The translations under genes were made by a program, and so were the position numbers. From positions 1 through 32,131 of IMG/VR virus record IMGVR_UViG_3300034374_000467: a stretch of 32,131 nucleotides of DNA, one strand, 5' to 3'. Positions 1 to 32,131 of this stretch are shown here, in pieces (position 1 is the stretch's first letter; each line of letters starts with the position of its first letter). Under the pieces are notes generated by a model. That model had not been told where the DNA came from. It saw only the letters and a program-made list of their open reading frames with translations, and ran no database searches. Source of the stretch: a virus.

Positions 1-978
1 TACTACTATATTACTACCTATTAGTCTAAGACCTTTAGATAAAATCTTAGCGCCACCAGCAGCTATAGATGCTATTTTAGCTAGTCCAGCTATTCCTGTA
101 AGTACCAGAGGTACGATACCAGCCACCAGAGTGAGAGTAGAGTAAAATTTTCTAGTCTCTGGATTCATTTCCTTAAATCCCTCTGTGATCTTCTGGATAT
201 TCTCAGTAAGTTTTTCAGTATTATTAATCAGATCATAGTCCTCTACCAGAGCTTTACCTAACTCAGCAAATGCGATATTTACATTATCCTGTAGTGTACT
301 GGCTAGACCAGATAGTGTCTTTGAGAGCTTTTGCATACCACCCTCAAATTTTCCACCATCAGATGTCGCATCTTTAAATGCTTTAAGAAGTACATCAAAA
401 GTGACTTTACCTTGAGAGACCATCTCTTTGATCTCGTTTTTAGCCACGCCCATAGACTCAGCTAATAGATCAATGATAGGTACTCCATTATTTACTAACT
501 GGAGCAGATCCTGTCCCATTAATCTACCAGCAGCAGCAGCCTGACCAAATGCTACAGTGATCCCTTGCATATCTCCACCAGAGATAGCAGCGATATCACC
601 AATAGCTTTAAGAGAGTCAAAAGCTGTCTCAGAGCTTACTCCAAATCCTAATAAAGTATTATTAGCTTTTACCAGCTCATCTAACTGGAAAGGAGTAGCA
701 GCAGAAAACTTAACAAGTCGCTCAAAGGATTTAGCTCCTTTAGCAGCAGATCCCTCAAGTACATTGAGCTGCATCTGTAACTTTTCAAACTGAGCAGCAG
801 TCTTAAGAGCTTTAGCACCAGCTAGACCTATAGGTACAGATATTGATGCTGTTAGTCCAGCTCCAATTTTTCCTAGATTATTACCAAATGAGTCAAGCCT
901 TTTCTCAGCTCTAGACATCGCTCGCTCAAACTTCTTAAGTTCAGCAGATATGATGACTCTTAGATTAGTGTCAGCCAT
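1..978 (-). CDS. Tail tape measure protein, N-terminal part (partial)
   Basis: Open from ATG at 978 to the left edge without a stop (326 codons), so the C-terminus lies outside the window. Tape measure proteins fill the tail tube, set its length and help DNA cross the envelope. Residues about 80-200 fit the conserved tape-measure N-terminal domain: a helical stretch with TPFQLDELVKANNTLLGFG, a Gly/Ala-rich AFGQAAAAGRLMGQDLLQL segment and VPIIDLLAESMGV. Further on (about residues 290-320) there is a hydrophobic segment (TLVAGIVPLVLTGIAGLAKI) typical of tape measures. It follows the frameshifted chaperone pair, which is the expected order. A TACCTTTG promoter motif lies 16 nt upstream of the start. 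Confidence 0.9.
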   Translation of the reverse strand, partial: MADTNLRVIISAELKKFERAMSRAEKRLDSFGNNLGKIGAGLTASISVPIGLAGAKALKTAAQFEKLQMQLNVLEGSAAKGAKSFERLVKFSAATPFQLDELVKANNTLLGFGVSSETAFDSLKAIGDIAAISGGDMQGITVAFGQAAAAGRLMGQDLLQLVNNGVPIIDLLAESMGVAKNEIKEMVSQGKVTFDVLLKAFKDATSDGGKFEGGMQKLSKTLSGLASTLQDNVNIAFAELGKALVEDYDLINNTEKLTENIQKITEGFKEMNPETRKFYSTLTLVAGIVPLVLTGIAGLAKIASIAAGGAKILSKGLRLIGSNIVV

Positions 979-994
979 GTATTGAGATTTACTA

Positions 995-1002
995 CAAAGG
1001 TA
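995..1002 (-). promoter_or_regulatory. Bacteroidota-type -7 element before the tape measure gene
   Basis: The minus strand reads TACCTTTG, a full match to the TAnnTTTG -7 motif of Bacteroidota sigma factors, 16 nt upstream of the tape measure ATG. It overlaps only the gap just after the chaperone stop codon. I see no convincing -33 TTG element. The call rests on the motif and on its recurrence upstream of other genes here. Confidence 0.55.
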
Positions 1003-1007
1003 ACCAT

Positions 1008-1349
1008 TTAGGACTTTTTGAATTTGGCACTATTCGCCTTATCCAGAAAGGCCTCATATTGCTCTCTAGTCGATTTAGGCGCATCTTTGCGCTTCTTATG
1101 TATTTTGTCTTGTGGTAGAGAAAAAAGCTCGTGAGGCTTAATTAAATGCTGCTTCTTAGAAGTATTGACATTATACAGCATTGTGGAAACAAATCGAGTC
1201 TGCTCCCATTGCATATTGAGGCGTATGGCATGAGCCTCCCCCAGCCTCTGATTTTCACTCCATGTGTATCTCCAGAATTTATCTGGATCGATGCCTATCT
1301 GACCTATGTAATAGTCTAGTAGATCATCCCATGTGAGAGGCTTTTCTAC
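1008..1349 (-). CDS. Tail assembly chaperone, T-part made by -1 frameshift
   Basis: This frame has no good independent start: its first in-frame ATG is at 1214, but it stays open and protein-like back to 1349, where it overlaps the end of the preceding chaperone gene in the -1 frame. Slippage on GGGAAAG (1349-1355) would add 113 residues to the upstream protein, starting VEKPLTWDDLLDYYIGQIG, giving a fusion of about 235 residues. This matches the lambda G/GT arrangement, in which the T domain recruits tail tube subunits to the tape measure. The segment contains KFWRYTWSENQRLGEAHAIR, like short chaperone domains just upstream of tape measures, and a basic C-terminus. No separate RBS or promoter is visible for the internal ATG. 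Confidence 0.8.
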   Translation of the reverse strand, partial: VEKPLTWDDLLDYYIGQIGIDPDKFWRYTWSENQRLGEAHAIRLNMQWEQTRFVSTMLYNVNTSKKQHLIKPHELFSLPQDKIHKKRKDAPKSTREQYEAFLDKANSAKFKKS

Positions 1350-1714
1350 TTTCCCTCAGTCTCAGGATTTCGTTCGATGCCCATGTTTAGATCATTGCCT
1401 AGTATACGAGACTCGCCCATAGCCATGATGATCTTATTTAGTCCATCTGCATCCAGATCCTCTAGCCATGATCCTACCTTGAATTTATTGTATTCGATCT
1501 CATTGCCCTCCTCTTGATCATAGGCGAGCAGACCACAATAGACGATAGATCTGACTGCATTTAAAGACACGCCATCCTGAAAGAGTGATCCTAACTCATC
1601 CAGTCTGATGTTTAGATCCTCAGTTAAGGCTGCCCAGAAGTTCATAGAAAAATGTAGAGTGCGCTGTTTCCCTCCCAGCTTCACTGAAATGTACCCTCTT
1701 TTCTTGTTTGCCAT
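1346..1714 (-). CDS. Tail assembly chaperone, G-part
   Basis: 122 residues starting MANKKRGYISVKLGGKQRTL at ATG 1714. An upstream in-frame ATG at 1735 would add MCLFLYI, but the later start gives the MANKK-type N-terminus seen in neighbouring genes and is preferred. In long-tailed phages this gene sits between the tail tube and tape measure, and its product chaperones tape measure and tube assembly. The protein is acidic and helical (MNFWAALTEDLNIRLDELGSLF, then SWLEDLDADGLNKIIMAM). It ends NPETEGK followed directly by TAG; the last two sense codons are part of the slippery heptamer. The function rests on position and frameshift architecture more than on motif matches. Confidence 0.82.
   Translation of the reverse strand: MANKKRGYISVKLGGKQRTLHFSMNFWAALTEDLNIRLDELGSLFQDGVSLNAVRSIVYCGLLAYDQEEGNEIEYNKFKVGSWLEDLDADGLNKIIMAMGESRILGNDLNMGIERNPETEGK
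1349..1355 (-). promoter_or_regulatory. -1 programmed frameshift slippery site GGGAAAG
   Basis: The minus strand reads GAG GGA AAG TAG in the zero frame. The heptamer G GGA AAG fits X XXY YYZ and is the same heptamer used by phage lambda G/GT. Slipping one base back re-reads the final G as GTA GAA AAG and enters the 113-codon downstream frame. The UAG stop directly after the slippery codons would favour pausing there. I see no strong hairpin or pseudoknot just downstream. Confidence 0.82.
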
Positions 1715-1733
1715 TATGTATAAAAATAGACAC

Positions 1734-1759
1734 ACCTCACCCAGTAAGCCAGATGAGGT
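1734..1759 (-). other. Small hairpin between tail tube and chaperone genes
   Basis: ACCTCA (1734-1739) and TGAGGT (1754-1759) form a 6-bp stem with a 14-nt loop, just downstream of the tail tube stop and before the chaperone ATG at 1714. In the transcript it is followed by a short T-rich stretch (TATTTTTATA) rather than a clean U-tract. It could be a weak terminator or pause that lowers chaperone relative to tube protein. This is a low-confidence structural observation. Confidence 0.3.
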
Positions 1760-1772
1760 ATGATGTTATTTC

Positions 1773-2183
1773 TTATGCGTTAGTCGATGCTACGATAGGG
1801 CCAGTCAATGTGATAGTCCCTGAGTAAGTAGCAGCAGCCTCCATATCTCCAGATACAGACAGTTCGCTGATAAATCCATCAGCAGTGTAGATCTGATCTC
1901 CAGATACAGCTGTACCAAATACAGCCTCAATAGAAGTGCGCCCTAATAAAGCAGTCGCTAGATCATCCACATTGTCATTAGTATCAGTGTAGTCTACTAG
2001 ACCATCAAAAGAGATAGATCCAGAGATAACTCCAGCGATCACCTCTTGGAAACCTGATGAGTCTTTAGAGGTAGCCTCTGGCATGTCTACAGATAAAGAG
2101 ATCTCACATGATGTAGTGTGACCTACAGCTGTGCCATCGATTTTGACTAAAAGATTAGTACCATTAAATACGCTAGATGCCAT
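1773..2183 (-). CDS. Major tail tube protein (TP901-1-like)
   Basis: 136 residues starting MASSVFNGTNLLVKIDGTAVGHTTSCEI. It has the pattern of the TP901-1-type major tail protein: an N-terminal strand LLVKIDG, then ISLSVDMPEATSKDSSGFQEVIAG and SGSISFDGLVDY, and a C-terminal half ending GDMEAAATYSGTITLTGPI. The protein polymerises into hexameric rings that form the non-contractile tail tube. Its size is typical and its position just before the chaperone pair supports the call. A TATATTTG promoter motif lies 20 nt upstream, so it can be expressed strongly and independently of the preceding genes. Confidence 0.85.
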   Translation of the reverse strand: MASSVFNGTNLLVKIDGTAVGHTTSCEISLSVDMPEATSKDSSGFQEVIAGVISGSISFDGLVDYTDTNDNVDDLATALLGRTSIEAVFGTAVSGDQIYTADGFISELSVSGDMEAAATYSGTITLTGPIVASTNA

Positions 2184-2203
2184 GTTATTATGTTTTTACT
2201 TTA

Positions 2204-2211
2204 CAAATATA
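2204..2211 (-). promoter_or_regulatory. -7 promoter element of the tail tube gene
   Basis: The minus strand reads TATATTTG, matching TAnnTTTG, 20 nt upstream of the tail tube ATG at 2183 and just after the stop of the thioredoxin-fold gene (2224). A dedicated promoter is plausible for a structural protein needed in many copies. Confidence 0.55.
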
Positions 2212-2223
2212 CTACTATAAAAT

Positions 2224-2538
2224 TTAGTCTTTGATCGAGTCTATATACTCCTGTATATCCTCTCTCCTGACTCTTAATTTAAATGAAATGTCAGCCTCCC
2301 AGTACTTGATCATTTCGCCATCTTTAAATACCCAGATAGCTGGTACAGCTTTGATCCTTTCTCTCAGAGCTTCTGGCTGCTCGTTTAAATAAGCAAACTG
2401 CACTCTAGCTCCTTTAAGTCCATTTAGATCTATTGAGTTTCTCATATTCCACTCTGCATTTACTTGGATCACAGCGATGCCTTGACCATAGATTTTAATC
2501 ATTGACAGTAACCAAAATAGAAAAACTAGAGCTCTCAT
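2224..2538 (-). CDS. Secreted thioredoxin-fold protein lacking the CXXC motif
   Basis: 104 residues. The N-terminus MRALVFLFWLLSMIKIYGQG looks like a signal peptide or membrane anchor without a lipobox cysteine. The rest follows a thioredoxin layout: strand IAVIQVNAEW (compare the usual DFWAEWCGPC), then NMRN where CGPC would be, strand ARVQFAYLNEQPEALRERI, then the cis-proline block AVPAIWVFKDGE and a C-terminal helix REDIQEYIDSI. No cysteine occurs, so it cannot be a redox enzyme; a binding or structural role is more likely. Its start overlaps the preceding gene by ATGA, implying translational coupling. Fold assignment is fairly good from pattern; function is unknown. Confidence 0.6.
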   Translation of the reverse strand: MRALVFLFWLLSMIKIYGQGIAVIQVNAEWNMRNSIDLNGLKGARVQFAYLNEQPEALRERIKAVPAIWVFKDGEMIKYWEADISFKLRVRREDIQEYIDSIKD

Positions 2539-2819
2539 TCTTTTACACTGATTTTAAATAAACGCTCCTCGATCTTATCCAGCTTAGATCCTATCTCATC
2601 TACCTTTTTCTGAGTATTCATTATAGTCTCTCTGACTAGCTCATCCTTTAGGTCATACTCAGTACGAGAGATCTCTGGTTTAGGTAGCTCTTTAGCTAGC
2701 TCAATATCAGCCTGTAAAGTAGTGTACATTAATATTAAAGAGGCCACTCCACCTATTACTATGGCGATAGTTTTAAGATCTAGAGTCAGCTGTGTGTTTT
2801 CGTTTATTTCGTGTGCCAT
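2535..2819 (-). CDS. Single-pass membrane protein with coiled coil
   Basis: 94 residues. A short polar N-terminus is followed by a transmembrane helix (about residues 16-34, LKTIAIVIGGVASLILMYTT) and a charged region likely to form a coiled coil (ETIMNTQKKVDEIGSKLDKIEERLF). This topology is like inner-membrane spanins or small holin-associated proteins, but no motif proves a lysis role. It is the first gene of a short unit: a terminator (2896-2925) and a TATCTTTG promoter motif lie upstream, and its stop overlaps the start of the thioredoxin-fold gene. The pair may act together at the envelope. Confidence 0.6.
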   Translation of the reverse strand: MAHEINENTQLTLDLKTIAIVIGGVASLILMYTTLQADIELAKELPKPEISRTEYDLKDELVRETIMNTQKKVDEIGSKLDKIEERLFKISVKE

Positions 2820-2843
2820 CGATAGCGTATTGTATTATAGATA

Positions 2844-2851
2844 CAAAGATA
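2844..2851 (-). promoter_or_regulatory. -7 promoter element before the membrane/thioredoxin pair
   Basis: The minus strand reads TATCTTTG, matching TAnnTTTG, 24 nt upstream of the ATG at 2819 and about 45 nt downstream of the terminator at 2896-2925. Terminator followed by promoter marks a transcription unit boundary. Confidence 0.55.
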
Positions 2852-2895
2852 CTAAATCGTGATTTTTACTATTCGCCTCAGCCTCAGCAGTCAAT

Positions 2896-2925
2896 AAAAA
2901 AAAAGGCATCCATTAGGACACCTTT
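2896..2925 (-). terminator. Rho-independent terminator after the membrane zincin gene
   Basis: On the minus strand AAAGGTGTCC and GGATGCCTTT form a 10-bp stem (two G-U pairs) around the loop TAAT, followed by nine T residues. It lies 28 nt after the stop of the zincin gene. A second small hairpin, GTTTTC/GAAAAC at 2930-2946, lies between the stop and the terminator. Confidence 0.75.
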
Positions 2926-2952
2926 AAAAGTTTTCTAATAGAAAACCTATAG

Positions 2953-3339
2953 CTATTTCAGGATCATCTTAAACCATGCGTATCTCTTTCTGGTACTCAA
3001 GTAGTTTAGATCGCCATCATTGCCATAAGCCTCTCTCTCAAACGAGATATTTTCATACGCTTTGAGACCATAAAAAAACAGTTTAACAAACCACTCTAGC
3101 AGATATAAAACATAGAAAGGGATCACTAGGAGCTCCAGAGCTTGCTGGAAATGAATTGACTCATGATTGATGACCTTTCTGTTTCTAGTTCGCCAGAAGT
3201 CCTCTGAGCTGTCTCTATACTTCTCTCTGAGTATGATATATGGAAAGAGTGCGATCCCTCCTATCTTCATAAACCATGAAAGACCATCTAAGATCTTATC
3301 TGAGTATATTACAATAGGTCTAAGATCTCTGAGCTTCAT
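2953..3339 (-). CDS. Membrane-associated zincin-like protein (HExxH)
   Basis: 128 residues. It contains INHESIHFQQ, an HExxH zinc-binding motif, followed by long hydrophobic stretches (ALELLVIPFYVLYLLEWFVKLFFYG) and a later SFEREAYGND that could supply the third ligand. An earlier hydrophobic segment (WFMKIGGIALFPYIIL) lies before the motif. This resembles small membrane zincin-like proteins that I recall from Bacteroidota genomes, with the motif order HExxH, hydrophobic helices, NISFEREAY. Activity and substrate are unknown; a role at the envelope during lysis or entry would be inference. It overlaps the preceding gene by one base (TAATG) and ends at a terminator. Confidence 0.6.
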   Translation of the reverse strand: MKLRDLRPIVIYSDKILDGLSWFMKIGGIALFPYIILREKYRDSSEDFWRTRNRKVINHESIHFQQALELLVIPFYVLYLLEWFVKLFFYGLKAYENISFEREAYGNDGDLNYLSTRKRYAWFKMILK

Positions 3340-3596
3340 TAGGCCTCCTCTACTTCTACCTCTGGAGCTTCGTCTACTTCGTATGATCCATCAGCTAAAT
3401 TGATATTGATAGGCCCATACTTCTCTTTAAGCTCATCAAATAATTTCTGGCGCTCTAACTTTAAGGCTTTTAGAGCATCCATAATATCTGACTCTGCTAG
3501 TTTTACATTGGCCAGCTCATTGATTAGTGCTGATCCTCTTTGCTCTTGAATTTTGAGCGCTTCTAATTCGCTCTCTTGTAGTTTCCCTTGTGACAT
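3339..3596 (-). CDS. Small acidic coiled-coil protein, unknown function
   Basis: 85 residues. Residues 1-60 are strongly helical and charged (ESELEALKIQEQRGSALINELANVKLAESDIMDALKALK), typical of a coiled coil, followed by KEKYGPININLADGSYEV and a very acidic tail (DEAPEVEVEEA). I do not recognise a named family; similar short coiled-coil proteins occur among phage tail accessory genes. It lies between a small phage-conserved protein and the membrane zincin, with a TAATG overlap into the latter, so the three genes are probably cotranscribed from the TAACTTTG motif at 3984-3991. Confidence 0.6.
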   Translation of the reverse strand: MSQGKLQESELEALKIQEQRGSALINELANVKLAESDIMDALKALKLERQKLFDELKEKYGPININLADGSYEVDEAPEVEVEEA

Positions 3597-3612
3597 TATA
3601 TATAGATTAAAA

Positions 3613-3969
3613 TTAAACTGTTTCCTCAGAGGCTGGCGCTTCTGGCTCTGGATCTTTTTGTAGTCTTAGATTTACTTTACTAGGAGATACTTTTTCCTGT
3701 AACATTTGATCTAGAGTTTCCTGTAATTTTTCAGTATTTACTACTGACTCGATCCACGAGATCACATCTGGCTCTCTTAAGTTTTCAAAATCTACAAAAG
3801 CATCAGCCTGTGGAGCTTCTAAAGATTGTACATTATTGATATACACAAATGTCTGATCTTCATTTTCAGCTATATAGCTATAGTGTACATTATAGATAAC
3901 ATTAGAAAGTCCATCTACATTAGTGTAGCAGTCCACTGAATTGATTTTAAAAGTGTAAGTGTTCGCCAT
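3613..3969 (-). CDS. Small conserved phage protein (DUF7936-like)
   Basis: 118 residues starting MANTYTFKINSVDCYTNVDGL. The pattern of an N-terminal strand, a YNVHYSYIAENED segment, then ENLREPDVISWIESVV and a helical QETLDQMLQEKV is like small proteins common in marine phages and filed, as far as I recall, under DUF7936. No function is established. The C-terminus is acidic and proline-rich (DPEPEAPASEETV). It has its own TAACTTTG promoter motif 14 nt upstream and starts a small unit of three genes that ends at the terminator at 2896-2925. The family name is from memory and needs a profile search. Confidence 0.55.
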   Translation of the reverse strand: MANTYTFKINSVDCYTNVDGLSNVIYNVHYSYIAENEDQTFVYINNVQSLEAPQADAFVDFENLREPDVISWIESVVNTEKLQETLDQMLQEKVSPSKVNLRLQKDPEPEAPASEETV

Positions 3970-3983
3970 TTGTTTATTTTTTA

Positions 3984-3991
3984 CAAAGTTA
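3984..3991 (-). promoter_or_regulatory. -7 promoter element before the small-protein unit
   Basis: The minus strand reads TAACTTTG, matching TAnnTTTG, 14 nt upstream of the ATG at 3969 and just after the end of the 327-residue structural gene (3998). Confidence 0.5.
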
Positions 3992-3997
3992 AGATTT

Positions 3998-4981
3998 TTA
4001 AATGATTGCTGTTACTTGTACTTTAATTTCAAAATATGAATTTCCCCATGATGACTCAGCATCTGACCATGCAGAATAAATAAACTCCCACTCATCAGTG
4101 TTACCTCCACCAATAGGCACAGTAGCAGATGGCTTCCACCATGAATACCCAGTAGCTGAGTTTGAGGCTTCAAAGTACCAGTAGTCACAGGGATCAGCAG
4201 CATATTGAGCGCTATCTTCATAGCTTGAGGTAAAGCTATTCCAGACCAAACCATCATCTGGGCCTGTATTTGCTGATGGAGTAGATCCACCAGTTTCTCT
4301 ATTCCATTGATTAGCTGTAGATCCTGTAGTCACATTAGACCATGAGCTCTCACTGGTAGGAGTTCCAGAGCTAGTGCTATGATATTTTAGAGGCGTATGT
4401 ACTTCTGGATGATAGTGTACAGTACTAGATCCTACTGTGCGCCTTAAAGAGTTAATACAAAAGTCTCTCCTGTAGTCTGTGCCATCTGCATAGAAAACAA
4501 TAACAGGCCTGTATAAAACACTCTGACCAGCGTTTACTTTAAATTTTAAAATTCGCCATTTTCTATTTGCTTTAGCTAAAGGATCTGGATTCCATACTGT
4601 ATTGGATGGATCTGTAAATCCTCTACTGACTCTGCCCTGAGCCAAATCCTGAGAGATATAAGTTTTAGCATAATTAGTAAAACTATAGTAGGTGACATTA
4701 GTACTAGTATTGAATGTAACTACATTGTCATGATCATAAAGTCTAAACTCGCTCATGGAGTGAGGACTAAATCCATCTGGATGACTAAATAGCTGTCTGT
4801 GATTTATAGGCGCATCTGTAAAGTCTCCAGCTGAGGTACACATATCGCCTAGAGATATATCATCAGCTTGAAATTGAAAAAAAGTAGATTGAGGTATAGT
4901 GCTATTATAGTCATCCACCTTTAACTCTTTAGCTATACCATAAAGACTAACGCTGTTAAAATTAGTATCAGGTACTGCCAT
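3998..4981 (-). CDS. Putative virion appendage protein, beta-rich
   Basis: 327 residues, low in charged residues and rich in Ser, Thr, Tyr and Trp, as in beta-structured fibre or tip proteins. The N-terminus reads MAVPDTNFNSVSLYGIAKEL; the C-terminal third has WYFEASNSATGYSWWKPSATV and EFIYSAWSDAESSWGNSYFEIKVQV. I recognise no catalytic motif. It starts 14 nt inside the end of the giant tail fibre gene, so the two are tightly coupled and probably work together. It could be a fibre-tip adhesin, a minor fibre or a fibre-assembly protein. The structural role is inferred from composition and position. Confidence 0.55.
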   Translation of the reverse strand: MAVPDTNFNSVSLYGIAKELKVDDYNSTIPQSTFFQFQADDISLGDMCTSAGDFTDAPINHRQLFSHPDGFSPHSMSEFRLYDHDNVVTFNTSTNVTYYSFTNYAKTYISQDLAQGRVSRGFTDPSNTVWNPDPLAKANRKWRILKFKVNAGQSVLYRPVIVFYADGTDYRRDFCINSLRRTVGSSTVHYHPEVHTPLKYHSTSSGTPTSESSWSNVTTGSTANQWNRETGGSTPSANTGPDDGLVWNSFTSSYEDSAQYAADPCDYWYFEASNSATGYSWWKPSATVPIGGGNTDEWEFIYSAWSDAESSWGNSYFEIKVQVTAII

Positions 4982-7900
4982 TGATCATCGCTTTTAGTTC
5001 GTCAATTTGTTTCTGCTGTTCTTTGATTGCCTCGATTAGTACACCTACCATCTTGCCATAATCTACAGCTCTAGTATCGTCATCTTCTGAATACTGAGAC
5101 ACTACTTCTGGTAGTACTTTTTCTACCTCCTGAGCTATGACTCCTACTTTTCTGCGTTTGTCCTCTAGATCAGTTCTATTGTAGTATACGCCTCGCATTG
5201 ATAACACCTTATCTAAAGCTCCATCAATAGTCTGTACATTCTCTTTAAGGCGCTCATCAGAATAAGCGATCACATCACCAGTCATAGTAAGTGTACCAGA
5301 CTGATTAATAGTTAAAAATGCTCCAGTGCCTATACTGTTAAGAGTAGGCATTGAAGTAGTGCTACCATGAATCTTAAAGAAGTTATCTGCATCGTCAGCT
5401 CCTACTGCCCAGTAGTTGTCATCATTATAGTCAGACATTTCTATCTGAGGCGATCCAGCATTTGCGATGTTTAGTTTTATATGAGCTGTGTTAGCTGTTT
5501 GTGTAGATATTGTCAAACTACCATTAAACACTGCTTGCTGACTTCCAATACATTGTAGCCTAACTTGATTAGCTATATTTGAATCTTGATGTAAAAATAT
5601 ACTATCTCGTATTCTTAAAAATCCATTAAATTGAGCTATAGCAGATGATGCGCTATCTAAATAATTATCTACTAATAACTTAGCAGATGTACTGCCAGCA
5701 CTTGTGGTACCAATTAGTAAAGCTCCATTTCTTTTAAGTCTCATCCTTTCGTCAGACGATCCTACATTTGTGCTATTAGCTACATTACTAATATTAAAAG
5801 TTAAGTCACCTAAAGCGTTACCAGTTCCATCTCCAGTAAGCCATATTGATGCCTTATGATAGTTATCAGTTGTTACTGTGTTGTCTGCAATACTAAACCT
5901 TAGACCAGCATTTCCAGAGTTTCCTGATGTAGATCTTAAAGTTAATTGAGAGCCATTATAATTATCTTTAAACTCTACGAGCTTAAAAGGATCTGTAGTG
6001 CCTATTCCTAGTCTAACATCATAAGTAGCACCAGCTGATGTCTGGCGCATTTTTAGTACAGCCTTGTCCTCATAATCATCCCATCTAGCTCCAAAGTATA
6101 GATCACCTCCATAGACATCACCAGTAGATTTAATATATGATCCCTCAGTATTGTTATTATCAAAGAAGTTGATATAAGAGGATGAGTTATTAGTCGATGT
6201 AAGTGTGATAGCTCTACCACTGTAAGTATAGTCACCTATTTGGAGATCATATTGTGGATTAGTAGACAGTATACCTACTTGACCAGCCTCATCAATATAA
6301 AGACCATTACCATTAGATCCTTTAAGATATAGCTCTCTAGCTCTGATATACATATCTCTATATCTAGCAGTACCACCATGACCACCATAACAGTCAATAT
6401 ATGAGCTATCTCCATTATATTCTAAATACAGTCTACCTCCAGCTACATTATCGCCTCCTATTCTAAGATAACTATCTACATCACTATCGCCTAGACCTAT
6501 TTGTACACCTGACTCTGCATATAGATTTATCTTAGCGCTAGCATCACCATTAGTGCTAGTAGCATATACACCAGCTCTAGTAACTCCTGAGTCATTTCTA
6601 AACTCTACAGCGCCAAAATTGTTACCAGTATTTGCAGCATTTTCTCTAACCATTATGATCTTAGCGTTACCAGATCCATTAGTTAGTTTAATCTCGCCAT
6701 CTCTAAAGTATGCATCACCTTGTATGCTGTGTCTTGAATTGCTTTCAAAATTAGCTACACTAGACACCTCTGTATTTATTAACTCAGTGAAAGTGCCTGA
6801 CAGTGTGCTATTAATTCTACCAGTAAAATAAGCTCCAGAGCTTTCGTAATATCCATCTGGATTACTTATTTCTAAAGCTACCCATGAGTTACCACCATAA
6901 GTCAATGTCACTAACCTATACTCTGGCTCACTAGATCCAGCCACTCCATGAGCATAAAGACCTCCTACTGGGCTTAAACTAGATCCAGCAGATACTATAA
7001 TATCTACTCTACAGGCGTGTCTAAGACCAGAAGTTCTATCCATTGTGATAGTACCATTGACATCATTACCTCCAGCATTAGCACATAATAAAATATATCT
7101 AAGAGGCTCGCCACTTCGATCAGCTATACCAAATCTATAGTTTATTAAATGTTCATAAGGCATCACAATATGACCACCAAATCGAACAGTTCCAGCTGTG
7201 TCTAGGTTATATTGTGGATTAGTAACATCAATACCTAGTCCAGTGTCATTAGTAACTAGCTGAGTGTTTCCATTTAATTGGAGACCACCCTGTGAAAACC
7301 CACCTCGCCATGTTAGCGTGACAGGTAGTCTAGTTGTTTGAGCATCTGTGGCCCATGCGCCCTCTAGTAAAAAACCATATCCAGTCTCGTTATAAATAAC
7401 TGCCTGATTGTATGTCCCACTTCCTATGTTTTGAAAAGATATGGCTGGAGATGACATTAGTCTTAGCTGACCATTCATTGTCACCTGAGACGATCCATTT
7501 TCGCCATCAAATACAAATCCATCACTGTACCCAATTCTACCAGCTTTAGATGTGTCTCCATCATCATGTATAAAGATCTGCTCTCTTATTCTTACAAATC
7601 CATCTATCTGAGCTGCTGCACTAGATCCAGTAGATAAAAATCCATTGACGATAAGTTTAGCATCACCTGTAACTGTTGTAGTATTTATTAAGACAGCGCC
7701 ATCTGGTCTCAGACCTAAATTTCCAGAATTAGTACCTATGTATAAACTATCAGTCGAGTGTATTTCATTAGTATCAAAACCTAAAGTTTGAGTACCATTA
7801 GTCAGTACTAGATACCCATTAGTAGGAGTAGTACCTCCTATAGTTGGATCTCCAGAAGTTTGGATAGTTAGTCTACCAGTAGTAGTATCGCTTTCGTCTG

Positions 7901-10679
7901 ATCGTAAGAATTGACTAGAATTAATACTATCTAAAAGTGTAGCATTAACTCCAGATAGTCCTGATCCATTACCAGTAAAAGTACCATCAGCAGCAATAGA
8001 CCAGTTATTAGAGTCCAGTACAATATCACCACCATATTTAAAGGTAGCTAAAGTGCTTCCATCTTTAGATGTTCTAATAAACAAAGCATTATTATCTCCA
8101 GAAAGTCCCTCGCCATCATATTCTAAATACATAGAATCAGTAGTAGGAGTACCCTCTCCAAAAGTTATAGCAGCTGTGTTAGCTGATGTACCATGAGATC
8201 CAGTACCTATCCTAATACCATTCTCAAAAGTTATAATTCCAGTAGTAGAATCGTCAGCATTTGATCTAATATATTTAGAGTCAGTATAATCTGTATGATT
8301 TCCAGAGTGTAATACAGTATATCCATCACTAGCTGATCCAGATGTCCTATTAGGCGCAAAATATAATACACCACCAGAGGCTCTAAGAGTATCAAATGTA
8401 GTAGCAGATCTATAGAAGTTAATTCCCTCTCCACTGTTCTCTGCATTGTCTAAAAAGTATAATCCATTTAGACCTACTATATCGCTATTATTTAGATTTA
8501 AAGCATACTCACTATTAGCCTCAAAATATCTATTAGTCTGCATATTAATGAAACCAACGATATCTATCTCTGTATTATCTATAGTTATGACATCAGCATT
8601 ACGAGCTCTGATTGTCATAATATCAGTGAGTGTATTATAGTTAATGTATGCTCTACCTAGATAGTCTGTGTCATCCTGATCATAAAAGGTGATCCTAGCA
8701 TCTCCAGTAGTTGATGTATCTCCCAATATGATATTACCATTAACATGAAGTGCAGCCTCTGGATCAGTTACTCTAATTCCTAAATCAGTATTATTAAAAT
8801 AAGATTTATCACCTCCTACATTTAATACCTCAGTACCAGAGTTTGCTGCTGTATCATTATAAGCAAATCGAGCTATTCTACTATCTGTACCTGACTGACC
8901 ATTATTTACATAAAGTGCGAAATTAGCTGCTGCGCTGTCTCTTGTTATTAATGAGTAGTCAGTAGATGTAGCATCTGTCCTATATGCTTTTGCTGTATGT
9001 ATTCCTGATGCATTTATATCTCCATTAGATCCAATATAAAGCTGACCAGTTGTTTGATTATATCCATTAGGCCTCAGATATACTGTACCAGCTCCAGTAG
9101 TTGATAAAGTGACATTAGTATCTAAAGATCTAAAATGTGTATCAGCAAAATAGTGATTAGCAGTTACATCATTTAAGACATCCAGATTACCATTACTATT
9201 AATCCTTAACGAATCAATATAAGATCCATTATTTGCTGTCTGAAATAATATCTCACCACTCTCGCTGCCATTAGATACATTAGTCATCTGAGCCATCATT
9301 CTAGCATAAAGAAGTGTCTCAGTAGGAGTAGCATCATTACCTCCATAAAAAGCAAATGATCCTATATAATCATCTGTTGTTTTTCTATCAGAAGTAACAG
9401 ATATAGAAGTGAAAACAGATCCACGCACATCGAGCTCCTCATTAGGAGTAGATGTCCCAATACCTAGTACAGTATTAAGAAAATAACTAGTACCACCACC
9501 AATATTAAGCACCTCAGTACCTGTGCCAGCAGCAGCATCTCCATAAGCAAATCGAGCTATTCTACTATCTGTCTCTGTTTTAACATTCTGAACATATAAA
9601 GGAAAAGAAGTAGCTGCGCTGTTTCTAGTGATTATAGAAAAATCAGTAGATGATGATAAAGTTTTAAATGAGTCAGCTGTGACAGAGGAGTTAAATTCAG
9701 CAGCTCCACCAGATGTAAATTTTACTCTGGTAGTGTTATTATGTACATTATTTGTACCAAAATTAAAGGTTAAAGAGCTATCACCAGAGCCACCTGTAGT
9801 CTGTCTAGCAATAGACCAGACATCAGTATTAGCTGTAATCGATGCTCCCTCTACAAAGTTTATGGCTGATCCCCATGTCCCATCCTCTGATGATATTAGG
9901 TCTATATGCGAATCAGTAGACTCTAAGGTAAAACCTGTATAAGAGCCATTACTAGTATTAACTCCTACATTGTTTTTAGTGACATATAAATTACCAGTCA
10001 TAGTATCTCCAGATACATTGACATATCTAGCATCAGCGATACTGGCTAGTGTTTTATTTTCCCATACTCCAGAGGTAGCGTTCCACTGTAATAGATCACC
10101 ATTAGCCTGTGAGCTTATGTTTACATCATGTAGCTCATGCAGTCCCTCATTACCCTGTACTCTGACTCTGATCTTACCATTAGTAGAGGCATTGATCACA
10201 ATAGCTACAGCTAATTTAAGATTAGGGCCAGCTGGCTCAGTAGTAGTAAATCCACCATCATTAGCTGGATCACACCACAGTACATCGCCATCAGTATAGG
10301 TAGAAGTATTGATCTGAGAGATCTCTCCAAAGTGTACTACTTGACCAGTAGATCCATTAGTGATCGCATCCTTAGTGATCCCTATAAAGTACTTAGGCTC
10401 TATAGTACCATCTGCTACCATTGGCGATATTAAAATGTGTCCAGAGTTGCCATCTGTTCCAGAGGCATAGACACCTGTACCCTTAGCTATAGTAGATCCT
10501 GTGCTGTTCTTAACTGTATAAAAGACATATCCAGAATCAGCGCCATCTGCAAAAGTTACATTTCCAGATCCATCTGTTTTTAGTACTTGTCCATTAGATC
10601 CATCACTTGTAGGTAGGGAGTACTGGCTATTGACACTAAGTGATGTAGTATCAATACCATTTAAAAATTTATTCGCCAT
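4968..10679 (-). CDS. Giant tail fibre with C-terminal S74 intramolecular chaperone
   Basis: 1903 residues. The N-terminus (MANKFLNGIDTTSL, then VLKTDGSGNVTFADG) is typical of fibre proteins attached to a virion base. The body is a long array of beta-repeats (many LGIGTxxP, LDVxGxx and YIDSLRINSNGNL-like segments). The C-terminus carries the peptidase S74 chaperone: SDERLKENV begins at Ser1807 (the self-cleavage Ser-Asp, with the following lysine of the dyad at 1812), then KVGVIAQEVEKVLPEVV, VDYGKMVGVLIEAIK and a terminal coiled coil. In this family the domain trimerises the fibre and then cuts itself off, leaving about 1806 residues in the virion. This is probably the main receptor-binding fibre. 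Confidence 0.9.
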   Translation of the reverse strand: MANKFLNGIDTTSLSVNSQYSLPTSDGSNGQVLKTDGSGNVTFADGADSGYVFYTVKNSTGSTIAKGTGVYASGTDGNSGHILISPMVADGTIEPKYFIGITKDAITNGSTGQVVHFGEISQINTSTYTDGDVLWCDPANDGGFTTTEPAGPNLKLAVAIVINASTNGKIRVRVQGNEGLHELHDVNISSQANGDLLQWNATSGVWENKTLASIADARYVNVSGDTMTGNLYVTKNNVGVNTSNGSYTGFTLESTDSHIDLISSEDGTWGSAINFVEGASITANTDVWSIARQTTGGSGDSSLTFNFGTNNVHNNTTRVKFTSGGAAEFNSSVTADSFKTLSSSTDFSIITRNSAATSFPLYVQNVKTETDSRIARFAYGDAAAGTGTEVLNIGGGTSYFLNTVLGIGTSTPNEELDVRGSVFTSISVTSDRKTTDDYIGSFAFYGGNDATPTETLLYARMMAQMTNVSNGSESGEILFQTANNGSYIDSLRINSNGNLDVLNDVTANHYFADTHFRSLDTNVTLSTTGAGTVYLRPNGYNQTTGQLYIGSNGDINASGIHTAKAYRTDATSTDYSLITRDSAAANFALYVNNGQSGTDSRIARFAYNDTAANSGTEVLNVGGDKSYFNNTDLGIRVTDPEAALHVNGNIILGDTSTTGDARITFYDQDDTDYLGRAYINYNTLTDIMTIRARNADVITIDNTEIDIVGFINMQTNRYFEANSEYALNLNNSDIVGLNGLYFLDNAENSGEGINFYRSATTFDTLRASGGVLYFAPNRTSGSASDGYTVLHSGNHTDYTDSKYIRSNADDSTTGIITFENGIRIGTGSHGTSANTAAITFGEGTPTTDSMYLEYDGEGLSGDNNALFIRTSKDGSTLATFKYGGDIVLDSNNWSIAADGTFTGNGSGLSGVNATLLDSINSSQFLRSDESDTTTGRLTIQTSGDPTIGGTTPTNGYLVLTNGTQTLGFDTNEIHSTDSLYIGTNSGNLGLRPDGAVLINTTTVTGDAKLIVNGFLSTGSSAAAQIDGFVRIREQIFIHDDGDTSKAGRIGYSDGFVFDGENGSSQVTMNGQLRLMSSPAISFQNIGSGTYNQAVIYNETGYGFLLEGAWATDAQTTRLPVTLTWRGGFSQGGLQLNGNTQLVTNDTGLGIDVTNPQYNLDTAGTVRFGGHIVMPYEHLINYRFGIADRSGEPLRYILLCANAGGNDVNGTITMDRTSGLRHACRVDIIVSAGSSLSPVGGLYAHGVAGSSEPEYRLVTLTYGGNSWVALEISNPDGYYESSGAYFTGRINSTLSGTFTELINTEVSSVANFESNSRHSIQGDAYFRDGEIKLTNGSGNAKIIMVRENAANTGNNFGAVEFRNDSGVTRAGVYATSTNGDASAKINLYAESGVQIGLGDSDVDSYLRIGGDNVAGGRLYLEYNGDSSYIDCYGGHGGTARYRDMYIRARELYLKGSNGNGLYIDEAGQVGILSTNPQYDLQIGDYTYSGRAITLTSTNNSSSYINFFDNNNTEGSYIKSTGDVYGGDLYFGARWDDYEDKAVLKMRQTSAGATYDVRLGIGTTDPFKLVEFKDNYNGSQLTLRSTSGNSGNAGLRFSIADNTVTTDNYHKASIWLTGDGTGNALGDLTFNISNVANSTNVGSSDERMRLKRNGALLIGTTSAGSTSAKLLVDNYLDSASSAIAQFNGFLRIRDSIFLHQDSNIANQVRLQCIGSQQAVFNGSLTISTQTANTAHIKLNIANAGSPQIEMSDYNDDNYWAVGADDADNFFKIHGSTTSMPTLNSIGTGAFLTINQSGTLTMTGDVIAYSDERLKENVQTIDGALDKVLSMRGVYYNRTDLEDKRRKVGVIAQEVEKVLPEVVSQYSEDDDTRAVDYGKMVGVLIEAIKEQQKQIDELKAMINGST
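8783..8970 (-). repeat. Internal fibre repeat, copy 2
   Basis: Encodes about 63 residues (TDYSLITRDSAA...TDSRIARFAY...GTEVLNVGG...NTDLGI) that duplicate the segment at about 9464-9652. A 30-base run around 8859-8888 is identical in both copies. Boundaries are approximate. Confidence 0.7.
9464..9652 (-). repeat. Internal fibre repeat, copy 1
   Basis: Encodes TDFSIITRNSAA...TDSRIARFAY...GTEVLNIGG...NTVLGI, a near copy of the segment at about 8783-8970, spaced about 680 bp. It points to growth of the fibre shaft by duplication. Boundaries are approximate. Confidence 0.7.
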
Positions 10680-10695
10680 GTCGCTATTTTATATG

Positions 10696-11991
10696 TTATC
10701 CTATTTTGCTGATCAGTACTCTGACATCATTGTCTGGAGTACTAGCAAAGGTAACATCTACAGCGTTAGTAGTGCTACGCTCTACATCAGCAAATACTGT
10801 CTCATAAGTAACAGTATCAAAAAGCTGTACTATCACATCTCTAGATCCTAAGTTATGAGTCACAGTACCAGTATCTGAAATAGTAGCAGCATGCTCTCTA
10901 GCACTAACAGCTCCAGAAACATCTACAGAGGCTAGACCAGTGATGTGACCATAAGTGTCTAGAGTGATATCTTGAATTACAGTAAATCCAGAATTATTTA
11001 CAGATGCCTGAGATGATGTATCAGCGTGATCGATTGTTATCGTTCCAGAGACATTAGTCGCATTAATAGCGCCACCTCCAGAGATTGTCACAGTACCACC
11101 ATCAGCTACCTCTGTAGAAGTAGTGCCATCAGATACATTGAAATTATAATTATCATACTCTGTAGGGATTGGGATATTGTAGAAAGTAGATCCATCATTA
11201 GTAAACGCCCATCGATCAGCAGACTCATCCCATATCAGAGAGACATTTGTAGCTGTGCCTCTTTCTATCTCGATACCTCCATCTTCTGATGGCGTTCCAG
11301 CTTCATTAGAGTTAAGCGTGATGATGTTATCCTCAATAAGTACTGTCTCAGATATCTTAGTCTGTGTAGCTCCAGACACAGTAAGATTACCCTCTACCAC
11401 TAGATCTCCAGAGATAGTAGGACTAGCATCTAAATTAATTGTGATCTCGTCTCCAGAGACAGATGTGTTAATGTTAGTGCCTCCTGAGATAGTAAGAGTA
11501 TCAGTTCCCAATACTACACCATTATCAGTACCAGCATCAGCAGCGATGTCTAGAGTAGATGAGATACCTACAGATCCAGCAGCTGTCAAACGCCCATCAG
11601 CATCTACTGTGAAAGTAGGGATAGCACTTGCAGATCCATAAGATCCAGCAGTCACTGTAGTAGCAGCTAACTCAGTAGCGCCTATTGATCCAGCTTTGAT
11701 CGAAAGCGCTCCACTATCAAACTCAAAGAAACTAGCTGAGGCATTTACTGAAACAGTAACAGCTCCAGATGATCCAGAGACTGAGATACCATCTCCATTA
11801 GAGATCGAGTATACACCAGCTAGATCTGTCCATGCAGATCCATTGTAGACATATAGTTTTTTATTTCCAGCTGTAGAGTTAAAATAAATCTGTCCCTCTA
11901 CTGGAGTAGATGGCGCTGATCCTAGAGGATGCACTACTGCATTTTGGAGCTGATTCTGATTTAGATCAATGTGTGATAAGTACTTAGCCAT
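10696..11991 (-). CDS. Tail fibre protein, proximal or secondary
   Basis: 431 residues. The start MAKYLSHIDLNQNQLQNAVVHPL followed by GQIYFNSTAGNKKLYVYNGSAW is a common N-terminal module of marine phage fibres. The middle has SGDLVVEGNLTVSGATQTKISET, LIEDNIITLNSNEAG and WDESADRWAFTNDG, also typical fibre-shaft modules. The C-terminal 80 residues (SAREHAATISDTGTVTHNLGSRDVIVQLFDTVTYETVFADVER) resemble a small beta-domain used at fibre ends and also seen in the next gene. It lacks the S74 chaperone, so it may be the proximal fibre segment while the 1903-residue protein is distal. It lies 16 nt upstream of that gene. Confidence 0.75.
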   Translation of the reverse strand: MAKYLSHIDLNQNQLQNAVVHPLGSAPSTPVEGQIYFNSTAGNKKLYVYNGSAWTDLAGVYSISNGDGISVSGSSGAVTVSVNASASFFEFDSGALSIKAGSIGATELAATTVTAGSYGSASAIPTFTVDADGRLTAAGSVGISSTLDIAADAGTDNGVVLGTDTLTISGGTNINTSVSGDEITINLDASPTISGDLVVEGNLTVSGATQTKISETVLIEDNIITLNSNEAGTPSEDGGIEIERGTATNVSLIWDESADRWAFTNDGSTFYNIPIPTEYDNYNFNVSDGTTSTEVADGGTVTISGGGAINATNVSGTITIDHADTSSQASVNNSGFTVIQDITLDTYGHITGLASVDVSGAVSAREHAATISDTGTVTHNLGSRDVIVQLFDTVTYETVFADVERSTTNAVDVTFASTPDNDVRVLISKIG

Positions 11992-11996
11992 AGCGT

Positions 11997-12335
11997 TTAA
12001 TTAAAATATGCTTTGCCACTAAATGAGGCGTTAAATGTTATTATTACTCGTTTATTAGTTATGTGCTGCACATCTCCTATCACGATGTTACCAGAGCTGT
12101 CTACTACAGACACAGCTGGAAACTTATTCAAATCATGAGTTATGTCCCATGAGCTGCTCGCTGCTAGTTGATTATGCACATAATTTAAATCTCTATTAAG
12201 TAAGCCACCAGACAGTACTACATTAACTGTAGGGCCTGTCTGCTCTGCTACATTAACTGTAGGCCCATTTAAGGTCTCTACTACATTTAATGTAACTGCA
12301 CTGGTACTATCTACTATGTTTACTATGCTCGCCAT
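11997..12335 (-). CDS. Short fibre-like protein with C-terminal beta-domain
   Basis: 112 residues. The N-terminal 40 residues contain short tandem repeats (NVVETLNGPTVNVAEQTGPTVNVV) likely to form a beta-rich stalk. The C-terminal half, WDITHDLNKFPAVSVVDSSGNIVIGDVQHITNKRVIITF, matches the small domain often seen at the ends of phage head or tail fibres (HxLNxxPxVxVVDSxGxxVxGDVxY) and ends FSGKAYFN. It overlaps the preceding gene by TAATG. It may be a short tail spike, a fibre connector or a decoration fibre. Confidence 0.65.
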   Translation of the reverse strand: MASIVNIVDSTSAVTLNVVETLNGPTVNVAEQTGPTVNVVLSGGLLNRDLNYVHNQLAASSSWDITHDLNKFPAVSVVDSSGNIVIGDVQHITNKRVIITFNASFSGKAYFN

Positions 12336-12688
12336 TAATCAGTTACATCCTCCTCTACTACTATTGATCCTTTTACATAAGTCTTAACCAGAGTAGCTGT
12401 GTATGTGATCTGGAGATCATAGTAATAAGTACCACCACCCCATGTGATCAAAAATTCAGTAGTTCTAAAATGACCAGCATCTTGATCTATCCACTCTAGT
12501 CCATCGCCTATAGTAAATGTCTGTACTATTTCGCCAGTCACAGATCCTCTCCTTACTTGCATTTTTGGGACTCCAGAGGTAAGATCTAACTCGTTACCAG
12601 ACTCTGCTGATCCCTGAAAGAATTTGAAGTCGATGATCTCAAATGTATCACCATTGTACTGTGTAGGTATGTTATAAGTAGCAGCCAC
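12335..12688 (-). CDS. Small baseplate or fibre-adaptor-like protein
   Basis: 117 residues from a GTG start at 12688 (reads MAATYNIPTQYNGDTFEIIDFKF). The layout resembles small beta-sandwich proteins at the base of fibres, in the manner of baseplate upper-protein N-domains: MQVRRGSVTGEIVQTFTIGDGL, a central FLITWGGGTYYYDLQIT strand pair and a terminal TYVKGSIVVEEDVTD. It is the first gene of the fibre cluster, with a TACCTTTG promoter motif 23 nt upstream, just after the holin stop. A role as attachment platform for the following fibres is inferred from order. Confidence 0.5.
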   Translation of the reverse strand: MAATYNIPTQYNGDTFEIIDFKFFQGSAESGNELDLTSGVPKMQVRRGSVTGEIVQTFTIGDGLEWIDQDAGHFRTTEFLITWGGGTYYYDLQITYTATLVKTYVKGSIVVEEDVTD

Positions 12689-12711
12689 TATTTACTCGAT
12701 TTTTGCTTTAA

Positions 12712-12719
12712 CAAAGGTA
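12712..12719 (-). promoter_or_regulatory. -7 promoter element of the fibre cluster
   Basis: The minus strand reads TACCTTTG (TAnnTTTG), 23 nt upstream of the GTG at 12688 and 3 nt after the holin stop. It would separate fibre expression from the lysis genes. Confidence 0.55.
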
Positions 12720-12721
12720 CT

Positions 12722-13135
12722 TTATTTCTTTTTTACGATACTCGCCACTTTCTCTAGTCCCCTAGATGTAAAGTAGAATCCTAGCGCATAGGATAGTATC
12801 TGTCCCATGAGCTCCACATATTGATTAGCGATGTTAAATCCTTTAATGTTTCCATCAGTGATCGCAAAGATTGTATAGATCCCCAGAGCAAAAAGTGTGA
12901 TCATAGGTCTGATGTTTTTAGATAGCCATGAATCAGAGGCCATATCAGCCTTATGTCTGTTAGTGATCTCCTTTTCCAGAGACAGCTCATGCTCCTGAAA
13001 TATCATCTCCATCTCTTTCTCAAACTGTGCTTTTTCGTCTTTGGTCTGGACAAACTTATCTACTAAGCCTCCTATCTTTTCAGCTACAGCTCCACCAGTA
13101 GATCCAAATAATTTAGAAAGTATCTTAAACATCAT
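12722..13135 (-). CDS. Holin (3TM holin family-like)
   Basis: 137 residues. An N-terminal amphipathic region (KILSKLFGSTGGAVAEKIGGLVDKF) and a charged helical segment are followed by DSWLSKNIRPMITLFALGIYTIFAI, the signature of the three-TM holin family first described in gene transfer agents (PF11351). A second hydrophobic span (VELMGQILSYALGFYFTSRGLEK) and a basic end follow. I see two clear membrane spans; the family name counts three. It makes holes in the inner membrane and releases the endolysin. It overlaps the endolysin gene by 11 nt, as expected for a lysis pair. A start one codon later is equally possible. Confidence 0.82.
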   Translation of the reverse strand: MMFKILSKLFGSTGGAVAEKIGGLVDKFVQTKDEKAQFEKEMEMIFQEHELSLEKEITNRHKADMASDSWLSKNIRPMITLFALGIYTIFAITDGNIKGFNIANQYVELMGQILSYALGFYFTSRGLEKVASIVKKK

Positions 13136-13619
13136 CCTCTGATTTAGGTTCTACATGCTCCCAGTACTTGTACTTGGTTTTGCCTTTCTTGTCTTTGTAG
13201 GCTTGTAGAATTTCCTGTCTATTCTGGCTATCGTTAATGTAGCTCACATGAATCCAGTCAGGATTTTCGTCATCACCAAACTCCCAGATCATCTGGTCAA
13301 AACAAAGATTTTCTCTGATGTAGTGAAATAGATCAGCATTAGTCTTAGATCCAGTAGCATCGATATCAATAGCACTGCCTCTCATATGTAAGGATCTGTG
13401 TGATCCACCTATAGCAGCATTAAGCGCCTCAGATCTAAAAAAGCTATTTACATTGATAGGCTCTGCTGCCCACTCTCTAAGAGGCTCAAATACATTACGA
13501 GCTAGTACTCTCATGTGTTTTAACTGATCTGCATTAGGCGTATTGTCTATGCCTTGCTCCTCTGCTGTCTGAGATCCAGTTGCCTCATCCCAGCTGATGT
13601 GTTTACTTATATATGTCAT
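13125..13619 (-). CDS. Endolysin, M15 family peptidase
   Basis: 164 residues. Contains the M15 zinc site: SLHMRGSAIDID (the SxHxxGxAxD pattern, H78 and D85), then WEFG with the likely catalytic E113, and WIHVS with H124 as third ligand. FFRSEALNAAIGGS just before is also typical. This family cleaves peptide cross-links in peptidoglycan (D-Ala-D-Ala or related bonds). No signal peptide is visible, so it needs the adjacent holin for export. It overlaps the tail terminator gene upstream by ATGA and the holin gene downstream by 11 nt. Confidence 0.88.
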   Translation of the reverse strand: MTYISKHISWDEATGSQTAEEQGIDNTPNADQLKHMRVLARNVFEPLREWAAEPINVNSFFRSEALNAAIGGSHRSLHMRGSAIDIDATGSKTNADLFHYIRENLCFDQMIWEFGDDENPDWIHVSYINDSQNRQEILQAYKDKKGKTKYKYWEHVEPKSEDDV

Positions 13620-14053
13620 TGCTCATTTGTTTTAATTTCTACGCTGATCACAGCTCTGTAGTATGTTTTGCCATCAGTGTACTCCTCTAGATATATAGTC
13701 TGTCCTATAAGCATTGAGTATATCTTTAGTCCCTCAGCACTTAGATCAAAGTAATTGTCTGGAGATACTCTGATCCTGTCATAGACTTGAGACACCAGCT
13801 GATTAACTTGCAGCTCACCTCCAGCTCCAGAATCATACGAGGTAACACACTCGATCCTGATCACAGTGTCTACCATTTTACTGTTACGATTAAACTCTGA
13901 CTCTCCAGAGCTTACAGTATATACCTTTATAAAAGGCTCAGATGCGTTTAGAGGCACTTTATTATAGATCTGGACATTAGATCCATCTAACTGAATTACT
14001 CCAGAGAGATCGTCTATTATCGCCTTTCTAAGATGATGAGCTGGCTCTTTCAT
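13616..14053 (-). CDS. Tail terminator / tail completion protein (DUF3168-like)
   Basis: 145 residues with the pattern of DUF3168: RKAIIDDLSG at the N-terminus, then VQIYNKVPLNASEPFIKVYTVSS, a central strand DTVIRIECVTSYDSGAGG, then VNQLVSQVYDRI and a C-terminal TYYRAVISVEIKT. Proteins of this family cap the tail tube and join it to the head. The position after the HK97 gp10-like gene and before the lysis genes fits. Overlaps both neighbours by ATGA. Confidence 0.8.
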   Translation of the reverse strand: MKEPAHHLRKAIIDDLSGVIQLDGSNVQIYNKVPLNASEPFIKVYTVSSGESEFNRNSKMVDTVIRIECVTSYDSGAGGELQVNQLVSQVYDRIRVSPDNYFDLSAEGLKIYSMLIGQTIYLEEYTDGKTYYRAVISVEIKTNEQ

Positions 14054-14406
14054 TTAATTGCGTTTTTTAAAGCGATTTCAAATCGTCTGATGATCCTTTT
14101 TACTCCTTTATTAACATTAGGCTCAAAATAAGGCTGTGCTGGCTGAAAGCGTGTACCATATTCTAGATATCCAGAGTATGGAGCTTTAGCATAGATGATA
14201 GCCTCTTTATTCTGGCGCTGATAATCATATCCAATATTACGCCTTAGATTACCAGTATCTATTGGCGCATCTTTTTGAGCATTGCTCGAAATTGCTCGAG
14301 ACTCCTCGTTAAGAATCCTATGAGCTTCTTTGCTATCCACTTTAAGCAGTTGCCTAAACTTCTTAGCCAGCTCTTTACTGTCTTTAGGATTGATTCTAAT
14401 TTCCAT
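14050..14406 (-). CDS. HK97 gp10-like neck protein
   Basis: 118 residues. The hallmark is NAQKDAPIDTGNLRRNIGYD followed by YAKAPYSGYLEYGTRFQPAQPYFEPN, the HK97-gp10/tail-component family pattern (AP.DTG.LR, Y...vEyGT, aqPf..Pa). These proteins act at the head-tail junction or in tail completion. The gene lies between the head closure protein and tail terminator, overlapping the first by 11 nt and the second by ATGA, which is the standard neck order in HK97-like phages. Confidence 0.87.
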   Translation of the reverse strand: MEIRINPKDSKELAKKFRQLLKVDSKEAHRILNEESRAISSNAQKDAPIDTGNLRRNIGYDYQRQNKEAIIYAKAPYSGYLEYGTRFQPAQPYFEPNVNKGVKRIIRRFEIALKNAIK

Positions 14407-14731
14407 GCTTTGAACATTTGACTAAGCTGTAGAAGTCTTGATCGTACTCCTCTATGGCGTTTATCTTGTACTTTCCTGACTGGCTTTCTAGCTCTAGTAG
14501 GTCTGTTTGTATTTGCAGTCTGTCTGCTGTCTTTTTTCTCACTATTAGCTCCAGATCTGTTACTCTTTTTTGACCTGTTTCTAGGTTTTGGAGTTGGCTT
14601 TTCAGCTCCTTTTTGTGCGCCCATATTGTCGAATTTAAAATCAGAGCAGACTCAGATACACCACCATACCCATCAGATTGAGTAGTCTGGCGATAGACTC
14701 TAACTCTTTTATTTAGTTTTCCAGCTTGCAT
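14396..14731 (-). CDS. Head closure / head-tail joining protein
   Basis: 111 residues. The N-terminus MQAGKLNKRVRVYRQTTQSDGYGG fits the SPP1 gp16/phage head-tail joining pattern (G.L..RV.i....t.DgyGg), followed by STIWAHKKELKSQ and the middle strand DLELIVRKKTA; the end KYKINAIEEYDQDFYSLVKCSKH is the usual yeI..v...d..f..l.ceek. It acts as the stopper that closes the capsid channel. It starts within the stop of the adaptor gene (TAATG). A long alternative frame over the same DNA was rejected. Confidence 0.85.
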   Translation of the reverse strand: MQAGKLNKRVRVYRQTTQSDGYGGVSESALILNSTIWAHKKELKSQLQNLETGQKRVTDLELIVRKKTADRLQIQTDLLELESQSGKYKINAIEEYDQDFYSLVKCSKHGN

Positions 14732-15246
14732 TAGATGTAGATCTGTTTGTATGGATCAAGTATGCTCTGGATATTTAAAGGTAACTCTGTCACGATAGTA
14801 CCAGTCACAAATGATGCTCTATTATCATACAGTGTAGAGACAAACATTTTGAGAGCGCTTTTGATCACTTGATTATTTAATCCAGCTGTAGTGTATGTGA
14901 TCTTTACATCTTTTGCTGGAGTGCTATTTAAGATCAGTCTGTTTGATCCTACTCCTTTGGTAGTATATCCCACAGCAGATCCCTCAGCTGTAACTGAGCT
15001 GATCGAGCTCACATCGCCAAAAGGTAGATCAATGACCTCGCCATATTCTACATCTTCTTGATAGTAAGTTCTAGACTTAGCCACGATGTCTGAGCTGATG
15101 TACATCTCACACCACTCTCTGGCTGTAACGATCATATTTTCTAGCAGACCATCATCTGCATCAGTGTCGATCCTGATGTAGTTTTTAAAGTCTGTCTCAG
15201 TCAAAGGCTCTGATCCTACTACTGAGTTAATTAGCATCTCTGGCAT
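14731..15246 (-). CDS. Head-tail adaptor (gp6-like connector)
   Basis: 171 residues. The pattern SEPLTETDFKNYIRIDTDADDGLLENMIVTAREWCEMYI is the helical start of the phage gp6-like head-tail connector (lt..e.K.hLRid.d.eD..l...i.aA..~ie.yt). The middle DLPFGDVSSISSVTAEG and the end NQVIKSALKMFVSTLYDNRASF also fit. It forms the adaptor ring under the portal. It lies directly upstream of the head closure gene and 3 nt after a small lysine-rich gene. Confidence 0.85.
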   Translation of the reverse strand: MPEMLINSVVGSEPLTETDFKNYIRIDTDADDGLLENMIVTAREWCEMYISSDIVAKSRTYYQEDVEYGEVIDLPFGDVSSISSVTAEGSAVGYTTKGVGSNRLILNSTPAKDVKITYTTAGLNNQVIKSALKMFVSTLYDNRASFVTGTIVTELPLNIQSILDPYKQIYI

Positions 15247-15249
15247 TGC

Positions 15250-15459
15250 TTAGCTCTTTTTAGTTACTCTTTTTGATACTGCTTTATTTTCTTTTGTCTC
15301 AGCTGGCTTCTGCTCCTTTTTGACAGGCGCTTCTTTAACTTCTTTAGCGATTCCTTTCTGGATGTATTGCTTCGCAGTCTTGTCGAGGATCGTAATGATC
15401 TCGCCCTCTCTAAGTAGCCTTTGGCCATTAAATACCTGTTTTAATATTTCTACTTTCAT
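15250..15459 (-). CDS. Small basic protein before the connector genes
   Basis: 69 residues from ATG 15459 (a TTG two codons upstream is less likely). The first half, MKVEILKQVFNGQRLLREGEIITILDKTAKQYIQKGIAK, looks like a small SH3-like domain; the second half is a lysine/glutamate-rich tail (KKEQKPAETKENKAVSKRV). Similar short proteins with basic tails often lie between capsid and connector genes in phages, with no proven role. It is the first gene after the accessory island and has a TACCTTTG promoter motif about 17 nt upstream of the ATG. Confidence 0.6.
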   Translation of the reverse strand: MKVEILKQVFNGQRLLREGEIITILDKTAKQYIQKGIAKEVKEAPVKKEQKPAETKENKAVSKRVTKKS

Positions 15460-15476
15460 TGTCAAAAGATTTAAAA

Positions 15477-15484
15477 CAAAGGTA
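15477..15484 (-). promoter_or_regulatory. -7 promoter element of the connector-lysis unit
   Basis: The minus strand reads TACCTTTG (TAnnTTTG), 17 nt upstream of the ATG at 15459 and directly after the terminator at 15486-15516. It would restart transcription after the accessory island. Confidence 0.6.
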
Positions 15485-15485
15485 C

Positions 15486-15516
15486 TAAAAAAGCGCCACC
15501 TCCTCTGATAGCGCTT
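15486..15516 (-). terminator. Rho-independent terminator after the nuclease gene
   Basis: On the minus strand AAGCGCTATC and GGTGGCGCTT form a 10-bp stem (two G-U pairs) with loop AGAGGA, followed by TTTTTT. The stem begins within the nuclease stop codon. A promoter motif follows at once, so this is a clean unit boundary. Confidence 0.75.
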
Positions 15517-15913
15517 ATAGTGTAGTGTGCTGTGTGAAACTGTAGTCGTTTATGTAGATCCCATACTTGTTATCTGGACTAACTCTGACAGCACTCATAC
15601 CTCCTACTATGCTGTAGTGCATAATAAAAAAAGCATCAAAATGCACAGAGTACAGTGCAAAATAATCTACATCACTTTCAAGGTATTCTCTATTTTTAGA
15701 CTTAACATCTAGCAGAAATTTGACAGTAGATCTATTACCCTCGTCTGATCCACTGTGAGATTTGACCTGTATTTTGTAGAGCTGACTATCTACATCCACT
15801 ATAAGATCATAGGGACTAGAGTGTCTCAGAGGCATAGATACATCATATCCTCTGGACATGCACTCTAGAGCAAACTTATATTCGCCTAGACAGCCAAATT
15901 GGTTAGAGGTCAT
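15515..15913 (-). CDS. Small PD-(D/E)XK nuclease-like protein
   Basis: 132 residues. The N-terminal half has the PD-(D/E)XK order: GCLGEYKFALECMSRGYDV with E11, SSPYDLIVDV with D36, and LYKIQVKSHSG with the Q-V-K51 motif. This resembles the PDDEXK_5 family that includes intron-type and resolvase-like endonucleases. The C-terminal half (YFALYSVHFDAFFIMHY) is a usual strand-rich extension. It may act in DNA processing, exclusion of other phages or host DNA attack; nothing in the sequence decides. It is the last gene of a three-gene unit in the accessory island, and its ATG abuts a 40-nt hairpin. Confidence 0.7.
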   Translation of the reverse strand: MTSNQFGCLGEYKFALECMSRGYDVSMPLRHSSPYDLIVDVDSQLYKIQVKSHSGSDEGNRSTVKFLLDVKSKNREYLESDVDYFALYSVHFDAFFIMHYSIVGGMSAVRVSPDNKYGIYINDYSFTQHTTL

Positions 15914-15953
15914 GCCTCTAAAGTAACTAAAAATCAGTTACTTGTCTAGAGGC
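15914..15953 (-). promoter_or_regulatory. 40-nt hairpin exactly filling a stop-to-start gap
   Basis: Arms at 15914-15928 and 15936-15953 pair over 15 bp (GCCTCTA then AAGTAACT in the transcript) with a 3-nt bulge and a 7-nt loop. The hairpin starts right after the stop codon of the upstream gene (15954-15956) and ends at the base before the nuclease ATG. There is no U-tract after it, so it is unlikely to be a simple terminator. It would bury the ribosome entry region of the nuclease mRNA. Confidence 0.75.
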
Positions 15954-16205
15954 TTACTCGTATTTAGCAGCTTTCATGATCCTGTAGATGGCGTATGCAA
16001 ACTGTAGTCTACCACTGTAGACATTCAAAGTAGTGTACTGTCCATCGATCCTGTAGCGTTTTTCTATGACTCCATCATCGCCTTTAGCGTACAAAGCATA
16101 AAAGATATCGTCATGCTCAATGTAAACTACATCATGCAGATCTATAGCCTCCATGATCTCTACTGTGTCTGTCTCGTGTGCTATGAAAGATACTACTGGT
16201 CTCAT
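15954..16205 (-). CDS. Unknown small protein, accessory island
   Basis: 83 residues starting MRPVVSFIAHETDTVEIMEAIDLHDVVYIEHDDIFYALYAKGDDG. The composition is acidic in the first half with alternating hydrophobic strands, and the end is helical (LQFAYAIYRIMKAAKYE). I do not recognise a family. Its ATG overlaps the TGA of the zinc-ribbon gene (ATGA) and its stop is followed directly by the hairpin before the nuclease gene, so the three genes are one unit. A partner or regulator of the nuclease is possible but unproven. Confidence 0.6.
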   Translation of the reverse strand: MRPVVSFIAHETDTVEIMEAIDLHDVVYIEHDDIFYALYAKGDDGVIEKRYRIDGQYTTLNVYSGRLQFAYAIYRIMKAAKYE

Positions 16206-16348
16206 CGCATGCTGGCATCAAAACAGTTACTGGAGCAGTACTCTCCATCTTTTTTTACTGGTCTGTCACACTCTGGGCAAGTGTACTCATCGTCTTTCAT
16301 TTGGCGCTCAGTTTCTCTGGATAGCCACTGGTCATAATTGTTAATCAT
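16202..16348 (-). CDS. 48-residue zinc-ribbon peptide
   Basis: A short gene from ATG 16348 to TGA 16202. The product begins MINNYDQWLSRETERQ and carries CPEC (24-27) and CSSNC (38-42), four cysteines spaced as in a treble-clef or zinc-ribbon finger (CxxC-x10-CxxxC). Such fingers bind DNA, RNA or proteins. It is the first gene of the minus-strand island unit, with a TACCTTTG motif 22 nt upstream and an ATGA overlap into the next gene. The coupling and intact cysteine pattern support that it is real. Confidence 0.7.
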   Translation of the reverse strand: MINNYDQWLSRETERQMKDDEYTCPECDRPVKKDGEYCSSNCFDASMR

Positions 16349-16370
16349 ATCATTTAAATTAGAAGTTTCT

Positions 16371-16378
16371 CAAAGGTA
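16371..16378 (-). promoter_or_regulatory. -7 promoter element of the nuclease unit
   Basis: The minus strand reads TACCTTTG (TAnnTTTG), 22 nt upstream of the zinc-ribbon ATG, in the divergent intergenic region 16349-16484. No clear -33 TTG is seen. Confidence 0.55.
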
Positions 16379-16395
16379 TATAAAAATCTCTATCG

Positions 16396-16437
16396 TTTAC
16401 ACTTTGTAAATATTTTGTGTATTTGTAAATATTTTGT
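16396..16437. promoter_or_regulatory. Divergent control region: palindrome and two 16-bp direct repeats
   Basis: TTTACA-CTT-TGTAAA (16396-16410) is a perfect 6-bp inverted repeat. It overlaps the first of two identical 16-bp direct repeats, TTTGTAAATATTTTGT, at 16403-16418 and 16422-16437 (19-bp period). They lie between the divergent zinc-ribbon and plus-strand genes, 48-90 nt upstream of the plus-strand ATG at 16485. They look like operator sites and include TTTG/TATTTTG elements close to, but not matching, the TAnnTTTG promoter. A related TTTAC/GTAAA palindrome lies at the start of the HTH regulator gene near 30185. Confidence 0.55.
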
Positions 16438-16484
16438 ATATTGCAGTATATTAATCAAATAATTACTAATTAAATTATCACATT

Positions 16485-16733
16485 ATGACTGCAAAAGACC
16501 TACAAACTCACCTAGATGCATTGGAAAAACACTCATCTAACTGGAGACAAAAGATGGATCAGATCACAGATCCTAAAAAACTAGAAAATTTAAAAGTTAG
16601 ATTTAGTAACGATATGACTTTCTACACTGCTATGGCTAACAAGTACAGATCAATGAGAGAGGCTTACAGAGCAGAAGTCAATACCTATGCTGATCTGCTT
16701 AGATACGCTAACAAAAGACTAGATATTATATAA
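16485..16733 (+). CDS. Small helical protein, plus-strand island gene 1
   Basis: 82 residues, almost all predicted helix (MTAKDLQTHLDALEKHSSNWRQKM, then ANKYRSMREAYRAEVNTYADLL), charged, without cysteine. I recognise no family. It is one of only three genes on the plus strand here, transcribed divergently from the zinc-ribbon/nuclease unit and opposite to all structural genes. A terminator-like hairpin follows 9 nt after the stop, so it may be mainly monocistronic. The orientation and separate control suggest an early or moron gene; function unknown. Confidence 0.65.
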   Translation: MTAKDLQTHLDALEKHSSNWRQKMDQITDPKKLENLKVRFSNDMTFYTAMANKYRSMREAYRAEVNTYADLLRYANKRLDII

Positions 16734-16741
16734 ATTAATCA

Positions 16742-16762
16742 GGGCCTCGAAAGAGGCCTTTT
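16742..16762 (+). terminator. Terminator hairpin after plus-strand gene 1
   Basis: GGCCTC (16743-16748), tetraloop GAAA, GAGGCC (16753-16758), followed by TTTT. The GNRA loop and 6-bp GC-rich stem make a good but short terminator. The following gene (16781) would need readthrough or its own promoter. Confidence 0.7.
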
Positions 16763-16780
16763 AACTTTAACCCTATTACT

Positions 16781-17038
16781 ATGTCACAGAATTTACCACA
16801 AATGACTAAAGATCAGGTCGAAATGATTTCATTTTTGACTTATTGTTTATACAGCTTATCTACTGATCAGCTGGAGCAGCTTCACGCCAAACAGACAAAG
16901 AGAGTAGCGTATAAGATAAATTCAGAGGCTTGGGATACTGCTTATCACATTGGATGGCTAAGAGCTGTATCTAAGGCTTTATCAGCTCGATACATTAAGG
17001 ATGCTAAGGCTATGAATTATAGAACATTTGTACACTAA
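16781..17038 (+). CDS. Small protein, plus-strand island gene 2
   Basis: 85 residues from ATG 16781. Helical, with MTKDQVEMISFLTYCLYSLSTDQLEQL then SEAWDTAYHIGWLRAVSKALSARYI. I do not recognise it. Its stop (TAA, 17036-17038) is followed one base later by the ATG of the next gene, so the two are coupled. It begins 47 nt after gene 1, beyond a terminator hairpin. Confidence 0.65.
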   Translation: MSQNLPQMTKDQVEMISFLTYCLYSLSTDQLEQLHAKQTKRVAYKINSEAWDTAYHIGWLRAVSKALSARYIKDAKAMNYRTFVH

Positions 17039-17039
17039 G

Positions 17040-17309
17040 ATGGAAAGAGTAGTCATTAAATTCAATAAAGCTGGAGACACCTTTGATCTCTACTGTAGTA
17101 CACGATTTATCCAGAGCTTTCAGAATTATGGCCCAGCTGCATTACACGCCTGTGCGATCTGTGAGCTGACTGGGACTAAGTTCTTTGCTTTTGAGGAAAA
17201 CCACTGGCGAGATCATAAGCCTTACAGAAAGATCCTTAAGCTGTTTGATAAGCTGGAGATCTATAACGCTAAGAGACTCATGAGTCTTAGGCTGGGGATC
17301 AATTTCTGA
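17040..17309 (+). CDS. Small protein, plus-strand island gene 3
   Basis: 89 residues from ATG 17040 (an upstream in-frame TTG at 17028 overlaps the previous gene and is less likely). The sequence MERVVIKFNKAGDTFDLYCSTRFIQSFQNYG suggests an N-terminal beta-sheet; LHACAICELTGTKFFAFEENHW contains CAIC, then KPYRKILKLFDKLEIYNAKRL is helical and basic. I do not recognise a family; the CxxC has no visible partner pair. It ends 20 nt before a bidirectional terminator that also closes the capsid gene. Confidence 0.65.
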   Translation: MERVVIKFNKAGDTFDLYCSTRFIQSFQNYGPAALHACAICELTGTKFFAFEENHWRDHKPYRKILKLFDKLEIYNAKRLMSLRLGINF

Positions 17310-17329
17310 TCCAAACCACTACAAATAAA

Positions 17330-17354
17330 AAAGAGGCCCTACAGAGGCCTCTTT
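17330..17354. terminator. Bidirectional terminator between convergent units
   Basis: AAAGAGGCC (17330-17338) and GGCCTCTTT (17346-17354) form a perfect 9-bp stem with a 7-nt loop. A-tracts on the left and TTTCTT on the right give U-runs in both directions. It lies between the plus-strand island genes and the capsid gene on the minus strand, stopping both. Confidence 0.85.
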
Positions 17355-17375
17355 CTTGTATTAGCTAATTATGTA

Positions 17376-18569
17376 TTAGGCAGTCTCTAAAGCAGCTTTA
17401 GCAGCAGCGAAAGTACCCTGTACAATAGCATTAGGTAGATAGTTAGTAAGTGCTACACGCTCGCTAGCTTTCACAGTTACAAATCCATCTCTAAAGTTAG
17501 TAGAATCCTCACGAGAAAACTCTACAGCTAGATTCTCACGAATCCAAAGCTGAGTAGCTACAGCTAAGTTACCTACTAAGAAAGATCCAGCAGATACAGC
17601 AGTGCTAGCAGTTACATTAACACCCATGATATTAGGCTGTAGACCTGAGTAGATTTGCTGTCTTAGGTACTCATTAGCAGTAGACTTAAGTAAAGCGATC
17701 TTGTGTAGATCTGTAGGATTAACTAAGATAGTATCAGCACCATAGTTAGATAGAGCTAACTGGTTTAGAGCTACTACTAGTACATCATACTCGTTAGCAG
17801 ACTCGATAGCGTTAGCAAATCCACCAGCAGCGAAAGCTGATCCATCAGTGAATAAACCATCTAGGTTAGGTGAAGTACCATCGCCATTTAAGATCTGAGA
17901 GTCCTCTAGAGATAAGATCTTCTCTGGTACACGAGCTGATAGGTATGATAATAGCTGTGGAGTATCATTTAGCATCTCCTCAGTGATTCTCATAAATGTA
18001 CCTATCTTCTCCATGTTTACAGAGCTAGCAGCGATGTCAAAATCAGACTGTCCTAAAGTTGCACCTTGAGCAGCAGCAGCAGCGCCATCATCGTATGCAG
18101 ACTCTTTTGGATAGCGAATAGTTTGAGCATCAGTAGATCCATTAGGGATTAACTGGCGAATGTGTACTCTGCGTGATGGATCAAATTTGATATCAGAGAT
18201 CACTTGCTCAGCAGCTACTACTCCAGTGTAAGAGTTAGCCATTGTCATGTCTCCAGCTTTGATCTCAAAACGAGCAGCGTTTGAGTCACCTTTAACTAGT
18301 CCCTCTACAGCACCATCTTTAAGTGCTTTTAGTAAAGATCCTTTAAAAGACTTAGGCTCAGCTCCAGCAGCAGCTTTTTTAGCAGCTACCTCAGCACTGT
18401 CTAGTCTTTCATTCATTCCTACTACTTGCTCAGTAAGATTTTTGATTTCGCCTTTAAGTACAGAGTCTACCTGTCCTTTAGCGTTCTCTTGAGCTTGGTT
18501 AAATGCTTTTTCAATTTTAGCATCTAACACCTCAGAGATCTGGCTTTTAATTTCGTTTAAATTTTCCAC
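17376..18569 (-). CDS. Major capsid protein (HK97 fold)
   Basis: 397 residues. The first ~95 form a charged helical delta-domain (IKSQISEVLDAKIEKAF, VVGMNERLDSAEVAAKKAA), then the HK97 coat domain: ITEEMLNDTPQLLSYLSARV (E-loop/spine region), ILNGDGTSPNLDGLF, LVNPTDLHKIALLKS, and the C-terminal IRENLAVEFSREDSTNFRDGFVTVKASERVALTNYLPNAIVQGTF. These are the standard HK97 landmarks. The delta-domain is presumably removed by the protease encoded 2 nt upstream. It closes the head block before the bidirectional terminator. Confidence 0.95.
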   Translation of the reverse strand: MENLNEIKSQISEVLDAKIEKAFNQAQENAKGQVDSVLKGEIKNLTEQVVGMNERLDSAEVAAKKAAAGAEPKSFKGSLLKALKDGAVEGLVKGDSNAARFEIKAGDMTMANSYTGVVAAEQVISDIKFDPSRRVHIRQLIPNGSTDAQTIRYPKESAYDDGAAAAAQGATLGQSDFDIAASSVNMEKIGTFMRITEEMLNDTPQLLSYLSARVPEKILSLEDSQILNGDGTSPNLDGLFTDGSAFAAGGFANAIESANEYDVLVVALNQLALSNYGADTILVNPTDLHKIALLKSTANEYLRQQIYSGLQPNIMGVNVTASTAVSAGSFLVGNLAVATQLWIRENLAVEFSREDSTNFRDGFVTVKASERVALTNYLPNAIVQGTFAAAKAALETA

Positions 18570-18571
18570 GA

Positions 18572-19264
18572 TTAGTGTGTTTTTAAAGATTGTAAAATAT
18601 GTTTGTAGATCTCGCTAGAGTCTGGCTTCACTACTTCTGGCTCAGTAACCTCTATGTCAGTTGGCTGAGTAGATACTTGCATGAATAAAGACTTCAACTT
18701 ATAGATTTCAGCTTCGATGGCATAACCCATCTCGTCTGAGATATCTCCTTTTCTTAATAGCTTAGCTAGACGATCATATCGCTCAGCTACTTGCTCTTTC
18801 TGGTTTCCTTTAACATCCATGATCATCGCCTGATCATTAGCTGCTAAGGTAACAGCGCTCACTTCAAAGAGCTTAACTTCTGACAGTTCTCTGTAGTCAC
18901 CTTTCCACTCTTTCTGGATTGGTAAGATCCCTACGCTGTTCTCAGTAATTACTCCAGCTTTCATGAGCTCTAGCACATCCATTCCTAGTCTGGTCTTAGG
19001 GATCTGAGCCTCAAATACGAGACCTTTCTCATCCTCATAAAGATTAACCATCTTACCTAAAGGCTTGTCCATATCATGCTGATACAGATACTTAACTCTG
19101 CTGCCATTTTCAGCGATAGTCTTTTTGTATGCGCCTCTGGTGATGATGTCTCCATCTGAGTCCATGTTTCCAAAGACAGATCCATATCCTTTGACCATTC
19201 CATACTTCTCATCTGCATCGATGAGCTCGCCTAACTGTGTACTCTTATATAGAATTGTATTCAT
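18572..19264 (-). CDS. Prohead protease (HK97 family, S78)
   Basis: 230 residues. The pattern GYGSVFGNMDSDGDIITRGAY, YLYQHDMDKPLGKM (catalytic H63), LELMKAGVITENSVGI (catalytic S110) and KLFEVSAVTLAANDQA is the S78 prohead protease. It cuts the capsid delta-domain and itself during maturation. The C-terminal ~80 residues, AERYDRLAKLLRKGDISDE and onward, are a helical tail typical of scaffold-like extensions. A TATTTTTG promoter motif ends only 4 nt before the ATG, so the message may be leaderless, or a farther start is used. Confidence 0.93.
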   Translation of the reverse strand: MNTILYKSTQLGELIDADEKYGMVKGYGSVFGNMDSDGDIITRGAYKKTIAENGSRVKYLYQHDMDKPLGKMVNLYEDEKGLVFEAQIPKTRLGMDVLELMKAGVITENSVGILPIQKEWKGDYRELSEVKLFEVSAVTLAANDQAMIMDVKGNQKEQVAERYDRLAKLLRKGDISDEMGYAIEAEIYKLKSLFMQVSTQPTDIEVTEPEVVKPDSSEIYKHILQSLKTH

Positions 19265-19268
19265 GTTA

Positions 19269-19276
19269 CAAAAATA
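19269..19276 (-). promoter_or_regulatory. -7 promoter element directly before the protease ATG
   Basis: The minus strand reads TATTTTTG (TAnnTTTG), with only TAAC between it and the ATG at 19264. In Bacteroidota the start of transcription lies a few bases after this motif, so the mRNA would have almost no leader. Confidence 0.5.
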
Positions 19277-19281
19277 GATAA

Positions 19282-21168
19282 TTAAAAATAATCACTTGGA
19301 TCGTGTAAAGTTGGGGGAGCTATAAATATACTCATTGGCTCTGTCTTGTCTATTATAGGTAAATCAGCAGACTTCTTATAGTTCTTCATAGCCTCATAAA
19401 TAGATCTGGCTAAAGGTCTAGCCTGTTCGCCCATTGAGTATACCTCAGCGATAGCCTCTGCTATTATTTCTCGTTTCATAGTTCTAAAATCTTTAAAGTT
19501 CTTTCCATAATAAGCAGCATAGCCTGATAGATCAGCCTCTAGAGCAGTATAATTCCATGAATCGATAAAGTTGTATTTACTGATCAATGCCTCAAATTCT
19601 TTTTTATAGGCAAAATCACCTAGTGAATAATCTAAAATATGTCCTAGCTCATGCTTAATGACATAATCTGCACCCTCATCTACTCCAGCATAAAAGCCTA
19701 TATCATATTGTCTAAAGTTTGATAGCTCTATTTGATCATAGTTTCTAGCGCTCCAGTGAGTGATTCCTTTAGTTCTAGATATATCTATTTCTAAAGTTCT
19801 ACTACCTACCTGTAAGCGATAAACAGTAGATTTCTGAGCAAAGGCTTGCACTTTCTTTCCCTCATCTCCATAAAGATCCTGATGTTTCAAATAGTGATTA
19901 TAGATCCTTGTAACCAGAGACTCATTACCATCAAAGTATTTGTCCACCTCTACTCTTATTGCTGCTTTGATCCTTTGCTTATATGCTTTTTGACTTAGTA
20001 CATTATCCACCTGTAACTCTGGAAAGTCAGATTTGATTTGAGATATTGTGTTAATGTATTGCTGAGCGATCTTAGGATCCATACCAGTCAGATCAGCATC
20101 TATGCCTAAATCATCTTTAAATGCTTTCTCTATCTCTTTTCGATTAGTAGTATCATATACTTTAGGGCCTTTAGCTGCTACAGCTTCTGCTGCCAGTGCA
20201 GTACCTTGAGACACCATACTGTCTAGATCTACCAGTGTGTCCTCTGGATAGTATACAGCTTGACATCTACAGTTGATCACATTCTCTGGTTTACCAGAAT
20301 TAGCCAGATCACTAGGATGATCCAGATACTCACCACCTACCCAGAATTGCTCATCGATCTTAACCACCTGACCATCTACTCCCTCCATAGCAGCGTGAGC
20401 ATCTCTCACTCTGGCATCCTTAGCAGTGATCCATTCTTTGTACACAGTACCATCAAACATCTCACGAGCTGCCTCCTGACTGGCGTAATTACCAGCGCCA
20501 TTAGATTCTGTCCTTATCAGTCTCTCAGCTTGTGACTTTGAGTAGCCATTGAATTTAGATCTGAGCACTCTCTGAGCTTGGCGCTCATTCATAGCCATAA
20601 ACTCTGGATTACTCATCTGCTGCTTTAGAAACTTCTGGAGCTCTTTCTTTCTAGCTCCTGATACCAGAGTCACCTTGTCTCCAGCTACTTTTTTAGCTCG
20701 TCTAGCAAAGCGATCCACATAGATAGGCTCATCCATGTCTTTCTGAGTAAACTTCTGAAAATTCTTTTGATACCATCTTAGAAACCTAAGACCTACCTCT
20801 ACATACAGATCCTCATACAGCTTAGCTATATCAGACTCTTTAAATAGATCTACAGTCTCTGGTAGTGATCTGGTTTGTAAAAAACGATCAGCGCCTTTGA
20901 AGTATTCACGCTTAAAGTAATTGTAGAATTTAAGGTACTGCTCTGTCTCTGCTAGCTTGAGCTGGCGATTAGCTTCTCTGATGTATTCTGCTTTATTGAT
21001 CTTAGGAGCTGCTGTAGCTTGTGCCTTTCTGCTAGCCTCATATAGATTGTAACAGATAGCCATACGCTGATCAGCTTCTGGAAACTCCAGTATCATATCG
21101 ATATTAGCTACACAGCGATCTACAAAGTCCTCTCTGAGCTCGTTAGGTTTTGGCTGAGGTAGAGGCAT
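19282..21168 (-). CDS. MuF minor head protein fused to a C-terminal zincin
   Basis: 628 residues with three parts. Residues 14-40 (DFVDRCVANIDMILEFPEADQRMAICY) are a short motif common in phage head proteins. About 200-308 is the phage Mu F-like domain (RLIRTESNGAGNYASQEAA, ITAKDARVRDAHAAMEGVDG, HPSDLANSGKPENVINCRCQ). About 440-600 is a metallopeptidase-like domain: KHELGHILDY (HExxH 506-510) and REIIAEAIAEVYSM with E571 as likely third zinc ligand, the order seen in anthrax lethal factor-like peptidases. MuF proteins are few per capsid and can be injected; enzymatic tails on them occur in phage-carried toxins. No immunity gene is adjacent. It lies between portal and protease. Confidence 0.85.
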   Translation of the reverse strand: MPLPQPKPNELREDFVDRCVANIDMILEFPEADQRMAICYNLYEASRKAQATAAPKINKAEYIREANRQLKLAETEQYLKFYNYFKREYFKGADRFLQTRSLPETVDLFKESDIAKLYEDLYVEVGLRFLRWYQKNFQKFTQKDMDEPIYVDRFARRAKKVAGDKVTLVSGARKKELQKFLKQQMSNPEFMAMNERQAQRVLRSKFNGYSKSQAERLIRTESNGAGNYASQEAAREMFDGTVYKEWITAKDARVRDAHAAMEGVDGQVVKIDEQFWVGGEYLDHPSDLANSGKPENVINCRCQAVYYPEDTLVDLDSMVSQGTALAAEAVAAKGPKVYDTTNRKEIEKAFKDDLGIDADLTGMDPKIAQQYINTISQIKSDFPELQVDNVLSQKAYKQRIKAAIRVEVDKYFDGNESLVTRIYNHYLKHQDLYGDEGKKVQAFAQKSTVYRLQVGSRTLEIDISRTKGITHWSARNYDQIELSNFRQYDIGFYAGVDEGADYVIKHELGHILDYSLGDFAYKKEFEALISKYNFIDSWNYTALEADLSGYAAYYGKNFKDFRTMKREIIAEAIAEVYSMGEQARPLARSIYEAMKNYKKSADLPIIDKTEPMSIFIAPPTLHDPSDYF

Positions 21169-21171
21169 AGA

Positions 21172-22920
21172 TTAGTCATTTTCAGCTATCTTCTTAGCCC
21201 ATGCTACCATAGCTTTACCACCCCATAGATTGTAAGCTACATAGCCTTTATCTCTGTATGGCTCGTCTCGATATTCTGGATCAATAGCTGCGTTATCTGA
21301 ATGTCTAGATAGAAAGCTGTGGATGCGTTTCACTGTGTCCAGAGATAGCGCCTCACGATTAGCTAACTGATTAGCTCTTTCCCAGCCTACTCTAGTACCA
21401 CCCTGTACTACATCTCTACCATACTTCTCTCTCCATTCTAACATTCGTCTGGCGTTATTAGTAGCGCCTTGAGGATAGTCTGAATAGGACTGTGCTTTTG
21501 TTACCTCATCATCTGGATCATCTTCTGGCTCTGGAGCTTCTACTGGCTCTGGTCTTTTAGATCCAGCGAGTAGGATCTCATCAGATAGATCTGGCTCATT
21601 AGCTAAAGGGATTAATGACGATGGCACATAGTAGTCATTCATTAAAGCTGTATCATCATCCATACCATAAGACATAGCCTCACGCTTCTCGTTAGGAGTT
21701 AGCCACCACGCCTGAGACATCTGACCTACTACCTTATCCATCTCCTCTTGGAGCTCTGGGATCACAGAGAAATCAAAGTCTATATATAACTTCTCGCCAT
21801 ACTTAGGAGTGAGCCATCTGTTTAGTTCCTCTCTGATTTTAACCAGCTCAGGGATGATCGCATTTTGATAGAGTGCTTTCTTAGCCTCTTTCATGTTATT
21901 GTAGCTAGAGCTGTCTGTGTTATTAAGTAACTGTACTGGTACTTGATAGATGTTAGCTAGATCCTTGACTGAGGCGTTATACTGTTCGATCAGTGATAGA
22001 TCAGCAGCAGATAGACCAAAGTTGATCCAGCTTAGTTTTTTAGGAGTGATCATTACATCTCCTCTAGCGTTCTCATTCTGGTACTGCTCCTTGAATTTCT
22101 GTTTGAGCTGCTTAGCTTGCATCTCATTGATATCACCCTCCTCAGACATTAAGATCCCTCTGGCGCTCTGATTCTGGAGATATTTCATTCCAGTGACCAC
22201 AGCTTCATTATTAGTCTGTAGTACTCTTAGACCAGCCTTTAAAGGAGACATACCATATAAGTGAGATCCTGTACCATCATAGTAAGGATTAAAGTCTTTG
22301 ATGTGCATGATACACTCAGCTGGTATGCGATATGTGCCATTATAGCTAAGCGTGTACTCTTTCACTGGCTGCATGATCCCACCACTATGGATCTCGATAT
22401 TCTGTGATGGCAAAACATATAGCTCATTATACTTGTCTTTGTTAGCTCCAGTATCTGGGCCAATACCATAGACATATCTGTTACCAGTTAATTTACCAAA
22501 GGCGATCACCTCCTGAATCCAGCTATTATAAGACTGTGCTGGATTAGGTCTGTTTAGTAATTCATGCAGCTCTGTATCATCTAGCTCTACCAGAGCAGAC
22601 TTTCTCATTAGACCTGACTTGTGTAATACAGTGTCATTATAAGTCCCAGAGGTCATGGCCTTATACCTCTTAAGCTCATTCTCAGACTTTACTTCATAGA
22701 CAGAAAAAGGGATAGTCGCTGCTGACTTAGTGATCAGGTTAATGATCGAGTATACAGTAGCATTATAGCGATAGCCTTTATTGATGTAGGTATCGTCATT
22801 CTCTGGATTCCACACGAGTGTGTCACCTAGATAGTTATAGATCGCCCTGTTAAAATTCTCGTGAGTAGACTGATTATTTTTAGAGACTAGACCTTTTAGT
22901 CTATCCAATATTGAGGCCAT
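21172..22920 (-). CDS. Portal protein with extra C-terminal domain
   Basis: 582 residues. The HK97-type portal core is clear: YRYNATVYSIINLITKSAATIPFSVYEV, ELLNRPNPAQSYNSW, LTGNRYVYGIGPD, HIKDFNPYYDGTGSHLYGMSPLKAGL, VPVQLLNNTDSSSYNNMKEAKKALYQNAIIPELVKIREELNRWLTPKYG. After an acidic linker, residues 480-582 form a separate domain (YPQGATNNARRMLEWREK, GTRVGWERANQLANREALS, YRDKGYVAYNLWGGKAMVAWAKK), a module I have seen attached to other phage head proteins. Portals form the DNA entry ring. A TACTTTTG promoter motif lies 20 nt upstream. Confidence 0.9.
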   Translation of the reverse strand: MASILDRLKGLVSKNNQSTHENFNRAIYNYLGDTLVWNPENDDTYINKGYRYNATVYSIINLITKSAATIPFSVYEVKSENELKRYKAMTSGTYNDTVLHKSGLMRKSALVELDDTELHELLNRPNPAQSYNSWIQEVIAFGKLTGNRYVYGIGPDTGANKDKYNELYVLPSQNIEIHSGGIMQPVKEYTLSYNGTYRIPAECIMHIKDFNPYYDGTGSHLYGMSPLKAGLRVLQTNNEAVVTGMKYLQNQSARGILMSEEGDINEMQAKQLKQKFKEQYQNENARGDVMITPKKLSWINFGLSAADLSLIEQYNASVKDLANIYQVPVQLLNNTDSSSYNNMKEAKKALYQNAIIPELVKIREELNRWLTPKYGEKLYIDFDFSVIPELQEEMDKVVGQMSQAWWLTPNEKREAMSYGMDDDTALMNDYYVPSSLIPLANEPDLSDEILLAGSKRPEPVEAPEPEDDPDDEVTKAQSYSDYPQGATNNARRMLEWREKYGRDVVQGGTRVGWERANQLANREALSLDTVKRIHSFLSRHSDNAAIDPEYRDEPYRDKGYVAYNLWGGKAMVAWAKKIAEND

Positions 22921-22940
22921 ACAAAATAATTATTTACATA

Positions 22941-22948
22941 CAAAAGTA
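22941..22948 (-). promoter_or_regulatory. -7 promoter element before the portal gene
   Basis: The minus strand reads TACTTTTG (TAnnTTTG), 20 nt upstream of the portal ATG and 4 nt after the large terminase stop. Confidence 0.5.
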
Positions 22949-22952
22949 CTAT

Positions 22953-24131
22953 TTAAATTACAAAGAAGTCGATGCGCTTAGAGTACTGACTGTATGTGGC
23001 GTACCTGAGAGCATCCATCAAGTGATTAAACTTGTCTACTGGCTTATTTACTATCGTTCCATCCTTAAGCTCTGTCCAGTAATAGTTGAGGTATTCTGTG
23101 TACAAATTAGTGCTTTCCTTTGAGACTACTACATCAAACTCCTTTAGCAGTGAGATCCCAGCATTAATAGATCCAGTACCTTTTGTAGCTGGCTTGATCC
23201 AGCAGCCTAACTGCTTAAGCTCCTCGATAGATTTAGGCTCAGCGCTATCTGCAAAGATCAGCACCTGATCCAGTCCCTGATCACTAAAAAACTTCTGGAG
23301 ATCATAATTCGTCAGGCCTTTCTTATAGAGCAGCTCCTTTATGTAGAGCTTATCGCCATGCTTTTGTACTAGGACAGCAGCTGATGGATCTATACTGTAC
23401 CCAAAGTCAAGTCCTATCACTGGATCATCAAACTCTGGAAACTCAGCCTCTGGGATAAATGTCCAGTTACCAAAGATCTGTCGCTGGCTAAATACAGCTC
23501 TCTGTCCCTCACCATACACTCGCCAGTAGTCTGGATCTCTCTCTTTCATTCTCTCGATCTCAAAGACCAGCTCTTTAGATAGAAACTTATTGTCATTGTA
23601 GGTAGTGATCCATGTGTCACAGTCATCACGCTCGATCACCTCACTGTATAACCAGTGTACAGGCTCTGATGGATTGAAGTCTATGATCACATAGTCTGTG
23701 GTACGCATATTGATCTGGCGAAAGTCCTCTAAATGAAATTCATTTGCCTCATTAAGAAAAGCGATGTTTCTTTTTCTACCTCTGATCTTAGCTGGATCAT
23801 CGATAGAGGTAAACTCTACCACATGGCCATTATAGTAAAACTCCTGACTGGATTTGTTATAAGTCCCCAGCTGATAGATCCCTATCTCCTGAGTGATCTT
23901 TAGAAAGTCTCTGAGTACTGATCCTTTAAGAGATGGGAGTGTCTTTCTGACTATGGAGATCACCAGAGGCTCTGTAGCTGTCGATAGCACATAGCATAGG
24001 TACTGTATGATCGCATAAGTTTTGCCAGATCGAGTACCACCCTGATGGACTCTGATCCTAGCATCTGATTTAATAAGATCGTAAAACTGCCTATTACAAA
24101 GCTGCTCTACTCGTTTTCTGCTGGTTTCCAT
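22953..24131 (-). CDS. terL: Terminase large subunit
   Basis: 392 residues, PBSX-like Terminase_3 type. ATPase: Walker A GGTRSGKT (31-38), Walker B region NIAFLNEANEF with catalytic E128, and the coupling motif near IIDFNPSEPVHW. Nuclease: IGLDFGYSIDP (D242), IFADSAEP (D295) and HLMDALRYATY (D373), the three metal-binding acidic positions. It packages and cuts genomic DNA. It starts 25 nt inside the small subunit gene. The length is near the family norm. Confidence 0.93.
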   Translation of the reverse strand: METSRKRVEQLCNRQFYDLIKSDARIRVHQGGTRSGKTYAIIQYLCYVLSTATEPLVISIVRKTLPSLKGSVLRDFLKITQEIGIYQLGTYNKSSQEFYYNGHVVEFTSIDDPAKIRGRKRNIAFLNEANEFHLEDFRQINMRTTDYVIIDFNPSEPVHWLYSEVIERDDCDTWITTYNDNKFLSKELVFEIERMKERDPDYWRVYGEGQRAVFSQRQIFGNWTFIPEAEFPEFDDPVIGLDFGYSIDPSAAVLVQKHGDKLYIKELLYKKGLTNYDLQKFFSDQGLDQVLIFADSAEPKSIEELKQLGCWIKPATKGTGSINAGISLLKEFDVVVSKESTNLYTEYLNYYWTELKDGTIVNKPVDKFNHLMDALRYATYSQYSKRIDFFVI

Positions 24132-24457
24132 TCTACTAGAGTTGAGGTAACGCCTCCACCTAGATCTATCTCTTGCTTCTCTACATACCCTCTAGACTTC
24201 CCTTTAGTCTTTAGGTAGAATATTGTAGCTGTGACATTCTCTTGCTTTGTGATCAGATCAAATAGCTTAGACTCTACAGTGTCTACAGCCATCTCTGATA
24301 TATCGTCTACAGCAGCTTTAAATTCTGGATCATCTTGAATCCATCGATAGAAAGTAGTACGCCCTATGTTTGCTTTCTTGCATGCAGTTGAAACTACCCC
24401 CAGAGATCTCTCCAGAGCTTTTAGTACATCTTTTTTAGTCTGTTCCATCTGTTTCAT
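24107..24457 (-). CDS. terS: Terminase small subunit (HTH)
   Basis: 116 residues from ATG 24457 (ATG 24448 is an alternative). The N-terminal helix-turn-helix is GVVSTACKKANIGRTTFYRWIQDDPEFKAAV, typical of phBC6A51-like small terminases, followed by a helical oligomerisation part (VDTVESKLFDLITKQENVTATIFYLKTKGKSRGYVE). It recognises phage DNA and loads the large subunit, whose gene it overlaps. TACCTTTG ends 4 nt before the first ATG, suggesting a leaderless mRNA or use of the second ATG. It is the first gene after a terminator. Confidence 0.85.
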   Translation of the reverse strand: MKQMEQTKKDVLKALERSLGVVSTACKKANIGRTTFYRWIQDDPEFKAAVDDISEMAVDTVESKLFDLITKQENVTATIFYLKTKGKSRGYVEKQEIDLGGGVTSTLVEWKPAENE

Positions 24458-24461
24458 AGTA

Positions 24462-24469
24462 CAAAGGTA
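24462..24469 (-). promoter_or_regulatory. -7 promoter element of the packaging-head unit
   Basis: The minus strand reads TACCTTTG (TAnnTTTG), 4 nt before the ATG at 24457 and just after the terminator at 24477-24503. This marks the start of the late head operon. Confidence 0.6.
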
Positions 24470-24476
24470 TTAAAAC

Positions 24477-24503
24477 GAAAAAGAGCAGCCTAAGCTGCCC
24501 TCT
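24477..24503 (-). terminator. Rho-independent terminator ending the early block
   Basis: On the minus strand AGAGgGCAGC-TTAG-GCTGCTCT forms an 8-bp stem with one bulged G and a 4-nt loop, followed by TTTTT. It separates the replication genes from the terminase unit. The stretch 24504-24570 up to the small gene holds no other clear signal. Confidence 0.7.
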
Positions 24504-24570
24504 AACGATTAACCAAAATAACTTTAACTCAAATGAATTATGAAAAAAAACGATGAATTATTCAAATATA

Positions 24571-24741
24571 CTAATTATTGCTGAAATAGATAATTATTTG
24601 ACCATCTTTTAGCTCTAGTCTATACTCTGATGACTTATAGAATAGTAGCCTGTTCATTACTCTAGTCCAGCTATCTAGACTGATCTGTCCAGTGTTATAC
24701 CAGTAGGTTAATAGTTGTCTGCCTTGTAGTTGAATTTCCAT
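24571..24741 (-). CDS. 56-residue unknown protein
   Basis: A short gene from ATG 24741 to TAG 24571. The product reads MEIQLQGRQLLTYWYNTGQI, then SLDSWTRVMNRLLFYKSSEY and LELKDGQIIIYFSNN, a plausible helix followed by a beta-hairpin. I do not recognise it. Support comes from its own TATATTTG promoter motif 14 nt upstream and the terminator about 70 nt downstream, which together would make it a separate unit at the end of the early block. Confidence 0.5.
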   Translation of the reverse strand: MEIQLQGRQLLTYWYNTGQISLDSWTRVMNRLLFYKSSEYRLELKDGQIIIYFSNN

Positions 24742-24755
24742 GCTTAGCTTTTTTA

Positions 24756-24763
24756 CAAATATA
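24756..24763 (-). promoter_or_regulatory. -7 promoter element before the 56-residue gene
   Basis: The minus strand reads TATATTTG (TAnnTTTG), identical to the motif before the tail tube gene, 14 nt upstream of ATG 24741 and directly after the stop of the preceding gene. Confidence 0.5.
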
Positions 24764-25018
24764 CTAAATATCTACATTCCTTTCATATATGTGTAAATAA
24801 TAGTCCCAGATCTTTTGAGGAGCATCTGCCCATGCGATGACCTCATCACCCTCTCTGATGATCCTACCATTTACTCTGAGCTTTAATGTGACATCAGACT
24901 TTGGTATTGGATCTGTAGGAAACTCTAGGATGTGGATGCCATTATTAAAACACCACGCCATAGCCTCATAGTGTTTCTCTGTCACTCTGGGCATCTTTCT
25001 TCTTTTAGGAGCTTTCAT
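24764..25018 (-). CDS. Small basic unknown protein, end of replication operon
   Basis: 84 residues. A basic N-terminus (MKAPKRRKMPRVTEKHYEAMAW) precedes FNNGIHILEFPTDPIPKSDVTLKLRVNGRIIREGDEVI and a tryptophan-rich end (WADAPQKIWDYYLHIYERNV). No family recognised. It begins one base after the primase-helicase stop codon, so it is translated from the same message. A DNA-related role would fit the basic start and the neighbours but is inference. Confidence 0.6.
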   Translation of the reverse strand: MKAPKRRKMPRVTEKHYEAMAWCFNNGIHILEFPTDPIPKSDVTLKLRVNGRIIREGDEVIAWADAPQKIWDYYLHIYERNVDI

Positions 25019-25019
25019 A

Positions 25020-26690
25020 TTAAAAAGGTAAATCTGTTACTACTGTAAAGCCTTTAGATCCATCGATATGTTTATATGCGCCACCATGATTAAAATCTGG
25101 AGCTATAGCAAATTTTCCCTGTTTGCCATTCTCTTTACGCTTTACTTTCTGGACATGGACAGTAACTGCATCAGATCCATATTTGGTTTTATGACCTAGC
25201 TCTCTGTAGACAGTCAGACATCCATAGGATTTATTAAAGAAGTCAGATGATCCAGATATGTCGTATGGAGTAGGTACTTTAAACTCATTCTGAGTGTTGA
25301 GCTCCATCTTTCTAGGATGAGCTATTAGAAAAAGGTGAGTATTAGTCTGCTGTACAAACTGAGTGATCTCTGATAGGATCTTAGACACATAGTTTAGATC
25401 TCGCTGTGCTGAGTGATCTAGCATGTTATATGGATCGATCACACAGATATTAATTCCTTTCTGGAGTACGAGCTCTCTAAACTTATTTAGGATCGCCTTG
25501 AGTGTTAGGTTCTCTAGATCTATTTTAACAAAATGAAAATGATCCTCTATAAAGGCTTTAGATCTGTTCAGATGATCTACACTACAGTCTGTCTCATTGA
25601 GCTTATTAGCGATACGCTTTATATGTCCCTCAAAAGGAAATGACTCAGGAGCAAAAAAAGCAGTTTTAAAATCATGCATTGTAGCCATATTGACTGCGAT
25701 CTGATCGATTACATCTGACTTACCAGAGTTAGGTATGCCTGTTACTACTGTCCACTCTCCCAGAGCTATTTTAAAGAAGTCATCACTCTCTGCTAAACCT
25801 AGTGAGTAGTTTTTGATCCCATGCTCAGAATAGTTAAGTACGCTAGACCAGATATCATTTATATTTAATACACCCTCGATAGGAAAGTTTTTAGCCTCTT
25901 TAAGACACTTTCTCAGAGCTTCTGGGCCTTGACTACCTAAAAGATCATTAGCATCCTTAAAATCGCTTATTTCGACATATTTGCATCGATGTCTACCTAA
26001 ACGCCTAGCGAGCTCATTTCTGAGAGACATGCCAGCCTCATCATTATCAGTGAATAAGATCACCTCATCCATATCAGCAAAGTACCTCCAGCAGTTATCC
26101 AGATACTTTAGATTTTGATTTCCTTTAGATGCGCCATTAGGTACAGACACCACTGAGTAGATCCCAGCCTCATGTAGCGACAGTGCATCCATCTCTCCCT
26201 CTACGATGTAGCAGTACTTTGAGTCTTTGATATTATCGATCCCATAAAATATCAGCTCAGCTCCAGAGACCATTTTAAAGTTTTTCTCTGCATCCCTGTA
26301 TTTGACATTGACCAGCTGACCATCTCTGTAGTAGTTGAAATTGATCGCCTTTCTCTTTTTCTCTACCTGTGGAAACCACTCTACTGACTCAGTGATCCCC
26401 CAATTAGCTACAGTAGCCTCAGAGATCCCTCTCTTTTTAAAATACGCCAGAGTACGCTCTGATAACTCTACACCATGAGCATCTGGGATGATATACTCCT
26501 CTTTAGGCTTTAGCTTGACATTACCAGACCAGCCACAGTTGTGACAGTTGTATACGCCTTTATCTAGATTAACTGATAGGCATTTATCTTTTTTGTTTTT
26601 TCGAGTGTGAGAGCATTTAGGGCATGTGGTTTTTTGTTCGATAGCATTAGACTTAATATCAATGCCCAGCTCTGTAAATAATTCAGTCAT
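25020..26690 (-). CDS. Primase-helicase (T7 gp4-like domain order)
   Basis: 556 residues with zinc-finger, TOPRIM and helicase domains. Zinc: CPKC (23-26) and CHNC (49-52). TOPRIM primase core: YIVEGEMDAL (E164) and ILFTDNDEAG (D215, D217). RecA/DnaB-like helicase: Walker A GIPNSGKS (318-325), INICVIDPYNML (Walker B D419) and HLFLIAHPRK. It would unwind DNA and make primers at the phage fork. It ends TVVTDLPF, close to the DDLPF end of the SSB-like protein. Overlaps the upstream nuclease gene by ATGA. Confidence 0.93.
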   Translation of the reverse strand: MTELFTELGIDIKSNAIEQKTTCPKCSHTRKNKKDKCLSVNLDKGVYNCHNCGWSGNVKLKPKEEYIIPDAHGVELSERTLAYFKKRGISEATVANWGITESVEWFPQVEKKRKAINFNYYRDGQLVNVKYRDAEKNFKMVSGAELIFYGIDNIKDSKYCYIVEGEMDALSLHEAGIYSVVSVPNGASKGNQNLKYLDNCWRYFADMDEVILFTDNDEAGMSLRNELARRLGRHRCKYVEISDFKDANDLLGSQGPEALRKCLKEAKNFPIEGVLNINDIWSSVLNYSEHGIKNYSLGLAESDDFFKIALGEWTVVTGIPNSGKSDVIDQIAVNMATMHDFKTAFFAPESFPFEGHIKRIANKLNETDCSVDHLNRSKAFIEDHFHFVKIDLENLTLKAILNKFRELVLQKGINICVIDPYNMLDHSAQRDLNYVSKILSEITQFVQQTNTHLFLIAHPRKMELNTQNEFKVPTPYDISGSSDFFNKSYGCLTVYRELGHKTKYGSDAVTVHVQKVKRKENGKQGKFAIAPDFNHGGAYKHIDGSKGFTVVTDLPF

Positions 26691-27142
26691 GTTAATATTC
26701 TTTTACTTAGGTTAATTAGGTCACTGTGCTTCACCATCACAGCGATGTCTTTTCGTTTATTTCGTCTACGAGGCGTGTATAGAGACACCTCATGTACTGC
26801 TGGTATGTTTGGGATCTTAATGCGACACCATTCGAGCAGATCTAATCGATCTACGATCACCCATAGATCATAAATATAGAAAGCAATAGCATCAGCTTCG
26901 CCATAGATCCATCCTTTTTTGCCTACTACATTCTGAAACTCGATCCAGTTGTAGTCTCCTTTAGGGCCTTTTACATCGTATTTAATACCCTCATGCTCCA
27001 GATCCCAGTGCTCATAGATATCCTGTTCCTTAGTTGCCCAGATGATCTCGCCTCCTAGTTTCTGAGCAAAGCGCTTCTCATACTCCTTGCCTATGATCAG
27101 ATCCTGATCCTTTTTCGCTTTAATCTTTGGATCTAAACTCAT
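26687..27142 (-). CDS. PD-(D/E)XK nuclease-like protein
   Basis: 151 residues. IIGKEYEKRFAQKLGGEII gives the leading acidic helix (E20/E22), HWDLEHEGIKYDVKGPKGD gives the D...DVK core (D47, D56, K58), followed by WIEFQNV and GEADAIAFYIYDLWVIVD. This order fits a small restriction-like nuclease fold as found in phage replication operons, possibly a resolvase. It starts inside the initiator gene (23-nt overlap) and couples to primase-helicase. The family is inferred from motif spacing only. Confidence 0.6.
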   Translation of the reverse strand: MSLDPKIKAKKDQDLIIGKEYEKRFAQKLGGEIIWATKEQDIYEHWDLEHEGIKYDVKGPKGDYNWIEFQNVVGKKGWIYGEADAIAFYIYDLWVIVDRLDLLEWCRIKIPNIPAVHEVSLYTPRRRNKRKDIAVMVKHSDLINLSKRILT

Positions 27143-27812
27143 ATTTGTCGATATCTGGAGCTAAAGTCTCTGCGAATATGTCTATAAATCTGATCCCCTC
27201 TTTATTGAGCTGTGTGAGCTTTCTAAGTGATCTTAAGTTCTTAGACCAAAAAGGATCTTTAAATGCCTTAGATAAAATCACATACACATGACGAGGTGAG
27301 TAGCCATAATTTTTATCTAGCTTCTCTAATTCCTTTACCCAGATCAGATGTGTCTTTTTGTCTTTTGGTTTATACCTCTCTGGAAAAAGAGGTAAAATGT
27401 GCCTGTAGGCTTCTTTCAGTTTTTCAGGCACTATATATTCTTCTTTATTATTAGTAGTACTACTAGTATTATATACTGGGACATTTTTGTCTACCCCCCC
27501 TAGACATTTTTGTCCACCCCTATGGACATTTTTGTCTACCCCTTTTACAGTAATAAATCTACCAGAAACACGCTTATCATCATATTTGTACTCTACCTTG
27601 ATGTGTGAGGCGTTTTTAAGCTCTGTGATCCATCTTGAGATCGTCTTTGGACTTACCTTATAGATATTAGCAAAATAATCATTAGAGGCCCAGCAAAATC
27701 CCTCCTGATTGGTCAGAGCTGTGATCTCAGCATAGAATAATTTAGCATTAGGGGACAGGCGATCATCATACCTAACATCAGCTGGTATGAAAGCCCAGTA
27801 GTTTCTATCCAT
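27120..27812 (-). CDS. HTH replication initiator with iterons in the gene
   Basis: 230 residues. The N-terminal winged-helix part (FIPADVRYDDRLSPNAKLFYAEITAL, then FCWASNDYFANIYKVSPKTISRWITELKNA) is the HTH_36-type domain of phage replication initiators. The linker 91-125 is encoded by three iteron copies and an AT-rich stretch. The C-terminal part (AYRHILPLFPERYKPKDKKTHLIWVKELEKL, DPFWSKNLRSLRKL) is helical and like DnaD/initiator tails. The layout, DNA-binding domain then iterons then C-domain, is that of lambda O. It probably binds the repeats and loads the helicase encoded two genes away. Confidence 0.8.
   Translation of the reverse strand: MDRNYWAFIPADVRYDDRLSPNAKLFYAEITALTNQEGFCWASNDYFANIYKVSPKTISRWITELKNASHIKVEYKYDDKRVSGRFITVKGVDKNVHRGGQKCLGGVDKNVPVYNTSSTTNNKEEYIVPEKLKEAYRHILPLFPERYKPKDKKTHLIWVKELEKLDKNYGYSPRHVYVILSKAFKDPFWSKNLRSLRKLTQLNKEGIRFIDIFAETLAPDIDKYEFRSKD
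27421..27544. other. Candidate replication origin: three iterons plus AT-rich region
   Basis: GACATTTTTGTC occurs at 27480-27491, 27503-27514 and 27525-27536, spaced 23 and 22 bp, each followed by (T/C)ACCCC. Each is itself a near palindrome. Next to them 27421-27477 is strongly AT-rich and holds the 14-bp palindrome TAGTAGTACTACTA (27452-27465). The spacing is about two helical turns, as for binding of initiator on one face. The middle copy is read in a different reading frame from the outer two, so the repeat is kept at the DNA level. Confidence 0.72.
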
Positions 27813-27821
27813 GTATTTGAG

Positions 27822-28070
27822 TTATTCGATCATGGACTTAATCTCCTGACAAAATTCACTGATCTCATCGAATACCTTTTTAAAATCTTTAGCTGGGATC
27901 TTATCCTCTCCAAAGATCGTAAACAGGCACTCTACTAATAGATCAAATTCGACACGAGTCATTTTACCATAGTAGACAAATTTTGGATTATCATCCATAG
28001 TAGAATTAGTGCGCCATACTTTGTCATCGATCTCGCTGTAGTAGACTTTTGTGTATTTGCTATAGCTCAT
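27822..28070 (-). CDS. Small unknown protein, early operon
   Basis: 82 residues. YSKYTKVYYSEIDDKVWRTNSTMDDNPKFVYYGKM is beta-rich and the rest (EFDLLVECLFTIFGEDKIPAKDFKKVFDEISEFCQEI) is helical. No family recognised. It overlaps the VRR-NUC gene by 11 nt and ends 9 nt before the initiator start, so it belongs to the replication operon. Confidence 0.6.
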   Translation of the reverse strand: MSYSKYTKVYYSEIDDKVWRTNSTMDDNPKFVYYGKMTRVEFDLLVECLFTIFGEDKIPAKDFKKVFDEISEFCQEIKSMIE

Positions 28071-28431
28071 TGTTTAGATAATTATCGATTAGGTCTTGTG
28101 CTTTATCAAATGAGTTAATCCACACAGCACACCATCCTAGATCAGTAAGGTCTTGCAAAAACTGCTTCTGATTTGCAGTTGGCTTATTATACCCTACTTT
28201 GAGCTCGATGGCTAAGCCATGATATTTTTGGTTTGAGTTGAATATTAGTATATCTGGTACGCCAGAGAGGCCTCCTAAGTACTTAAACTTGAATCGCTCA
28301 AATGATGATCGCTTTCCCTCATTTGGTACATGAATTGCGAGTACTTGAGGATGCTGCACTTTGATGTAGGTCATTACTGCATTTTGCAGCTGATCCTCTT
28401 TGCTTAAATACTTTTGGAAACCTCCAGACAT
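28060..28431 (-). CDS. VRR-NUC domain nuclease
   Basis: 123 residues. Shows the VRR-NUC order: KEDQLQNAVMTYIK with the leading acidic/Gln residues, HVPNEGKRS, GGLSGVPDILIF with D60, HGLAIELKVG with E76-x-K78, then PTANQKQFLQDLTDLGW with Q88. These single-domain nucleases occur in many phages and act as junction or flap nucleases. It starts 4 nt after the RecE-like gene and probably works in recombination or replication-fork repair. Confidence 0.87.
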   Translation of the reverse strand: MSGGFQKYLSKEDQLQNAVMTYIKVQHPQVLAIHVPNEGKRSSFERFKFKYLGGLSGVPDILIFNSNQKYHGLAIELKVGYNKPTANQKQFLQDLTDLGWCAVWINSFDKAQDLIDNYLNNEL

Positions 28432-28435
28432 ACAC

Positions 28436-29197
28436 TTATAAAATTATAGCTCCATCTGCTGTGGTATCATAGCCATTATAGCCAGCTGCGATACCAGTAT
28501 CTAGATAAAACTTCCAGTCATTAAAGACACGATCAAACGCCTTTTCACCCTCCTCTATATGCTCATTTGATAGCGCATATACTTGACAAGTATAAGGAGT
28601 ATTTGTTTCGAGTGCAATAAATCGCCAGTTTAAAGGATTAATATTCAGCACTCTACAGTAGAATACAGCTTGCAAATGATAAGCTCTTTTCTTGATTTCA
28701 GATCTAAAAGCTCTAGGCTCATTATTCTGACAGGTCTTAACATCTGCGATCATACCATTACTCTCATTGTATACATCTGGTCTGGCTTTAATAGGTACGC
28801 CATCGATCTCAGAGTAGAAAGAGATCTCTCTCTCACCCTTTAATAGATCCATCACCTTATCATCGCCTAGTGCATTATGAGTGACTGCTTTAACTATGTC
28901 CATTTGATCTGGAGTGATCATGACCTTACCTTGTGACTTAAATAGACATCTCTGGTACTCCTCTTTCCCAGCTTTAGTACGCCTGTCGATCTTAGGTAAC
29001 ACATAGATCTGGTCATTAAACTCCTCTGGCTCTAGAATCATCGTGTGCACTGCTGTGCCTAAATTCATAGCATCAGTAGCTTTCCATGACTTATTTACAG
29101 CGTGATAAACACTCTTTAAATAGATCTCTTTAAAAGTACTGGAGCTCACAGCTGGATGGCTGTGATATTCACTGTTTGAGTCTTTTTTGGCTATCAT
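28436..29197 (-). CDS. RecE-like exonuclease (PDDEXK)
   Basis: 253 residues. The signature is MNLGTAVHTMILEPEEF (H51), GVPIKARPDVYNE (D141), GMIADVKTCQ (D152-x-K154) and AYHLQAVFYCRVL (Q176), the pattern of phage RecE-type 5'-3' exonucleases. It would resect double strands for annealing by the protein encoded two genes upstream. It follows the SSB-like gene by 3 nt. Together the three make a complete phage annealing-recombination set. Confidence 0.88.
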   Translation of the reverse strand: MIAKKDSNSEYHSHPAVSSSTFKEIYLKSVYHAVNKSWKATDAMNLGTAVHTMILEPEEFNDQIYVLPKIDRRTKAGKEEYQRCLFKSQGKVMITPDQMDIVKAVTHNALGDDKVMDLLKGEREISFYSEIDGVPIKARPDVYNESNGMIADVKTCQNNEPRAFRSEIKKRAYHLQAVFYCRVLNINPLNWRFIALETNTPYTCQVYALSNEHIEEGEKAFDRVFNDWKFYLDTGIAAGYNGYDTTADGAIIL

Positions 29198-29200
29198 AAT

Positions 29201-29512
29201 CTAGAAAGGTAAATCGTCAGTATCTAGAGTATTGTCACTAGCTACCTCAGCTGTAGATAGAGGAGCTGCTTTAGGATATGGACTATCCTGTGTCTGAGCA
29301 TTGTCTGGCTTCCATGTGTTAAGCACAGCATAAGGCTTGCCAGATTTGCCTCTTAGGATGTCTACATTGATCCACCCTCTGTAGTTTTTGTGCTTAGCTA
29401 AAAAAGCTGTAAACAGCTCAGCGTTAAATCCCATTTTTGCGATTACAAAGTCTGGGCCATTTTGAGGTACATCTACTGATACTCCCTCTGGAAAAATTTT
29501 CTCTTGTTGCAT
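29201..29512 (-). CDS. SSB-like protein with DDLPF tail
   Basis: 103 residues. Core segments such as FVIAKMGFNAELFTAFLAKHKNYRGWINVDILRGKSGKPYAVLNTWKP suggest a compact beta-domain, followed by an unstructured Thr/Ser/Pro linker and the end LDTDDLPF. Bacterial SSB proteins end DDIPF, and this tip recruits repair partners. The core does not clearly match an OB fold by eye, so a small non-OB ssDNA-binding or accessory protein is possible. It lies between the annealing protein and the exonuclease (3-nt gaps). Confidence 0.6.
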   Translation of the reverse strand: MQQEKIFPEGVSVDVPQNGPDFVIAKMGFNAELFTAFLAKHKNYRGWINVDILRGKSGKPYAVLNTWKPDNAQTQDSPYPKAAPLSTAEVASDNTLDTDDLPF

Positions 29513-29515
29513 GAG

Positions 29516-29995
29516 TTAAAAATTAAATTTAGATGTGATTACTTCACGATATTGGCGCTTCATTTTATACATGCTCAGCACCTTTTGAGCCTGTTCTTTA
29601 GTTCCTTTTAGGACTTTCTGGAGCTGTGCCTCAGTAAGCCATTGATCATTTTGCTGCTGATGGATCGCATTAGCTACCTCCTCAGCGCTTGCTATAGAGG
29701 TATCGATCCCTATGCCTAAGTAGCCTAAAGCTCGCCCTAGTGCAGAGGTAAATCCATTCTCTAAAAAACTTGTCTGATTAATATGAGAGCTGTCTCGCTT
29801 CTCATGAGCATGAGCAGAGGCCATCACTGTACCCTCTGGATTTTTGATCGAGATCTTAAAGATCCCCTCATCATTGTCTACTTTGACTAGAGTCTCCTCA
29901 ATAGTCCAATTTTTAAAAGCTGCATCAGTTCGAAAATGAATCAAACGCTCATTCACTGTGATGTAGTCTTTACCCTTAATCTGGATTTTTTTCAT
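29516..29995 (-). CDS. Single-strand annealing protein (ERF/Sak-like)
   Basis: 159 residues. YITVNERLIHFRTDAAFKNWTIEETLVKVDNDEGIFKISIKNPEGTVMASAHAHE followed by NQTSFLENGFTSALGRALGYLGIG (the conserved tSA.GRAL..lG block at 83-95) matches ERF/Rad52-like phage annealing proteins. The C-terminal part (WLTEAQLQKVLKGTKEQAQKVLSMYKMKRQY) is helical and basic. It would anneal strands resected by the RecE-like nuclease. It overlaps the regulator gene by ATGA. Confidence 0.65.
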   Translation of the reverse strand: MKKIQIKGKDYITVNERLIHFRTDAAFKNWTIEETLVKVDNDEGIFKISIKNPEGTVMASAHAHEKRDSSHINQTSFLENGFTSALGRALGYLGIGIDTSIASAEEVANAIHQQQNDQWLTEAQLQKVLKGTKEQAQKVLSMYKMKRQYREVITSKFNF

Positions 29996-30183
29996 AGTGC
30001 TATCTGGTTTAAATTAAAGCCTAACTCATCGAAAACTTTTAGATCACCCAGAGTCATACGATCTGGATTTTCTAGCTTTCTCTTTAATGTTTGGACAGTG
30101 ACTCCTAGAGCCTCAGCCACTTCTGATCTTTTCAGGTTTAAGCGCTTGCACTCATTGACAAACCTAAATTCAAATTCTGTCAT
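29992..30183 (-). CDS. Small HTH regulator at the head of the early operon
   Basis: 63 residues. RSEVAEALGVTVQTLKRKLENPDRMTLGDLKVFDELG is a helix-turn-helix of the Cro/CI-like type in a minimal protein without an oligomerisation or cleavage domain. It is the first gene of the replication operon and is coupled to the annealing gene by ATGA. Its own upstream region has two TTTTAC/GTAAAA palindromes, one touching the ATG, so it probably represses itself and the early operon. A similar palindrome occurs in the divergent region at 16396. Confidence 0.75.
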   Translation of the reverse strand: MTEFEFRFVNECKRLNLKRSEVAEALGVTVQTLKRKLENPDRMTLGDLKVFDELGFNLNQIAL

Positions 30184-30184
30184 T

Positions 30185-30235
30185 TTTTACATTTTTTGTA
30201 AAACTAACTAAAATATCACGATTTTACAAGTAAAA
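30185..30235 (-). promoter_or_regulatory. Early promoter with two palindromic operators
   Basis: TTTTACA-ttttt-TGTAAAA (30185-30203) and TTTTAC-aa-GTAAAA (30222-30235) are inverted repeats with centres about 34 bp apart. On the minus strand a TTG (30227-30229), a 20-nt spacer and TAGTTTTA (30199-30206, one mismatch to TAnnTTTG) form a plausible promoter. The first palindrome overlaps the -7 region and the second the -33 TTG, so bound regulator would block it. Confidence 0.6.
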
Positions 30236-30276
30236 AAACCTCTCCCCAGCCAGAAAATTTCTAGTCAGAGAGAGGT
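30232..30276 (-). terminator. Terminator after the tail protein gene
   Basis: On the minus strand ACCTCTC (30270-30276) pairs with GAGAGGT (30238-30244); the 25-nt interior contains AGAAATTTTCT, which can form an inner stem. TTTTTTT follows. It lies between the tail protein stop (30304) and the early promoter, which it partly overlaps. Confidence 0.65.
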
Positions 30277-30303
30277 AGCAAACAAGGGAAAGCAAAGTAT
30301 TAT

Positions 30304-32130
30304 CTAAGGTAGTAGATCAAAGTCACCCTCTTTGACCACTTTCATATTTACATTATCAGCCTGATTAGGCAAATGAAACTCGATATCATATACGCCAGAT
30401 TTAGCGCTGTATTTTAGTCTGTCGATCATACCTCCTACCAGAGTCTGATAGTTATTAAAATTGATCCAGATCTTATGATATGGATAGATCAGATCTGTCA
30501 CACCATCCAGCATCTTACAGCTGAGTGAGTATCTCTTTAAATGCGTTCTATTGTCATTTAGGATAGACTGTGCATGGATATTATTGATCGAGTGATACTC
30601 TAGTCCAGTCCCAGATGTGTCAAATATTCTAGGCGTTCTATGCTGTATACCCATAAATCCAAATACAGAGGTATAAAAAGGAGCAAAAAACTCTATTGAT
30701 TTTGTAGACTGTTTTCTATTTGTTCCTATGACACTGTGCACTGTATTGCGATCTACATCAGTTTGACCTTGTGTAGCATATCGATCCAGCACTACTCTGT
30801 CAATGAAAAATACACTATTAGCCTGTGCATTAGTGATCTTTGGTTTATAGATGATAATTCTATAGCGCTGCTTTTTAAGCTGTGCAGATCCAGAGGTATC
30901 AGCTGGAGCTGTTATTGTTTTAGTCAGCGTTTGCCATTGATTGTTTTCTGATCCAGTAAAGGTATCAGAGTGTACTACCACACTAGACTCATTAGTATAA
31001 GTCACCCATGCAGATCCTGACCAGTACTGTTTAAATACTCCACCACCCTGATCATACTCTCGCATAAGCGCATACCAGATAGTGATATCAGAAGTGTCAG
31101 AAACGCCATCAGATTTATGATAGAAATTAATGCTCAGATAGCTATTATCTACCAGATAGTATTGCATGTCTCCAGCAAAGCCAGAGTCATAGATCTTATC
31201 AGTAGAAAATGTAGGAGTTCCAGTAGTGATCCATGACTGAGTCTTGATCGAGTAATTTCCAGACAGTACTCTGGACTGATTGATGTAGTCAGTATACCTA
31301 GCAGATGTATTGATATAATCGCTGTAGTAGGTATTATTAAAAAGCACCCCATTGATTTTAAGCTCAAAGGATGGATCATTATTTAGATTATTTGCAAAGA
31401 TCTCTAGCTCACCCAGATCTCTAAATGTAGGAGTGTATTTATTCACCTTGACATTTACACTCACTCGATCTACTGGCGTTTCATATCTGACAGTGAGATC
31501 ATTCTTTAACGCCTTAAATTGATCTGGTACGATCTTTAAGATGTTTACTGTCTGGCTGCTATCATAAACTCCCTGAGATGTGTACTCCTCAAATACCACC
31601 TCAGACTCTCCAGTAGACTCTATATTTAAATGCTCATGATTACTATATCCTGATGTCAGTGTACCAGCCTCGATAGCATCATCTGTAGCTTTATGAGTGT
31701 ACAGTGCATTGGGGATCATGTACCATTTACCATCAGCATAAAACAGTCGAGCATTAAACGCCTTTAAGGTATTGACCAGATAGTCATAAGCATTATCAGC
31801 GATCAGATCAAAGCCACCAGTATAAGTAAATGCATGCTGGATCTTATGTAGGTACTCCCAGTCTCCAGTAGGCGTAAATCCAAATCTATAGTCTAAGATC
31901 TCAATAGGCTGATTTACTTTAAATCCCATCCCATAAGGTAAAAATCCTAAGATATTAGCTAGATATGCTATACTAGTAGCTTTTGGAGATACAATAGCAG
32001 TACCATCTACAGTGCTGATGTTTTTTAAACTGGTCAGCAGATCTGTAGCTATGAGCTGATACTTCTGAGGAGTGCTGGATATGTTTTCTTTGTATTCTGC
32101 ATTGGACAAAAATCCTCTCCAGTAGACATC
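30304..32130 (-). CDS. Tail/baseplate protein with carbohydrate-binding-like domain (partial)
   Basis: At least 608 codons in frame, open at the right edge, so the N-terminus is missing; a TTG at 32109 is not a real start. The first part has YWRGFLSN, TPQKYQLIATDLLTSLKNI and FIYADGKWY-like segments resembling Bacteroidota phage tail-tip proteins. Inserted at about 243-445 (counting from 32109) is a jelly-roll with the CBM4/9 pattern: NDPSFELKING, SGNYSIKTQSW, YLSINFYHKSDG, NNQWQTLTKTITAPADTSG, RYRIIIYKP, VFFIDRVVLDRYAT. The last part returns to the tail fold (VIGTNRKQSTKSIEFFAPFYTSVFGFMGIQHRT). It may bind surface sugars at the tail tip. Confidence 0.72.
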   Translation of the reverse strand, partial: DVYWRGFLSNAEYKENISSTPQKYQLIATDLLTSLKNISTVDGTAIVSPKATSIAYLANILGFLPYGMGFKVNQPIEILDYRFGFTPTGDWEYLHKIQHAFTYTGGFDLIADNAYDYLVNTLKAFNARLFYADGKWYMIPNALYTHKATDDAIEAGTLTSGYSNHEHLNIESTGESEVVFEEYTSQGVYDSSQTVNILKIVPDQFKALKNDLTVRYETPVDRVSVNVKVNKYTPTFRDLGELEIFANNLNNDPSFELKINGVLFNNTYYSDYINTSARYTDYINQSRVLSGNYSIKTQSWITTGTPTFSTDKIYDSGFAGDMQYYLVDNSYLSINFYHKSDGVSDTSDITIWYALMREYDQGGGVFKQYWSGSAWVTYTNESSVVVHSDTFTGSENNQWQTLTKTITAPADTSGSAQLKKQRYRIIIYKPKITNAQANSVFFIDRVVLDRYATQGQTDVDRNTVHSVIGTNRKQSTKSIEFFAPFYTSVFGFMGIQHRTPRIFDTSGTGLEYHSINNIHAQSILNDNRTHLKRYSLSCKMLDGVTDLIYPYHKIWINFNNYQTLVGGMIDRLKYSAKSGVYDIEFHLPNQADNVNMKVVKEGDFDLLP

Positions 32131-32131
32131 C

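Follow-up and report, generated by a model that had tools for sequence, protein, structure and literature searches.

The window analysed here, i.e., the whole 32,131-bp viral record, very probably carries a theta-type phage origin inside its own initiator gene, where binding by the winged helix-turn-helix (wHTH) domain would be followed by melting, helicase loading, and the start of replication. Three exact copies of the 12-bp iteron GACATTTTTGTC were found within this gene, with start-to-start distances of 23 and then 22 bp, and neither further copies nor a second iteron cluster were detected elsewhere in the record. Read along the gene strand, the iteron is GACAAAAATGTC, a palindrome with the arms GACA and TGTC around an AAAA core. 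In gene direction, iteron 1 (27525–27536, minus strand) and iteron 3 (27480–27491, minus strand) are translated as DKNV, whereas iteron 2 (27503–27514, minus strand) lies in another frame and is translated as GQKC. A sequence-only reading of the window had claimed three repeats spaced 23 and 22 bp apart inside an HTH initiator gene, with the middle copy in a different frame; both points were borne out, and exact positions could be assigned.

The same reading had held that selection on the protein does not explain the repeats, which agrees with two results, i.e., the variation of frames among relatives (see below) and a comparison with local codon shuffles of the window gene, in which the observed three-copy score of 24/24 was not reached in any of 5000 shuffles (maximum 20). 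In relatives with ~80% protein identity, no synonymous changes were present across the 57-bp iteron block (19 codons) vs. 15–22 of 92 codons upstream (16–24%) and 29–33 of 120 codons downstream (24–28%), although these relatives represent few independent lineages, so that this contrast alone is modest evidence. The spacers between the iterons (27492–27502 and 27515–27524 in the window, and the corresponding linkers of relatives) often contain runs of G or of C beside TA (GGGGGTA, TACCCC); 70% of 196 spacers had such a run of at least 3, and their mean GC was 55%, though the neighbouring AT bins ranged from 0.6 to 0.84. On the plus strand, half-sites of two adjacent iterons also pair into a hairpin (27511–27528) that resembles a terminator and is followed by T5; it may be a secondary consequence of the repeats being palindromic.

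The initiator gene (27120–27812, minus strand) encodes 230 amino acids arranged as a wHTH domain, a disordered linker, and a helical C-domain according to Pfam, PHROG, and AlphaFold. The protein matched Pfam HTH_36 (PF13730) at residues 18–71 (53.5 bits, E-value 2e-14, cut-off 25) and the PHROG annotation "replication initiation protein" (E-value 8e-25). In the AlphaFold2 model, which was calculated with an input of 23 full-length relatives and reached a pTM of 0.45, the wHTH domain (residues ~7–90; 27543–27794, minus strand) had a mean pLDDT of 65–85 per 10-residue block over residues 11–90. It includes the recognition helix (residues 55–67, PKTISRWITELKN; 27612–27650, minus strand), in which K56, T57, and R60 co-vary with iteron bases. 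The linker (residues 92–124; 27441–27539, minus strand) is predicted to be disordered (pLDDT < 50), and its DNA contains all three iterons as well as most of the adjoining AT-rich stretch. Being placed in the DNA of a disordered linker, the iterons would therefore be free of protein-level constraint and readable in any frame. The helical C-domain (residues 130–222; 27147–27425, minus strand) was modelled with a pLDDT of ~90 and is proposed to dock the helicase, its type tracking that of the downstream helicase. Structure comparison with Foldseek and VIA-align placed PDB entries 4pql, 4pt7, and 5kbj at the head of the fold list for the wHTH domain (Z 8.6–9.5), all three of which, judging from their entry titles, we take to be RepA_N plasmid initiators. 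The best of them, 4pql, aligned over 88 residues at 2.9 Å (VIA-align Z 9.5), while generic wHTH proteins reached up to Z 9.2, i.e., the RepA_N matches exceeded the best generic wHTH proteins by less than 1 Z unit. Pfam returned HTH_36 alone and no RepA_N domain for the window initiator, and no significant relative above noise was found by sequence among PDB chains.

Relatives were collected by a pattern scan for two copies of the 12-mer, which yielded at least 120 viral stretches and 61 genome contigs. Many of these loci are HTH initiator ORFs in which the repeat is read as DKNV, GQKC, or TKMS, and such ORFs occurred in contigs assigned to Bacillota, Bacteroidota, Acidobacteriota, and Spirochaetota, several of which are metagenome bins. 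As the pattern scan selects for the repeat, three additional scans were performed with alignments of the HTH domain only to obtain an iteron-blind set. The motif GACA...TGTC was absent from 30 of 37 iteron-blind relatives, but on inspection different arms were found at the same place (AAAG-CTTT, CAAG-CTTG, GAAG-CTTC, TTAACA-TGTTAA, and TTCCGA-TCGGAA, all with an A4 core). Hence, a loss of the repeats in relatives, which a test for GACA...TGTC only had first suggested, was rejected. The best repeat with a lag of 20–25 bp started at codon 80–119 after the HTH start in 68 of 71 non-redundant iteron-blind ORFs, 49 of the 71 ORFs beat their local codon shuffles (p ≤ 0.02), and palindromes with an A-core numbered 70 in the iteron-blind ORFs (25.5 expected). 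In the full set of 132 ORFs, a spacing of 22 bp was seen 31 times, one of 23 bp 29 times, and one of 24 bp 30 times, and others were rare; iteron copies used more than one reading frame in 83 of 110 good sets. No clear iteron set was found in 13 of the 132 relatives, and some other sets were degenerate. A HTH_36-type protein of the initiator family without a clear iteron set in its linker was also noted on the Aureibacter tunicatorum plasmid pAT5 (L445, Bacteroidota). Related phages that keep the amino acids while losing the DNA repeats had been named beforehand as the outcome speaking against an origin; the opposite was found: the repeats retain their position, period, and A-core, and what varies is the frame, the amino acids, and even the sequence of the arms.

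For the covariation analysis, each HTH column was scored against each arm position (350 pairs) using 55 iteron-blind ORFs and 200 clade-weighted permutations. The top three of the 350 pairs were T57 with arm position 5, T57 with position 4, and R60 with position 4 (0/200 permutations each); T57 and R60 both lie within the recognition helix of the AlphaFold model. At arm position 4, C was present in 13 of 18 iteron-blind ORFs with R60, A in 17 of 17 with K60, G in 2 of 2 with E60, and a base other than C in 36 of 37 with a residue other than R60. With pattern-selected loci added, the larger set showed R60 together with C in 62 of 66 cases, and residue 56 followed arm position 2, where G accompanied R/K and A accompanied V. 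A tree from ~77 residues, with residues 54–63 left out, placed R/non-R changes on 23 branches and C/non-C changes on 22, with both on 18; because this tree is poorly resolved, the 18 coincident branches overstate the number of independent events and are an upper estimate. Given this covariation between arms and helix, the iterons are probably read by the HTH of the initiator itself, and in the simplest reading each initiator's HTH domain would bind the iterons in its own gene.

The AT-rich stretch (27421–27479), which follows the last iteron when read in the direction of the gene, is proposed to be the DNA unwinding element based on its AT content of 76%, measured over 27421–27478, and on a family-wide rise in AT. 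An AT-rich stretch adjoining the repeats, as described in the sequence-only reading, is thus real, but it is only moderately unusual by itself: the window as a whole has 61% AT, and 1.7% of equal-length windows are as AT-rich. In 110 iteron sets, AT increased from 0.62 to 0.77 and 0.84 over 40 bp past the last iteron, with no rise before the first. The 14-bp palindrome that had been reported within this stretch is present (TAGTAGTACTACTA, 27452–27465) but was not conserved, being disrupted in the 80%-identical relatives L127–L130, and is probably incidental. Part of the AT-rich DNA at 27440–27478, as in the linkers of relatives, is made of trinucleotides (AAT AAT ACA / ACT AGT AGT) read as N/T/S codons; these resemble the trinucleotide ssDNA-binding elements beside other origins, with codon usage as an alternative source. 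No GC-skew switch was observed at 27.5 kb, which is a weak test because nearly all genes run on one strand and the skew is monotonous. A search of the whole record for DnaA boxes gave a single match away from the iterons, below chance expectation, and no cluster.

Downstream in gene direction, a Toprim + DnaB-like primase-helicase is encoded at 25020–26690 (minus strand; Pfam Toprim_2 and DnaB_C, PHROG DNA primase/helicase, E-value 8e-93) and is the enzyme proposed for loading onto the melted origin. C-domains of the window type were followed by a Toprim/DnaB-like primase-helicase at 16 of 18 non-redundant loci vs. 4 of 114 others, C-domains of the type found in Cellulophaga phage phi39:1 occurred with DnaB in 4 of 4 cases, and, among loci with a detected partner, those of the phage 77 type were mostly accompanied by a DnaC-like loader. 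This linkage between C-domain and helicase suggests that the C-domain may dock the helicase machinery. The wHTH domain, as a dimer or higher oligomer, would bind the three palindromic iterons (GACA-AAAA-TGTC), which are separated by two helical turns; this would melt the AT-rich DNA that follows immediately in the gene, and the C-domain would recruit the phage primase-helicase. Elongation is proposed to be done by the host polymerase because none of the replication-region genes searched was recognised as a phage DNA polymerase. Four genes of the replication region had no Pfam family above the cut-off (26687–27142, 27822–28070, 29201–29512, and 29516–29995); the last matched a PHROG of unknown function (E-value 6e-31) and the other three matched no PHROG. 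The host is likely a member of the Bacteroidota, since the terminase is nearest to those of Bacteroides phages (~40% identity) and a relative of the initiator occurs in phage phi39:1.

As an explanation of the repeats, a by-product of selection for a repeated DKNV-like peptide, or mere chance, would fit the same frame being used in two of the three copies, but this explanation is already refuted and retains a negligible probability given the varying frame in relatives, the predicted disorder of the linker, the iteron block free of synonymous change among relatives, the result of the codon shuffles, and the covariation of the arms with the recognition helix. It is unlikely that the initiator binds the iterons as an internal operator, blocking its own transcription or translation, while replication starts elsewhere. 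Many plasmid initiators autoregulate, and a covariation would demonstrate recognition, not the purpose of recognition; a weak promoter-like match on the gene strand also overlaps the iterons (27493–27465, 9/12) but is no better than chance. An operator is harder to reconcile with sites that lie ~275 bp into the gene and always between the two domains, with an AT-rich stretch on one side only throughout the family, with the lack of a second iteron cluster in the record, and with relatives of the same anatomy having been published as origins (PMC5499656, PMC6316719, PMC5703833).

That the repeats are a plasmid-like partition or copy-control (handcuffing) site bound by the initiator, with the real origin being another sequence nearby, is very improbable. 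Plasmid iteron arrays double as incompatibility loci, and together with the only moderate AT content of the window flank this would favour such a site. The conserved one-sided AT-rich element, the lack of any other cluster of GACATTTTTGTC iterons or DnaA boxes in the record, and the precedents of pPR9 (PMC5703833) and 80alpha (PMC5499656) argue against it. The interpretation as an iteron-type origin inside the initiator gene, as originally put forward, is supported by the relatives, the covariation with the recognition helix, and the one-sided step in AT, all of which make it the probable function of the locus.

Exchange of the HTH domain together with its iterons was apparent in two pairs of sequences. 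Up to the start of the initiator gene, the DNA of Staphylococcus phages 77 and 80alpha is 98.6% identical, and from ~nt 390 of the gene on it is 97% identical, with no alignable DNA in between; the C-domains of their initiators are 98% identical over 109 amino acids and the N-domains are unrelated. Contigs L211 and L203 are mostly 77–97% identical around the gene and 96% identical in the C-domain, and their identity drops to 33–67% between ~+90 and +300; within this divergent block, R60 is paired with GACA iterons in one contig and K60 with AAAG iterons in the other. As judged from these alignments, both pairs show a swap of the HTH-plus-iteron block as a single cassette. Since the DNA-reading helix and its target adjoin, both could be exchanged in one recombination event. 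It appears fairly likely that the embedded origin is a self-matched specificity cassette, in which helix and iterons are inherited and exchanged as one unit a few hundred bp long, with a few helix residues sufficing to predict the iteron (for arm position 4, R60 to C, K60 to A, and E60 to G; for arm position 2, R/K56 to G and V56 to A).

With the window, Bacteroidota-type phages would join the class of embedded-origin replicons, and the same 12-bp iteron is tied to initiators whose contigs were assigned to four or more phyla. The parallel variation of iteron arms and recognition helix should make the specificity of an initiator predictable and testable by single substitutions. Exchange of helix and iterons as one block would give a concrete reason for placing an origin inside the initiator gene; if the cassette reading is true, it would explain embedded origins across phages and plasmids of several bacterial phyla as well as how related phages escape each other's replication control. 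In practical terms, origins of uncultured phages might be found from sequence alone, and small replicons could be obtained for Bacteroidota. Most deserving of further study are the recognition code and the cassette exchange.

That an origin can lie inside an initiator gene is already known from lambda O and, in phages and plasmids of Firmicutes, from SPP1 gene 38, 80alpha ORF20, and pSK41 rep. In lambda, the DNA-binding domain, the iterons, the AT-rich stretch, and the C-domain lie in one gene (O, with ori-lambda), and P and the host DnaB are employed for replication. The window initiator gene has the same layout, but the iterons of lambda O differ, and the window protein matches "replication initiation O-like" PHROG families only weakly in its HTH region (phrog_678, E-value 3e-8; phrog_391, E-value 6e-8). 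In the Bacillus phage SPP1, direct repeats and an AT-rich DUE lie within the initiator gene at oriL, and the initiator gp38 binds the repeats (PMC6316719); SPP1 carries its origin twice and encodes loader and helicase separately, whereas the window phage has one repeat cluster and a primase-helicase. A deletion of ORF20 in 80alpha was not complemented in trans (PMC5499656), and a rep_origin is annotated within gp20 in the phage record; gp20 itself gave no match to the HTH profile of the window-initiator family.

Among plasmids, the N-terminal domain of pSK41 Rep binds boxes inside rep, its ori-coded linker is dispensable, and its C-terminal domain binds primase (PMC5703833). In the chimeric pPR9, a pfam13730 (HTH_36) N-domain replaces the N-domain and origin of pSK41, and the rep region supports autonomous replication (PMC5703833); among published functional work, this comes closest to supporting an HTH_36 N-domain with origin function. 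These RepA_N initiators resemble the window initiator in their wHTH N-domain, the boxes inside rep, the ori-coded linker, and the separate C-terminal domain, and the pSK41 Rep box shares an A+T tract with the window iteron; they differ in being plasmid-borne, and the partner of the pSK41 C-terminal domain is DnaG, while that of the window C-domain is probably the primase-helicase. The rep gene of pUSA03 (L443:101-1060), which looks like a RepA_N initiator gene, carries four 23-bp repeats mid-gene and thus shares the frame-shifting period. The initiator of this record did not match the HTH profile, though a review names pUSA03 as a hybrid type (PMC5703833).

Further phage relatives were found by tblastn among the HTH replication proteins of Lactococcus phages BK5-T / P335 and Lactobacillus phage c5, which like the window carry linker iterons with a period of 22–24 bp (marked as a repeat_region within the gene in the BK5-T record) but differ in their arms (TACA...TGTA, TTAACA...TGTTAA) and C-domains. 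Gp41 of the Bacteroidota phage isolate phi39:1 is 56% identical to the window protein over residues 5–81 and has the linker iterons GACA-AAAT-TGTC; unlike in the window, it has another C-domain and is followed by a DnaB-like helicase, with no primase-helicase there. A partial literature search returned no embedded iteron origin in Bacteroidota phages; the window as a Bacteroidota-type member, together with the cross-phylum family, the recognition code, and the swapping of cassettes, looks new beside these known systems.
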